Of a stretch of 51,092 nt of DNA, positions 1 to 51,092 are shown one piece after another. The stretch is from Cytophagales bacterium (GTDB lineage Bacteria > Bacteroidota > Bacteroidia > Cytophagales > Spirosomataceae). Location: positions 1 to 51,092 of the forward strand of contig JAAFKE010000026.1 in the NCBI GenBank assembly GCA_013298215.1, read 5' to 3'. The notes beneath the pieces were generated by a model that saw nothing but the letters and a program-made list of their open reading frames with translations, did no database searches and was not told where the DNA came from. The translations under genes were made by a program, and so were the position numbers. The stretch's first letter is position 1. The number at the start of each line of letters is the position of its first letter.

Positions 1-399
1 AGAAGCAAAAGAAGAGTGGAAACATTTGACCAGTATCGTCAAAATCACCAGTGAACGTACAATCATAGCCAGTAATAAAGTTAGCTTTGAGACTCGATAT
101 TTTATTTGTAGTCAAGCATTTACTGCTGATAAGGTCTTATCAGCGGCTCGTTCGCATTGGGGCATTGAGAACAACCTCCATTGGAGCCTTGATGTAACAT
201 TTGATGAAGACCGCAGAAGAAACAGAATGGATAATTCTGCGGTCAATATGGCTTTTCTTAGGAGAATAACCCTCAATTTATTCAAAAAAGAAAGCACTAA
301 AATTTCGATTCAGCACAAAAGAGTCAAGGCTAACGGACAAAAAGATTTTTTGCATGAGGTCATCTTCAATTGTACTTAAATTTTAATGCGGTTGCCCTG
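1..399 (+). mobile_element. Right end of an ISAs1-family insertion sequence (partial)
   Basis: The window opens inside a transposase gene and its 3' flank carries ATGCGGTTGCCCTG at 386-399. This is inferred to be the right terminal inverted repeat, because its reverse complement starts CAGGGC, as I recall for this family. The left end lies outside the window, so the repeat pair and the target duplication (expected just after 399) cannot be confirmed here. Confidence 0.6.
2..379 (+). CDS. ISAs1-family transposase, C-terminal part
   Basis: The reading frame is open from base 2 and gives about 125 residues of the carboxy end of a DDE transposase. The stretch around HWGIENNLHWSLDVTFDED, followed by RRNRMDNSAVNMAFLRR, is the conserved block of ISAs1 (H-repeat-like) transposases, and the Glu of WGIEN is expected to be the last acidic catalytic residue. 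The start and the first two catalytic Asp lie left of the window, so intactness cannot be judged. The enzyme would move the surrounding element by cut-and-paste. Its position beside the AT-rich peptide locus makes it a plausible boundary of transferred DNA. Confidence 0.85.
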   Translation, partial: EAKEEWKHLTSIVKITSERTIIASNKVSFETRYFICSQAFTADKVLSAARSHWGIENNLHWSLDVTFDEDRRRNRMDNSAVNMAFLRRITLNLFKKESTKISIQHKRVKANGQKDFLHEVIFNCT

Positions 400-554
400 A
401 CTTATTAAAGGACGGAAACCAAGGATTGGGGATAAGTATCGGCTTAACAGATTCTTTTGTTGGTACAACCAGTTGTCAAAGGATTAACAAAAAAGAGTGG
501 CAGAAAGTAGGTATTATTTTCTGGGAGGGATTTAGATTAGTGAATTACCATCCA

Positions 555-1493
555 ATGATAAATAAAAAGTTTTATTTTAATGCAATGTTAACTAAGGTTG
601 TCATTTTTCTAAATCCCTTATTGCTATTTTTTATAGGCGTTAAGGTAGAGGCTCAACAGCTAAGGGGGCAAGCGTTTGATAAAGTTACTAAACTACCTAT
701 TGCCTATGCATTTATTACAGACTCAAAAAGGTCTTTGGGTGTGGTATCTGACTCAATGGGTATATTTTCAATCAGTGATATTAGTAAATATGATATGTTA
801 AAAATATCATCAATGGGCTATCAGTCTATCTATATCCTACCAAATGATACTCTTTTTCAGATTATTTATCTAAGTGAAATAAGTATATCGCTTCAAGAAG
901 TAAAGGTTGTCAAGAGAAAATATAAACGAATAAAAATGGGAGCCCAGGAGCGTTCGGCAGATGGAGAGTTTGGGGAAGGAATTAACCCTAAATACGAAAT
1001 GGCATTGTTAGTATCTAATCAAATTGGTAGAGAAGGAAACATACAGGCTATATCATACTATTTTACTAAGGGCAGTTCTGTTAAGATACCTTTTCGAATA
1101 CATATTTATACAAATCATAATGGAGTCCCAGGTGTAGAAATAACACCCACAGATGTGACAGTAAATACTTACAGAAGTAATGCTTGGAATAAATTTAATG
1201 TGTCAAAATATTTACTAAATATTCCAATCAATGGTTGCTTCGTTTCTATGGAATGGTTGAACGTAAAAGAAAATCTTGTGAAAAATAAAATTGAGAATAA
1301 ACAAAATATTATCCATAAGATAGGGCTAACCACGGAATTTTCAGAATCTATAAGTTTTACCCGTTCGGATTCAACACAATGGTATTCAACTCAGAAAATA
1401 TTTACTTTAGAAAGGGGGGTGATTTTCCCTCAGTTCATTATCTACAACCCCATGATTCGCATGGAAGTTTTGTTTGAAGAAAACGGCTTTTGA
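555..1493 (+). CDS. Exported protein with CarboxypepD_reg-like domain
   Basis: The frame opens at 426, but the ATG at 555 (or 585) places a good signal peptide at the start: MLTKVVIFLN, a hydrophobic LLLFFIGV core and cleavage near VEAQQ. After cleavage comes a carboxypeptidase-regulatory-like beta-sandwich of roughly 85 residues: LRGQAFDKVTKLPIAYAFI, then LGVVSDSMGIFSI, then ISSMGYQS. Bacteroidota often use such domains in secreted or outer-membrane proteins. The remaining ~200 residues I do not recognise; they look beta-rich. No peptidase motif is visible. The gene ends 92 bp before the GG-leader peptide on the same strand with no terminator between, so co-transcription is likely. A role in surface display or immunity for the peptide system is only inferred from position. 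Confidence 0.7.
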   Translation: MINKKFYFNAMLTKVVIFLNPLLLFFIGVKVEAQQLRGQAFDKVTKLPIAYAFITDSKRSLGVVSDSMGIFSISDISKYDMLKISSMGYQSIYILPNDTLFQIIYLSEISISLQEVKVVKRKYKRIKMGAQERSADGEFGEGINPKYEMALLVSNQIGREGNIQAISYYFTKGSSVKIPFRIHIYTNHNGVPGVEITPTDVTVNTYRSNAWNKFNVSKYLLNIPINGCFVSMEWLNVKENLVKNKIENKQNIIHKIGLTTEFSESISFTRSDSTQWYSTQKIFTLERGVIFPQFIIYNPMIRMEVLFEENGF

Positions 1494-1558
1494 TAATGGC
1501 ATATTCAACAGCGGATTTGCAAATCAACAATAAATCATTTTTTTTACTAACAAAAACG

Positions 1559-1574
1559 TGGCGGCGAACCGCCA
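1559..1574 (+). promoter_or_regulatory. Hairpin in the leader of the GG-peptide gene
   Basis: TGGCGG at 1559-1564 and CCGCCA at 1569-1574 form a perfect 6-bp stem around a CGAA loop, 11 bases before the ATG at 1586. In an otherwise AT-rich stretch this GC-rich hairpin stands out. It could affect translation start or mRNA stability of the peptide message. Function is inferred. Confidence 0.45.
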
Positions 1575-1585
1575 AACCAAACAAA

Positions 1586-1816
1586 ATGAACAAGTTAGCA
1601 AGTTTTAGCGATTTTGCCTTGACAAGGGGTGAGATGAAGAGGGTGACAGGGGGATATTGTAAAATTTACTTTGATACTGCAGATGGAGGATGTAGTAGTA
1701 TGGTTGTAGCAACCAATGCGAATAAATCTAAAGCTGTAAAGTGGGCAAATTCTCGAATCGGCGGGAGTTTTAGTGGAAGTAGTAAAATTACAGGCTACAA
1801 TATGACGTGTAGCTAA
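1586..1816 (+). CDS. Double-glycine leader peptide precursor (bacteriocin/RiPP-like)
   Basis: The frame is open from 1490, but the ATG at 1586 gives a typical precursor of 76 residues. Residues 1-23 form the leader: F10-A-L-T, then E16-M-K-R-V-T-G22-G23, the LSxxExxxVxGG pattern cut by C39 peptidases. The predicted core has 53 residues, begins YCKIYFDTADGGCSS, is rich in Gly, Ser, Asn and Lys, and ends NMTCS. It has three Cys (core positions 2, 13 and 52), so one disulfide with a free thiol, or a dimer, is possible. The leader resembles the GG-type natural product precursors of Bacteroidota. A C39 exporter and HlyD follow 3.2 kb downstream, with thioredoxins between, which supports secretion and oxidation. 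The activity (antibacterial, signal or other) is unknown. Confidence 0.8.
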   Translation: MNKLASFSDFALTRGEMKRVTGGYCKIYFDTADGGCSSMVVATNANKSKAVKWANSRIGGSFSGSSKITGYNMTCS

Positions 1817-1821
1817 AAGAT

Positions 1822-1866
1822 TAATGCCTCCTGAAAGCATAATATTGTGTTAGTAAGGAGGCATTA
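1822..1866 (+). terminator. Long-stem hairpin after the peptide gene
   Basis: TAATGCCTCCT at 1822-1832 pairs perfectly with AGGAGGCATTA at 1856-1866, an 11-bp stem with a 23-base loop. It starts six bases after the peptide stop codon. No U-run follows, so it may be a 3'-end stabiliser or a partial terminator that lets the peptide be made in excess over the downstream export genes. Confidence 0.55.
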
Positions 1867-1894
1867 TTGATACGTTAAAATTTACAGATTTCTC

Positions 1895-3256
1895 ATGATA
1901 AAAATCATTTTATTGCTGCTAATAACTTCAATTACATATTCTCAAAAGAATATCTCGGTAATACAAAGTCAGAACAATATTATTTTGACTCAATTATCAC
2001 CATTTGGTGAAGTAAAAGGTATTGAACTCACGAAAAAAAATAAATTTACTTTTATGTCCACGTCGAGCGACTTGGAATTTCACTATTTTCTCAATACCCA
2101 TTCTGAAAAAATATGTAGTTTCTTTGTGTTTCCTTCCGATACAATAAAAATTATTTTAGCAAAGAACGGACTATATTTACTAAAGGGTGAAAATCAAGCC
2201 GAATATGATCTATTGAGTGCATTAGAAAAAGACACGGTGGGTATTCTTTTTCACAACGAAGGAAGGCCGTATAGTTGGATTGATAGTTTTGAAAAATCGC
2301 GGCAACAAGCAAGATTTTGTTTTTGTAAGCGAGGTCAAATCATTGAATCATACAAAAGCAGCATTAGGCCAGCTTATTACGAGCTGCTTAAAACCTTGAA
2401 TTGGCTAACCCGATTAAATCACCTATTGGTCCCGTACAACCGTTGTACTCCTATTCCGCGTTTTGTGCCTCCAACACAGCACGAAGCCTATTTTGCCGAA
2501 ATAGATTCGCTTGTTGCAAGGTTAAACCAGATTGAGGCCAAATACCTACATGCGGTTTCGTTGTGGCTTTCGCCGATTCTTGTTAATTATTCCAATTATA
2601 GCGCCAGACATCTGCAAGACAATGTATTTGACTATAAATTCAAAGAAGCCTCAAATACTTTCAAGGGCGACTTGAAAAATATCTACCTAACGGGTTTGAT
2701 GCTCGATAAAGTGAACAACGAATATGTTAATGCAAATTACTTGGATACCTATTTTTTTGTTTGTAAAAATGAAGCTTATAAAAATAAAGTTCGACAAAAA
2801 CACCGTTCGCTTTATGAACTATCAACTAGCAAAGTCCTTCAAAATACCTTACTTAGTCGCGCCGAAAGTCCAGATATGAAATGGGGCGAAATAATCAAAC
2901 AACAAACTGGTAATATCGTTTACGTTGATTTTTGGGCAAGCTGGTGTGCTGGCTGTAAGCAAAATCTGCCGCATTTGGCAAGCCTAAAAAAGCGATTTCC
3001 GCAGCTACAAATTATTTTTATCTCAATAGACACTGACCCGCAACGTTGGCGGCAGGCTCTGCAAAGTTGGGGACACGCATCTTTGGGAAGTCACTATCGT
3101 TTAGACCCTCAAACGCAGTTAGCTACTATTTTGGCAAAGCCTTCTATTCCGCGTCAATCATTGATTGATAAAAAGGGAAGTTTCATAAGTATAGATGCCT
3201 ATCCACCAAATAGTAGCTTGTTGTTACAGCAGTTAGAAGATTTATTAAAACAATAA
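1895..3256 (+). CDS. TlpA-like periplasmic thiol-disulfide oxidoreductase
   Basis: A 453-residue protein with a short signal peptide (MIKIILLLLITSITYSQ). Residues ~20-330 form a long N-terminal region typical of Bacteroidota TlpA/DUF4369-type proteins. A thioredoxin fold starts near residue 340: VDFWASWCAGC with active-site C351 and C354, then LPHLASLKKRF, IIFISIDTDPQRW, and the cis-proline segment KPSIPRQSLID. Such proteins exchange disulfides in the periplasm, either reducing or oxidising. Its place between a three-Cys exported peptide and the exporter suggests that it acts on that peptide, but this is inference. The DNA is visibly AT-richer than the genes after 5 kb. The next gene starts 25 bp downstream. 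Confidence 0.85.
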   Translation: MIKIILLLLITSITYSQKNISVIQSQNNIILTQLSPFGEVKGIELTKKNKFTFMSTSSDLEFHYFLNTHSEKICSFFVFPSDTIKIILAKNGLYLLKGENQAEYDLLSALEKDTVGILFHNEGRPYSWIDSFEKSRQQARFCFCKRGQIIESYKSSIRPAYYELLKTLNWLTRLNHLLVPYNRCTPIPRFVPPTQHEAYFAEIDSLVARLNQIEAKYLHAVSLWLSPILVNYSNYSARHLQDNVFDYKFKEASNTFKGDLKNIYLTGLMLDKVNNEYVNANYLDTYFFVCKNEAYKNKVRQKHRSLYELSTSKVLQNTLLSRAESPDMKWGEIIKQQTGNIVYVDFWASWCAGCKQNLPHLASLKKRFPQLQIIFISIDTDPQRWRQALQSWGHASLGSHYRLDPQTQLATILAKPSIPRQSLIDKKGSFISIDAYPPNSSLLLQQLEDLLKQ

Positions 3257-3281
3257 CGCATGGCTGTTTTGTATATATACC

Positions 3282-4832
3282 ATGAAAAAAGTCTTCCTTA
3301 GAATCGCCCATATTATTAATTATTGCCTAATAGTCAGTCAAGTATTAGCGCAGCATTCCAACAAACAGATCGTTATTTTGTTCAAAAACCCTTGTACTGT
3401 TGATGCTTCATTCAAATCAACCAAATCTGGGGGACTTAGTAAAGACCATTTGATAAACCTCATTTATGACAATTCAAATGATTTTATTGAATCCAAAAAA
3501 AACAAAATCAATGAACCAATTAAAGTTGAATCAAGGGGAAATTATGTCGTAGTCAGACATTATCTCAATTATATGGATTTTAACGATTACCTTTTCCAAA
3601 CCAACGATTCAGTTCTAATCTCCTATCAGAACAAAATGCCTGCCGTTTCGGTGTTGAATAGAAATACCAAACAACATGATTTCGATGCCGAAGATGTATT
3701 CAAAAAGCGGTTTAAATTCAACGAATATTCTCCCCTTGGCAAATATTCTCAAGCAATTTTTCTGTTTGTTCGTAAATTATTCAATGACCCGAAAATGCTG
3801 AAAGAACAAAGAAAACTAACGCGGCAACAAATATCGGAACGCAATGCAAATGCGGTAACACAAATTAAAAACGAGCTTTACGCCGAATGTAAAAGCTATT
3901 TGAGAGGCTACGATTTATTTTTAGATTCGCTTAGCGCGGGGAACTTGATGTCGGAAGTGCCGTACCAATTTAACAAAGAAAAAGTAAGAAATTTAGCGTT
4001 GATTTTAGAAGTTGAGAATGACAAACTAACAGCGGAAGAAATGCAAAAGGTAGTTGCCCAATACAAAGTAAATTCGTTTGGCTATCCTGAATATTATCAT
4101 AGAGAATTTATAGTTTCAATCCGAGAAAAATACATTCTTCCACAAGCCAAATATTTAAAACTTGACGATGATAGAAATAAAGACCCCCGCGATGTGTACG
4201 CGTTAATTAAAAATAGTTCTGTTTTTTCAGAACAGGACAAAACATATTTAATGAGTCGTGAAATAAATAGAATCGCCCAGTTAATGCCCAAATTAGATTT
4301 TCAAGCGTATTTTAAATTATTCGAGCAAGATACCAAAGACTCCGTGTTGGTAAACGAAATACGGGAGCGATTTTTTTTGCAATTGCAGGAAGAAAGTACC
4401 GAAAAGACCGCCCTTGTTTTGATGAATGGGCAGAAAAGAAAGGTTTCGTTCGACGAAATCCGCGCGGCAAACAAGGGGAAAATAATCTTTGTAGATTTTT
4501 GGGCAAGTTGGTGTGCGCCTTGCCGAGCGGCCTTTCCCGAATCGGCGAAACTAAGGACGCGCTTAAAGGATAAAAATGTGGTATTTGTCTATCTGTCAAT
4601 TGATAAGATATTTGAGGACTGGACCAAAGCGAACAAAAAAGAAGGTCTTACGGAATATACCAACAGCTATTTGGTAGCCAATGTTAAAGATGCGTCATTT
4701 ATGAAACAGCAAAAAATAGATGCCATTCCGCGCTACATGATTTTTGATAAAACAGGTAAATTAGCATACCCTAACGCCCCCAGAGTTGAGAGTGCAGAAC
4801 TGGAGGCTTTACTCATTAAACTGGCTAATTGA
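3282..4832 (+). CDS. TlpA-like periplasmic thiol-disulfide oxidoreductase (second copy)
   Basis: A 516-residue protein with a signal peptide ending near VLAQH. The N-terminal ~390 residues are helical and charged and do not match a domain I can name. The C-terminal thioredoxin domain carries FVDFWASWCAPC with C411 and C414, then FPESAKLRTRL, VFVYLSIDK, and the cis-proline segment IDAIPRYMIFD. The CAPC motif differs from the CAGC of the previous gene, so the two may have different redox potentials. It is in the same direction as its neighbours, with a 25-bp gap before it, and it overlaps the next short frame by one base (TGATG). Likely part of the peptide export operon. Confidence 0.85.
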   Translation: MKKVFLRIAHIINYCLIVSQVLAQHSNKQIVILFKNPCTVDASFKSTKSGGLSKDHLINLIYDNSNDFIESKKNKINEPIKVESRGNYVVVRHYLNYMDFNDYLFQTNDSVLISYQNKMPAVSVLNRNTKQHDFDAEDVFKKRFKFNEYSPLGKYSQAIFLFVRKLFNDPKMLKEQRKLTRQQISERNANAVTQIKNELYAECKSYLRGYDLFLDSLSAGNLMSEVPYQFNKEKVRNLALILEVENDKLTAEEMQKVVAQYKVNSFGYPEYYHREFIVSIREKYILPQAKYLKLDDDRNKDPRDVYALIKNSSVFSEQDKTYLMSREINRIAQLMPKLDFQAYFKLFEQDTKDSVLVNEIRERFFLQLQEESTEKTALVLMNGQKRKVSFDEIRAANKGKIIFVDFWASWCAPCRAAFPESAKLRTRLKDKNVVFVYLSIDKIFEDWTKANKKEGLTEYTNSYLVANVKDASFMKQQKIDAIPRYMIFDKTGKLAYPNAPRVESAELEALLIKLAN

Positions 4833-5020
4833 TGATGAAATTTTGCAACGGTTATTTGCCGCCCAACCCCAAAAAATCGGCCATTGCCAAGCAATTTAAC
4901 ATCAGCAGCATTCCGCGTTACGTAGTCATTGGCAAAAACGGCAAACTAATCAATGCCAACGCGCCCCGTCCCAGCGACCCAAAAATTAGAGAGTTATTTG
5001 ATGAGTTGTTGAAAAAATAG
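4832..5020 (+). pseudogene. Truncated third TlpA-like protein (C-terminal remnant)
   Basis: This 62-residue frame starts at an ATG overlapping the previous stop codon. It encodes only the end of a thioredoxin domain: KSAIAKQFNISSIPRYVVIG, then KNGKLINANAPRPSDPKIRE. It matches the C-terminal ~45 residues of the preceding gene product (IDAIPRYMIFDKTGKL, then NAPR) and contains the cis-proline loop, but it has no signal peptide and no CxxC. The simplest reading is that a third tandem TlpA gene lost its 5' part by deletion. It is still in frame and still translatable, but a redox role is not possible without the cysteines. Confidence 0.7.
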
Positions 5021-5032
5021 AAATAGCATACC

Positions 5033-7411
5033 ATGAAAAACTTCCCCTTCTACCAGCAACTCGACCAAATGGACTGTGGGCCTACTTGCTTGCGCATGGT
5101 GGCCAAGCATTATGGACGTGGGTACTCCGTGGCGCGGCTGCGCGAGTTGTGCGAGATTGGCAAGGAGGGCGTAAACTTACTGGGCATTGCCCAAGCGGGC
5201 GAGGCCATTGGTTTCAAAACGCTGGCCGTGCGAGTAACCTTTGACAAACTAATAACCGAGGCCCCGTTGCCTTGTATTGTGCATTGGGGGCAAAATCATT
5301 TTGCAGTGGTTTACGACATTCGGCCCCGTTCGAGTAGGTGGCTTGGCCAGATTTGGGGCGGCAGGTCGGCCAAATCAGAGGCGTTGCCTACCAGCAATTT
5401 AACCCCAAAAACAAGGGAAAATAGCCGCAGTATTGTTTACGTCGCCGACCCTTCCATGGGTTTGGTGGAATACACCCAAGCCGAGTTTGAAAGCAAATGG
5501 ATTAGTACGGCATCAGAAAACGAGGGCGTGGGCATTGCCTTGCTCTTGGAGCCAACTTCTCGCTTGCTCAATTCCGATGCCGAAACGCCCACGGAAAGCA
5601 CCGCAACCAAGGTGGGTTTTGGGCAACTGTGGGGCTACTTCTGGAAATACAAAAGCCTGTTTGTTCAACTTTGTTTGGGTTTGTTGGTTGGTTCGTTGCT
5701 GCAACTCATCATGCCTTTTTTGGCGCAGTCGGTGGTAGATACGGGCATTCAAACCCGCAATTTGGGTTTTATTACATTGGTGCTGGTTGCCCAAGTGCTC
5801 ATTTTTGTGGGTCGCACTTCGGTTGAGTTGATTCGGTCTTGGATTTTGCTGCACATCAGCACGCGCATCAATTTGGCCATCATCTCCGATTTTCTGGCCA
5901 AACTGCTCCGTTTGCCCCTCTCATTTTTTGATTCAAAAATGACGGGCGATATTCTACAGCGCATCGGCGACCACAGCCGTATTGAGCAGTTTTTAACGGG
6001 AACGTCGCTCAATATGCTGTTCTCGATATTCAACTTACTGATTTTCAGCGTTGTGTTGGGCTACTACAACCTCACCATTTTTGGTGTTTTTGCGTTTGCC
6101 AGCGTGCTGTACGTGGGGTGGGTACTGTTTTTTCTGGGCTACCGCCGCAAATTAGACGGCAAGCGTTTTGCGTTGGCCTCGCAAAATCAAAGTTCATTGA
6201 TTCAGCTCATTACGGGTATTCAAGAAATCAAGTTGAACAACGCCGAACACCTCAAACGCTGGGCTTGGGAAAACCTGCAAGTGCGGCAGTTTAAACTCAG
6301 CATGAAGGGGCTGGCCGTTGGGCAATATCAGCAGGCGGGGGCGTTGTTTATCAACGAATCCAAAAATATTTTTATCAGCTTTTTGGCGGCTACGGCCGTC
6401 ATCAACGGCCAAATGACGCTGGGCGGCATGGTGGCTTTGCAGTACATCATCGGCCAACTAAACGCCCCCGTCGAGCAGTTTGTGCAGTTTATTCAGCACT
6501 GGCAAGATGCCAAAATAAGTCTGGAACGCCTCAACGAAATCCACACCCTCGAAGACGAAGGGAGCCCAAGCCCCGAAGGGAGCTTTAACTCGGTTTTCAA
6601 AAATACTTCATCGAGATCATTTCCCCCTCTCCTGTTTTTAGGAGAGGGGCAAGGGGTGAGGTTAAACAACCTCACCTTCACCTACCCAGGGGCGGGCAAC
6701 GAACCCGTTTTGAAAAACATCAACCTGCTCATTCCACAGGGCAAAATTACGGCCATAGTAGGCACCAGTGGCAGCGGAAAAACAACCTTGCTGAAACTAC
6801 TGCTGCAGTTTTATGAACCACAGCAAGGAAACATTGAAACCTCCGAAACCTCCCCCCTATTTTTAGGGGGGAATGAGGGGGGGAGTCGGGGGCTGGCTGG
6901 TTGGCGAAGCAAATGTGGAACGGTGCTCCAAGACGGCTTTATCTTTTCTGATTCTATTGCCAACAATATTGCCATCGGCGACGAGTCGCCCAACTTAACC
7001 AAGCTGCGCCACGCCGTGAAAGTGGCCAACCTGGAAGAGTTTGTGTACGGGCTGCCGTTGGGCCTAAACACCAAAATCGGCATGGAAGGAACGGGCATCA
7101 GCGGCGGCCAAAAGCAGCGCATCTTGATAGCCCGTGCGGTGTACAAAAACCCCGATTATTTGTTTTTTGACGAGGCCACAAGTTCGCTCGATTCAAACAA
7201 CGAGCGGGTGATTATGCAAAATTTGGCCACGTTTTTTCAAGGTCGAACGGTAGTGATTGTGGCGCATCGGCTCAGTACGGTAAAAAATGCCGACCAAATT
7301 GTGGTTTTAGAACACGGACAAGTGGCCGAAATGGGTACGCACGCCGAATTGGCGCGTTTGCAGGGCAAATACTACGAATTGGTTAAGAATCAGTTGGAAC
7401 TGGCGAGTTAA
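5033..7411 (+). CDS. Peptidase-containing ABC transporter for GG-leader peptides
   Basis: A 792-residue exporter of the bacteriocin-processing type. Residues 1-150 form a C39 peptidase: Q9, catalytic C15 in MDCGPTCLRMVAKHYG, H89 in QNHFAVVYD and D139 in VYVADP. A membrane domain follows (~200-480). The ATPase domain has Walker A GTSGSGKT (577-584), signature ISGGQ (~688), Walker B YLFFDEATSSLD (~707-718) and the VAHRLST H-loop. The protein should cleave the leader after Gly-Gly and export the core with ATP. Oddities: a ~35-residue insert between the catalytic His and Asp (about 97-133), and two inserts in the ATPase domain (about 507-544 and 604-624) that are encoded by palindromic elements. 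All catalytic motifs remain in frame, so it is likely functional. Twelve bp separate it from the TlpA remnant. Confidence 0.93.
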   Translation: MKNFPFYQQLDQMDCGPTCLRMVAKHYGRGYSVARLRELCEIGKEGVNLLGIAQAGEAIGFKTLAVRVTFDKLITEAPLPCIVHWGQNHFAVVYDIRPRSSRWLGQIWGGRSAKSEALPTSNLTPKTRENSRSIVYVADPSMGLVEYTQAEFESKWISTASENEGVGIALLLEPTSRLLNSDAETPTESTATKVGFGQLWGYFWKYKSLFVQLCLGLLVGSLLQLIMPFLAQSVVDTGIQTRNLGFITLVLVAQVLIFVGRTSVELIRSWILLHISTRINLAIISDFLAKLLRLPLSFFDSKMTGDILQRIGDHSRIEQFLTGTSLNMLFSIFNLLIFSVVLGYYNLTIFGVFAFASVLYVGWVLFFLGYRRKLDGKRFALASQNQSSLIQLITGIQEIKLNNAEHLKRWAWENLQVRQFKLSMKGLAVGQYQQAGALFINESKNIFISFLAATAVINGQMTLGGMVALQYIIGQLNAPVEQFVQFIQHWQDAKISLERLNEIHTLEDEGSPSPEGSFNSVFKNTSSRSFPPLLFLGEGQGVRLNNLTFTYPGAGNEPVLKNINLLIPQGKITAIVGTSGSGKTTLLKLLLQFYEPQQGNIETSETSPLFLGGNEGGSRGLAGWRSKCGTVLQDGFIFSDSIANNIAIGDESPNLTKLRHAVKVANLEEFVYGLPLGLNTKIGMEGTGISGGQKQRILIARAVYKNPDYLFFDEATSSLDSNNERVIMQNLATFFQGRTVVIVAHRLSTVKNADQIVVLEHGQVAEMGTHAELARLQGKYYELVKNQLELAS
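5350..5376 (+). repeat. Inverted repeat inside the C39-domain insert
   Basis: GATTTGG at 5350-5356 and CCAAATC at 5370-5376 are perfect inverted arms with a 13-base loop. They lie in the part of the exporter gene that codes for extra residues between the catalytic His and Asp of the C39 domain. This may mark a decayed inserted element. Confidence 0.35.
6556..6663 (+). repeat. In-frame palindromic element(s) in the exporter gene, copy 1
   Basis: CCCCTCTCCT (6624-6633) and AGGAGAGGGG (6640-6649) form a perfect 10-bp stem with loop GTTTTT, followed by CAAGGGGTGAGGTT. Just before it lies GGGAGCCCAAGCCCCGAAGG, which looks like a second small element. On the minus strand this type reads LTPCPSPKNRRGG, a string I know from dispersed small palindromes of Bacteroidota. 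Here it is translated as part of the ABC protein, between the end of the membrane domain and the first ATPase strand (LNNLTFTYPG). Confidence 0.65.
6846..6893 (+). repeat. In-frame palindromic element in the exporter gene, copy 2
   Basis: CCCCCCTA (6852-6859) and TAGGGGGG (6864-6871) pair around a TTTT loop and are followed by AATGAGGGGGGG. The translated insert (TSPLFLGGNEGGSRGL) replaces the usual short hairpin between the Walker A helix region and WRSKCGTVLQDGFIF. The minus-strand reading PPSFPPKNRGE is again typical of dispersed palindromes. It sits in a surface loop of the ATPase fold, where an insert could be tolerated. Confidence 0.65.
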
Positions 7412-7435
7412 TTTCGCGCAAAAGCAACCTACACC

Positions 7436-8746
7436 ATGAATCAAAACACTACAAATCAGCTTCATACTTCGTTTACGGGAATTGGAAGGCACAGCCACGA
7501 GGTGGACGAGGTGCTGAGTCGGCCACCTGCTTGGTTGGTGCGTTGGGGCATTACGGTCTTCTTTTTTGTGCTGTTGGCTTTGCTGTTGGTAAGCTGGTTT
7601 GTCAAATATCCTGACTTGGTGCAGGCACCTTTGCGCGTGGTGGCCGTCAATGCCCCCAAGTTGGTGGTGGCGCGGAGCGAGGGCGCGTTGGTGCGTTTGC
7701 TGGCCAAAGACGGCCAACTGGTGCAACGGGGCCAAAAACTGGCATTTTTGGAAAGCACCGCCAACCCCGACGAAGTGCTGGCCCTAAAAGTGGTGGTAGA
7801 TTCGCTGGTGAAACTGGCAACCCGATTGCCACTCGACCCTGTATGTGCCTTAGACGTTCCTGCTTATTTCCAATTGGGCGAATTGCAGAAATCCTACCAA
7901 ACTTTTCAGGAGGCATTTGTGCGGGCGCAGGCGTTGCGAACGGGTGGGGCTTTTGCCCAAAAACGCGCCGCCCTGCAAAACGATTTGGAGCAGTTGCAGC
8001 GCATCGAAAGCAATTTGCAAAGCCAACTCATCAATTTTCAGTCAGATTTGCAACTGGCCGATGCCGACATTAACATGCAACGAAAACTACACCGCGACAA
8101 AGTGATACCCGACTACGAAATGCGCCAAGCGCAGAGTCGCTATTTGTCCAAAAAACAAACCTACGACCAAGCCCAAAGTTCGTTCAACAACAACGGCATG
8201 GCCCAAAACCAAAAGCGGCAAGAATTGCTCGAATTGACCAAAACCAGTATCGAACAAACCAACGGCTTGCGGCAGTCTATCAATACCCTCAAAAGCGACT
8301 TGGAAGCCTGGCAGCAGCGGTTTGTGGTGTCGGCTCCCACCAACGGCAAAATTGCTTTTTTGACGCAATGGCAAGAAGGACAGGCCGTTAAAGCGGGACA
8401 GGAGTTGTTTTATGTCATGCCCAGCAACGAATCGTGCTACGGCGAAATGGCGGTGGGTCAGTACAATTTTGGTAAAGTACGCAAGGGGCAACGGGTCATT
8501 GTCAAATTTCCGAGCTATCCGTATCAAGAGTTTGGCACGGTGCGGGGGCAAGTGGCGGGCATCGCCGATATGTCCAAAGACACGGCCTACGTGTTGCGGG
8601 TGGTTTTTCCCGATGGACTGGTAACAAACGCGGGCAAAACCGTTACCTTCCGTAACGGCCTGACGGCCAGCGGCGAAATTGTTACCGAAGATTTGCGGTT
8701 GATAGAACGGTTTTTTTATCAATTACGGGCGGTCGTGAAGAAGTAA
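7436..8746 (+). CDS. HlyD-family membrane fusion protein for peptide export
   Basis: A 436-residue protein 24 bp downstream of the C39 exporter. It has one N-terminal membrane anchor (WGITVFFFVLLALLLVSWFV, about 37-56). A barrel/lipoyl half-motif follows (KLVVARSEGALVRLLAKDGQ, VQRGQKLAFLES), then a long coiled coil (about 145-285, rich in Gln, Leu and Lys) and a second lipoyl and barrel part (VSAPTNGKIAFLTQWQEGQ, then GQRVIVKFPSYPYQEFG). This is the adaptor that joins a C39 ABC exporter to the outer membrane. No outer-membrane TolC-like gene is in the window, so that part must come from elsewhere. Last gene of the peptide locus. Confidence 0.9.
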   Translation: MNQNTTNQLHTSFTGIGRHSHEVDEVLSRPPAWLVRWGITVFFFVLLALLLVSWFVKYPDLVQAPLRVVAVNAPKLVVARSEGALVRLLAKDGQLVQRGQKLAFLESTANPDEVLALKVVVDSLVKLATRLPLDPVCALDVPAYFQLGELQKSYQTFQEAFVRAQALRTGGAFAQKRAALQNDLEQLQRIESNLQSQLINFQSDLQLADADINMQRKLHRDKVIPDYEMRQAQSRYLSKKQTYDQAQSSFNNNGMAQNQKRQELLELTKTSIEQTNGLRQSINTLKSDLEAWQQRFVVSAPTNGKIAFLTQWQEGQAVKAGQELFYVMPSNESCYGEMAVGQYNFGKVRKGQRVIVKFPSYPYQEFGTVRGQVAGIADMSKDTAYVLRVVFPDGLVTNAGKTVTFRNGLTASGEIVTEDLRLIERFFYQLRAVVKK

Positions 8747-8771
8747 ACAGCCATTTATTTCGTCTTACCCG

Positions 8772-8793
8772 TGTCGAGTGTCCCCACTCGACA
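8772..8793. repeat. Palindromic repeat, copy 1
   Basis: TGTCGAGTG (8772-8780) and CACTCGACA (8785-8793) form a perfect 9-bp stem with loop TCCC, 25 bp after the HlyD stop. It may act as a transcription end structure, but no T-run follows on either side. Confidence 0.6.
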
Positions 8794-8880
8794 ACTGGCG
8801 GTAGCACAGCAGATCACTCATTTTAATTGTATATTATTGAAAATCAGTTACTTATTGTTCGGGTTTTTGCTTTCGCAAGT

Positions 8881-8898
8881 TGTCGAGTGCGACACTCG
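8881..8898. repeat. Palindromic repeat, copy 2
   Basis: TGTCGAGTG (8881-8889) recurs and CGAGTG pairs with CACTCG (8893-8898) around a CGA loop. It shares nine bases with the repeat 100 bp upstream, which suggests two copies or two halves of one element. Confidence 0.5.
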
Positions 8899-9030
8899 CC
8901 AAGGAGGCAGACTACAAAAAAAGCCCGTAAAGGTTTAGTGCTTGCACTGACTTAATTGGTGGTAGCTGGCGCATGGCGACGTTACGCAAAAAAAAACGGG
9001 GCGGCCCACCCAAAAATCAAAATAAAACCA

Positions 9031-9038
9031 TAATTTTG
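9031..9038 (+). promoter_or_regulatory. Candidate -7 box of guaB
   Basis: TAATTTTG fits the Bacteroidota TANNTTTG box and lies 30 bp before the start codon at 9069. A clear TTTG at the -33 position was not seen, so this is a partial match. Confidence 0.4.
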
Positions 9039-9068
9039 TCCCGCAAATAACCAATCCTGTTGTTTGCC

Positions 9069-10541
9069 ATGTCATTAGACCCCTCCAAGTTTCTTAGCGA
9101 AGCACTTACCTACGACGACGTACTGCTCGTTCCCGCTTATTCCGAAGTTTTACCGCGCGATACCAGCACCGTTACCCAGCTAACGCGCAACATCTCGCTG
9201 AACATTCCGCTCATTTCGGCGGCCATGGACACCGTAACTGAGTACCAACTGGCCATTGCCATGGCGCAAGAAGGGGGTATCGGTATTATTCATAAAAACA
9301 TGAGTATTGTTGCCCAAGCCGCCCAAGTGCGCAAGGTGAAGCGTTCGGAAAGTGGTATGATCGTGGATCCTATTACGCTCAGTGCCGATGCAACCCTGGC
9401 CGATGCCCACCGAATTATGTCAGAGTTTAAAATTGGGGGCATCCCGATTGTGGACCAAGCCGAAAAGCTGATCGGCATATTGACCAACCGCGACCTGCGT
9501 TTTCAGAAAGACATGGCGCGTCCCGTGGTTGATATTATGACCAAAGACCGCCTGATAACCGCCCGCGAGGGCATGGACTTGTCGAAAGCCGAAGCTATTT
9601 TGCAAGAATTTAAGATCGAAAAACTACCCATCGTCGATAAAGACTACCGCTTGGTTGGTTTGGTGACATACAAAGACATCCTCAAACGCAAAGACCGCCC
9701 CAACGCCTGCAAAGACTCCATTGGTCGGTTGCGCGTGGGTGCAGCCGTGGGCGTGACCCCCGACCTGCTCGAGCGCGTGGCCGCCTTGGCGAAGGCCGGC
9801 GTAGATGTGATTAGCATAGACACCGCCCACGGACACTCGCGCGGGGTGATCGACGCGCTGAAAGCTGTGAAAGACAAATTTCCAACCATAGACGTGATTG
9901 TGGGCAACGTGGCCACTGGCGCGGGCGCAAAAGCCCTCGCCGACGCGGGCGCAGATGCCATAAAAGTGGGCGTGGGGCCAGGTAGCATTTGCACCACCCG
10001 TATTATTGCGGGTATTGGCGTGCCGCAACTCACGGCCGTGTACGAATCGGCGCGGGCGGTGCTGGGCATGGGCGTGCCAATTATTGCCGACGGCGGCATT
10101 CGGTTCTCGGGCGACATCACCAAGGCCATTGCTGGCGGCGCAAGCACGGTTATGATTGGCTCGCTGTTGGCTGGAACCGAGGAAGCCCCCGGCGAAGAAA
10201 TCTTGTACGAAGGCCGACGCTTTAAGTCGTACCGGGGCATGGGTTCGGTGGAGGCCATGGAAGAGGGCTCGAAAGACCGGTATTTTCAGGATGCCGAAGA
10301 CGACATTAAAAAACTCGTACCCGAGGGCATTGTGGGGCGCGTTGCTTTGAAGGGCAAAGTGGCCGAAATACTCTACCAAATGGTGGGCGGACTGAAAGCA
10401 GGCATGGGCTACTGCGGTGCGGTTGATATTGAAGCCCTCAAAGAGGCTAAGTTTCTGAGAATCACGGCTTCGGGTATCAGAGAAAGCCACCCGCACGACG
10501 TTCAGATTGCCCGCGAAGCACCCAATTATTCAGTAAAATAA
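9069..10541 (+). CDS. guaB: Inosine-5'-monophosphate dehydrogenase
   Basis: A 490-residue enzyme that oxidises IMP to XMP with NAD+, the committed step of GTP synthesis. The ATG at 9069 gives the normal start ([20 protein letters not shown]); an in-frame TTG at 9060 is less likely. A TIM barrel surrounds two CBS domains (about 100-215: [19 protein letters not shown], then [18 protein letters not shown]). The catalytic loop GPGSICTTR has C308, and the flap has [15 protein letters not shown] and IDTAHGHS are the usual substrate-side segments. Length and motifs are complete. The next gene starts 23 bp downstream on the same strand, possibly co-transcribed, though no functional link is obvious. 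Confidence 0.97.
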
Positions 10542-10564
10542 CCTTATATTCATCTTTATACACC

Positions 10565-11299
10565 ATGAGACTAACACACAAAGTAGCCATTATAACGGGT
10601 GGCGCACGGGGCATTGGAAAGGCCACCGCCGAGGCATTTACGCGTGAGGGCGCAAAAGTTATTATCTGGGATTTGCTCGACGTGGGCCAACAAACTGCCC
10701 AGCAACTCCGCGACGCGGGCTTCGAGGCCGAGTTTATGAAAGTGAGCACCACCGACGTGCCCGCCGTTGAGGCCGCCGCCCGCGACGTTTTTGAGCGTTA
10801 CGGAAGCATCGATATTTTGGTGAACAACGCTGGCATAACCCGCGACAAAACCCTCCTTAAAATGTCGTGGACCGATTGGGAGCAGGTTATTGATGTGAAC
10901 TTAAACGGCGTTTTCAACTGCACCAAAGTGATTGTGCCCTACATGGTGGAGCGCAACTTTGGGCGTATCATCTGCACGTCGTCGGTGGTGGGGCTGTCAG
11001 GCAACTTTGGCCAAACCAACTACGTGGCCACCAAAGCCGCCATTGTGGGCATGGTCAAGACGTGGGCCAAAGAACTCGGTAAGTACAACATTACGGCCAA
11101 TGCGGTGGCCCCTGGCTTCATAAAGTCAGACATGACCGACCTCATTCCCGACGAGGTTCGCAATGCTACCGTGGCGGGTATTCCCGTCAAACGCATGGGC
11201 CTCCCCGAAGACATCGCCAACGCCTACCTGTTTTTGGCCTCCGACGAAGCCAGCTACGTAAGTGGCCACACGTTGAGCGTGAACGGTGGGGTTTTCTAA
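10565..11299 (+). CDS. fabG: FabG-type 3-oxoacyl-ACP reductase (SDR family)
   Basis: A 244-residue short-chain dehydrogenase. It has the NAD(P) binding motif TGGARGIGKATAE near the start, NNAG at ~88-91, catalytic Ser in ICTSSVVGLSGNFGQ, Tyr153 and Lys157 in NYVATKAA, and the C-terminal SGHTLSVNGGVF that is typical of FabG. FabG reduces 3-oxoacyl-ACP to 3-hydroxyacyl-ACP in fatty acid elongation. Several SDR paralogues usually exist in Bacteroidota and this copy is not next to other fab genes, so the physiological substrate could be another 3-oxoacyl thioester. It ends 2 bp before the convergent leucine-rich-repeat gene. Confidence 0.85.
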   Translation: MRLTHKVAIITGGARGIGKATAEAFTREGAKVIIWDLLDVGQQTAQQLRDAGFEAEFMKVSTTDVPAVEAAARDVFERYGSIDILVNNAGITRDKTLLKMSWTDWEQVIDVNLNGVFNCTKVIVPYMVERNFGRIICTSSVVGLSGNFGQTNYVATKAAIVGMVKTWAKELGKYNITANAVAPGFIKSDMTDLIPDEVRNATVAGIPVKRMGLPEDIANAYLFLASDEASYVSGHTLSVNGGVF

Positions 11300-11301
11300 G
11301 G

Positions 11302-11958
11302 TTAGAAATTTATTTTCACCCCCGTTCCTGCGGGCGGCTCCAAATGAAATTGGGGCTTAATCGGGTTGTGGTTCACGTCCAGATAGCGCAGGTTTTTGAG
11401 GCCCGTTATCTGTGGCGGCACAAACCTGAGCAGGTTGTTGCCCAGGTAGAGGCTCTCTAAGCGCCTGAGTTTGCCCACGTTGGCGGGCAGCTTTTTGATG
11501 CCGTCGTTCTCCAAGTGCAGCACCCGCAGCTTCGGGAGAGCGCTCAGTACTTCAAAATCCTTTAACAAATTTAGGTTTTTGTCTTCGTCCAAATAAAGTT
11601 CTTCCAAGTTTCTGAGTTTCCTGAAACTCGCTGGGAGAAGCGAGAAATCGTTGCCGCCCAGATCCAGTACGCGCAGGTTTTGCAGGCTCGCTATTTCGGC
11701 GGGTATTACTTTGAGGTGGTCGTTGCGGAGGCTCAGGTATTGCAGGTTTCGGAATTTGGTAATCTCGGCGGGAAACTTGTCGAAACGTTGGTTGCTCAAA
11801 TTAAGGCGCAGTACCTGGTCGGGCGTTTTGAGGGCATCGTCTAAGGTCGTAAATTCTTTGGCGTTGAGCAGCGAGTCGGCGGTCTGGCCGAGCGCATTAC
11901 TTTTGGGAGCAAACACCAAAAGTAGCTGCCAAATTATGAGGCTGGTGATGAGTTTCAT
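11302..11958 (-). CDS. Exported leucine-rich-repeat protein
   Basis: A 218-residue protein with a signal peptide (MKLITSLIIWQLLLVFAP, cleavage near NALGQ). Six or so LRR units of 22-24 residues follow: LRLNLSNQRFDKFPAEI, LQYLSLRNDHLKVIPAEI, LRVLDLGGNDFSLLPASF, LEELYLDEDKNL, LRVLHLENDGIKKLPANV, LESLYLGNNLLRFVPPQI. The IP/LP spacing resembles the Shoc2/plant-type repeats common in Bacteroidota. Such domains bind other proteins; no catalytic domain is present. Convergent with fabG. A TAGATTTG box (11984-11991, minus) lies 26 bp before the start codon and may be its promoter. Confidence 0.85.
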   Translation of the reverse strand: MKLITSLIIWQLLLVFAPKSNALGQTADSLLNAKEFTTLDDALKTPDQVLRLNLSNQRFDKFPAEITKFRNLQYLSLRNDHLKVIPAEIASLQNLRVLDLGGNDFSLLPASFRKLRNLEELYLDEDKNLNLLKDFEVLSALPKLRVLHLENDGIKKLPANVGKLRRLESLYLGNNLLRFVPPQITGLKNLRYLDVNHNPIKPQFHLEPPAGTGVKINF

Positions 11959-11983
11959 ATCAGTATGATTGTTAGATGTTTGT

Positions 11984-11991
11984 CAAATCTA
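11984..11991 (-). promoter_or_regulatory. Candidate -7 box of the LRR gene
   Basis: On the minus strand TAGATTTG matches TANNTTTG, 26 bp before the ATG at 11958. No TTTG was seen 19-21 bp further upstream. Confidence 0.35.
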
Positions 11992-12042
11992 CAACTTTTA
12001 AATTAGAACGGGTTTAGTTAGGACTTAAAAGTACCTTAGTGT

Positions 12043-13398
12043 TCATTTGGGTAGTTCGAGGGTGAACGTCGTGCCAACATCCTCGCTCGACGCAACGCTT
12101 ATTCGGCCGCCGTGTAGTTGGGCAATTCGCCGGGTGAGCGACAGCCCCACGCCGTGTCCCTTCACGTGGCGGGCGTTGGAGCCGCGACTGAAAGGCTCAA
12201 ATATTTGCGCTAACTCTTGCGCCGCAATGGCCGTTCCTTCGTTGTGCACAATTACTTGTAAGTTTTTCAGGGCAAATTTGAGTTTCACGTTCACCTCGTT
12301 TTGGGGAGAAAACTTGGCCCCGTTGTCGATCAAATTAATAATAGCCGTATAAAGCAGCCCCTCGTTGGCGTGGACTTCGGGCAGTATCTCGTGGTTCTCG
12401 TCGAGTTCTACCAGTATTCGATAGTTGGGATTTTTTTTAATGAGTTCTGACCGTATTTGCCAAATTATTTCGGCCACGTTCACCAGGGTTAGTTTTATTT
12501 TGGTGTCGTCGGAGTCAATGCTGGTGAGGTCTAACAGGTTGTTGGTGAGCTTGTTGAGCTGCTGCACGTCCTCGAGGATCGACCAAATCATAGATTTTAG
12601 TTCGGTGGGGCTGTCGTTGGCCAACATCGAAACCTGTATTTGCCCAGTAATGGCAGTTAGGGGCGTTCGGAGTTCGTGCGAGGCGTGCGATACGAACGAC
12701 TGCTGGCTCTTAAAGGCCCGTTCGAGGCGGTCGAGCATCTGGTTAAAGCGCGTTGCGAGCTGGGCAAGTTCGTCGGTTTTGTTGCCTTCGTCGATCCTCA
12801 AACTTAGTTGGGCGGCTCGGATTTCGTCAATTCGCTGAATCATTTTCTGAATCGGCAGCAGCATACGCCCCGCAAAAAACCAACCCATTGCCGCGCTAAT
12901 TGCCAGCATCAGCAGGCCGCCCAGCGCGAGCATTTGCGCCAAGTTTTGCTGCTTATCCACTCCGTACTGATCCACCGCCGATGCCAACACAATAAAACTT
13001 TGGCCGTTGTTCTCAAAAACCATCCCGAAAAGTTCGAGGTTGTCGTGTTCCCAAAAAAACTCACGTTCTTGGCGTATTTTGTCCAACACATTGGGCTGTA
13101 CTTTCGAGTTTTTGCTGCTGCTTTCAAAAACAATTTCGTTTTTTGTGTTGTAAATAACTACTTCTTCTTGGTTGAGAACCGTCATCTGATTTCGGTTGAG
13201 CAACTTCAACAGGTCGGGACTTATCTCAGCTTTGTTGAACATGATGGTAGCTACCGCCAGTGCCTCTTGTCTGAGGCGGGTCTTGTACTCGCGTTGGCGG
13301 TAGAGTTCGCCTTCAAAATAAATGGCTGCGCAAAACACAATTAGCAACGCCGACACGATCCCCAAAAATAACAGCGTTAGGCGGGTGCGGATCGTCAT
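12043..13398 (-). CDS. Sensor histidine kinase
   Basis: A 451-residue membrane kinase. TM1 is at about 8-27 (LLFLGIVSALLIVFCAAIYF), followed by a ~130-residue periplasmic sensor part. TM2 is near 155-175 (LGGLLMLAISAAMGWFFAG), and a HAMP linker follows. The HisKA domain has the phospho-acceptor His in SHASHELRTPLTAITG. The ATPase domain has the N box (NLIDNGAKFSP) and G boxes (FEPFSRGSN, then GHGVGLSLTRRI). It phosphorylates itself on His and passes phosphate to the regulator encoded just upstream; the two overlap at ATGA. The HAMP-HisKA architecture and the paired OmpR regulator resemble envelope-stress or metal-sensing pairs, but the signal is unknown. Confidence 0.93.
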   Translation of the reverse strand: MTIRTRLTLLFLGIVSALLIVFCAAIYFEGELYRQREYKTRLRQEALAVATIMFNKAEISPDLLKLLNRNQMTVLNQEEVVIYNTKNEIVFESSSKNSKVQPNVLDKIRQEREFFWEHDNLELFGMVFENNGQSFIVLASAVDQYGVDKQQNLAQMLALGGLLMLAISAAMGWFFAGRMLLPIQKMIQRIDEIRAAQLSLRIDEGNKTDELAQLATRFNQMLDRLERAFKSQQSFVSHASHELRTPLTAITGQIQVSMLANDSPTELKSMIWSILEDVQQLNKLTNNLLDLTSIDSDDTKIKLTLVNVAEIIWQIRSELIKKNPNYRILVELDENHEILPEVHANEGLLYTAIINLIDNGAKFSPQNEVNVKLKFALKNLQVIVHNEGTAIAAQELAQIFEPFSRGSNARHVKGHGVGLSLTRRIAQLHGGRISVASSEDVGTTFTLELPK

Positions 13399-14084
13399 TT
13401 GTTTTTGAGCATATATCCCATCCCAATGACGGTATGGATCAGTTTTAGGTCAAATCCTTTGTCGATCTTGTTGCGCAGGTAGTTGATATAGACCTCGATA
13501 AAGTTTGTTCCCGTGTCGAAATTAATATCCCAGACTTTTTCCGCAATGTCCACCTTCGACACCACGCGCCCCCGGTTGCGCATCAAGTACTCGAGCAAAT
13601 TAAACTCGCGGGCGGTTAGCTCAATGACTTTCCCCGACCGACGCGCCACCTTCTCTTTCAAGTCCAACTGTAAGTCGGCCACGTGCAATGTGTCGGTTGG
13701 GATTGCTGGCTCTACGGCCCGTTTTAGGAGTGCTTTTATCCGTACCAGTAGCTCCATAAAGTCAAATGGTTTTACCAAATAATCGTCCGTACCAGCCTCA
13801 TAACCAGATAGTTTGTCGGTAATACTCCCCATGGCGGTGAGCATCAATATCGGAATTTTATCGTTTTTTTTCCTTATGTGGCCACAAACCTCAAGGCCGC
13901 TCATATCTGGTAAGCCTATGTCCAATATGACAAGATCGAATGTTTCTTTTGTGAGTAATTCTTTGGCTTGGTTTCCATCAAAAGCTATCTCGGATTCAAA
14001 ATTTTGGGTATAAAGCCCCTTTTTGATAAAATTAGCCACCTTCACATCGTCTTCAACGATAAGTATTTTTTGTGTATTGTTCAT
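13395..14084 (-). CDS. OmpR-family response regulator
   Basis: A 229-residue two-domain regulator. The receiver domain (1-120) has acidic E11-D12-D13, phospho-acceptor D55 in LVILDIGLPDMSG, the Thr switch in MLTAMG and Lys in LVKPF. The winged-helix DNA-binding domain (about 135-229) has the usual LTAREFNLLEYLMRNRG and VYINYLRNKID. It is transcribed first and overlaps the kinase gene by four bases, so the two are translationally coupled. Phosphorylation should promote dimer binding at target promoters. Targets cannot be told from the window; the divergent neighbour at 14224 is a candidate. Confidence 0.94.
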   Translation of the reverse strand: MNNTQKILIVEDDVKVANFIKKGLYTQNFESEIAFDGNQAKELLTKETFDLVILDIGLPDMSGLEVCGHIRKKNDKIPILMLTAMGSITDKLSGYEAGTDDYLVKPFDFMELLVRIKALLKRAVEPAIPTDTLHVADLQLDLKEKVARRSGKVIELTAREFNLLEYLMRNRGRVVSKVDIAEKVWDINFDTGTNFIEVYINYLRNKIDKGFDLKLIHTVIGMGYMLKNK

Positions 14085-14223
14085 TTCTATTTAAGATTTT
14101 ACGCTGTGTTTTTCGTAAAAGTACTCACCTGCTATTAAGGGTTGCTTATATTAATGTTAGAAAGGGCTTAAAGTTGGCATCGTATTTGTGAACAAGTACG
14201 CATACTGTTTAAGCCATTAAAAT

Positions 14224-14790
14224 ATGTATTCTTTATTTTCGGTAGTGAGCCTTATCGCCCTGCAACTCAGCGTAAATAACCACGACTACAAGGCGTTTAT
14301 TAACCCAACGCCCAAGCCCAATACGATCCGAATTGCGGTTGTACCCTTCGATGTTTTTGTGATGCGGCAGCGCGGGAACGTAAATTACTACCAGCCCGAC
14401 GACCTACTGGGGCGTGCAAAATCGGTTCTGATGCAGTCGGAGCTAACCCAAAGGTTGCGGCAAGAGCTCCAAACCGAAAAAACCTTTGACCTGCAAGATA
14501 CCCAAGAAACGAACTTCAAAATTAGTGAACTTCACTTAGACCCAGCCGAATTTTTGCTCTCATACCAAGAAAAACTCCCCGAAATACTCGGCGTAGACGT
14601 GGTGGTGTTGGGTTGGCAGCGGGTAGTATTGCCGTATTCTAACAAGCGAGTGACTCAGATCGACAGCCGCGAGGCCAAAACTGAAACCCACGCTTTTGTG
14701 TATTCCAATACCCTGGAAATAAAGTTCGACTACGCCGACGTGCAGCTTCGCAACATCCGTCAGGGTTGGAGCCCAGTGGCCTTTAAGTAG
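14224..14790 (+). CDS. Unknown exported protein, possibly CsgG/TolB-N-like fold
   Basis: A 188-residue protein I do not recognise. The first ~18 residues (MYSLFSVVSLIALQLSV) may be a signal peptide or anchor. After it comes RIAVVPFDVFVM, then SELTQRLRQELQTEKTFDLQD, and ILGVDVVVLGWQRVV. The pattern of an IAVxPF strand, then an L-x-x-x-L-x-x-E helix, then a VDVVVLG strand is like that of the periplasmic CsgG/TolB-N/LpoB group, but this is a weak resemblance. It is divergent from the two-component operon, which may regulate it. Its 3' end overlaps the convergent glycosyltransferase gene by 31 bases. Confidence 0.6.
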   Translation: MYSLFSVVSLIALQLSVNNHDYKAFINPTPKPNTIRIAVVPFDVFVMRQRGNVNYYQPDDLLGRAKSVLMQSELTQRLRQELQTEKTFDLQDTQETNFKISELHLDPAEFLLSYQEKLPEILGVDVVVLGWQRVVLPYSNKRVTQIDSREAKTETHAFVYSNTLEIKFDYADVQLRNIRQGWSPVAFK

Positions 14791-16019
14791 CAGTCTCCCA
14801 GGGTCTTAGCTACCACCTGGTTGCGCATCGTAGCACCAATTTTCTGAACCCCGCGCTGGCGCATTTGCGCGTAGTTGGGGTTGGTTAATATCCATTCTAT
14901 TCCCCGTTTTAGGTCGTTGGTGTCTTTCAAACGAGCCACGTACCCGTCTTGTAGGTGCGCAATCTGTTCTGGAATACCGCCCGTTTCAAAACCCACCACC
15001 GGCGTGCCGCACGCCATCGACTCGGTAACAGTATTCGGAAAATTATCCTCTAAACTCGGCACCACCATCACGTCGGCTGCCGCGTAAGCATACATTATTT
15101 GTGCCTCGGTTAGCAAACCAAGGGTACGAACGGGCGTGTTTAAGTTTAGTATTGGGCCAGTTTTGCCAAATAAAACCACTTCAACATCGGCCATTTCTTG
15201 CCCCAACGCCGCAACGGCGGCCTCAAAATAGGCGAAGCCCTTGCGCGGGTCGGTGGTGTTGGCACTGCCAAAAAGCACTAATTTTTTGTCTGCGGGCAGC
15301 CCTAATTGCTGACGGGCGGCGCGTTTGTCGATCGGCACAAAAACGGATGTGTCGATCGGATTGGGCACCACGTGCAGGTCAAATTTCTTGGTTAGCTCGG
15401 CTCTTTGGGCCATGTTGCCAAGCCACGCACTCGGCGACACCAAGGTAAGCGCCGAGGGGGATAAGTTGGCAAACAAACGCCGTTTTTGTTCAAAAATACG
15501 CGCTGATAAATCACCCTCGCTGGGGCTTTTTAGAAATTTACACTGGCCACACGCGGCTTCGTAGCGCTCGCAGCCGCCGCTGTAGTGGCAACCGCCCGTG
15601 AAAGTCCACTGGTCGTGGAGGGTGCAGAAAACAGGTTTGTGTAGATCAAATATTTTTTTGAGCGATGCCAGCGACAAATACCCGAACTGCGTCCAGTGCA
15701 GGTGAATCAGGTCGGCGTTTTGGAGCAACGGGTGCTGGCTCACATGGGCCCCGAACCGCGCTGGCGAAAATGCGAAGCGCACCGATTTGTCTTTTTCGTG
15801 GGGTAAAAACGCCAATCGCTCGCCCACGAAACGGGCAAAAGCCATTTTTTTGGGCAGGTACGTCTCGTCGAGTCCAAACACGTTTGGTTCGTTCACCAAT
15901 TTTTCCTGAACCAACAAGTTCGACTCAAAACCAGCCCGCTGATTCATGGCGCGGTTGAGCCGCAAGGCCGCCACTCCCGCGCCCCCGCCCGTGCTGGTAT
16001 TGAGTTGAACGATTTTCAT
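14760..16019 (-). CDS. Glycosyltransferase, family 4 type
   Basis: A 419-residue GT-B glycosyltransferase. The N-terminal half starts with KIVQLNTSTGGGAGVAALRL, the donor-side glycine loop, and contains DLIHLHWTQFGYLS and FCTLHDQWTFTGGCHYSGGC. The C-terminal half has VVPNPIDTSVFVP, KLVLFGSANTTDPRKGF, and ADVMVVPSLEDNFPNTVTESMACGTPVVGF, which is the EX7E-like nucleotide-sugar binding region of GT4. It should add a sugar to a lipid-linked glycan on the cytoplasmic side. It is the most downstream of four minus-strand genes in the polysaccharide region. The C-terminus overlaps the convergent unknown gene. Confidence 0.88.
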   Translation of the reverse strand: MKIVQLNTSTGGGAGVAALRLNRAMNQRAGFESNLLVQEKLVNEPNVFGLDETYLPKKMAFARFVGERLAFLPHEKDKSVRFAFSPARFGAHVSQHPLLQNADLIHLHWTQFGYLSLASLKKIFDLHKPVFCTLHDQWTFTGGCHYSGGCERYEAACGQCKFLKSPSEGDLSARIFEQKRRLFANLSPSALTLVSPSAWLGNMAQRAELTKKFDLHVVPNPIDTSVFVPIDKRAARQQLGLPADKKLVLFGSANTTDPRKGFAYFEAAVAALGQEMADVEVVLFGKTGPILNLNTPVRTLGLLTEAQIMYAYAAADVMVVPSLEDNFPNTVTESMACGTPVVGFETGGIPEQIAHLQDGYVARLKDTNDLKRGIEWILTNPNYAQMRQRGVQKIGATMRNQVVAKTLGDCYLKATGLQP

Positions 16020-16040
16020 AAATAACTGACGGTGAGGTGT

Positions 16041-16847
16041 TTATTGACGGTATCCGTAAATGTTTAGTTGCAAGTCCATCACGTCGTTTTGGCGGTAGCG
16101 GTGGTTCATAAACGGTGCGCTGCGGTGCTGGTTGGTGTCTATATAATACCTAAACCCCGCGTTTTGCAACACCTGCACCACCTCGGCCAACGCCTGCGGA
16201 TGCCCGATGTAGGCGTGGAACTCCACAAAAATGTGCTGCACGTGGGCCAGGGCATCGCGGCAATCTGCCAACACGCTCATTTCGGCCCCCTCAATGTCAA
16301 TTTTCAAAAAGTCAATCGTCTCCTCCCGCAGCAGCAGGTCGCGCAGCCTAACCGACGGTACGCGGTTGGACGCGGCGGTCGAAAAAATAGACGATGAATC
16401 GGCGGCCTCGCTACCGAACATCACCCCTTGGTCGTCGATCCAAACGGCCTTGTTCACAATTTCAACGCCCTCGATACGGTTATTTTTGATGTTTTGTTGC
16501 AATATCTGACCAATTCTAAGGTCAGCCTCAAATGCCACCACCCGCGCGTTGGGGTGTTTTTGCTTGAAATACGCCACGCTCACACCGACGTTGGCTCCGC
16601 AGTCGAACACCACGGGATGCTTGCTACTGGTGGCGAAAGCGTAAAAGTCGTCCACGAATATTTCTTTAAACTGCCACACGAACGACAGGCAATCGGGCAC
16701 TAAAAAGGTATATTTCTCGAAATGAACCTCCGTTTGGGTGTGCCGGGGCGCGTCGCCGTACTGCCACAACAGGCGCAAAAATTGGCGCGCGGCCTTGGTT
16801 TTGAATGTGTGGTAGAGTTCCTTGAAAATGTATTTAAAAAGCAGCAT
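16041..16847 (-). CDS. FkbM-family methyltransferase
   Basis: The frame is open from 16910, but the ATG at 16847 lies two bases after the stop of the upstream gene and gives a sensible start (MLLFKYIFKELYHTF), 268 residues. The SAM-binding motif is VVFDCGANVGVSVAYFKQKHP, followed by VVAFEADLRIGQIL and later DFLKIDIEGAEMSVL, the FkbM signature. FkbM enzymes O-methylate sugars or polyketides. Here, between glycosyltransferases, methylation of a surface-glycan sugar is likely. A second FkbM gene is directly upstream. Confidence 0.88.
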   Translation of the reverse strand: MLLFKYIFKELYHTFKTKAARQFLRLLWQYGDAPRHTQTEVHFEKYTFLVPDCLSFVWQFKEIFVDDFYAFATSSKHPVVFDCGANVGVSVAYFKQKHPNARVVAFEADLRIGQILQQNIKNNRIEGVEIVNKAVWIDDQGVMFGSEAADSSSIFSTAASNRVPSVRLRDLLLREETIDFLKIDIEGAEMSVLADCRDALAHVQHIFVEFHAYIGHPQALAEVVQVLQNAGFRYYIDTNQHRSAPFMNHRYRQNDVMDLQLNIYGYRQ

Positions 16848-16849
16848 AG

Positions 16850-17800
16850 TTACGCGTTTAGAAGGTCGTTCCATTTTAAGACTACGGCGTGCCAAAATTT
16901 TAATTTCCAAACGCGCCCGCTAATTTGCCGTTTGGTGTAGGTTTCCATGTCGTCAAACGCCGCATCGTCGAAACGAACACGTGCTTTTTCGATGAGCAGA
17001 AGTGCAAAGCCGTGTTGTTGGCACAAAATAGCAAAAACCCATCCCAACAAGTAGTCGCGGAGGGTAGTTTGGGGGTTGTCGAAGCGGTTTAGGTAGGTGA
17101 TCTCGCCCCAGCCAGGGGTCTGTTTGTGGGCAAAATAGTGGAGTTTCCGCCAGAACCCTTGCTTGCCAAACTGGTTTAGCGCAGCCTTTTTGATGCGCGG
17201 CGAGCCTTTAACGACAAAATCCGACATCCAGAAGTGGCCGTTTTGTTCCATGCCAGCCAACAAACTATACATCTTGTCCTCGCCCTCGTAAGACGAAATA
17301 ATACCAGGTTCAAATTCGGCTACTTTCACGCCGTTTTTGCGCGGCCCCAGGTTTTCAAATAGTCGCCAGTCGAGTCCCTGAGAATCGGTCTTGAACCAAT
17401 CTACGTAGTCGAGTTTTAGTTCGGCAAGCACGCTGTTCAAGCTGCGGTTTTTGAGTTTTATTTTCCGATCCACGTCAAATTTCCAGGCAAAATCATATTC
17501 TTGCAACAGCTCCGACTGTGGCCTCAGCAGGCTCGAACAGTGTGGGTGGGCCGTCAGGTGGAAATCGATCTCGGGCGCTTCGGTGTCGGTCACAATACAA
17601 TTAAAAGTGTATAGTTTGCGGTATTTTCCTTTTTCGTCGGTGGCATAAGCAAAATCGCGCGCGTCGGCATCGAACGCCACGCAAACGGCGTAGGGGGCCA
17701 CGCGCCGCCAGATGGGGTGCAACCGCCCAGACGCGCCCACGTCGATCAGTACGGGGGGCTGTTGCTCAAACTCGGGCCGTTGGAGTATTTTTTGGATCAT
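16850..17800 (-). CDS. FkbM-family methyltransferase (divergent)
   Basis: A 316-residue protein with VLIDVGASGRLHPIWRRV as the SAM-binding strand and loop, then VCVAFDADARDF. Further on come LDYVDWFKTDSQGLDWRLFENL, equivalent to the FkbM DxxKxDxxGxE block, and KVAEFEPGIISSYEGEDK. The C-terminal part contains HFWMSDFVVKG and a long tail that is unlike the shorter downstream FkbM protein. It likely methylates a sugar hydroxyl in the same glycan. Two bases separate its stop from the next start, which indicates an operon. Confidence 0.82.
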   Translation of the reverse strand: MIQKILQRPEFEQQPPVLIDVGASGRLHPIWRRVAPYAVCVAFDADARDFAYATDEKGKYRKLYTFNCIVTDTEAPEIDFHLTAHPHCSSLLRPQSELLQEYDFAWKFDVDRKIKLKNRSLNSVLAELKLDYVDWFKTDSQGLDWRLFENLGPRKNGVKVAEFEPGIISSYEGEDKMYSLLAGMEQNGHFWMSDFVVKGSPRIKKAALNQFGKQGFWRKLHYFAHKQTPGWGEITYLNRFDNPQTTLRDYLLGWVFAILCQQHGFALLLIEKARVRFDDAAFDDMETYTKRQISGRVWKLKFWHAVVLKWNDLLNA

Positions 17801-17957
17801 GTTGGTACGGTACTTTTTCTAAGAAAATTATGAATTATAAATGGTGAGTTTGAGACTCATAACTTTCTGATTATCAGTAATTTAAAATCAAAAAACCATC
17901 ATCTTGTTTTGAGTGTCTCCCCAATTGAAAGCGTTTGGCCTCCACCGAAACCAGCGT

Positions 17958-18863
17958 TTATTTACGCTGTTTCCATTTTCTAAAATACTTCCAATAGTTA
18001 ATCAGCCGCCGGTGGGGTTTTTGTTTGAAAAACGCTTGCAGGTTAGCAACGATGTGGGCGTTGGGTTGCAGGTTGGCTTCAAAACGCACCTGGCCTTCAA
18101 AAATTTCGGTGTCCAATTTATCGGTCTTTCCCGTTTCAGACCCCGTTCCGTCGGCACCAATGTGGTGTATTTTAGACCGAACGGGATACAAACAGTGCGC
18201 TTCGTGCCTAAAATGCGCGTATGCCCACCGCACGGCCCACGAATTTACAACGCCCATTTGTTGTTTGAGAAGCATGAGGGTGAGGTCTTCGCCACCCGCG
18301 TTGAAGGCGTTTTGGGCGGCGGTGTCGGCCATAAAATCCTCGAAATCGGGAACGCTAAAATCAGCTTTTTTCCATTTCGATGCCCACGTACCCCAGCCCA
18401 ACGACGACGGCCTCGGCAACGCACAAACTTGGGGCGCATACGTGGCTGGAATCTGAATTGGGAACAAAAAACCCGTGACCGAAAAAATATTTTCGTGGCC
18501 CTCGTAGGCGTGCAAGGCCCCGTTTATGTAGTCTAAAAAATCGGTGGCGCACAGCAGGTCGTCTTCCATTACAACAACCGAGCTGTGGTTTTTGAGTACC
18601 TCGCTCACCCCAGCAATCACCGAGTTGGCCAGGCCACGGTTGCGTTCTTGGGTTTGGATAATCACGTTTTTGAACCCTGCAACCTGGGCCAGGTAAGCCC
18701 TGACGGCATCCGTTTTGATTTTTTCGGGGGCGTTTCGGGGGCCGTCCGAAAAAACGTAAAGCACTGATTCTTTGGCCAACGGATTTTTTTGTAGCGACTC
18801 GATGGTTTGCTGCACGTGCCACGGGCGGTTGAAACAAAACAGGGCGATGGGTGCTAATTGCAT
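17958..18863 (-). CDS. Glycosyltransferase, GT2/GNT-I-like
   Basis: A 301-residue protein beginning PIALFCFNRPWHVQQTIES, with LYVFSDGPRN, a variable region, then SSVVVMEDDLLCATDFLDY. The EDD sequence is the metal and nucleotide-sugar binding motif. GWGTWASKW is conserved in this group of GT-A enzymes that resemble eukaryotic GNT-I. It should transfer a sugar from a nucleotide donor in the cytoplasm. It is separated from the next minus-strand gene by ~157 bp of AT-rich DNA and is divergent from wecB, with a 76-bp gap that should hold promoters for both. Confidence 0.85.
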   Translation of the reverse strand: MQLAPIALFCFNRPWHVQQTIESLQKNPLAKESVLYVFSDGPRNAPEKIKTDAVRAYLAQVAGFKNVIIQTQERNRGLANSVIAGVSEVLKNHSSVVVMEDDLLCATDFLDYINGALHAYEGHENIFSVTGFLFPIQIPATYAPQVCALPRPSSLGWGTWASKWKKADFSVPDFEDFMADTAAQNAFNAGGEDLTLMLLKQQMGVVNSWAVRWAYAHFRHEAHCLYPVRSKIHHIGADGTGSETGKTDKLDTEIFEGQVRFEANLQPNAHIVANLQAFFKQKPHRRLINYWKYFRKWKQRK

Positions 18864-18906
18864 GAATGGGAGATTGCTAAAAACACAAAATTGCTAAAAA
18901 AGATAA

Positions 18907-18914
18907 TACCTTTG
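18907..18914 (+). promoter_or_regulatory. Candidate -7 box of wecB
   Basis: TACCTTTG fits TANNTTTG, 25 bp before the ATG at 18940. Two direct copies of TTGCTAAAAA (18874-18883 and 18891-18900) lie just upstream, but no TTTG at the right distance was seen. Confidence 0.4.
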
Positions 18915-18939
18915 GGAAAAAACACGATTTTTTGACCAA

Positions 18940-20037
18940 ATGAAAATTATCAATATTGTGGGCGCGCGGCCAAATTTCATGAAAGTGGCACCGCTGCACC
19001 GCGCCTTCCAACAAATTGTGGGCTTAGATTCTATGATTGTGCACACTGGCCAGCACTACGACGCCAAGATGAGCGATGTGTTTTTTAACCAACTCGAAAT
19101 GCCAAAACCCGACTATTTTTTGGGCATTGGTGGTGGGTCGCACGCCCAACAGACGGCCAAAATTATGGTCGAGTTTGAGAAGGTAATGGAGGCCGAGCAA
19201 CCCGATTTGGTGTTGGTGGTGGGCGATGTGACCTCCACGATTGCCTGCGCGTTGGTGGCCACCAAAATGCACGTTACAATAGCCCACGTGGAGGCTGGCC
19301 TGCGAAGCGGCGACCGCAAAATGCCCGAAGAAATTAACCGAATATTGACCGACTCTATCTCCGATTTGTTGTTTGTTACCGAACAAGCGGGGCTCGACAA
19401 CCTCCTAAAAGAAGGTGTGCCGAAAGAAAAAATACACTTTGTGGGCAATTGCATGATCGACTCGCTGGTGCATTACCGCCAAAAAGCTGCCGAATTAAAC
19501 ACCGCGCAACAACTTGGTTTAGAAGCCAATAGCTACGTGCTCGTGACCATGCACCGCCCCGCCAACGTGGACACTGAAAGTGGTCTGAACAGCATTTTGC
19601 GGGTGATTGAAGACACCGCCAAACACAAAAAAGTACTTTTCCCAGTGCACCCACGCACGCGCAGCAATTTCGAGCGTTTCGGCCTGGCCAACCGCCTCAA
19701 TGCGTGCCAAAACCTGGTACTGATGGAACCCCAGGGCTACTTGGAGTTTTTGAATTTGATGGAAAACGCGGCAATGATTATCACCGATTCGGGGGGCATT
19801 CAAGAAGAGACCACCTACCTGCGCGTGCCCTGCCTCACGTTTAGGGATTCGACCGAGCGGCCTTCGACCGTTGAGCTGGGGACGAACCAACTGCTGGCTG
19901 ACCTAAACCCAGAAACAGTACACGAAAAGGTGCTTGAAATTTTGTCGGGTAAGGCCAAAAAGGGGACGATACCACCGCTCTGGGACGGCAAGGCGGCGCA
20001 GCGAATTGCGAACGTACTGGCGGAGTTGGGCAAGTGA
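18940..20037 (+). CDS. wecB: UDP-N-acetylglucosamine 2-epimerase (non-hydrolysing)
   Basis: A 365-residue enzyme that interconverts UDP-GlcNAc and UDP-ManNAc, supplying ManNAc-type sugars for surface glycans. Visible family segments are VGARPNFMKVAPLHRAF, VHTGQHYDAKMSD, VVGDVTSTIACALVA, HVEAGLRSGDRKMPEEINR, VTMHRPANVDTE and ITDSGGIQEETTYL. The acidic and His residues in these segments are those used for catalysis in the family. Length is normal. The stop codon overlaps the start of the next glycosyltransferase (TGATG), so it heads a three-gene operon with two GT2 enzymes. Confidence 0.96.
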   Translation: MKIINIVGARPNFMKVAPLHRAFQQIVGLDSMIVHTGQHYDAKMSDVFFNQLEMPKPDYFLGIGGGSHAQQTAKIMVEFEKVMEAEQPDLVLVVGDVTSTIACALVATKMHVTIAHVEAGLRSGDRKMPEEINRILTDSISDLLFVTEQAGLDNLLKEGVPKEKIHFVGNCMIDSLVHYRQKAAELNTAQQLGLEANSYVLVTMHRPANVDTESGLNSILRVIEDTAKHKKVLFPVHPRTRSNFERFGLANRLNACQNLVLMEPQGYLEFLNLMENAAMIITDSGGIQEETTYLRVPCLTFRDSTERPSTVELGTNQLLADLNPETVHEKVLEILSGKAKKGTIPPLWDGKAAQRIANVLAELGK

Positions 20038-21005
20038 TGGGAGGGCAGTTGGACGGAATATTGCGCGATGATGCGCCGAAAATTTTGCCGCTCGTTTCTG
20101 TTTGCGTACCAGCCTACCAGCAGGTAGCGTACCTAAAAAAACTGCTCGATTCGGTGTTGTTGCAAGATTTTAAAAATTTTGAGGTTATCATCACCGACGA
20201 TTCGCCCGATGATTCGGTTCGGCAATTGGCAATTAAGTACTTGACTGATAGTCGGTTTAAGTATTTTAGAAATGCTCCCGCCCTGGGTACGCCCCAAAAC
20301 TGGAACGAAGCCGTCTGCCGTGCGAACGGTAAGTATATCAAGATTATGCACCACGACGATTGGTTTACGGAGCGGCATAGCTTGCGTGCATTGGTCGAAA
20401 TTTTGGAGCAACACCCCGAAAGCGACTTTGTTTTTTGCGCCACCGATATTAGAAACGCCGACACAAACGCGCACGTTCGCCTCAACCAGCCGACCGCCCA
20501 GCAGATCGAAACGATGGTGAACCTGCCCGAAAGTTTGATTTTAGGCAACATCCTTGGCGTACCGAGTGCTACTTTATACCGCCGAAATAATGACATACCT
20601 GTGTATGATTCGCGCATTAAATTTTTGGTTGATGTTGATTTTTACGTCGCCGCAATTCGCCAAAATGCCTGCATTCAATACGAGCCGCGCGCGCTGGTGG
20701 GCGTGGGGGTGAGCGCCACCCAGGTGACAACCCACGCCCTAAAAGATAAAAACCTGATGCTGTTCGAGTACTTTTACTTTGCCCAAAAGCACCGTGTGAA
20801 CGTAGCCCAGCAGCCGTACTTTTCTTTTTTTACCGAGTTGCTCAAAAAGTGCCGCGTTCGGAACGTATCCGACATAAAAGCAGCTGGTTTTAACGGTGCG
20901 CTCGACGAACGGACGCTCAAAAAAATGATTGCCCGCCGCCATTTTTACGGTTGGGAGGCGCGGTTTAGGCGTTGGGTGATGGCCATTAAATCAAAAATAA
21001 GATGA
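20037..21005 (+). CDS. Glycosyltransferase family 2
   Basis: A 322-residue GT-A enzyme. The ATG at 20037 overlaps the wecB stop; an in-frame GTG lies one codon earlier. The donor-binding fold is seen in PLVSVCVPAYQQVAYLKKLLDS, FEVIITDDSPDDSV, and YIKIMHHDDWFTE, where the HDD is the metal-binding DXD. The C-terminal part has VDVDFYVAAIRQN, the acceptor-side acidic segment. It should add a sugar to a lipid carrier-linked glycan in the cytoplasm. Operon with wecB and the next GT2 gene (4-base overlap). Confidence 0.9.
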   Translation: MGGQLDGILRDDAPKILPLVSVCVPAYQQVAYLKKLLDSVLLQDFKNFEVIITDDSPDDSVRQLAIKYLTDSRFKYFRNAPALGTPQNWNEAVCRANGKYIKIMHHDDWFTERHSLRALVEILEQHPESDFVFCATDIRNADTNAHVRLNQPTAQQIETMVNLPESLILGNILGVPSATLYRRNNDIPVYDSRIKFLVDVDFYVAAIRQNACIQYEPRALVGVGVSATQVTTHALKDKNLMLFEYFYFAQKHRVNVAQQPYFSFFTELLKKCRVRNVSDIKAAGFNGALDERTLKKMIARRHFYGWEARFRRWVMAIKSKIR

Positions 21006-21904
21006 GGGTTCCCGTTCTGACCGTGATCGTTTGCACCTACAACCGCGCGCCTTTTTTGCAGCTTTGCTTAGAATCGGTTGCCGCGCAAATTGCCAACGAC
21101 GACGATTTCAATGTGATTGTGGTTGATAACAATTCGAGCGACGGCACGGCGCAGGTGGTTGATGCGTTTGTGAAAAAATACGACAACTTTACCTATTTGT
21201 TTGAACCCGCCCAAGGTTTGAGCCACGCCCGAAACGCAGGCTACAAGGCTGCCCAAACCGATTTTGTGGCCTATCTCGACGACGACGCTACCGCGAGTTC
21301 GGGCTGGGTTGGGGCCATTTTAGATGCCTTCGCCAACGTGAAACCCCAGCCGCTGGCGGTTGGGGGGCTGATCGTTCCGTGGTACGAAAGCGCTCCGCCA
21401 AGCTGGTTTACCGACGATTTTGAGGCCCGAAAGTGGGGCAACCACGCCCAGTTTCTGCCAGCCTCGAAGGCGCGTTACGGGTTTGCGGGCGGCAATTTGG
21501 CGCTGAACCGCAGCCTTTTGGCGCAACTCGGTGGTTTTTCCACGTCCCACGGCATGGTGGGTGGTCAGATCAGAATGGGCGAAGAAACCGATTTATTTCA
21601 CCGCATTGCGGCGCAAAACAAAGAACGTTTGGCGCAAGCGTTTTGGTACGAACCACGCATGAAGATCAACCACTGGACACCCGTTCGTAATTTTTTGCCC
21701 GCTTACCGCCTGCAACGCGCCCGCGCCAGTGGCCAAGCTGCGGCCGTAATTGAGGGCTCTACGTGGGGTGCTGCGCGCCAAATTTTATTTGCCATAAAAG
21801 TTGTTTTAACCCTCCCAGTAGCTGCACTAAAAGCAACTGTTCCCAAAACTGCTTGGATGAAGGCGCGTTTCTCGTTGGCCTACGTGGCGGGATATTTGAG
21901 TTGA
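21002..21904 (+). CDS. Glycosyltransferase family 2
   Basis: A 300-residue GT-A enzyme beginning PVLTVIVCTYNRAPFLQLCL, with VIVVDNNSSDGTAQVVD, LSHARNAGYKAAQTDFVAYLDDDA (LDDDA is the metal-binding motif), FAGGNLALNRSLL and MGEETDLFHRIA as the catalytic acid segment. The last ~35 residues are hydrophobic and basic and may bind the membrane. The start overlaps the previous stop by four bases (ATGA). Last gene of the wecB operon and convergent with the atpI-like gene. Confidence 0.9.
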   Translation: MRVPVLTVIVCTYNRAPFLQLCLESVAAQIANDDDFNVIVVDNNSSDGTAQVVDAFVKKYDNFTYLFEPAQGLSHARNAGYKAAQTDFVAYLDDDATASSGWVGAILDAFANVKPQPLAVGGLIVPWYESAPPSWFTDDFEARKWGNHAQFLPASKARYGFAGGNLALNRSLLAQLGGFSTSHGMVGGQIRMGEETDLFHRIAAQNKERLAQAFWYEPRMKINHWTPVRNFLPAYRLQRARASGQAAAVIEGSTWGAARQILFAIKVVLTLPVAALKATVPKTAWMKARFSLAYVAGYLS

Positions 21905-21989
21905 TGGCCGACATTTGTACTTACAAGCCTAAACCTCTGAAAAACGATATGTCGCGTAAGAAATAGGATTGATGCGCGTTGTTTTTAAG

Positions 21990-22358
21990 CTACTTTTTCA
22001 AATCGCGTTGCAAGCTGCGGTACAATCCAAAGATTTCAAAAAATGTGTAAAGTAAATAAAGTACAAAAAAGGTAATGATGAAGCTACGCACGCTGTAGAC
22101 ACCCGTGTACAAAAAACAGCCCACAAACAGCACCGACAGTAAAAGCCGAGCTACAACGCTCGCCAGGAAGTATTCGATAAATTTTTCGCGTTTATCGGCC
22201 ATGGCGAGGGCAATAATGCGGTGCGTGAAAAAGGATAAACTGGCAAAAAAGAGGAGAATAATCCACTTTTCGGGGGGCAATATGCCGAACATTTGAAGTT
22301 GGCTGAATAAAAAAAAAGCAATTCCAATACCCGCCGAAAGTCCTAACGTGTGTGCCAC
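21990..22358 (-). CDS. AtpI-like small membrane protein
   Basis: A 122-residue protein with four predicted membrane helices (IGIAFFLFSQLQMFGIL; WIILLFFASLSFFTHRII; VARLLLSVLFVGCFLYTG; FIITFFVLYLLYTFFEIF). A GTG at 22358 is the likely start, four bases after the stop of the atpZ gene. In many Bacteroidota a protein of this size follows AtpZ ahead of the F0F1 genes and is thought to help c-ring assembly. Here no atpB or other ATP synthase gene follows; the next gene is a convergent glycosyltransferase. Name given by context and membrane pattern only. Confidence 0.6.
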   Translation of the reverse strand: MAHTLGLSAGIGIAFFLFSQLQMFGILPPEKWIILLFFASLSFFTHRIIALAMADKREKFIEYFLASVVARLLLSVLFVGCFLYTGVYSVRSFIITFFVLYLLYTFFEIFGLYRSLQRDLKK

Positions 22359-22362
22359 AAAC

Positions 22363-22593
22363 TTATTTTTTTGTCACTTGTTTAATCAATAAATACATCG
22401 ACGCACCCACCGCCCCCAGCGAAAGCAGTAGGGTGAAAACGGGGATTTTTTTAAGCCCCAACCACGCGTCTAACTTCACACCAGCGTAGGTGCCGATGGC
22501 TATTGTGGCCAACATCTGGAAGGCCAGCCCCGAAAACCGGGCGTAGTTATTGATTTTTTTGGTGTCGTCGCGCCAGTCGTCTTTTTGGGCCAT
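22363..22593 (-). CDS. atpZ: AtpZ/AtpI-family protein
   Basis: A 76-residue protein with two membrane helices: FSGLAFQMLATIAIGTYAGVKLDAWLG and FTLLLSLGAVGASMYLLIK. The G-x-K-L-D-x-W-L-G segment between the helices is typical of the AtpZ family (F0F1 accessory, linked in other bacteria to Mg2+ or Ca2+ handling and c-ring assembly). It usually heads the atp operon. In this window it is followed only by the AtpI-like gene, so it appears separated from the rest of the operon. Confidence 0.75.
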   Translation of the reverse strand: MAQKDDWRDDTKKINNYARFSGLAFQMLATIAIGTYAGVKLDAWLGLKKIPVFTLLLSLGAVGASMYLLIKQVTKK

Positions 22594-22614
22594 GGGTGTT
22601 GTGCTTTGTCATAA

Positions 22615-22650
22615 ACGAAAAATCCTGCGCGTGGCGGCAGGATTTTTCGT
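22615..22650 (-). terminator. Intrinsic terminator downstream of sufB
   Basis: ACGAAAAATCCTGC (22615-22628) pairs perfectly with GCAGGATTTTTCGT (22637-22650): a 14-bp stem and 8-base loop. On the minus strand it lies 18 bases after the sufB stop and its right arm ends with a T-run (GATTTTTCGTTT). It separates sufB from atpZ. Confidence 0.8.
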
Positions 22651-22668
22651 TCGTGTAGTTGCAATGCT

Positions 22669-24114
22669 TTATCCTACGCTGCCCTCTAAACTAATTTCGA
22701 GCAATTTTTGGGCTTCAACGGCAAACTCCATGGGTAGTTGGTTAAGTACCTCTTTGGCGTAGCCGTTCACGATCAGCGCCACGGCTTGCTCGGTTGGAAT
22801 ACCGCGCTGGTTGCAATAAAACAGCTGATCTTCACCAATTTTGGAGGTTGTTGCTTCGTGTTCAACGGTGGCAGACGTATTGTTTACCTCAATGTACGGG
22901 AAAGTGTGCGCCCCGCAGCGGTCGCCGAGCAAAAGCGAATCGCACTGCGAAAAATTACGGGCATTTTCGGCGCGCTTGAATACTTTCACCAGCCCACGGT
23001 ACGAGTTTTGGCTCTTGCCCGCCGAGATTCCCTTCGATACAATCCTACTTTTGGTATTTTTGCCGATGTGGATCATCTTCGTTCCCGTATCGGCCTGCTG
23101 CATATTGTTGGTAACGGCCACCGAGTAAAACTCCCCGATCGAGTTGTCGCCCTTCAAGATCACCGACGGGTACTTCCAGGTGATGGCCGAGCCAGTTTCT
23201 ACCTGCGTCCACGAGATTTTTGCGTTGGCTCCGTCGCAAATCCCCCGTTTGGTCACAAAGTTATAGATACCACCGCGTCCTTCTTTGTCGCCAGGATACC
23301 AGTTTTGCACCGTCGAGTACTTCACGGTTGCGTCTTGGTGGGCAAAAATCTCCACGACGGCGGCGTGCAATTGGTTTTCGTCGCGCATGGGGGCGGTGCA
23401 TCCCTCCAAATAGCTCACGTAAGAGCCCTCGTCGGCCACAATCAGCGTCCGCTCAAACTGCCCCGTGCCCGCAGCATTGATCCTAAAATAAGTCGAAAGC
23501 TCCATGGGGCTTCTAACGCCCTTTGGAATGTAGCAGAACGACCCGTCCGAGAAAACGGCGGAGTTTAAGGCCGCAAAATAATTGTCTTTCACGGGAATAA
23601 CCGACCCGATGTATTTTTTGATAAGGTCTGGATGTTCCTGAACTGCCTCCGATATAGAGCAAAAAATGATGCCCAGTTTTTTAAGGTCCGCCTTGAAAGT
23701 CGTGGCCACCGAAACCGAGTCTATCACGGCATCAACTGCCACGTTCGACATCCTTTTTTGCTCATTGAGCGATATACCCAGCCGCTCAAAAGTTGCGCGT
23801 AGTTCGGGGTCAATGTCGTCGAGCGACTTCACTTCTTTGGCTTGCTTGGGGGCCGAATAATACTTGATGGCCTGGTAGTCGATGGTTGGATAATACACAT
23901 TTGGCCACGTGGGCGGGGTCATTTCCTGCCACAGCTTAAACGCTTTCAAACGCCAGTCGAGCATCCATTCGGGTTCATTTTTTTTGGCTGATATAAACCG
24001 AACGGTGCTTTCATCTAAGCCTGCGGGGGCCTCGTCGGCCTCAAAATCATTGATGAAACCGTACTTGTATTCCGATGTTGTTAATTCTTCTAAAATATCT
24101 GCCTGATTGCCCAT
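22669..24114 (-). CDS. sufB: Fe-S cluster assembly scaffold SufB
   Basis: A 481-residue protein of the SUF system, which builds Fe-S clusters with SufC and SufD. Recognised segments are [118 protein letters not shown] and the C-terminal [19 protein letters not shown]. Cys residues expected for cluster handling are present. In most Bacteroidota sufB is followed by sufC and sufD; here a strong terminator follows and no suf gene is adjacent, so the partners must be elsewhere. Confidence 0.97.
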
Positions 24115-24237
24115 TCGCCTTGTATTTGTTTCTGTAATATCAACACTAAAAATCGATAATGTGTTCTAACGGTAGGGCGCAAATATCGGAAAATAAAGAC
24201 TCACATTCGTTTGCGGGGCCAAAAAAGGTGTTTCCTC

Positions 24238-26241
24238 TTATCTTATCAAGACGAGTTTACCCGTTTTTACGGTTTTTGCGCCTAAAAAATCACTAATTTC
24301 GGCGGTGTAGGCGTAGTTGCCCGCCTCGGCTGGCGCACCGTTTATGGTGGCATCCCAGGCTTTTTTACGGTCCTCGGACGCATAAACGGCCTGCCCCCAG
24401 CGATTGAAAATAATGATCTTGAATGTTTTAATAAAAAAACCTTTCACCTCTAAAACGTCGTTAAGCCCACTGTTATCGGGCGAAAACGCGTCAGGAACGA
24501 AAACGTGGGCTGGTACGGCGTAGTCAATCTCGTTGGAATAACTAACCACACCCGCCCGCGAGGTCATTCTAATTCTGATTTTGGCCTGCTGGGTGTTCAG
24601 TTTTAGCGGGTCGAATACCTGAAACAGCTGCGTGCTTGCCGCGCCTGGGGGCAGGGCACGCCCGTTTATGTCGGTTGCCCGCGTGCCAGTTTGGGTAATG
24701 TACTCCGTTACGTAGCTCACCAGTCGGTCGGCGGGTCTAAATGCGCGGTAGGGAGTCCAGTTTAGCGCATATAAATCGTTACTGCCCCCAGTTTTATAGT
24801 TTTTGTCCAAAAAAATGGGTGACAACTGCGCCGACGTGTCTGACTTTATGTTGCAGAGGTTGGTGTAGGAGACCTGGTAATACAATCTTTCTTTCGAGGG
24901 GTCGGCCTTGAGATCGGTGTAAAGGCCGTTAAAACCCACAGTCTTAGGAATCCTGGCAATTTCTTCAAATTTGCCAGTCGTTTGGGTTGCCCTCGCCACC
25001 AAAACTTCGCTGTAGTTGCCCCGAATATTGATCGAAAGTGTCGCTTGATTTTTTAGTACGTTCACTATGAGGTCGGTCAGAGCCACTGGGATTTTGTCAG
25101 AAATGGCTTTTATCGTTCGCGGTTGCGATGTCAGCACCACGGGCGTAACATTCCCTACTTGCGCCTGCAATTGGTAGGTATAATTCACGCCACACTCAAT
25201 GTTGGTGTCAATAAACTCGGTTCGGCTGGTGTTTGCGAAGGGCGTGTTTGGCCCGCCTACGCGGTTAATGGTCAGAACCCTGAACGGACTGTTTGGGAAG
25301 GCATTCCAGTTGAGGGTGTTCTTGTTGTTTTCGGCAACCACATTTAGCCTAAGATTGGGCGTTTCGAGCGAACTATTCGTTTTGTTGCAGGTATTGCGAG
25401 CCACCACCTGAAAAAAATTTACCTTGGTGCTATCTAAACCCGCCACTACTTTTGGGCTGGTGGCTGGCCCCGCCGATTTATAAGTTCCGTTTGCCCCGTC
25501 TTTTACAAATATTTCGTATGTAGTGTTAGGCGATTGTTGAAAAACAATGGTTGCCTGAGCGGCGTTTTGCATGGTTACGGCCTGGATTACTGGCGCGGGT
25601 GGCGTTCCGTTTACGATGGGAATAAAGGTGGTCTGAAATGGTGCGGGGCTGCAGCCATTCACCACCGTAGGAGTCGAAATAGAGAGTAGCTTGGGCTGGG
25701 TGTTGGCGTAGGTTTTTTTGAGCTGTAGCCCCCGATCGTTTGTGGTTAGGCGCTGAACCAAGCTGTTGTCGCCCCAATTCAATAAATAATTTGGGTACGG
25801 GTTGGCGGTGTTCAGAACTACGATCACCTCTCTATCGACGCAACTTTGCACCAAGGCTGCTCGCACGGGTGGCGTGCTAACAACCTCTATTTTTCGGCAG
25901 GCGTACCTGAACGTTCCGTTTGCTTCGGCTATTCGCTGGGCAATCGTGAAAGTCCCCGCTGTGGGGTAGGCGCGGGTAGTGGCTGCCACCCCATTGAAAG
26001 CACCGCCGCCATAATTATAATCGTAAGTTACTGTGCTCCCAGTAGTTATAGCCACAGATAGTTGGGTGCTCACCGAGCCTGGGTTGCAGAGGCGGTAGTC
26101 GGTGGTGTTTAGTGCTACTACCGAGTTGGCCAGTACGGGTATCCGAAATCCGCCCGTTTGGGTGCCATTGCACACGTTTTGGGCGAACGAATTTTGATAG
26201 GAAACGACAAGAAATATGAAAAGTAAAGTAGATTTTGTCAT
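24238..26241 (-). CDS. Gliding-motility-type surface protein with type B T9SS sorting domain
   Basis: A 667-residue exported protein (signal peptide MTKSTLLFIFLVVSYQNSFAQ). Residues ~40-120 look PKD-like (TGSTVTYDYNYGGGAFNGV). The middle carries several fibronectin-like modules of ~95 residues. The C-terminal ~90 residues match the CHU_C/gliding motility C-terminal domain: VFVPDAFSPDNSGLNDVLEV, IIIFNRWGQAVYASEDRKK, AWDATINGAPAEAGNYAYTA, KTGKLVLIR. This is a type B signal for the type IX secretion system, so the protein should be at the cell surface or released. The likely role is adhesion. It is a single transcription unit on the minus strand. Confidence 0.9.
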   Translation of the reverse strand: MTKSTLLFIFLVVSYQNSFAQNVCNGTQTGGFRIPVLANSVVALNTTDYRLCNPGSVSTQLSVAITTGSTVTYDYNYGGGAFNGVAATTRAYPTAGTFTIAQRIAEANGTFRYACRKIEVVSTPPVRAALVQSCVDREVIVVLNTANPYPNYLLNWGDNSLVQRLTTNDRGLQLKKTYANTQPKLLSISTPTVVNGCSPAPFQTTFIPIVNGTPPAPVIQAVTMQNAAQATIVFQQSPNTTYEIFVKDGANGTYKSAGPATSPKVVAGLDSTKVNFFQVVARNTCNKTNSSLETPNLRLNVVAENNKNTLNWNAFPNSPFRVLTINRVGGPNTPFANTSRTEFIDTNIECGVNYTYQLQAQVGNVTPVVLTSQPRTIKAISDKIPVALTDLIVNVLKNQATLSINIRGNYSEVLVARATQTTGKFEEIARIPKTVGFNGLYTDLKADPSKERLYYQVSYTNLCNIKSDTSAQLSPIFLDKNYKTGGSNDLYALNWTPYRAFRPADRLVSYVTEYITQTGTRATDINGRALPPGAASTQLFQVFDPLKLNTQQAKIRIRMTSRAGVVSYSNEIDYAVPAHVFVPDAFSPDNSGLNDVLEVKGFFIKTFKIIIFNRWGQAVYASEDRKKAWDATINGAPAEAGNYAYTAEISDFLGAKTVKTGKLVLIR

Positions 26242-26355
26242 AAAAAGCGACTGCTTTAAGGGTAAGTTTCGATGAACAAGGTACTGATTTTTAACAAGTT
26301 GGTGAATTTTTCAGGGAAAATAGTTTTGAAAACACAATATAACGGGTAATAGTCG

Positions 26356-26363
26356 TATTTTTG
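26356..26363 (+). promoter_or_regulatory. Candidate -7 box of rpsP
   Basis: TATTTTTG matches TANNTTTG, 60 bp before the ATG at 26424, leaving a leader of about 50 bases. A TTTG occurs at 26325-26328, but the 27-base gap is too wide for the usual spacing. Confidence 0.4.
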
Positions 26364-26376
26364 CACCCTAATTTAA

Positions 26377-26393
26377 GAGGGACGTGATCCCTC
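26377..26393 (+). promoter_or_regulatory. Hairpin in the rpsP leader
   Basis: GAGGGA (26377-26382) and TCCCTC (26388-26393) form a perfect 6-bp stem with loop CGTGA in the predicted 5' UTR of rpsP. It could be a ribosomal-protein leader element, but no match to a known motif can be made by eye. Confidence 0.4.
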
Positions 26394-26423
26394 CGCATAC
26401 ATTTAATTTAACAAAGACGAGAA

Positions 26424-27095
26424 ATGGTAAAGATTCGTTTAGCGCGTCGAGGACGCAAATTTAGGGCCATCTACGACATCGTGGTGGCCGACGCACGCGC
26501 CCCGCGTGATGGTAAGTTTATTGAAAAACTGGGTTCGTACAATCCCAATTCTGACCCCGCTACGGTGGTCTTGAACACCAAAAGTGCCATGCAATGGCTC
26601 TTCAATGGTGCGCAGCCTACTGATACCGCCCGCAATATATTGTCGCACGAGGGTGTGATGATGATGAAACACCTCCAAGTTGGAGTGAACAAAGGTGCGA
26701 TCACCCAGGAAACTGCTGATGCACGTTTTGCCGATTGGAAAGCTGGTAAAACCGCTAAAATTGCCGACAAAGCCGACGGAGCAAGCAAGAAAGCCGCCAA
26801 CGCAAAGCAAGCCGCTTTCGATGCCGAGAAAAAAGTAAATGAAGCCCGTGCCGAAGCCATTGCACTCAAAAATAGAGTTATTGAGGTAGCACCGGTGGTA
26901 GAAGCCCCCGCAGCAGTTGAAGAAGTTGTTGCCGTAGTAGAAGCTCCCGCAGCAGTTGAAGAAGTTGTTGCCGTAGTAGAAGCTCCCGCAGCAGTTGAAG
27001 AAGTTGTTGCCGTAGCAGAAGCTCCCGCAGCAGTTGAAGAAGTTGTTGCCGTAGCAGAAGCTCCCGCAGCAGTTGAAGATCAACCAGCCGCGTAG
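26424..27095 (+). CDS. rpsP: 30S ribosomal protein S16 with repeat-rich C-terminal tail
   Basis: A 223-residue protein. The first ~80 residues are S16 ([60 protein letters not shown]), which binds 16S rRNA and helps 30S assembly. S16 is about 80 residues in most bacteria; Bacteroidota proteins have a longer, charged tail. Here residues ~80-158 are Ala/Lys/Glu-rich and the last 65 residues are five copies of a 13-residue unit ([13 protein letters not shown]), running right up to the stop codon. The tail is acidic, low complexity and probably disordered. First gene of an rpsP-rimM-trmD cluster; a terminator-like hairpin follows. Confidence 0.96.
26898..27092 (+). repeat. Five tandem 39-bp repeats at the 3' end of rpsP
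   Basis: Units start at 26898, 26937, 26976, 27015 and 27054. Units 2 and 3 are identical, unit 1 differs by one silent base (GCC for GCT), and unit 4 differs by one base (GCA for GTA at its first codon). Unit 5 shares that GCA and diverges in its last five codons just before the stop. Such near-identity suggests recent slippage or unequal exchange. Confidence 0.97.
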
Positions 27096-27128
27096 TTTAC
27101 TATTAGCTTTTGCCCAAAATCTTAACCC

Positions 27129-27167
27129 TGTGCTGTCATTCCACCTGGATGGCAGCACATTGTTTTT
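27129..27167 (+). terminator. Terminator-like hairpin between rpsP and rimM
   Basis: TGTGCTG (27129-27135) pairs with CAGCACA (27153-27159), and the stem continues inward with TCATTC/GGATGG including G-T pairs. TTGTTTTT follows at 27160-27167. It lies 33 bases after the rpsP stop and could reduce read-through into rimM and trmD. Confidence 0.7.
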
Positions 27168-27177
27168 ACAACCGAAT

Positions 27178-27747
27178 ATGAAAATTGAAGAGTGTTACGA
27201 ACTTGGCCACATTACGCGCACCCACGGCACGCGCGGCGAGCTGATTTTTTTCTTGGACGTGGACGACTCGTCGGATTACGACGACATGGACTCCGTCTTT
27301 TTGGAGATTAAAGGAGCGTTGGTTCCTTATTTCATTGAAAGTATAAACATCCAGCGCGACAATAAAGCGATTGTGCGGCTCGAGGACGTGGACAGCATCG
27401 AAAAAGCCAAAGCCCTGATTGGTAGCAAATTGTTTTTGCCCGAAGAAACACTCGACGACCTCGGCGAAACCAGTTTTTACTACCACGAAATTATTGGTTT
27501 CAAGGTGACTGACCAGCAACTGGGGCAACTCGGAGTTGTAAGTGAGGTAATCACCAACACCGCCCAGGACTTAATTGGGATGCTCTACGAAGGCCAGCAG
27601 GTGCTCATTCCGATCCACGACGACATTGTGCTCAACGTAGATCGCACCAACAAAACGTTGCTGGTAAACCTTCCCGACGGGCTGCTTGATCTTTATAGCT
27701 CGGAGATTGAATCAGTGCCCGATGACTCCGACGACGATGAGAATTGA
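27178..27747 (+). CDS. rimM: Ribosome maturation factor RimM
   Basis: A 189-residue protein that helps late 30S assembly near S19 and the 16S head. The frame is open from 27073, but the ATG at 27178 gives the normal start ([20 protein letters not shown]). The N-terminal barrel has [19 protein letters not shown] and [21 protein letters not shown]. The C-terminal PRC barrel has [34 protein letters not shown] and [14 protein letters not shown] short acidic tail (DDSDDDEN) ends the protein. Its 3' end overlaps trmD by 11 bases. Confidence 0.95.
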
Positions 27748-28414
27748 CATTATTACCTGCCTGCCGCGTTTGTTGGACAGTTTTTTTGCCCACTCAATTC
27801 TTAAAAGGGCGCAAGATGCTGGACACGTGCAGGTACTGGTGCACGATCTGCGCGACTACTCCCTCAACAAACAACGCCAAATAGACGACTACGCATTTGG
27901 TGGCGGAGCGGGAATGGTCATGACGATCGAACCCATTGCGCGGTGCATCAGGCAGTTGCAGGCCGAACGAACCTACGATGCGGTTTTGTACATGACTCCC
28001 GACGGCGAGCGGTTTGAGCAGAAAATAGCCAATCGCTTGTCGCTTTTTGAAAACTTAATTATCCTTTGCGGGCATTACAAGGGCGTGGACGAGCGCGTTC
28101 GGGAGCAGTTCATAACCCGCGAAATCAGTATCGGCGACTACGTGCTTTCGGGTGGCGAGTTGGCGGCTTGCGTGGTTTCCGATGCCATCATTCGGTTGTT
28201 GCCTGGCGTATTGAACGACGAAACCTCGGCCCTAACCGATTCATTTCAAGACGATCTTTTGGCTCCGCCCGTTTACACCCGCCCCGCCGATTTCGAGGGG
28301 ATGAAGGTCCCCGAAATACTACTGTCGGGCCACGAGGCCAAGATCGATGAATGGCGTTTCGAGCAGTCTTTGGCCCGAACAAGGGCGCGCCGCCCAGATT
28401 TACTCAGCGACTGA
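27737..28414 (+). CDS. trmD: tRNA (guanine-N1-)-methyltransferase
   Basis: A 225-residue enzyme that makes m1G37 in tRNAs and so guards the reading frame. The ATG at 27737 gives the conserved start [20 protein letters not shown]; an earlier in-frame ATG at 27722 is less likely. The SPOUT knot is visible in [31 protein letters not shown] and [15 protein letters not shown]. The C-terminal part has [33 protein letters not shown], the tRNA-binding region. Normal length, last gene of the rpsP-rimM-trmD cluster; rplS does not follow. Confidence 0.96.
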
Positions 28415-28474
28415 TCTATATTTACTGCAAAAATCAGATTTCTCTACGGACGGCGGCGTTTGCACATCGCGCAA

Positions 28475-30826
28475 TTAGAAAATTACGCCCTCGTCGTCGG
28501 TAACGGTTGGTGCCAAGTACGTGTTGGTACTGTCGTTGCGGTAGGGGCTGGCGCAGTCCAAGGCCATGTCCATTTTCTGCGGTTTCTGAAATTTTTCGGG
28601 GCGATACATCCCCGTAATCCCGCCAAGTTCGGGGTCTTTGTACACTTTTTGCATATACATTGCCCAGGCTGGCATGGCCATTCGCGCTCCCTGGCCCAAA
28701 TCCATGGTCGTAAAGTGAATCTTGTTGCTTTCGCCTCCCACCCAAACGCCCGACACCAGGTTGGGCGTTACGCCCATGAACCAACCGTCCGAATACTCTG
28801 AGGTAGTCCCCGTTTTGGCCGAAATTTCGTTTTTGTAGTCCAACAGCTTGTACATACCCCGCAGACGCATGGCTGTTCCGCCTGGGTCTTCGGTGGCACC
28901 GCGCATCAAAAACAACATCTGGTAAGCAACCTGTTCGCTGATAACCTGGGTGAGTTTGGGCGTAAATTCCGACTCGGCCAAAATATTGCCGTCCTTGTCT
29001 TCGATGCGCGTCACCAGGCGTGGCTCCACGTGGTTGCCACCGTTGGCAAAAGTACAGTAGGCGTTTATCATTTCGAGTACTTTCACGTCGCAGCTGCCCA
29101 ATGCAATCGTATAATCGGGTTTTATGTACGATTTAATGCCCAGCTTGTGGGCATATTCGATCGTTTTGACGGGGCCAACCCGCTTGATGAGGTACGCGCT
29201 CACTGAGTTGATAGACTTGCCCAGGGCCTGCCTGAGCGTGAGGGCTCGTCCCGAAAAGCGGCCATCAGAGTTTTTGGGACACCAGTCGCCAATGCACACC
29301 TGTTGGTCAATAACCGTTTCGCAGGGGGTCACGTAGCTGTTGTCGATGGCCGTGCAATACAAAAATGGCTTGAACGTAGAGCCAGGCTGGCGGCTGCCCT
29401 GCCGGGCTTGGTCGTACTTAAAATACTTGAAATTTATACCCCCCACGTAGGCTTTTATGTCGCCATTGCGCGGATCCATCGACACGAACGCCGACCTGAG
29501 AAAATAGAGGTAGTATTTCAGCGAGTCCAGCGAACTCATCATGGTATCTTTCTCAAAACTCCCCCGGTTCCAGGTAAAAACCTTCATGCGCGAGGGCGTG
29601 CGGAGGGCTTTCCATATTTTGGCGGTATCATCGCCATAGGCGCGTTTAAGCTCCTGGTAGCGCCCCGTTTTGCGAATCATCTTGGCAATAAAGTTCGGTG
29701 CTTCCTTTAGTTTTCGGGTTCGGCCGTCGCGCTCCGTCCACGGCCTCATTTTCAGGGCTTTCCAGTGGGCAAAAAACTTCTTTTGCTGGTCGCGCATGTT
29801 CGTTTCCATGGCTTCTTCGCCGTATTGCTGCATCCGCGAGTCCACGGTGGTATAAATCCTAAGCCCCGACGTGTAAATATTGAGGTCGGTGTTGTTGTTG
29901 TCGTTATACTGCGTAATCCAGTCGTTGAGGTAGTCGCGGAGGGCTTCTCTAAAATAAGGGGCTGGGCCAGAGTTATGGTTTTCGATCGTAAAATTGAGTT
30001 TCAGGGGCTTCGACGCGCTCGAGACGTATTCGGCATCGGTCATAAAACCGTATTTTTTCATCTGCGACAGCACCACGTTGCGGCGCGTCAGGGCGCGTTC
30101 CTTGAACAGGCGTGGGTTGTAGCGCGACGGGTTTTGCAGCATCCCAACCAGCATGGCGGCTTCCTCCAGCTTTACCTGCCAGGGTTCTTTGTTAAAATAC
30201 GTTTTGGCGGCTACTTTCACCCCGTAGGTATTGTTGCCAAACGAGACCGTGTTTAGGTACATGGCCATTATTTCTTGTTTGGTATAATTGCGCTCGAGCC
30301 GCACCGACAGTATCCATTCTTTGGTTTTGTTCACAACCGTGCGTACCACGGGTAGGTTGTGCAGCCAGCCCTTGTATTTTTCGTCGGTCCGAATCTCAAA
30401 AAGGTTCTTGGCCAACTGCTGTGTGAGCGTACTGCCCCCGCCCGAGCTGCCCGTTTTGCCCGTTAGCACGCCCTGCAAAACCCGCCCCAGCGAGCGCGGG
30501 TCAATGCCCGAGTGGTCCAAGAATCGGGCATCTTCGGTTGCCACCAACGCTTTTATAATGTTGGGCGACAGTTGATCGAACTCAATTGGCGTTCGGTTTT
30601 CGATAAAATACTTTCCGAGCGACTTGCCGTCGGCGGTCAGTATTTCAGATGCTTCTTCCGACTGGGGGTTTTCGAGGGCTTTCAGGTCTGGCATTCCGCC
30701 AAAGGCCCAGAAAAAATTGTTGTTTACTGCAATGGGGTAGGCCACCACGAGGGCCACCAAAAACAACGCCCAGCGCCAGTAGCGTAAAATTGATTTTCGG
30801 AATTTTCCTGATTGGAACTCAATCAT
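28475..30826 (-). CDS. Penicillin-binding protein 1A, bifunctional
   Basis: A 783-residue peptidoglycan synthase. An N-terminal anchor (ALFLVALVVAYPIAV) is followed by a family 51 glycosyltransferase domain with catalytic Glu in ALVATEDARFLDHSGID and GGSTLTQQLAKNLF. The transpeptidase domain has the active Ser in RQPGSTFKPFLY (SxxK), the second motif SVS in GKSINSVSAYL and KTG in ISAKTGTTSEYSDGWFMG. It polymerises glycan strands and cross-links stem peptides in the periplasm. The C-terminal tail is short. A near-perfect promoter lies 40-70 bp upstream. Single gene, convergent with trmD. Confidence 0.95.
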   Translation of the reverse strand: MIEFQSGKFRKSILRYWRWALFLVALVVAYPIAVNNNFFWAFGGMPDLKALENPQSEEASEILTADGKSLGKYFIENRTPIEFDQLSPNIIKALVATEDARFLDHSGIDPRSLGRVLQGVLTGKTGSSGGGSTLTQQLAKNLFEIRTDEKYKGWLHNLPVVRTVVNKTKEWILSVRLERNYTKQEIMAMYLNTVSFGNNTYGVKVAAKTYFNKEPWQVKLEEAAMLVGMLQNPSRYNPRLFKERALTRRNVVLSQMKKYGFMTDAEYVSSASKPLKLNFTIENHNSGPAPYFREALRDYLNDWITQYNDNNNTDLNIYTSGLRIYTTVDSRMQQYGEEAMETNMRDQQKKFFAHWKALKMRPWTERDGRTRKLKEAPNFIAKMIRKTGRYQELKRAYGDDTAKIWKALRTPSRMKVFTWNRGSFEKDTMMSSLDSLKYYLYFLRSAFVSMDPRNGDIKAYVGGINFKYFKYDQARQGSRQPGSTFKPFLYCTAIDNSYVTPCETVIDQQVCIGDWCPKNSDGRFSGRALTLRQALGKSINSVSAYLIKRVGPVKTIEYAHKLGIKSYIKPDYTIALGSCDVKVLEMINAYCTFANGGNHVEPRLVTRIEDKDGNILAESEFTPKLTQVISEQVAYQMLFLMRGATEDPGGTAMRLRGMYKLLDYKNEISAKTGTTSEYSDGWFMGVTPNLVSGVWVGGESNKIHFTTMDLGQGARMAMPAWAMYMQKVYKDPELGGITGMYRPEKFQKPQKMDMALDCASPYRNDSTNTYLAPTVTDDEGVIF

Positions 30827-30865
30827 GCGAGCAATTTATAAATGGGTTGTATGGATGCTATTCCA

Positions 30866-30896
30866 CAAAAATAGTGTTTCTGTGCTTTTAAGCAAA
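30866..30896 (-). promoter_or_regulatory. Promoter of the PBP1A gene
   Basis: On the minus strand TTTG (30896-30893) is followed after 19 bases by TATTTTTG (30873-30866). This is the Bacteroidota TTTG-N19..21-TANNTTTG consensus and lies about 40 bp before the ATG at 30826. Confidence 0.75.
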
Positions 30897-30939
30897 TTTT
30901 TGGAACACAATTGAGGCAAATGGAATCGATTTAACGCGA

Positions 30940-33183
30940 CTATTCCTTTCGTTTGGCCGTTGCGGGCTGAAAAACCTCCAATATTTCTTTCATCCTGGGC
31001 AGCGACGCGCTGTTGGGGTAGTTTTTTACGAACTCGTTGAGGGCCTTCAAATAGTCGTCCTTGCCCCGAAGTTTTCCCGCCAAAAATACGTTCAACACCG
31101 CAAAACGGTCTTCTATCTGGCTGCCTGCGTATTGTAAAAGTGCGTCTTCGACCTTGGCCTGCGCCTCAGAATAATTGCTGTTTTTATAGAGCTCATACAC
31201 CGACGCGTAGGCGCGTAGTGCGTCGGCATCGCTCCCCGCCGACACCCCGCTGGCGTTGCGTAGCATCAGCCTGGTGTAGGAGGCCGCTGGGAACTCGGTC
31301 TGCAATTTCTCCCGCCAAACGGACTGTTTGGGGCTGTTTTCGGTCATCAAATAAAGTAAATAATAGGCCTCTGCCCTAAACTCAGTCTTTGGGTATTGGG
31401 CCACCAGCCGTTCAAAGGTTCGGATGGAGTTGGGCGTTTCGTTGAGCTCGTATTTGTAAATCTTACCCAGCCGGTAGAGTGCGTCCTCAACTTTTTTGTT
31501 CGACTGCTCTTTTTCTTCCTGCCGAAAAGGAACATTTGCCAATAGTGCATCCTTGCGAGATTTCCACTCGGGCGATCCTCTTTTTAGCGCATCTGAGTTG
31601 TCTATGCCAGCGGAGTTTATGGTCTCGCCGTTGTTGTTGGGTTTGGGGTTGTCGGCACTGCCCACCAATAGTTTTTCTTTTGAGCTCCGCCGCCAGTCGT
31701 CTTCCAACGTTCGGTTGCCCCACTTTTGCTTAAAATCAATTTTGCCCCGGCTCACCGCCACCGCATCGTAGAGCGAAAACCGCTCGGCGGGGTTGCCCTC
31801 AAAGTTATTGGACTGAATGAGCTTGGCCTGGTCGAGCAGTTGCTGCGCCAGTGCTGCTCTGGCCCTTTCGGCTTCAACTTGCTTCTCTATGACCTCATCC
31901 AACAGCTGATCCAATGCCACTGGGTTCATGTTGGCCAACCGTTGCAGGCTGTCTTCGGTTCGCACCACGGTGAGCTGCTTCACAAACTCGTCCAAGGTCT
32001 TTTTCCTTTCGGCAATTCGTTGATAATCAACAACATCTGGGGGTAGCAGCGCCAAGGTGCTGTCGTAGTATGCCTGCGCCAGTTCGTATTTTTGGAGTTT
32101 GTCGTAGTGCAACTGCGCCAGCTCCAAATACGTGTACGGAATCTGAACGGTGTTGGTGGTTGTTTCTTTGACCGACTTCTGGAAGTACGAAACCGCCAGT
32201 GGGTAGTTTGCCTTGCGGGTCTCTATCACGCCCATGGTGTAATAAATACGGTCTTTAAGGTCGCTATTTTTGCGGTCGGCCAGCATTTGTTTTAGGTCTA
32301 AATGCGTGCTGTTTTTGCCCGTAAGTGCCTCATTTTGTACGGCGTTCATGTTGGCAAAAAAGCCGAGGTCGTAGGCGGGGCGGTTCTCTTGAACCAACGC
32401 GTAGTGGTCGTTTGCTTTTTGATAATTGCCCAGAATATCGTGGAGTTGCCCCGCTATAAAGTGCAGCCTGGCCGTTTCTTCGTTTTTTTGCAGGCCGCCA
32501 AAAGTTGCATCTAAAACGGCCACGGCTTGTTTATACTCACCCCGGCGTTGGTGCAGGGTGGCTTTGGTGAGGTAGTATTTTACGGTATTTTCTTGGTTGA
32601 GGGGCTGCTGGCGCAGGTATTCGGCCACGTTTGCGGCGGCGGTGTAGTCTTCGGTTTCTAAGTAGCCGCGCATGAGGCCCACCACCGCGAGGTGTTTTTG
32701 GTCGGTGTTTTGGCCTTTTGTGTTCACATACTTAAAGGTCTCGATGGCCTCCCCAAATTTTTGGCGGTACAGTTTAGCAACGCCAATCATGTTGTAGGCG
32801 TTGTCGAGCCATTTGCTGTTTTGGTGGCGGTCGGCAATGGTCGATGCCTTTTTGATGGCATCCTCCAACAGTGGCCTAACCAGAATCGTTTTGTTTGAGT
32901 CGAGTTTTTCGTAAATTGGCAGCAACTGCGTGTAGGTATCTTTGCGCTCGTTGGCCATTTGCTCTTCGGCCAGTTTGAGTTTGTCGCGCGCAATTACGTA
33001 GGCATTGAAACGCGCCGTGAGGTTGTGGTAGGCCACTGGGAGCCGCCCCGTGCTATATTGGGAGCACGACAACAGCCCCAATGCGCCCAATAACGCGCCA
33101 AAAAGCCCACGGACGAACGCCGTGGGCCAGTTGTTCAAATACGAAAGTTTATTTTTAGGGTGATGCGGCACTTTTTGGTTCAA
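30940..33183 (-). CDS. TPR lipoprotein, PorW/SprE-like (type IX secretion)
   Basis: A 747-residue lipoprotein. A hydrophobic stretch ends in GLLSC (Cys40), a lipobox, and residues ~55-65 read YHNLTARFNAYV, like the N-terminus of PorW/SprE proteins. Several TPR helices follow, e.g. WLDNAYNMIGVAKLYRQKFGEAIETFKYV, LAVVGLMRGYLETEDYTAAANV and YYTMGVIETRKANYPLAVSYF. A central coiled region precedes a C-terminal TPR set (ALYRLGKIYKYELNETPNSI). PorW/SprE is required for type IX secretion and gliding, and here the neighbour genes encode a T9SS cargo and a sortase-like protein. No ATG starts the frame; the TTG at 33183 or another TTG 15 codons later must be used. Confidence 0.75.
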   Translation of the reverse strand: MNQKVPHHPKNKLSYLNNWPTAFVRGLFGALLGALGLLSCSQYSTGRLPVAYHNLTARFNAYVIARDKLKLAEEQMANERKDTYTQLLPIYEKLDSNKTILVRPLLEDAIKKASTIADRHQNSKWLDNAYNMIGVAKLYRQKFGEAIETFKYVNTKGQNTDQKHLAVVGLMRGYLETEDYTAAANVAEYLRQQPLNQENTVKYYLTKATLHQRRGEYKQAVAVLDATFGGLQKNEETARLHFIAGQLHDILGNYQKANDHYALVQENRPAYDLGFFANMNAVQNEALTGKNSTHLDLKQMLADRKNSDLKDRIYYTMGVIETRKANYPLAVSYFQKSVKETTTNTVQIPYTYLELAQLHYDKLQKYELAQAYYDSTLALLPPDVVDYQRIAERKKTLDEFVKQLTVVRTEDSLQRLANMNPVALDQLLDEVIEKQVEAERARAALAQQLLDQAKLIQSNNFEGNPAERFSLYDAVAVSRGKIDFKQKWGNRTLEDDWRRSSKEKLLVGSADNPKPNNNGETINSAGIDNSDALKRGSPEWKSRKDALLANVPFRQEEKEQSNKKVEDALYRLGKIYKYELNETPNSIRTFERLVAQYPKTEFRAEAYYLLYLMTENSPKQSVWREKLQTEFPAASYTRLMLRNASGVSAGSDADALRAYASVYELYKNSNYSEAQAKVEDALLQYAGSQIEDRFAVLNVFLAGKLRGKDDYLKALNEFVKNYPNSASLPRMKEILEVFQPATAKRKE

Positions 33184-33210
33184 TTTTCTAACAAAGTAAA
33201 CGCTTTATCT

Positions 33211-33218
33211 CAAAAATA
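33211..33218 (-). promoter_or_regulatory. Candidate -7 box of the PorW/SprE-like gene
   Basis: TATTTTTG on the minus strand matches TANNTTTG, 27 bp before the TTG start at 33183. No TTTG at 19-21 bp upstream was seen. Confidence 0.35.
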
Positions 33219-33297
33219 CGTATCAAAAACAGTGCTTAATTTTAGTTTGTGGGCGTTCGAGCAAACCAACTCATCTATTTACTTATGTTTCGATTTG

Positions 33298-33441
33298 TTA
33301 ATTAAAGTCGTTGGTATTCGTGAGTACGTCAAATTGCGAGCCTGTTTTGAGGGTTAGTTTGCGGACGCTTCCCATTTTTGTGAGCACAGGTTTTTTGTAT
33401 TGCTTCAGCCCTTTGCTTTTGGTCGTGGTGATATTTTTCAA
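33298..33441 (-). CDS. Lasso-type RiPP precursor peptide (overlooked short ORF)
   Basis: A 47-residue frame, MKNITTTKSKGLKQ then YKKPVLTKMGSVRKLT and LKTGSQFDVLTNTNDFN, starting at TTG 33441. No ATG is available before the motif, and an in-frame TAA lies five codons upstream. It fits the lasso leader pattern YxxPxLxxxGxxxxxT exactly: Y15, P18, L20, G24, T30. In lasso precursors the leader ends one residue after that Thr, which would give a 16-residue core starting at Lys32 with Asp at core position 7. A Lys1 ring would be unusual, so the product may not be a classic lasso. It lies 30 bp after a T9SS cargo gene on the same strand. The AsnB-like gene at 38377 is the only cyclase-like candidate in the window. 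No PqqD-like or transglutaminase-like protease gene was found nearby. Confidence 0.65.
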   Translation of the reverse strand: MKNITTTKSKGLKQYKKPVLTKMGSVRKLTLKTGSQFDVLTNTNDFN

Positions 33442-33471
33442 TGCCTTGTTATTTTAAGTGTTGGGGATGAA

Positions 33472-34872
33472 TTAACGATTAACAACAAATTTGAGACTCT
33501 GGCTTTGGCCTCCCTCAATGATCCGAGCAAAGTACACGCCTGGCTGCAAGCCGCTGATATCGACGGTCGTACTGGCTTTTTCGGCCTGCTTTTCGAGGCG
33601 CACGCGGCCCGCCATATCCACAATTTGCAATTTGCTTACCTCGGTCAATCCATTGACGGTCAAGTAGTCTGCGGTTGGGTTGGGCAACACGACCAACGCA
33701 CCGCTCTCTCTCACCGTGTAGCTTTTTACGGCCGAATACGTGAACGCACCGTTCAGATCGACTTGTTTGAGGCGGTAATAGTTAATGCCCACGGCTGGGT
33801 TTTTGTCTTCAAACAAATACTTCGACACGCTGGCGGTTGTACCCTTGCCGTCTACGCGCCCCACGGCCTCAAAAGACCGCACGTCGGCACTGCGTTCCAA
33901 CAAAAAGTGGCTATTGTCGCGCTCGGAGGCGGTTTCCCACTCGGCCACCACCGAGCGGCCTTCGCCGCGCAAGTTGAAAGTCGTTAGCTCAACTGGTTGG
34001 ACAACTCTTCGGATCTCGAAAACATCATAGACTACCTCCACTTGCGCCTCGCCTTTCATGCCAGGGTTAAAGCCCATGCGCCCGTCGGCGTTACCAAACT
34101 CGCGCCCAAAGTTACGAAGTCCGACGTTGGCCGTGAAGGTAACGTCGGTCGTGCCTCCCGCACCCAACTGGGCATTGTTGAGCGGAATAACCATCTCGGA
34201 GGTGTAGCCATTGCCAGCCCCTCCAAGGTTTTTTGTATTAACGCCACCACCACCAGGCTCAGACATTCCAAAAGTTGGATCGTCGTTGTTAAAAACAAAA
34301 TTACCCTCTGCGCCAGTGCCACTTTGCGTAAATCGGCTGTCGGCCCAGGCCATTGTCCAGAAAACGGTTCCGTTTAGTTTGGTACGGTTGCTGCCGCCGT
34401 TGCCGCCAATTACACTAAAAGTTGCGTCGCTACCGCCAGCGCCAGTGCCGCCCAAAATCTTGATCTTGGCACTGGTTGCCGACCAAACTGTACCGCCGGT
34501 GGCTCCCGCCGCAACGCCCGAGATCTTGTTGGTGTTGTCCCAAGCATTAAGCGTAACTTTGCGGCTCTGCGTCGAGTTTATGGTAGTTGCCTGGGCGTTG
34601 CAAACCCCCGAACCTGGCGAGCCAAACACCTGAACTTGAATGGTGGCGCAACCGTTAGTGACGGCCGATGATAGCGGCAGGCCAAAGCGCGTGTCTCCGG
34701 CCACATCGCCAGTGTTGGCGGCGGCGCTGGTGTAGGTGCTGGCTCCCACCTTAAACCATGCGAAACCATTTGCGGGCGTGGCAAAGCCCGCTGGCGTTGC
34801 CACAAATTGGGCCTCCGCCGTGGCAATGGCCAGCACCGAGCATAACGATAAAAATAGTAGCTTTCTTTTCAT
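33472..34872 (-). CDS. Exported protein with type A T9SS sorting domain
   Basis: A 466-residue protein with a signal peptide (MKRKLLFLSLCSVLAIATAEAQ). Residues ~25-275 are Gly/Ser/Thr/Asn-rich beta structure (TSAAANTGDVAGDTRFGLP, VWSATSAKIKILGG), function not recognised. A fibronectin-like module follows (VELTTFNLRGEGRSVVAEWETASE, SHFLLERSAD). The C-terminal ~75 residues are a Por secretion tail: VVLPNPTADYLTVNGL, LQIVDMAGRVRLEKQ, ISGLQPGVYFARI, SQSLKFVVNR. It should cross the outer membrane by type IX secretion and have the tail removed by a PorU-type sortase. A sortase-like gene is divergent from it. Confidence 0.88.
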   Translation of the reverse strand: MKRKLLFLSLCSVLAIATAEAQFVATPAGFATPANGFAWFKVGASTYTSAAANTGDVAGDTRFGLPLSSAVTNGCATIQVQVFGSPGSGVCNAQATTINSTQSRKVTLNAWDNTNKISGVAAGATGGTVWSATSAKIKILGGTGAGGSDATFSVIGGNGGSNRTKLNGTVFWTMAWADSRFTQSGTGAEGNFVFNNDDPTFGMSEPGGGGVNTKNLGGAGNGYTSEMVIPLNNAQLGAGGTTDVTFTANVGLRNFGREFGNADGRMGFNPGMKGEAQVEVVYDVFEIRRVVQPVELTTFNLRGEGRSVVAEWETASERDNSHFLLERSADVRSFEAVGRVDGKGTTASVSKYLFEDKNPAVGINYYRLKQVDLNGAFTYSAVKSYTVRESGALVVLPNPTADYLTVNGLTEVSKLQIVDMAGRVRLEKQAEKASTTVDISGLQPGVYFARIIEGGQSQSLKFVVNR

Positions 34873-34904
34873 AAATTTTGTTTGTTATTTTAGTGTTTTA
34901 ACAG

Positions 34905-34955
34905 TGTACATACTCGGTACGCAAAAGTACATAAATACAGTAAAGAATATGTACT
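34905..34955. promoter_or_regulatory. Repeated GTACATA sites upstream of the cargo gene
   Basis: TGTACATA at 34905-34912, AGTACATA at 34926-34933 and the inverted TATGTACT at 34948-34955. The last two form a perfect 8-bp inverted repeat with a 14-base gap, and the first two are direct repeats 21 bp apart. A TACTTTTG box (minus, 34929-34922) overlaps the middle copy, so a regulator binding here could block or help the cargo promoter. Confidence 0.45.
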
Positions 34956-35005
34956 AAGAAATAAAATGTTATCCAATCAGAATTGTGGACTTTTCTTGGC
35001 CACTA

Positions 35006-35037
35006 TTGTGCGCCCACACCTTTTTTTGGTAATTTTG
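35006..35037 (+). promoter_or_regulatory. Promoter of the porU2-like gene
   Basis: TTG (35006-35008) is followed after 21 bases by TAATTTTG (35030-35037), 25 bp before the TTG start codon at 35063. The start of transcription should be near 35044, leaving a short leader. Confidence 0.6.
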
Positions 35038-35062
35038 AAATTGTTTGCCTAAATAACACAAT

Positions 35063-38000
35063 TTGAACTTGACTCGACTACGTAGCCCGCACTTTTTATT
35101 TCTTTGGCTCTGCCTGATACTTTCAGCAATCGGTGGTTTTGCCCAACAGAACTGGTTAAAAACTGGCCAGATTTACCTTAAAATGCCCGTGGTGGAGGGC
35201 GGCATTTACCGTATTTATGCCGATGAGCTTAAACGCGCTGGTTGGGAGTTGGATAAAATAGACCCCCGTACAGTTCAGGTTTTTCACCGTGGGCGCGAGG
35301 TGGCCATTGGCTTAAACGACCAAACCGACGGACGGTTTGACCCCGCCGATTTTATTGAACTCTACGCCACCCGCAACAACGGCGCGGCCGATTCGGCGCT
35401 CTATCGCCCCACCAACGCCCAACCGCACCAACGCTACAGTTTGTATTCGGACACGACCTACTACTATTTGACTTACCAGACCAACGGCCAGTTGGGCAAA
35501 CGAATGGCGGTGGTGGGTGCTGCCAATGCCCCAGTGCCGCAAGCCGCCGAACCCTACCACCTCGAACGCCAACTAACGCTCCTTACCGACGAGTATTCGT
35601 TCAACTCGCGCACTGGGCCCGTGCCATTTTTGAAATACAGCCACTTTGAAAAAGGGGAGGGCTGGACTGGCAAGATGCGCAACAAAAATGTGGCGGGGCT
35701 GTGGAACGTAAAGCTCGATAATTGGGTAAAAAACGCCACCCCGCTGCCCCAGCTGTCTTTTCTGTTGCAGGGGCGCGACCAGTCGCCGCACCGGGTAGTT
35801 TGGCGCATTGGCAACGACGGTGCGCCCCAGGAGGTAGCCTTTCAAGACTTTGACCCCGAGCTGGTGCAGCAAACGGTCAATGCCAATTTGATTTCTGCCC
35901 AGAACGAATTTAGCCTCCAAACCCAATCGGTTGGCGGATTCGGTATTAATGACCGGTACTCGGTGAGTTACATTCAGACGGTGTTTCCGCAGGTTTTTGA
36001 TTTTAAAAACGAACGACAAAAATTTTATTATTTGCGGCCAAACCCCGCCCAGCGTTCGCTGGTGGAGATTCCGAACGTGCCGACAGGGGCTGCTTTGTAC
36101 GATCTGACCGACCCGCAATCGCCCATCGTTGTAGCATACGTGGCCCAAGGTGGAACGTTGCGAGCGGTGGTTTCGCAGACCCAAACCGCCCGAACGCTGC
36201 TGCTCACCGCCGATTTTAAGAAGGCAACGGGGTTGAGCCCTATTTTATATAAACCAATTGACCCCGCTCAGTTCGATTATTTGATTGTGACGGATGCGCG
36301 GCTGAAGCCCGCCGCCAACGCCTATGCTGCCTACCGCGCCACCGCGACGGGCGGCGGCTACCGACCGCTGGTGGTAGATTACCAAACCCTGCGCGATTAT
36401 TTTAACTACGGCGAACGCAGCCCATTGGCTATCAGGCGGTTTGTGGCGTTTATGCACAGTTCGGGAAAACCCAAAATGCTTTTTTTGGTGGGCCGAGCGG
36501 TGAGTATTTACGACACCCGCAACGAACTGGCATCGGCCGATTTGGTGCCAACGGTAGGCTACCCAGGCTCAGACCTGCTGCTGACGGATAACATGGCGGG
36601 TAGCCCAGAAAACGTGCCAAGCGTGCCAACGGGGCGGCTAAACGTGACCACCAACGCGCAAATTATGACGTACCTCAACAAGGTGAAGGAATTTGAGCAA
36701 CTGCCCACGACTACATCATGGCGCAAAAATATACTCCATTTAAGTGGAGGGAAGACGTTTGATGAGCTTGACGCTTTCAAACAAACCCTGGCCGACGTGG
36801 GCGAACTGGCGCAACAAAAATACGTGGGGGCAACCGTCAGATCCGTGGGCAAGGCCACAACCAATGCCGTCGAAAAAGCCAACGTTGCGCCCTTCATCAA
36901 CGCGGGGGTGGGAGTGGTGGCGTTTTTTGGACATTCGGGCTCAACGGTTACTGACCTGGACATTGGCTTTGCGTCTAAACCCGAAAACAGCTACCGAAAC
37001 AAGCAAAAATACCCACTCATGGTTTTTAATGGGTGCGGCGTAGGAAACGTGTTTTTTAACAACGATCCACTCACAACCGACTGGCTGCTAACGCCAGATG
37101 CGGGATCGGTGGCCATTATTGCCCACGATTATTTTAGTTTTTTTCAACCCAACGTACATTACTTGGGCAAACTTTACCAAACGCTTTTTCAGGACAGCAC
37201 CAGTTCTCATTTGCCCATCGGAACCATCTACCAGCGCACCGCCCAGCGAGTTGCGACGGCGTTTTTTGACCCCTACGACGTGGCCAATTCGCAGCAAATG
37301 ATTCTCCAAGGTGATCCAGCGGTGCGGTTTTTTCCGTTTACCAAACCCGATTTTGAAATCTCCGACAAGACTTTGACGCTCACTACCCGCCGGGCCAATG
37401 TGCTTTTTGCGGTCGCCGACTCGGTATTTTTGAAAGTTCCCGTGCAGAACTTGGGGCGTTTCGACCCCGCTCAGGTGTTTAGGGTGAGCCTAAAACGAAC
37501 GCTCAACGACGGAAAAGTGCTGACAACTACCTTGGCTGGCAAAATAGATACGCTCACTTTTAAGGTGGAGAACAACCCAAACGTGGTGCTTTGGGAAGTG
37601 AAAACCGACAGCGACAACGCCGTCGATGAAATAAACGAGAAAAATAACGCGGCCCAACTGGCGGTAACTTTCCGCGAGTTGTTGGAGGTGTCGGTGTTTT
37701 CGCGCGCGCTTTTTCCTGACCGAACGCCGCCCATTTTAGAAGTGTCGGCCGATGGACGGCGCCTGGCCGAAAACGATTTTGTGGCCGCCAGACCAACGCT
37801 CGGGGTGCTGGTGATCGACGACAACCCCATGGACAACCTCCCAGATTCGGCGGCGGTGGAGGTCTTTTTGCAGCGCCCTTGCGGCCAGTGCCCATTAGAA
37901 AAAGTGACCGCCAAGGTGGCATCTATCAAATGGAGCAACCCAAGTCGAAATGTTTTGCGGGTCGATCTCGGCCTCGAAACCCTACCAACGGGCAAATATC

Positions 38001-38374
38001 AGTTGCGCGTGCGGGCCACCGATGCCGCTGGCAACGAGGCAAACAAAGGGACTTATGCCGTGGGTTTTAGGGTGGGAGCGGGCGAGCAGTTGGATAATCT
38101 ACGGGTATTCCCGAATCCTGCCGTTGGTTTTATTCAGTTTAATTTTACTCCGAATGAAGCCCAAGTTGGCGAAGCAGCCGTGCTGAAAATTTACAACGTC
38201 GCTGGCAGGCTGGTTAAACAAACGGTGTTTAATATGCAGGCGGGCGAAAACCGCGTTTTTTGGCTGGGAGACGCGGGCGAAAACGGACGGGCGGCAGCGG
38301 GGGTTTATTTGTACGACCTCAAGTCAGAAAACGGTAAGTTGGCCAAAACAGGGCAATTTTTCTACGCCCCCTAA
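35063..38374 (+). CDS. PorU2-like type IX secretion sortase (C25 peptidase family)
   Basis: A 1103-residue protein starting at a TTG. An in-frame TAA lies three codons upstream, and the signal peptide (SPHFLFLWLCLILSAIGGFAQQ) follows at once. The N-terminal part is PorU-like beta structure (GIYRIYADELKRAGWEL, VQVFHRGREVAI). A C25 (gingipain-type) domain spans about 400-780. It has FVAFMHSSGKPKMLFLVGRA, the catalytic His624 in VVAFFGHSGSTVTD and Cys658 in MVFNGCGVGNVFF. The C-terminus is a sorting-type domain (LRVFPNPAVGFIQFNF, AAAGVYLYDL). PorU removes the C-terminal signals of T9SS cargo and joins the proteins to surface glycan. The size and own tail fit the PorU2 subgroup of Cytophagales. 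Two bases separate it from the AsnB-like gene. Confidence 0.85.
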   Translation: MNLTRLRSPHFLFLWLCLILSAIGGFAQQNWLKTGQIYLKMPVVEGGIYRIYADELKRAGWELDKIDPRTVQVFHRGREVAIGLNDQTDGRFDPADFIELYATRNNGAADSALYRPTNAQPHQRYSLYSDTTYYYLTYQTNGQLGKRMAVVGAANAPVPQAAEPYHLERQLTLLTDEYSFNSRTGPVPFLKYSHFEKGEGWTGKMRNKNVAGLWNVKLDNWVKNATPLPQLSFLLQGRDQSPHRVVWRIGNDGAPQEVAFQDFDPELVQQTVNANLISAQNEFSLQTQSVGGFGINDRYSVSYIQTVFPQVFDFKNERQKFYYLRPNPAQRSLVEIPNVPTGAALYDLTDPQSPIVVAYVAQGGTLRAVVSQTQTARTLLLTADFKKATGLSPILYKPIDPAQFDYLIVTDARLKPAANAYAAYRATATGGGYRPLVVDYQTLRDYFNYGERSPLAIRRFVAFMHSSGKPKMLFLVGRAVSIYDTRNELASADLVPTVGYPGSDLLLTDNMAGSPENVPSVPTGRLNVTTNAQIMTYLNKVKEFEQLPTTTSWRKNILHLSGGKTFDELDAFKQTLADVGELAQQKYVGATVRSVGKATTNAVEKANVAPFINAGVGVVAFFGHSGSTVTDLDIGFASKPENSYRNKQKYPLMVFNGCGVGNVFFNNDPLTTDWLLTPDAGSVAIIAHDYFSFFQPNVHYLGKLYQTLFQDSTSSHLPIGTIYQRTAQRVATAFFDPYDVANSQQMILQGDPAVRFFPFTKPDFEISDKTLTLTTRRANVLFAVADSVFLKVPVQNLGRFDPAQVFRVSLKRTLNDGKVLTTTLAGKIDTLTFKVENNPNVVLWEVKTDSDNAVDEINEKNNAAQLAVTFRELLEVSVFSRALFPDRTPPILEVSADGRRLAENDFVAARPTLGVLVIDDNPMDNLPDSAAVEVFLQRPCGQCPLEKVTAKVASIKWSNPSRNVLRVDLGLETLPTGKYQLRVRATDAAGNEANKGTYAVGFRVGAGEQLDNLRVFPNPAVGFIQFNFTPNEAQVGEAAVLKIYNVAGRLVKQTVFNMQAGENRVFWLGDAGENGRAAAGVYLYDLKSENGKLAKTGQFFYAP

Positions 38375-38376
38375 CC

Positions 38377-40152
38377 ATGAAAAAGTGCGTGCGTTTTGAG
38401 GGTGCTCGAGTTCATGTTGGGCAAACGGAGGTTTATTTCGAGGGAAAAATAAAAAATACCGATGAACTTGCGGGTATTTTTTTGACCCGCAACCCCGCCG
38501 ACCTGGCAGTGGCGGCCTACCAGCGTTGGGGCCACAATTGTGTGCAGCATTTGTTGGGAACGTTTGCGTTGGTGGTTATTGATCCAGTGGCGCAGCGCAT
38601 TTTCTGCGCCCGCGACCCGTCGGGCACCCACCCGCTTTATTATTGTTTTGAACCCAACCATTTTTTTGCCTTCGGAACGCGTATTCAGGACGTTTTGAGT
38701 TTTGAAAATGTGCCAAAACACATTGATAACCAAACCATTGGGCGTTATTTGAGAGGTGCGCAAGATTACAGCCCATACGCGCCCGACTCTTTTTACGAAG
38801 CCGTCAAACGCATCGAACCAGGTTACGGGGTAAGTTTCAGCGCAGGCGCGATTGCCAACAAAACGGCGTGGCCGCTGCCGTTGTACCCAGAAATCTCAAC
38901 CCATACCGAGCTAACCGAATCGGATTGGGTTGTTCGTTTTGCCGAACTTTTCAATGAGTCTGTTTCTTTCCAAACCGACCACTGCCAAACCATTGGTAGC
39001 CACTTGAGCGGTGGTTTAGACTCATCGTCGGTGAGTGCGGTGGCTCAACTCAAAAATCTAAAACCCATTGAAACGGTGCAGGTTCATACGGGTCTCGAAA
39101 CCATCGACGAACGCCCGTTTGCGGAGGCCGTGGCCCGAAACAGTGGAACGTCGCACCACGTGGTGCAACCCTCCGACCAAGTTTGGCAACAGCTCACCGC
39201 CACCACCGCGCTGCTGGGCTACCCGCACCAGCTTGCCCTGCCACCGTGTTTTCACTGGGCGGCATCGGCCAAAGCAGCAGAATTGGGCTGCGATGTGCTG
39301 CTTACGGGCCACGACGGCGACACTGTGGTGGGCTACGGCAACGGCCACGTTCAGACCATTCTTGAGCAACGGCAATGGGACAATTTGGCCCTGGCGATGG
39401 CGCAATTGGCGCGTAAAAGAGATATTTCTAACTTGGTGAAGAACTGGGATAGCCTCTCCGAAACCGAGAAAATAAGTGCTTTTGAGGTGGCGTTTTGGGG
39501 CAATGAGATCAAGAAATCGCTCCAAAATAGGGCGTTTTTTAGTACGCTTAACCATTTATTTTCGGCTTCTCTGCGCTTTGGGGTGTACCCTTGGCAGGTT
39601 TTTGAGTGGTGGCGCAAACGCCGCCCGCCCGCTACCTCCGCACCCCGCACCGAAGCCGTGCATTTTGCGATTGACAAACGGGAAATTAAAGAAAACCCAG
39701 CCACCAAAGCCACCCACTACCAACAGATTTACTGCGGGCGAATGTTGGACGTGACCGAGCAGCTCACCCACGTGGGGCGGCATTTTGGCCACCAGTACGC
39801 GCACCCGTTCTACGACCGCGAGCTGGTAGCACTTTGCTTGGCCACGCCCGAAAAGCTACGGTTCGACCACGGAAGTGGGCGCGGGCCGCTGCGACGCGCC
39901 ATGCGCGGTGTTTTGCCCGAAATAACCCGTTTGCGCACTCAGAAGTCGTATTTTAATGCCTACAACCGACAAGTGAGCCAGCTTATGGCCACCGACGCGC
40001 TCGGAATATTTGGCAAAAATCACCCACTTTGGCAACACGCCAACCGCGAGCTCTTTGCGCGGAGTTGCCAAAACTTTTCGGATCAACCGCCCTCGTTGCT
40101 GCATTTTAATGCGGTGCTTCAACTGGGCATTTGGTTAGACACCCGCCAGTAG
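38377..40152 (+). CDS. Asparagine synthetase-like protein without glutaminase Cys (lasso-cyclase-like)
   Basis: A 591-residue protein of the AsnB superfamily. The N-terminal ~190 residues keep the class II amidotransferase fold (LAVAAYQRWGHNCVQHLLGTF, ARDPSGTHPLYY) but start MKKCVRF in place of the MCGI start, so the catalytic Cys2 is missing and glutamine cannot be hydrolysed in the normal way. The synthetase part has the ATP-binding PP-loop GSHLSGGLDSSSV (S211-S217), DVLLTGHDGDTVVGYG and a C-terminal HPFYDRELVALCLATPEKL. A dead glutaminase domain with an intact PP-loop is typical of lasso cyclases and other adenylating relatives. It may be the cyclase for the precursor at 33298, or it may amidate a sugar for the neighbouring sortase system. 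Its end overlaps alaS by 18 bases. Confidence 0.75.
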   Translation: MKKCVRFEGARVHVGQTEVYFEGKIKNTDELAGIFLTRNPADLAVAAYQRWGHNCVQHLLGTFALVVIDPVAQRIFCARDPSGTHPLYYCFEPNHFFAFGTRIQDVLSFENVPKHIDNQTIGRYLRGAQDYSPYAPDSFYEAVKRIEPGYGVSFSAGAIANKTAWPLPLYPEISTHTELTESDWVVRFAELFNESVSFQTDHCQTIGSHLSGGLDSSSVSAVAQLKNLKPIETVQVHTGLETIDERPFAEAVARNSGTSHHVVQPSDQVWQQLTATTALLGYPHQLALPPCFHWAASAKAAELGCDVLLTGHDGDTVVGYGNGHVQTILEQRQWDNLALAMAQLARKRDISNLVKNWDSLSETEKISAFEVAFWGNEIKKSLQNRAFFSTLNHLFSASLRFGVYPWQVFEWWRKRRPPATSAPRTEAVHFAIDKREIKENPATKATHYQQIYCGRMLDVTEQLTHVGRHFGHQYAHPFYDRELVALCLATPEKLRFDHGSGRGPLRRAMRGVLPEITRLRTQKSYFNAYNRQVSQLMATDALGIFGKNHPLWQHANRELFARSCQNFSDQPPSLLHFNAVLQLGIWLDTRQ

Positions 40153-42792
40153 CCGCGTGCCCTGGTCGAGTGCGGCCTGCAACCCGATGGCATCGTTGCC
40201 GCCAGCAGTGGCAAAAAACGCCTGCCCGCCGCCGCCGCCTTTTATGTGGCGGGCAAGTTCCTTGACGATATTGCCCGCGTGGAGTCCTTTGGCTTGCAAG
40301 TTTTCGGGGATCATCACGGCCAACTGCGGCTTGCCCCCAAACTCCGTTCCGAGTACCACGGCCAAGTTTTGGGCGGCATCGCGGAGCTGGTAGATCAACG
40401 ATTTGAGCGCGTCGGCGTTGGGAACAGTTACGCTGGCCACGAGTACGTTTTGGCCGTTGTTCACCACAATCTGGCCGAGTAATTGATCTTTTAGGCTGCC
40501 CAGTTTTTCGTTTTCCAGCTGATCTATTCGCTTTTGGAGGGCAGTTTTTTCGGCCATCAGCTGTTCAACGGCCTTGACCAAGTCTTTTTGGCCCTTAAAT
40601 AAGTCTGAGATGCCGTCGATTATCTTCAAATCGTTGTTGATAGTTACCAATGCCCGCTCGCCCGTGACGGCCTCCACGCGCCGTACACCCGCCGAAACTG
40701 AGCCCTCGGATACAAACTTGAAGAGACCGATCTGCCCCGTCGAAGCCACGTGCGTACCACCGCAAAGCTCCACCGAAAAAGTGGGGTCAAAAGTTACGAC
40801 GCGCACAAAGTCGCCGTATTTTTCGCCGAAAGTGGCCGTTGCACCCAACTGAATTGCGTCGTTGATGGGTACATCTACCAGCGTGTTTTGGGCGATGTTC
40901 TCCCTTATTTTTTGGTTCACGATTGCCTCCACTTGCAACAATTCGGCGGGAGTTACTTTCGAGAAATGCGAAAAGTCGAACCGGGTCACGTCTTCGTTTT
41001 GGAACGAACCTTTTTGGACAATGTGCCCGCCAACTACCCGCCGCAAAGCTGCCAGCATGAGGTGCGTCACGCTGTGGTTGGCCTCAATAAGTTGCCGGCG
41101 GTGGCGGTCTATGTGGGCCGTAATCTGCACGGTTTGCTGCATTTTTTCCACAAATTCCTCGTCTTTGGTCACGTGGATAAACAGGTCGTTTTCTTTTTTA
41201 CAGTCCACGATCTGCACCGAGAGTTGCCCATTATTGATCGACAGGTGACCAGTGTCGCCCACTTGGCCGCCCATTTCGGCGTAGAAAGGCGTTTTGTCGA
41301 GCACCACGTGGTACTCTTCCCCGTTTTTGGTGGTCACTTTGCGGTATTTCACCACTTTGGCATCGGCTTGGTATTGGGTGTAGCCCACAAACTCGGAGGC
41401 ATTGCCCGTTGTTTCGTTGAGTTCGATCCAATCCGTAGCCGATTTTTCAGCGTCCTTTCGGGAGCGGGCTTTTTGGGCTTGCAGGGCGGTTTTGAACCCA
41501 GCTTCGTCGGTGGTGAACCCTTTTTCGCGGGCAATGAGCGCGGTCAAATCGGCTGGAAAACCGAAAGTATCGTTTAGTTCAAAGACGGTGTCGCCGTCTA
41601 TAACGGTATTTTTCGATTGTTCGAGGTTGGCAAACAGCACATCTAACCTTTTGAGGCCGAGGGCGAGTGTTCTCAGAAAGCTCAGTTCTTCTTCTTCGAT
41701 GACCTTGCCCACAAAATCTTTTTGGGCATATAATTCGGGAAACACGTCTTTGAATTGTTCGGCCAGCACGGGCACTAATTTGGTCATAAATGGGGCCTGG
41801 AAACCCAAGTACGAGTAGCCGTAGCGAACGGCACGGCGCAAAATTCGGCGGATGACGTAGCCTGCCTTGGCATTTGAGGGCAACTGGCCGTCGGCAATCG
41901 TGAAAGCCACCGCCCTGATGTGGTCGGCAATAACCCGCAAAGCCACGTCGGTCATTTGTGGGCTGGCCTGGTATTTTATGCCCGATAGTTCTTCGAGTAC
42001 CTCAATTGTGTGCCTAAAAACGTCGGTGTCGTAATTGGATTGTTTGCCCTGAATGGCCATGCAAAGGCGCTCAAAACCCATGCCAGTGTCCACGTGTTTG
42101 GCGGGCAAATTGACCAACGAGCCGTCGGCTTTGCGCTCAAATTGCATAAAAACGTTGTTCCAAATCTCAACCACCTGCGGGTGGTCGGCGTTCACGAGGT
42201 CTTTGCCAGGGGTGGCGGCCACTTCATCGGCATTGCGCAGGTCGATGTGAATCTCCGAACACGGGCCGCAAGGGCCAACCTCGCCCATTTCCCAGAAGTT
42301 GTCTTTTTTATTGCCCAAAATAATGCGGGAATCGTCGCCGATGATGCCTTTCCACAAATCAAAAGCCTCCTGGTCGAACGGCACGCCGTCCGTTTCATCT
42401 CCCCCAAAAACCGACACGTATATTCTTTCTTTGGGCAATTTATAAACCTCCGTCAGCAGCTCCCACGACCAGGCCAGTGCCTCTTTTTTGAAATAGTCGC
42501 CAAACGACCAGTTTCCCAACATCTCGAACATGGTGTGGTGGTAGGTATCAAAACCCACGTCTTCCAAATCGTTGTGTTTGCCGCTCACGCGCAGGCACTT
42601 TTGGGTGTCGGCAATGCGGCTGCGGGGTGGCGTGCCGTTGCCCAGAAAAAAATCTTTAAACTGCGCCATGCCCGAGTTGTTGAACATGAGCGTAGGGTCG
42701 TTTTTGGCAACCAATGGGGCAGACTGAACAATAAGGTGGCCGCGTTGCTGGAAAAAATCTAAAAATGCTTGGCGTATTTCGGGTGAAGTCAT
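40135..42792 (-). CDS. alaS: Alanyl-tRNA synthetase
   Basis: An 885-residue class II synthetase that charges tRNA-Ala. The ATG at 42792 gives the conserved start MTSPEIRQAFLDFFQQRGH; the frame is open six codons further. Motif 1/2 regions include DPTLMFNNSGMAQFKDFFLG and YHHTMFEMLGNWSFGDYFKKEA. The editing domain has the zinc site residues in ANHSVTHLMLAALRRVVG and FSVELCGGTHVASTGQIGLF. The C-Ala domain ends with HIKGGGGGQAFFATAGG. Length is normal. Convergent with the AsnB-like gene and divergent from the MerR-like regulator. Confidence 0.97.
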   Translation of the reverse strand: MTSPEIRQAFLDFFQQRGHLIVQSAPLVAKNDPTLMFNNSGMAQFKDFFLGNGTPPRSRIADTQKCLRVSGKHNDLEDVGFDTYHHTMFEMLGNWSFGDYFKKEALAWSWELLTEVYKLPKERIYVSVFGGDETDGVPFDQEAFDLWKGIIGDDSRIILGNKKDNFWEMGEVGPCGPCSEIHIDLRNADEVAATPGKDLVNADHPQVVEIWNNVFMQFERKADGSLVNLPAKHVDTGMGFERLCMAIQGKQSNYDTDVFRHTIEVLEELSGIKYQASPQMTDVALRVIADHIRAVAFTIADGQLPSNAKAGYVIRRILRRAVRYGYSYLGFQAPFMTKLVPVLAEQFKDVFPELYAQKDFVGKVIEEEELSFLRTLALGLKRLDVLFANLEQSKNTVIDGDTVFELNDTFGFPADLTALIAREKGFTTDEAGFKTALQAQKARSRKDAEKSATDWIELNETTGNASEFVGYTQYQADAKVVKYRKVTTKNGEEYHVVLDKTPFYAEMGGQVGDTGHLSINNGQLSVQIVDCKKENDLFIHVTKDEEFVEKMQQTVQITAHIDRHRRQLIEANHSVTHLMLAALRRVVGGHIVQKGSFQNEDVTRFDFSHFSKVTPAELLQVEAIVNQKIRENIAQNTLVDVPINDAIQLGATATFGEKYGDFVRVVTFDPTFSVELCGGTHVASTGQIGLFKFVSEGSVSAGVRRVEAVTGERALVTINNDLKIIDGISDLFKGQKDLVKAVEQLMAEKTALQKRIDQLENEKLGSLKDQLLGQIVVNNGQNVLVASVTVPNADALKSLIYQLRDAAQNLAVVLGTEFGGKPQLAVMIPENLQAKGLHAGNIVKELARHIKGGGGGQAFFATAGGNDAIGLQAALDQGTRLLAGV

Positions 42793-42872
42793 CTTGAATT
42801 TGGTAATCAACTTTTTTGTTTGACGAATTAAATGGCAAATTTACGTTTTTATGTCAAAATTACGGCTCAAAA

Positions 42873-43199
42873 ATGAACAGCGACGATAAACTTTACTTGG
42901 ACATTAAGGAAGTTGCCCAAAAGTTTGAGGGTATGGAAGACCACACCCTCCGAAACTGGGAGAAGGCTTTTCCGATGTTGCGCCCCAAGCGCAGCGGCAG
43001 CGGAGGGCGGCTCTACTCGAAAGACGACTTGGAACTGGTGGCCGAGATTCATTATTTGGTGAAGGTAAAAAAAATGAAATTGGCGGGTGCAATGGAAGAA
43101 ATAAAACGCCGCAAAGGAGACGATATGTACCGAAAATCGCTGGTGACGCGGCTGACCGAAATCAAGGGTTTTTTGCAGCAAATGCGCGACGAACTCTAA
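42873..43199 (+). CDS. MerR-like transcriptional regulator (DNA-binding part only)
   Basis: A 108-residue protein; the ATG at 42873 is chosen because residues upstream have no homology pattern. The MerR-type winged helix is visible: YLDIKEVAQKFEGMEDHTLRNWEKAFPMLRP, then GGRLYSKDDLELVAEIHYLVKVKKMKLAGAMEEIKRRKG. The short C-terminal part (about 20 residues) is helical and has no metal-binding Cys. This size is typical of a Bacteroidota MerR-family protein of unknown effector. An efflux pump operon starts 187 bp downstream on the same strand and could be its target; that is inference. Confidence 0.85.
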   Translation: MNSDDKLYLDIKEVAQKFEGMEDHTLRNWEKAFPMLRPKRSGSGGRLYSKDDLELVAEIHYLVKVKKMKLAGAMEEIKRRKGDDMYRKSLVTRLTEIKGFLQQMRDEL

Positions 43200-43386
43200 T
43201 ATTGCCCACCTTTTGGGGGCGCTGGAGCCTACTCGTTTTGCGGTGTTTGTCTATTTTTTTGGCAAGTCAGTAGGGAAATTCAGTTTTAATGGCACTTTAT
43301 TTATAGGTTGCTAACTACAACAAAACGTTGGTGGGCGGTCGAGCAGTTTTGGCGGTGTCCACACAAGAAGAAAAAACAGTTTCACG

Positions 43387-44490
43387 ATGAACAAAGTTAC
43401 GCGTACACTCCTTACGATACTTATTATTTTGGTTGTGGTTGCCATAGCCTTTTATCCCAAAATTAAGGGTTACTTCAAAGCCGAGGCGGCCAACAAAACC
43501 GCTGGTGGCAAAGCGGCCGACGCGGGCAAAGGGGCGGCAAAAGGCGGCCCAGCCCCAGTTGAGATATTGGTGGTGAGAACGAGCCAGACGGACGAGAAAA
43601 TTCTGGCAACTGGCACAATTATTCCTAATGAAGAGGTAGAAATTAGGTCAGAGATCAATGGACGCGTGACGGGCATAAAATTCAATGAGGGCGACTACGT
43701 GCGCAAAGGCAGCGTTCTGGTGACTATTTATGATGCCGATTTGCAGGCTCAACTCCTCAAACTGAGCTACCAAAAGCGCTTGGCCGAAGTAAACGAAGAA
43801 CGCCAAAAAACGCTCCTCCAAAAAGAGGCCATCAGCCAGCGAGAGTACGACATCAGCATAACGACGCTCAACAGCAACCTGGCCGACATCGAAAACTTGA
43901 AAGCCCAGGTGTCGAGAACCGTCATCCGGGCGCCCTTCGATGGCACAATCGGTTTGCGGTACATTTCAAACGGCAGTTACCTGTCGCCAGCCGTGCGGAT
44001 AGCCACCTTGACGAACTCAAATCCCGCCAAAATAGATTTCAACGTGCCAGCCAAATACGCCAACATCGTTCGGAAGGGCTCGCAGATTAGATTTATGGTT
44101 GAGGGTTTGGAGAAAAATTTCAAGGGCGCGGTATACGCCGTTGAACCCAAGATAGACCCCAACACCCGCACCATTTTGTTGCGGGCCATTGCGCCAAACC
44201 CAAACCGTGAGTTGGTGCCAGGCGCGTTTGCGCGGGTCGAGATTGTGCTAAATTCTAAACCCGCCGCCATTTTAGTACCCACCGAAGCCGTAATTCCCGA
44301 CGTGAAAGGCCACCGGGTGTTTGTGGTGCGGGGCGGTAAGGTAGAATCGGTTCAAGTAGAAATTGGCACCCGCAACGAACGCAGCATAGAAATAAATACG
44401 GGTTTGAGCGTGGGCGATACCCTCATAACGTCGGGGATTTTGCTGGTCAAACCAGGCGGCGAAGTAAGCATCAAGGCAGTTAAACAATAG
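43387..44490 (+). CDS. RND efflux periplasmic adaptor
   Basis: A 367-residue membrane fusion protein. An N-terminal anchor (LLTILIILVVVAIAFYPKI) is followed by a Gly/Ala/Lys-rich linker. The lipoyl halves are seen in EVEIRSEINGRVTGIKFNEG and TVIRAPFDGTIGLRYISNGS. A helical hairpin lies between them (about 120-175). Beta-barrel and membrane-proximal domains follow (KIDFNVPAKYANIVRKGSQI, LVPTEAVIPDVKGHRVFVV). It links the RND pump encoded 2 bp downstream to an outer-membrane channel. No outer-membrane factor gene follows in the window. Confidence 0.93.
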   Translation: MNKVTRTLLTILIILVVVAIAFYPKIKGYFKAEAANKTAGGKAADAGKGAAKGGPAPVEILVVRTSQTDEKILATGTIIPNEEVEIRSEINGRVTGIKFNEGDYVRKGSVLVTIYDADLQAQLLKLSYQKRLAEVNEERQKTLLQKEAISQREYDISITTLNSNLADIENLKAQVSRTVIRAPFDGTIGLRYISNGSYLSPAVRIATLTNSNPAKIDFNVPAKYANIVRKGSQIRFMVEGLEKNFKGAVYAVEPKIDPNTRTILLRAIAPNPNRELVPGAFARVEIVLNSKPAAILVPTEAVIPDVKGHRVFVVRGGKVESVQVEIGTRNERSIEINTGLSVGDTLITSGILLVKPGGEVSIKAVKQ

Positions 44491-44492
44491 TC

Positions 44493-47400
44493 ATGGCAAA
44501 TATATCAACCACCAGTATTCAGCGGCCAGTTCTTGCAATTGTGATGTCGCTGGTTATTATTATTTTTGGTTTAATTGGGTTCAACTCGTTGGGAATCAGA
44601 GAGTACCCGAGCGTCGATCCGCCCATTATTACGGTACAAACGTCGTACACGGGCGCCAACGCCGAGATCGTGGAGTCGCAGATAACCGAGCCACTCGAAG
44701 AGTCGATCAACGGCATTGCGGGCGTTAAAACCCTGACTTCGTCGAGCCGCGACGGACGTAGTTCGATTACGGTAGAGTTTAGTTTGGATACCGACCTCGA
44801 AACAGCCGCCAACGACGTGCGCGACCGGGTGGCGCGGGCCATTGGCCAACTGCCGCGCGACGTCGATCCGCCGATTGTATCGAAGGCCGATGCCGACTCG
44901 CAGCCCATTTTCTTTTTGAACATCCGAAGCGATAAACGCTCGCTGCTCGACCTCAACGACATTGCCGAACGGCTCTTCAAAGAACGAATGCAGACCATTC
45001 CAGGCGTTAGTTCGATCCAACTTTGGGGCGAAAAACGCTACTCGATGCGCCTCTGGATCGACCCCGTCAAATTGGCATCGTACCGGCTCACGGCCATTGA
45101 CGTACTGACGGCCCTCACCAAACAAAACATTGAGTTGCCATCTGGCAGCATTGAGGGCAAAAACACCGAGCTAACCGTGCGAACGCTCGGCCGCATGACC
45201 ACCCCGGAGGAGTTCAATAACTTGATTGTGAAAGAAGAGGCCGACCGCGTGGTAAAGTTTAGCGACGTGGGCCGGGCCGAATTATACCCCGAAAACGAAC
45301 GTACCCTCATGAAGCGCGACGGCGTGCCGATGATCGGCGTGGCACTGGTGCCGCAACCAGGGGCCAACCAAATTGCGATTGTAGACCAAGCCTACAAAAG
45401 GTACGAACAAATTAAAAAAGACCTACCCTCCGACGTGGTGGCGGCACTGGGTTTTGATTACACCCGCTACGTGCGGCAGTCGGTCAAGGAGGTAGAAGAA
45501 ACCATTCTGTTGGCTTTTGTGCTGGTGGCGGCCATTATTTTCCTGTTTTTTCGCGATTGGCGTTCCACGCTCATTCCGCTCACGGCCATTCCAGTGTCGT
45601 TGGTCGGGACGTTTTTTCTGATGTACGTTTGCGGTTTTTCCATCAATGTACTCACGCTGTTGGGCATCGTGCTGTCGATCGGCCTGGTTGTAGATGACGC
45701 GATTGTTGTTTTAGAGAATATCTACGCCAAAATAGAAACGGGAATGTCGCCCATGAAGGCATCCATGGAGGGGTCGAGCGAAATATACTTTGCCATCATC
45801 TCCACGACTGTCACGTTGGCGTCGGTATTTTTGCCCGTTATTTTCTTGCAAGGTCTCACGGGGCGGCTTTTCCGCGAGTTTGGAATTGTGGTGGCGGGGT
45901 CGGTTATCATTTCGGCCTTTGTTTCGCTCACGCTCACGCCCATGCTCAGTTCGCGAATCCTCAAACACCACAACCAACAGCCGTGGTTGTACCGCAAAAC
46001 TGAACCGTTTTTTGTGTGGCTCAACGCTGGCTACGAAGCCTCGCTGGTTCGGTTTTTGAAAATTCGGTGGCTGGCCTGGGTACTCATCGCGGGGCTGATT
46101 GGCATTATTTATGGCATGTTCAGTTACCAGCTTATTCCGTCGGAACTCACTCCGATGGAAGACCGATCGGCGTTGCGGGTTTCGGTCAATGCCCAAGAGG
46201 GAGCCACTTTTAGTTTTACCGACAACCTGATGAAGGAACTCGGCGAGATTGTTAAGAACGAGGTAAAACCCGAAGAACGCTCGGCACTCATTACCATTAC
46301 TGCGCCAGGCTTTGCAACCAACGCCACCAACACGGGTTTTGTCAGGGTTGTTCTGACCGACGCAGCCACCCGCAAGCGCAAGCAGTCCGAGATTGCCGAA
46401 GCCATCCAGGGGAAATTAAAGGGCGTTTCGGGAGCCAAAACTTTTGTGGTGCAAGACCAGACCATCTCCACGGGGCGGCGCGGAAGCGCACTGCCGCTCG
46501 AATACGTGATCCAGGCCACCAGCTACGATAAACTGCGGAAAGTGTTGCCAGCGTTTATGAAAAAAGTGGGCGAAAGCGATAAATTTCAGGGCAACGACGT
46601 GAATTTGAAATTTACCAAACCCGAGATCAGGTTAGAAATTGACCGCGACAAAGCACAAAACCTCCAAGTGTCGATTCAAGACATTGCCCAAACGCTCCAA
46701 TTGGGGTTGTCGGGGCGGCGTTTTGGGTATTTTTTAATGAACGGAAAGCAGTACCAAGTGGTGGGGCAGATCGAGAAATCGGACCGAAACGACATCATGG
46801 ATTTAAAATCTTTGTACGTCAAAAACGCGCGTGGAGAGCTGATTCAATTGGACAATTTAGTGAAAATAACCGAGCAAAGTTCGCCGCCGCAGCTTTTTCG
46901 CTTCAACCGGTCGCTGTCGGCCACCGTGTCGGCGGGCTTGGCAAAAGGCACATCCCTCGGCGACGGTATCAAAGAAATGGACCGAATTGCGAAAGAAGTC
47001 TTGGACGACACCTTCACGACTACCCTCGATGGCACCGCCCGCGAGTTTCGCGAAAGTTCGTCGAGCCTGCTCTTTGCCTTTGCCCTGGCCTTGGTGCTCA
47101 TTTACCTCATTTTGGCCGCCCAGTTCGAATCTTTCATCGACCCAATTATTATTTTGCTTACCGTGCCGCTGGCCGTTTGCGGGGCGCTGCTGTCGCTCTG
47201 GGATTTTGGTCAAACGCTCAACGTGTTTTCGCAAATCGGGATCATTACATTGGTGGGGCTCGTCACCAAAAACGGAATCCTGATCGTGGAGTTTGCCAAC
47301 CAGCGCAAAGAGACCGGACTCACCAAAACCGAAGCCGTGCGCCAAGCGGCCGTGGCGCGTTTTCGACCTATTCTGATGACCAGCCTCTGCACAATTCTGG

Positions 47401-47606
47401 GTATATTGCCCATTGCGCTGGCACTTGGGGCGGGCTCAGAAAGCCGCGTTTCAATGGGCATCGCCGTGGTGGGTGGCCTCATGTTTGCCACGGCACTCAC
47501 GCTCTACATCATCCCAGCGGTTTATACGTACCTGTCCAAAAGCCACAAAGAGGCCATCGGCGAGCAAGAACTTAAATCTGAGAAGGCAGGAGACGTAGCG
47601 GTATAG
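44493..47606 (+). CDS. RND efflux pump, HAE1 family
   Basis: A 1037-residue inner-membrane pump with 12 predicted helices. TM1 is near 10-30 (RPVLAIVMSLVIIIFGLIGF). The proton-relay acidic pair D401-D402 is in TM4 (GLVVDDAIVVLENIYAKIE). Two large periplasmic loops lie after TM1 and TM7. The C-terminal half mirrors the first, with FAFALALVLIYLILAAQFES and GLVTKNGILIVEFANQ. Such pumps export drugs, detergents or lipids using the proton gradient. Substrate cannot be predicted. Two bases separate it from the adaptor gene; the operon ends here, followed by ~200 bp without a gene. Confidence 0.95.
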   Translation: MANISTTSIQRPVLAIVMSLVIIIFGLIGFNSLGIREYPSVDPPIITVQTSYTGANAEIVESQITEPLEESINGIAGVKTLTSSSRDGRSSITVEFSLDTDLETAANDVRDRVARAIGQLPRDVDPPIVSKADADSQPIFFLNIRSDKRSLLDLNDIAERLFKERMQTIPGVSSIQLWGEKRYSMRLWIDPVKLASYRLTAIDVLTALTKQNIELPSGSIEGKNTELTVRTLGRMTTPEEFNNLIVKEEADRVVKFSDVGRAELYPENERTLMKRDGVPMIGVALVPQPGANQIAIVDQAYKRYEQIKKDLPSDVVAALGFDYTRYVRQSVKEVEETILLAFVLVAAIIFLFFRDWRSTLIPLTAIPVSLVGTFFLMYVCGFSINVLTLLGIVLSIGLVVDDAIVVLENIYAKIETGMSPMKASMEGSSEIYFAIISTTVTLASVFLPVIFLQGLTGRLFREFGIVVAGSVIISAFVSLTLTPMLSSRILKHHNQQPWLYRKTEPFFVWLNAGYEASLVRFLKIRWLAWVLIAGLIGIIYGMFSYQLIPSELTPMEDRSALRVSVNAQEGATFSFTDNLMKELGEIVKNEVKPEERSALITITAPGFATNATNTGFVRVVLTDAATRKRKQSEIAEAIQGKLKGVSGAKTFVVQDQTISTGRRGSALPLEYVIQATSYDKLRKVLPAFMKKVGESDKFQGNDVNLKFTKPEIRLEIDRDKAQNLQVSIQDIAQTLQLGLSGRRFGYFLMNGKQYQVVGQIEKSDRNDIMDLKSLYVKNARGELIQLDNLVKITEQSSPPQLFRFNRSLSATVSAGLAKGTSLGDGIKEMDRIAKEVLDDTFTTTLDGTAREFRESSSSLLFAFALALVLIYLILAAQFESFIDPIIILLTVPLAVCGALLSLWDFGQTLNVFSQIGIITLVGLVTKNGILIVEFANQRKETGLTKTEAVRQAAVARFRPILMTSLCTILGILPIALALGAGSESRVSMGIAVVGGLMFATALTLYIIPAVYTYLSKSHKEAIGEQELKSEKAGDVAV

Positions 47607-47737
47607 TTTTGTCCTGCTGACGCAGCATGGGGTCGCCCGCGCGGGCATCCAATTCTACGAGCGATAAACCAAGCAAGGCCAGCACTTGGATAGCGCTGAC
47701 CGATGGCGTGATGGTAGTTATTTTTTTGTAAAAATAT

Positions 47738-47769
47738 TTTGTCTAAATGTAATATTTGTTTTACATTTG
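47738..47769 (+). promoter_or_regulatory. Promoter of the membrane protein-HTH operon
   Basis: TTTG (47738-47741) followed after exactly 20 bases by TACATTTG (47762-47769) is a full match to the Bacteroidota consensus. The -7 box is 40 bp before the ATG at 47810. Confidence 0.8.
47745..47768. promoter_or_regulatory. Candidate operator overlapping the -7 box
   Basis: AAATGTAA (47745-47752) and TTACATTT (47761-47768) are perfect 8-bp inverted arms with an 8-base gap, so the arm centres are 16 bp apart. The right arm lies on the TACATTTG box. A dimer of the HTH protein encoded by the same operon would block the promoter if bound here. Confidence 0.6.
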
Positions 47770-47809
47770 GGAAAAGTATTTTTTCTCAAACTAAACTCTA
47801 TTAACAGCC

Positions 47810-48304
47810 ATGAAAACCAAACTACTTTTGCCAAGTTATTTTAGGACAATCGGCTGGATTGTCTTCGTTCCTTGTTTTGTCTTAACGCTTTTGAGCCTTA
47901 TTTTTTCAGAATCCGACTGGTTTCCGCCGCTCAACTTTTTTGAGAGTAGTCACGTGTTTTCGCGGTGGACTACATGTAGAAATTTTAATTCTAATATTTT
48001 TGCCAACGACGATTTTGCGGGCGAAATCTTGATGACTCTAACGACGTTGGGCTTTTTTTGCGTGGCTTTTTCGAGGCTACAAATAGAAGACGAATGGATT
48101 GGTAAAGTTCGCTTGGAGTCGTTGCTTTGGGGTTTCTATTTGCATACTGGTTTCTTTATTATAGCCACTTGGGGCAGCTACGGCCTTAATTTTTACATTT
48201 GGTTGGCGTGGAATATGCTGGTAGCACCTGTTACTTTTTTGGTGCGTTTCAATTGGATTGTTTACGCGAAACCCTACTTTGAACAAAAGAAACTGGCCGC
48301 ATGA
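47810..48304 (+). CDS. Small membrane protein of an HTH-paired operon
   Basis: A 164-residue protein with four predicted helices: IGWIVFVPCFVLTLLSLIF, ILMTLTTLGFFCVAFSRL, LLWGFYLHTGFFIIATW and FYIWLAWNMLVAPVTFLVR. I do not recognise a named family. Similar two-gene operons of a membrane protein and a small XRE-type regulator are common in Bacteroidota and Firmicutes. The stop codon overlaps the start of the regulator (ATGA). A strong promoter with an overlapping dyad lies upstream. Confidence 0.75.
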   Translation: MKTKLLLPSYFRTIGWIVFVPCFVLTLLSLIFSESDWFPPLNFFESSHVFSRWTTCRNFNSNIFANDDFAGEILMTLTTLGFFCVAFSRLQIEDEWIGKVRLESLLWGFYLHTGFFIIATWGSYGLNFYIWLAWNMLVAPVTFLVRFNWIVYAKPYFEQKKLAA

Positions 48305-48501
48305 CCAACACCATTCACGTAGAAAGAGCTATAAAACGCATTACGCAGGCCGATTTGGCGGCGGCCGTGGGCGTGTCGCGGCAAACCATCAATGCGCTCG
48401 AGGCAGCCAAGTATGTACCCTCGGTAGTACTGGCCATGAAGATAGCCCGTTTTTTTGAAAAGCCCGTTGAAACCATTTTTGAGCTAACTATCGAAGACTG
48501 A
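48301..48501 (+). CDS. Small XRE-family HTH regulator
   Basis: A 66-residue protein made almost only of a helix-turn-helix: AIKRITQADLAAAVGVSRQTINALEAAKYVPSV is the DNA-binding part, followed by VLAMKIARFFEKPVETIFEL. This is the YozG/HTH_3-type minimal repressor found with membrane partners. It overlaps the previous gene by four bases, so the two are made together. It may repress its own promoter at the dyad 47745-47768. Confidence 0.9.
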   Translation: MTNTIHVERAIKRITQADLAAAVGVSRQTINALEAAKYVPSVVLAMKIARFFEKPVETIFELTIED

Positions 48502-48536
48502 CGGAAAGGCAGAATGCAGTTCGGTGTTTGGCCGTC

Positions 48537-49544
48537 TCATTCTGCTAATATTTGTTTCAATTTTCTCCGCAGTTTGTCGCCCTTCAAATCCTTGGCAACA
48601 ATTACTCCATTTTTGTCGATCAAAAAGTTGGTTGGATAGTATGAAATCCCGTAGATTATTGCAGCCGTGTTTTTGTCGCCCTTCAAATCGCTAACGTTGG
48701 TCCAAGTGAGTTTGTCTTTTTCGATCGCTTTCAACCAAGTTTCTCGGTTTGTTTCTGCCCCAACTCCCAGAATCTCGAAGCCCATGTTTTTGAACTCATT
48801 ATAAACTTCAACCAACCCAGGATTTGATTGCCTGCATGGCCCGCACCAAGAGCCCCAAAACTCCAATAAAACCACCTTTCCGTTGAAATCAGAGAGCTTT
48901 ATAGGATTATTTTTTGTGTCATTTTGGGTGAAGTCCGCGTATCGATCTCCAACTTTCACGTTTTTGTTCAAAGAAATAAACTCCGCAATACTTTTTCCGT
49001 AGGCTGTGTTTTTCAGTTCAATCGAAAGGTCATCGAAGAGTAATGTCGCGGTATCTTTACCCCAAGTGGAGGCGTAACTGCTCAGTAAGTGCGCGCTTAT
49101 GATCGAATTGGGGTTCTCTTTGACGAAGCGTTTTTCAATGTTGCTTCTTTCTGTTTCGGAGGAGTTTTCTAACGACAAGTTCAATTTATTTTGCTCATCT
49201 TGCGTTTTAGAGCCAGTAATGGTTGCCTTCCTAAAACCGCCTTTCTTCGCCTCAAACCGAATTGTGCCGCTCTCAATCCAAAAGAATTTATAGTCACTGT
49301 AGTTCTGCGTTCGGAGCAAAGCATAAACCACGTCCGACTTTATAACTCCCTCGAAAGTGAAGGATTCGCCAACCACGTAGGTGGAGTCGATTTTTTTGTC
49401 ACCCTCGTCCGTAAAGTCCAAGTACAAAACGGTATTGTTCACAAACCCTTTTGCTGTGCCAAGTATTTTAAATTGGTGCAGTTGGCCAGATGAAAAAGTT
49501 AATTGCAATGTCAATATTAAAAACAATGCTGTGTGTTTAGACAT
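48537..49544 (-). CDS. TlpA-like thioredoxin protein with DUF4369-type N-terminus
   Basis: The ATG at 49544 gives 335 residues with a signal peptide (SKHTALFLILTLQLTFSSGQ); the frame is open 14 codons further. Residues ~25-130 resemble the DUF4369 beta domain (FKILGTAKGFVNNTVLYLDF, SFTFEGVIKSDVVYALL). The C-terminal thioredoxin domain has VLLEFWGSWCGPC with C234 and C237, FEILGVGAETNRETWL, and the cis-proline region SYYPTNFLIDKNGVIV. It exchanges disulfides in the periplasm. The gene lies just downstream (trailer side) of the CRISPR array on the same strand as the predicted crRNA, and its start region includes a 9-base piece of the CRISPR repeat. It is not linked to the peptide locus at 1-8.7 kb. 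Confidence 0.9.
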   Translation of the reverse strand: MSKHTALFLILTLQLTFSSGQLHQFKILGTAKGFVNNTVLYLDFTDEGDKKIDSTYVVGESFTFEGVIKSDVVYALLRTQNYSDYKFFWIESGTIRFEAKKGGFRKATITGSKTQDEQNKLNLSLENSSETERSNIEKRFVKENPNSIISAHLLSSYASTWGKDTATLLFDDLSIELKNTAYGKSIAEFISLNKNVKVGDRYADFTQNDTKNNPIKLSDFNGKVVLLEFWGSWCGPCRQSNPGLVEVYNEFKNMGFEILGVGAETNRETWLKAIEKDKLTWTNVSDLKGDKNTAAIIYGISYYPTNFLIDKNGVIVAKDLKGDKLRRKLKQILAE

Positions 49545-49592
49545 CTGATTGAAGGTTTTATTTCCCGCCCGTTCGGTAAATTTCACGTGATC

Positions 49593-49621
49593 GTTTCAAA
49601 ATTCAAAGATGCGTTAGAATG
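49593..49621 (-). repeat. Degenerate CRISPR repeat at the trailer end
   Basis: This 29-base stretch matches the array repeat at 21 of 29 positions (GTTTCAA at its start; CAAAG/TGCG and GAA blocks inside) and lies exactly one repeat-spacer unit before the first perfect repeat (38-base gap). One unit further out, 49547-49555 (GATTGAAGG) matches the last nine bases of the repeat in phase, 37 bases away. Both suggest that the array decays on this side. Confidence 0.75.
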
Positions 49622-49659
49622 GAAAGCAAACTAACACAAAAACGAACTTACTAACAAAC

Positions 49660-51092
49660 GTTTCAATACCCGAAGGTGCGATTGAAGGGCGCGTTCGACG
49701 GCGCAAAACGTGGCGGCATACCAGGAGTTTCAATACCCGAAGGTGCGATTGAAGGGACGCGCGAAGTGAAATTTCGTTTCAATGATGAAAAGTTTCAATA
49801 CCCGAAGGTGCGATTGAAGGTCAGTCAAATATTTGGCAAAGTCTTCTCCCATTTCAGGTTTCAATACCCGAAGGTGCGATTGAAGGGAAGAGATAATGAG
49901 TGTATTGTGTTGCTTTTTTTAGTTTCAATACCCGAAGGTGCGATTGAAGGGCAACACGACAAAGGAGTTTATTGAGGCCAATGACAGTTTCAATACCCGA
50001 AGGTGCGATTGAAGGAAATTTCCAATTTGAGGTTTGAGGAATATATGAATGTTTCAATACCCGAAGGTGCGATTGAAGGGCATCCCAATATTTTACCCAT
50101 TCTCGAAACGTCCCGGTTTCAATACCCGAAGGTGCGATTGAAGGGTCATTGGAAACTTCGATTTTAGGGGTTTAAGGATGTTTCAATACCCGAAGGTGCG
50201 ATTGAAGGGCTTCTGGGTCGCTGGTAGTGTGAGGGTTACGAAGGTGTTTCAATACCCGAAGGTGCGATTGAAGGGCATCCCAATATTTTACCCATTCTCG
50301 AAACGTCCTGGTTTCAATACCCGAAGGTGCGATTGAAGGTTAGCCCCCGCAAAAACCAGCTTGCGTGTCCGCAACGGTTTCAATACCCGAAGGTGCGATT
50401 GAAGGATTCATGAAAAGTAGAGCCAAAAGCAAATGCTTTTTGTTTCAATACCCGAAGGTGCGATTGAAGGTTATGTTCTTTTTGTTTATTGTTTAAACTG
50501 TTTTCTTGTTTCAATACCCGAAGGTGCGATTGAAGGTTCCCGAATGTGTATTGGTTGCAGGGTGAAATAAAAGTTTCAATACCCGAAGGTGCGATTGAAG
50601 GGCCCCCTTTATTTTTTTTAGGCTTTTTTCCTGTTTAGTTTCAATACCCGAAGGTGCGATTGAAGGGCCTGGCCGCTGCGGGCAGCCCCAAAACACGCGC
50701 CCCAAGTTTCAATACCCGAAGGTGCGATTGAAGGTCTGCCCATTTTGGTACTGCACTTTGTAGGCCAGCGCGTGTTTCAATACCCGAAGGTGCGATTGAA
50801 GGAGCTGGGCCTCAAAAATATGGTGCCGCAGCAGTTTTGTTTCAATACCCGAAGGTGCGATTGAAGGAGTGCAAAATTGACGCTGGGCTGGCCTCGGGAT
50901 TGGGTTTCAATACCCGAAGGTGCGATTGAAGGGCACGTTTTCGGAGTACTGTTTTCCCTCAATAATTTGTTTCAATACCCGAAGGTGCGATTGAAGGGAT
51001 GTATATCCAGTGCCATATTCTTCACCTTGTTTGTAGTTTCAATACCCGAAGGTGCGATTGAAGGAGTATTTGGTAGGCAGCCCCGCAGAATA
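49660..51092 (-). CRISPR. CRISPR array, 22 perfect repeats, continues past the window
   Basis: Twenty-two identical 29-bp repeats start at 49660, 49727, 49792, 49858, 49922, 49987, 50051, 50116, 50180, 50246, 50311, 50377, 50442, 50508, 50573, 50638, 50706, 50774, 50839, 50904, 50969 and 51036. Plus-strand repeats begin GTTTCAATACC and end GCGATTGAAGG. There are 21 full spacers of 35-39 bp and 28 bases of a further one. The minus strand reads CCTTCAATCG...GTATTGAAAC, with the ATTGAAAC 3' end typical of type I/III crRNA handles, so transcription is probably right to left. The degenerate repeat on the left agrees. Spacers 7 (50080-50115) and 10 (50275-50310) differ at one base. No cas genes are visible. 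Confidence 0.98.

Follow-up and report, generated by a model that had tools for sequence, protein, structure and literature searches.

A short minus-strand frame in a 51,092-nucleotide contig of a Cytophagales bacterium (GenBank JAAFKE010000026.1; the whole of this stretch is called the window here) raises the question of whether it encodes a lasso-type RiPP precursor and, if so, what role such a peptide would have, given that the neighbouring gene codes for a surface protein of the type IX secretion system (T9SS). The frame translates as LKNITTTKSKGLKQYKKPVLTKMGSVRKLTLKTGSQFDVLTNTNDFN, with the first codon, TTG, read as the starting M and no in-frame ATG ahead of it. On balance we think it probable, from the sequence evidence assembled below, that the frame encodes the precursor of a lasso-type RiPP, which acts jointly with a T9SS surface protein and is coupled to the attachment of that cargo. 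The coordinates of the relevant features are collected in Table 1.

Table 1. Features of the window discussed in the text (positions are those of the window).
Feature	Position	Strand	Remarks
Lasso-type RiPP precursor gene (candidate)	33298..33441	minus	47 codons + stop, TTG start; NF033521, 25/119 genomes
Predicted leader, residues 1-31	33349..33441	minus	YxxPxLxxxGxxxxxT, Thr30 = position -2
Predicted core KTGSQFDVLTNTNDFN	33301..33348	minus	Lys1-Asp7 ring predicted
Partner T9SS type A cargo, 466 aa	33472..34872	minus	30 bp upstream of precursor; TIGR04183
Partner cargo C-terminal sorting domain, residues 396-464	33481..33687	minus	Pfam Por_Secre_tail match; 33478..33687 in a second scan
T9SS lipoprotein gene porW/sprE (neighbour, outside the claimed pair)	30940..33183	minus	NF052312 598.4 bits, cut-off 250
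PorU2-type C25 sortase gene	35063..38374	plus	NF052324 877.6 bits, cut-off 450; His (FFGHSG), Cys (NGCG)
AsnB-like lasso-type cyclase gene	38377..40152	plus	2 bp behind PorU2; NF033535 best NCBIfam family

The original prediction had placed the frame in a gap of nearly 290 bp, 30 bp from the stop of the cargo gene, with the residues of the lasso leader motif at Y15, P18, L20, G24 and T30. These details hold: the precursor lies in a gap of 288 bp between its two neighbours (33183 to 33472), the cargo stop is 30 bp from the frame, and the five residues are found exactly where they had been put. The search with lasso leader models that it proposed also gave a match, to NCBIfam NF033521 (lasso_leader_L3), at 22.1 bits (cut-off 19), and at E <= 10 this model matched nothing else in the 3.55-Mb genome. 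Scores against Pfam DUF5972 (16.1, cut-off 22.6) and NCBIfam lasso_cyano (18, cut-off 33) fell below the cut-offs. A further leader family, NF033524, was rejected, as its single match in the genome lies on contig C10 and scores 11.6 bits (cut-off 27).

Because the frame is short and starts with TTG, it might be taken for a chance open reading frame, which we consider scarcely credible given its conservation in relatives. The single sequence used as query found relatives, with a best E value of 2e-9, in 13 of 58 other genomes, all from the same taxonomic family as the window, and a profile built from 26 relatives identified 69 places in 25 of 119 genomes. In the 26 relatives the leader Y, G and T and a core Gly and Ser are invariant, and the leader Pro and Leu and the core Lys and Asp are conserved in at least 90%, so that the conserved homologues carrying the leader motif for which the original prediction asked do exist. 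Also against chance are the leader model score over its cut-off and the placement of the frame relative to the cargo gene, which is the same as in the relatives. The earlier view that a real precursor gene had been overlooked is therefore upheld, and its reading of the small gene as lasso-type is supported by the leader and homology data.

In lasso precursors the leader Thr occupies position -2 relative to the cut site, and we used this rule to place the cut, which would fall after Leu31. The core then starts at Lys32, and its acidic residue is Asp at core position 7 (counting Thr30 as -2); both had been predicted, and both agree with the translation. Gly or another small residue is usual at position 1 of a lasso core, without being strictly defining, and the Lys1 of the window core is unusual for a lasso peptide. 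The earlier guess that the product may represent a new lasso class is borne out by the relatives. The 89 hits reduced to 69 distinct precursors, consisting of 67 of the 69 profile places plus two Dyadobacter loci. Two places were dropped: a G023 place is interrupted by in-frame stop codons, and a G010 place (in L134) lacks a usual start codon, its core likewise being Lys1-Asp7 and a cargo gene following it. With Thr taken as -2, 54 of the 69 have Lys1-Asp7 cores, 14 have Ala/Gly1-Asp8 cores and one has an Asn1-Glu9 core, and mixed types were not found among them. Lys1-Asp7 is thus a sharp class, for which a seven-residue ring is predicted.

The cores are also more alike within genomes than between them. 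Mean core identity is 0.77 within a genome (67 pairs) and 0.41 between genomes (1364 pairs), compared with 0.62 and 0.50, respectively, for the last 20 leader residues. Some of the within-genome pairs are recent duplicates and others are not. For instance, in G010 the precursors of L132 and L133 have identical cores, whereas their leaders are 45% alike and the N-termini of their cargos are unrelated by score; likewise, G020 and G033 have near-identical cores beside unrelated cargos. Cores of different types in G010 share only 0.27-0.5 identity, and this genome has three PorU2-lipoprotein-cyclase sets and three Lys1-Asp7 core types. Diversified cores are the norm in ordinary bacteriocin families; near-identical cores beside unrelated cargos fit a moiety used in common better than an antibiotic that diversifies.

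The original prediction regarded the vicinity of a cargo gene as an odd place for such a precursor. This part did not stand, as it is instead a conserved arrangement: 50 of the 54 Lys1-Asp7 precursors have a T9SS cargo gene as a same-strand neighbour. By script, a gene with a T9SS C-terminal domain (CTD) was found within 260 bp of 47 of the 54, always on the same strand (36 upstream and 11 downstream of the precursor), and closer reading added three pairs (L042, L022 as L146, and L119 as L148). Among the unpaired loci, L052 stops at the contig end and L073 has a cargo-type gene 5.7 kb downstream, while closer reading found no T9SS cargo gene in L021 and L027. The script found a cargo beside none of the 15 precursors outside the Lys1-Asp7 class, with hand reading covering only some of them, and pairing differs by core class with a Fisher value of ~1e-10, calculated ignoring ancestry. 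Since the CTD profile of the script had been built from such cargos, they were rechecked with public models, and 43 of the 47 script-found cargos matched TIGR04183 (E 0.01) and 40 matched Pfam Por_Secre_tail (E 0.001). The window cargo has a type A sorting domain, scoring 52.4 bits with TIGR04183 (cut-off 23) and 48 bits with Por_Secre_tail. Other Pfam domains in the 47 are few and mixed (ice-binding in five, receptor L domain in three, SdrD and SpaA types in one cargo each).

This arrangement bears on one alternative, in which the product is a free lasso peptide of the ordinary kind, acting as an antibiotic or a signal, and its genes lie near T9SS genes by happenstance. It would agree with the presence of lasso enzymes, with the classic-looking Gly/Ala1-Asp8 precursors that occur without cargo in the same genomes as the Lys1-Asp7 class, and with two Runella clusters in which an ABC-transporter-like gene adjoins an Ala1-Asp8 precursor (L067, 8159-9961; L131, 7644-9407; both loci also hold PorU2 and lipoprotein genes). 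We nevertheless regard it as unlikely, because the chance of a CTD gene as neighbour is ~0.2-0.3% per site, a hand estimate from the 33 CTD matches of the window genome, to be set against the 50 of 54 found; in addition, the cores are uniform within genomes, and a cluster of nine genes in a row (L069) has no exporter among them.

The enzymes expected for a lasso pathway were found in the window genome, scattered over three contigs. An AsnB-like enzyme, the type that the original prediction named for the cyclisation, is present in the window itself, with a lasso cyclase family as its best NCBIfam family. It was overlooked at the time, as was a PorU2-type sortase gene; the two lie 1.6-6.7 kb from the precursor. 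The cyclase scores 254.7 bits with NF033535, below the cut-off of 525, which is reached in none of the 119 related genomes; it is over the cut-offs for Pfam Asn_synthase and GATase_7 and keeps an SGGLDSS motif. Its best sequence match among solved structures is 7ylz, a hydroxyamidotransferase (45 bits), and its predicted structure has a mean pLDDT of 64.1. The searches for PqqD-like and transglutaminase-fold protease genes were likewise productive. A single PqqD-like protein exceeds the Pfam PF05402 cut-off in the genome (61.6 bits against 23.4, contig C22), which scores 65.3 with NF033536, below the cut-off of 80, and a B2-type protease on contig C63 scores 72.9 bits with NF033537 (cut-off 33). 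The latter gene directly precedes a second, long PorU2 gene (1655 aa; L036, 7748-13232), apart from the precursor. A second B2-like gene, on C22 (L037, 14695-16323), scores 32.2 bits, just under the same cut-off, and has an NTP_transf_5 gene after it; no precursor was found in its vicinity. Against our favoured reading, then, are the window cyclase and PqqD under the NCBIfam lasso cut-offs, the scattering of the enzymes and the position of the lipoprotein described below outside the window.

The AsnB-like gene could also be interpreted as making the amidated linking sugar of T9SS anchoring, in the manner of WbpS, in which case the small gene would not be its substrate. Glutamine amidotransferases of the WbpS type have their catalytic Cys directly after the start Met. 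The window enzyme begins MKKCVRF, with no MCG there or in the 13 in-frame codons upstream. In relatives the cyclase gene adjoins the genes for the precursor, PqqD and B2, which also argues against this interpretation. Its attraction is that P. gingivalis anchors T9SS cargos with the help of WbpS, which is related to AsnB (PMC7468200). However, TIGR03108, which that paper identifies as the WbpS type, gives only 132 bits with the window enzyme (cut-off 816.9), compared with the 254.7 bits for the lasso cyclase family, and we judge a sugar-amidating role very improbable.

Across the relatives the lasso enzymes co-occur with the precursor. The B2 protease is over its cut-off in all 25 precursor genomes and in 10 of the 94 others; counted by hand at the genus level, it occurs in 15 of 15 precursor genera and in 7 of 57 others (Fisher ~1e-10). 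A lasso-type cyclase occurs in 24 of the 25 precursor genomes, with none listed in G034, which is 63% complete. Genes for PqqD, B2, cargo, precursor, cyclase, lipoprotein and PorU2 are found together in several loci, and in several a kinase-like gene and an NTP_transf_5 gene join PqqD and B2; the nine-gene row of L069 is one such locus. Rhabdobacter roseus also has a compact cluster (L099), and carriers include Runella, Dyadobacter and Arundinibacter. In G020, precursor-cargo pairs are located at 1.20, 2.78 and 5.32 Mb and the cyclase-PorU2 pair at 3.38 Mb. A protein of ~354 aa containing cysteine is encoded near PqqD and B2 in L049 (3623-4687) and L074 (7875-8936), and that of L049 has no Pfam match over cut-off. 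The Runella rosea plasmid NZ_CP030852.1 (35967-53679; L097) carries cargo, precursor, cyclase, lipoprotein and PorU2 genes on an 88-kb record, the annotation of which names the precursor a hypothetical protein and the cargo an ice-binding family protein.

The gene directly ahead of the window cyclase encodes a PorU2, for which the NCBIfam label is putative sortase. It scores 210.6 bits with the model of the T9SS sortase PorU (NF033707), under the cut-off of 420, and matched no solved structure by sequence at E 0.001. As a family, PorU2 is often present where lasso genes are not, being over cut-off in 97 of the 119 genomes. Its linkage to the cyclase tracks the precursor: of the short-PorU2 loci fetched from precursor genomes, 27 of 31 (window included; the loci without one are L140, L150, L151 and L152) hold a lasso-type cyclase, compared with 1 of 26 PorU2 loci in genomes without a detected precursor (L088, from a genome carrying B2). 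The fetched loci are a subset of the PorU2s, and because those of precursor genomes were partly picked for a cyclase seen nearby, the fractions do not represent an unbiased sample. L075-L078 and L091 were picked by PorU2 alone, and L150-L152, without cyclase, were added last. The long PorU2 paralogues fetched from precursor genomes (L036, L093, L094 and L096) and the ordinary PorU2 of L065 have no cyclase beside them. Two Dyadobacter loci (L113, 7366-19301; L116, 7373-19313) each combine a lipoprotein, a Gly1-Asp8 precursor, a cyclase and two PorU2 genes; that of L113 also holds a PorZ gene, and the second PorU2 of both gave no NGC-type motif in a motif scan.

We built quick trees of PorU2 (53 rows) and of the cyclase (43 rows). 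Duplicates L098, L099, L100, L102 and L103 were omitted from both and L127 from the PorU2 tree; the PorU2 rows L043 and L073 were labelled 'alone' by a distance rule, though a cyclase is present in both loci, and the cyclase label K1D7 was assigned by genome where the locus had no precursor. Lasso-linked PorU2s stand apart from ordinary ones, and the window PorU2 branches at the base of the ordinary ones (100%) and not within the lasso-linked set, which speaks either for an early or separate origin of its linkage or against counting it as a plain member of that set. In the cyclase tree, which was composed without a WbpS sequence, the window enzyme is split from the two asparagine synthetases of its own genome at 100% and groups with the Lys1-Asp7 cyclases at a support of only 82. 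Three Runella Lys1-Asp7 cyclases fall among the classic ones, so that the pairing either is ancient or had more than one origin.

Taken together, family, cargo pairing, Lys1-Asp7 class, co-occurrence of lasso enzymes and cyclase-PorU2 linkage are shown by the sequences. From these we infer the maturation, the ring, its possible threading and the joint action with cargo and PorU2. By analogy with the lasso family, the PqqD-like protein of contig C22 would bind the leader and the B2 protease of contig C63 would cut after Leu31. The AsnB-like enzyme of the window would then join the alpha-amine of Lys1 to the side chain of Asp7 by an isopeptide bond, closing a ring through which the tail may be threaded, and the product would act at the T9SS attachment step of the adjoining cargo, served by the adjacent PorU2-type sortase.

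It is conceivable that the matured lasso stays unattached, either as a non-covalent partner of the cargo or as a regulator or inhibitor of the PorU2-type peptidase. The same gene linkage would be expected, and PorU2 of the lasso loci keeps its Cys-His pair and so could be the target of the peptide. The presence of one precursor per cargo, with several scattered pairs per genome (as in G020), and the limitation of Lys1 to the cargo-paired class favour use for each individual cargo instead, leading us to rate an unattached product as rather doubtful.

The boldest form of our preferred reading, joint action with the cargo, is protein tethering, in which the lasso peptide would replace the sugar linker and PorU2 would cut off the sorting domain and join the cargo C terminus to the free Lys1 epsilon-amine; each surface protein would then carry, or be anchored by, the lasso peptide encoded beside it. 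The acceptors known for T9SS, from oral pathogens such as P. gingivalis, are amines, namely seryl or glycyl groups on sugars (PMC7468200), and a Lys side chain free of the ring would be a comparable amine, which is what suggests covalent attachment. Tethering would account for the restriction of cargo pairing to the Lys1 class (50/54 compared with 0/15) and for the uniformity of cores within a genome. A cut one residue further upstream (Leu1-Asp8) would likewise leave this lysine side chain free. We put tethering forward tentatively, as a possibility less likely than not.

Compared with known lasso systems, the present one is alike in its leader motif, RRE-like PqqD, B2 protease, AsnB-like cyclase and acidic core residue 7, and it differs in having Lys1 instead of Gly/Ala, in its T9SS cargo pairing, in its linkage to PorU2 and a lipoprotein, and in cores that are near-uniform within a genome. 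Lasso peptides are mainly known as free antibiotics, inhibitors and signals. Xanthomonins, which begin with Gly, are the nearest likeness in ring size, with seven residues as predicted here, and are unlike the present class in their first residue and in the T9SS linkage seen here. The precedent of a seven-residue ring is taken from the title of a reference in PMC13352647. With T9SS sortase attachment (PorU, PorV, PorQ, PorZ and linking sugars) the loci share a C25 protease that has the Cys and His residues and cargos whose C-terminal domains are of type A, and the Dyadobacter locus shares PorZ as well; PorU2, however, is a separate family from PorU, and a ribosomal peptide and lasso enzymes are linked to it here. 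A literature search with most subscription papers outside its reach gave no paper that names PorU2 and none that joins a lasso peptide with type IX secretion; by listing, the combination of lasso and Por secretion system returned only a venom review and that of lasso peptide and Cytophagales only endosymbiont work.

The pairing suggests that some bacteria may make tied peptides to equip or anchor surface proteins. If true, a lasso family paired with surface proteins and linked to a sortase would have a structural or anchoring role; the precursor would give PorU2, a putative sortase, a testable substrate, and it would become testable what T9SS sortases join cargos to outside oral pathogens.

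The lipoprotein of these loci (Lpp, 217-258 aa), which is usually near the cyclase and PorU2, is marked by conserved YCQ and CIGKG motifs. Because it is present in 95 of the 119 genomes, it was ruled out as a specific lasso marker; in the window genome it is found on contig C34 only. A genome-contig scan with a set of closer Lpp sequences yielded 19 loci. The predicted Lpp structure (mean pLDDT 90.3) resembles PDB 3fzx, YmcC-like (Z 12.9, rmsd 4.9 over 173 residues), and 4fvs (Z 12.4, rmsd 4.6 over 165 residues), with LolA and LolB entries among the lower matches; such matches of a predicted model assign no function. In a Spirosoma panaciterrae locus in which no lasso genes were found (L105, 10001-12332), Lpp overlaps the gene of an S8-like protease with a T9SS tail, and in six further Spirosoma/Arsenicibacter loci a frame of similar size lies beside Lpp. 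A distant relative of Lpp (30% identity) is encoded in L115 (9896-10684), from a Thermoanaerobaculia MAG, a record named outside Bacteroidota.
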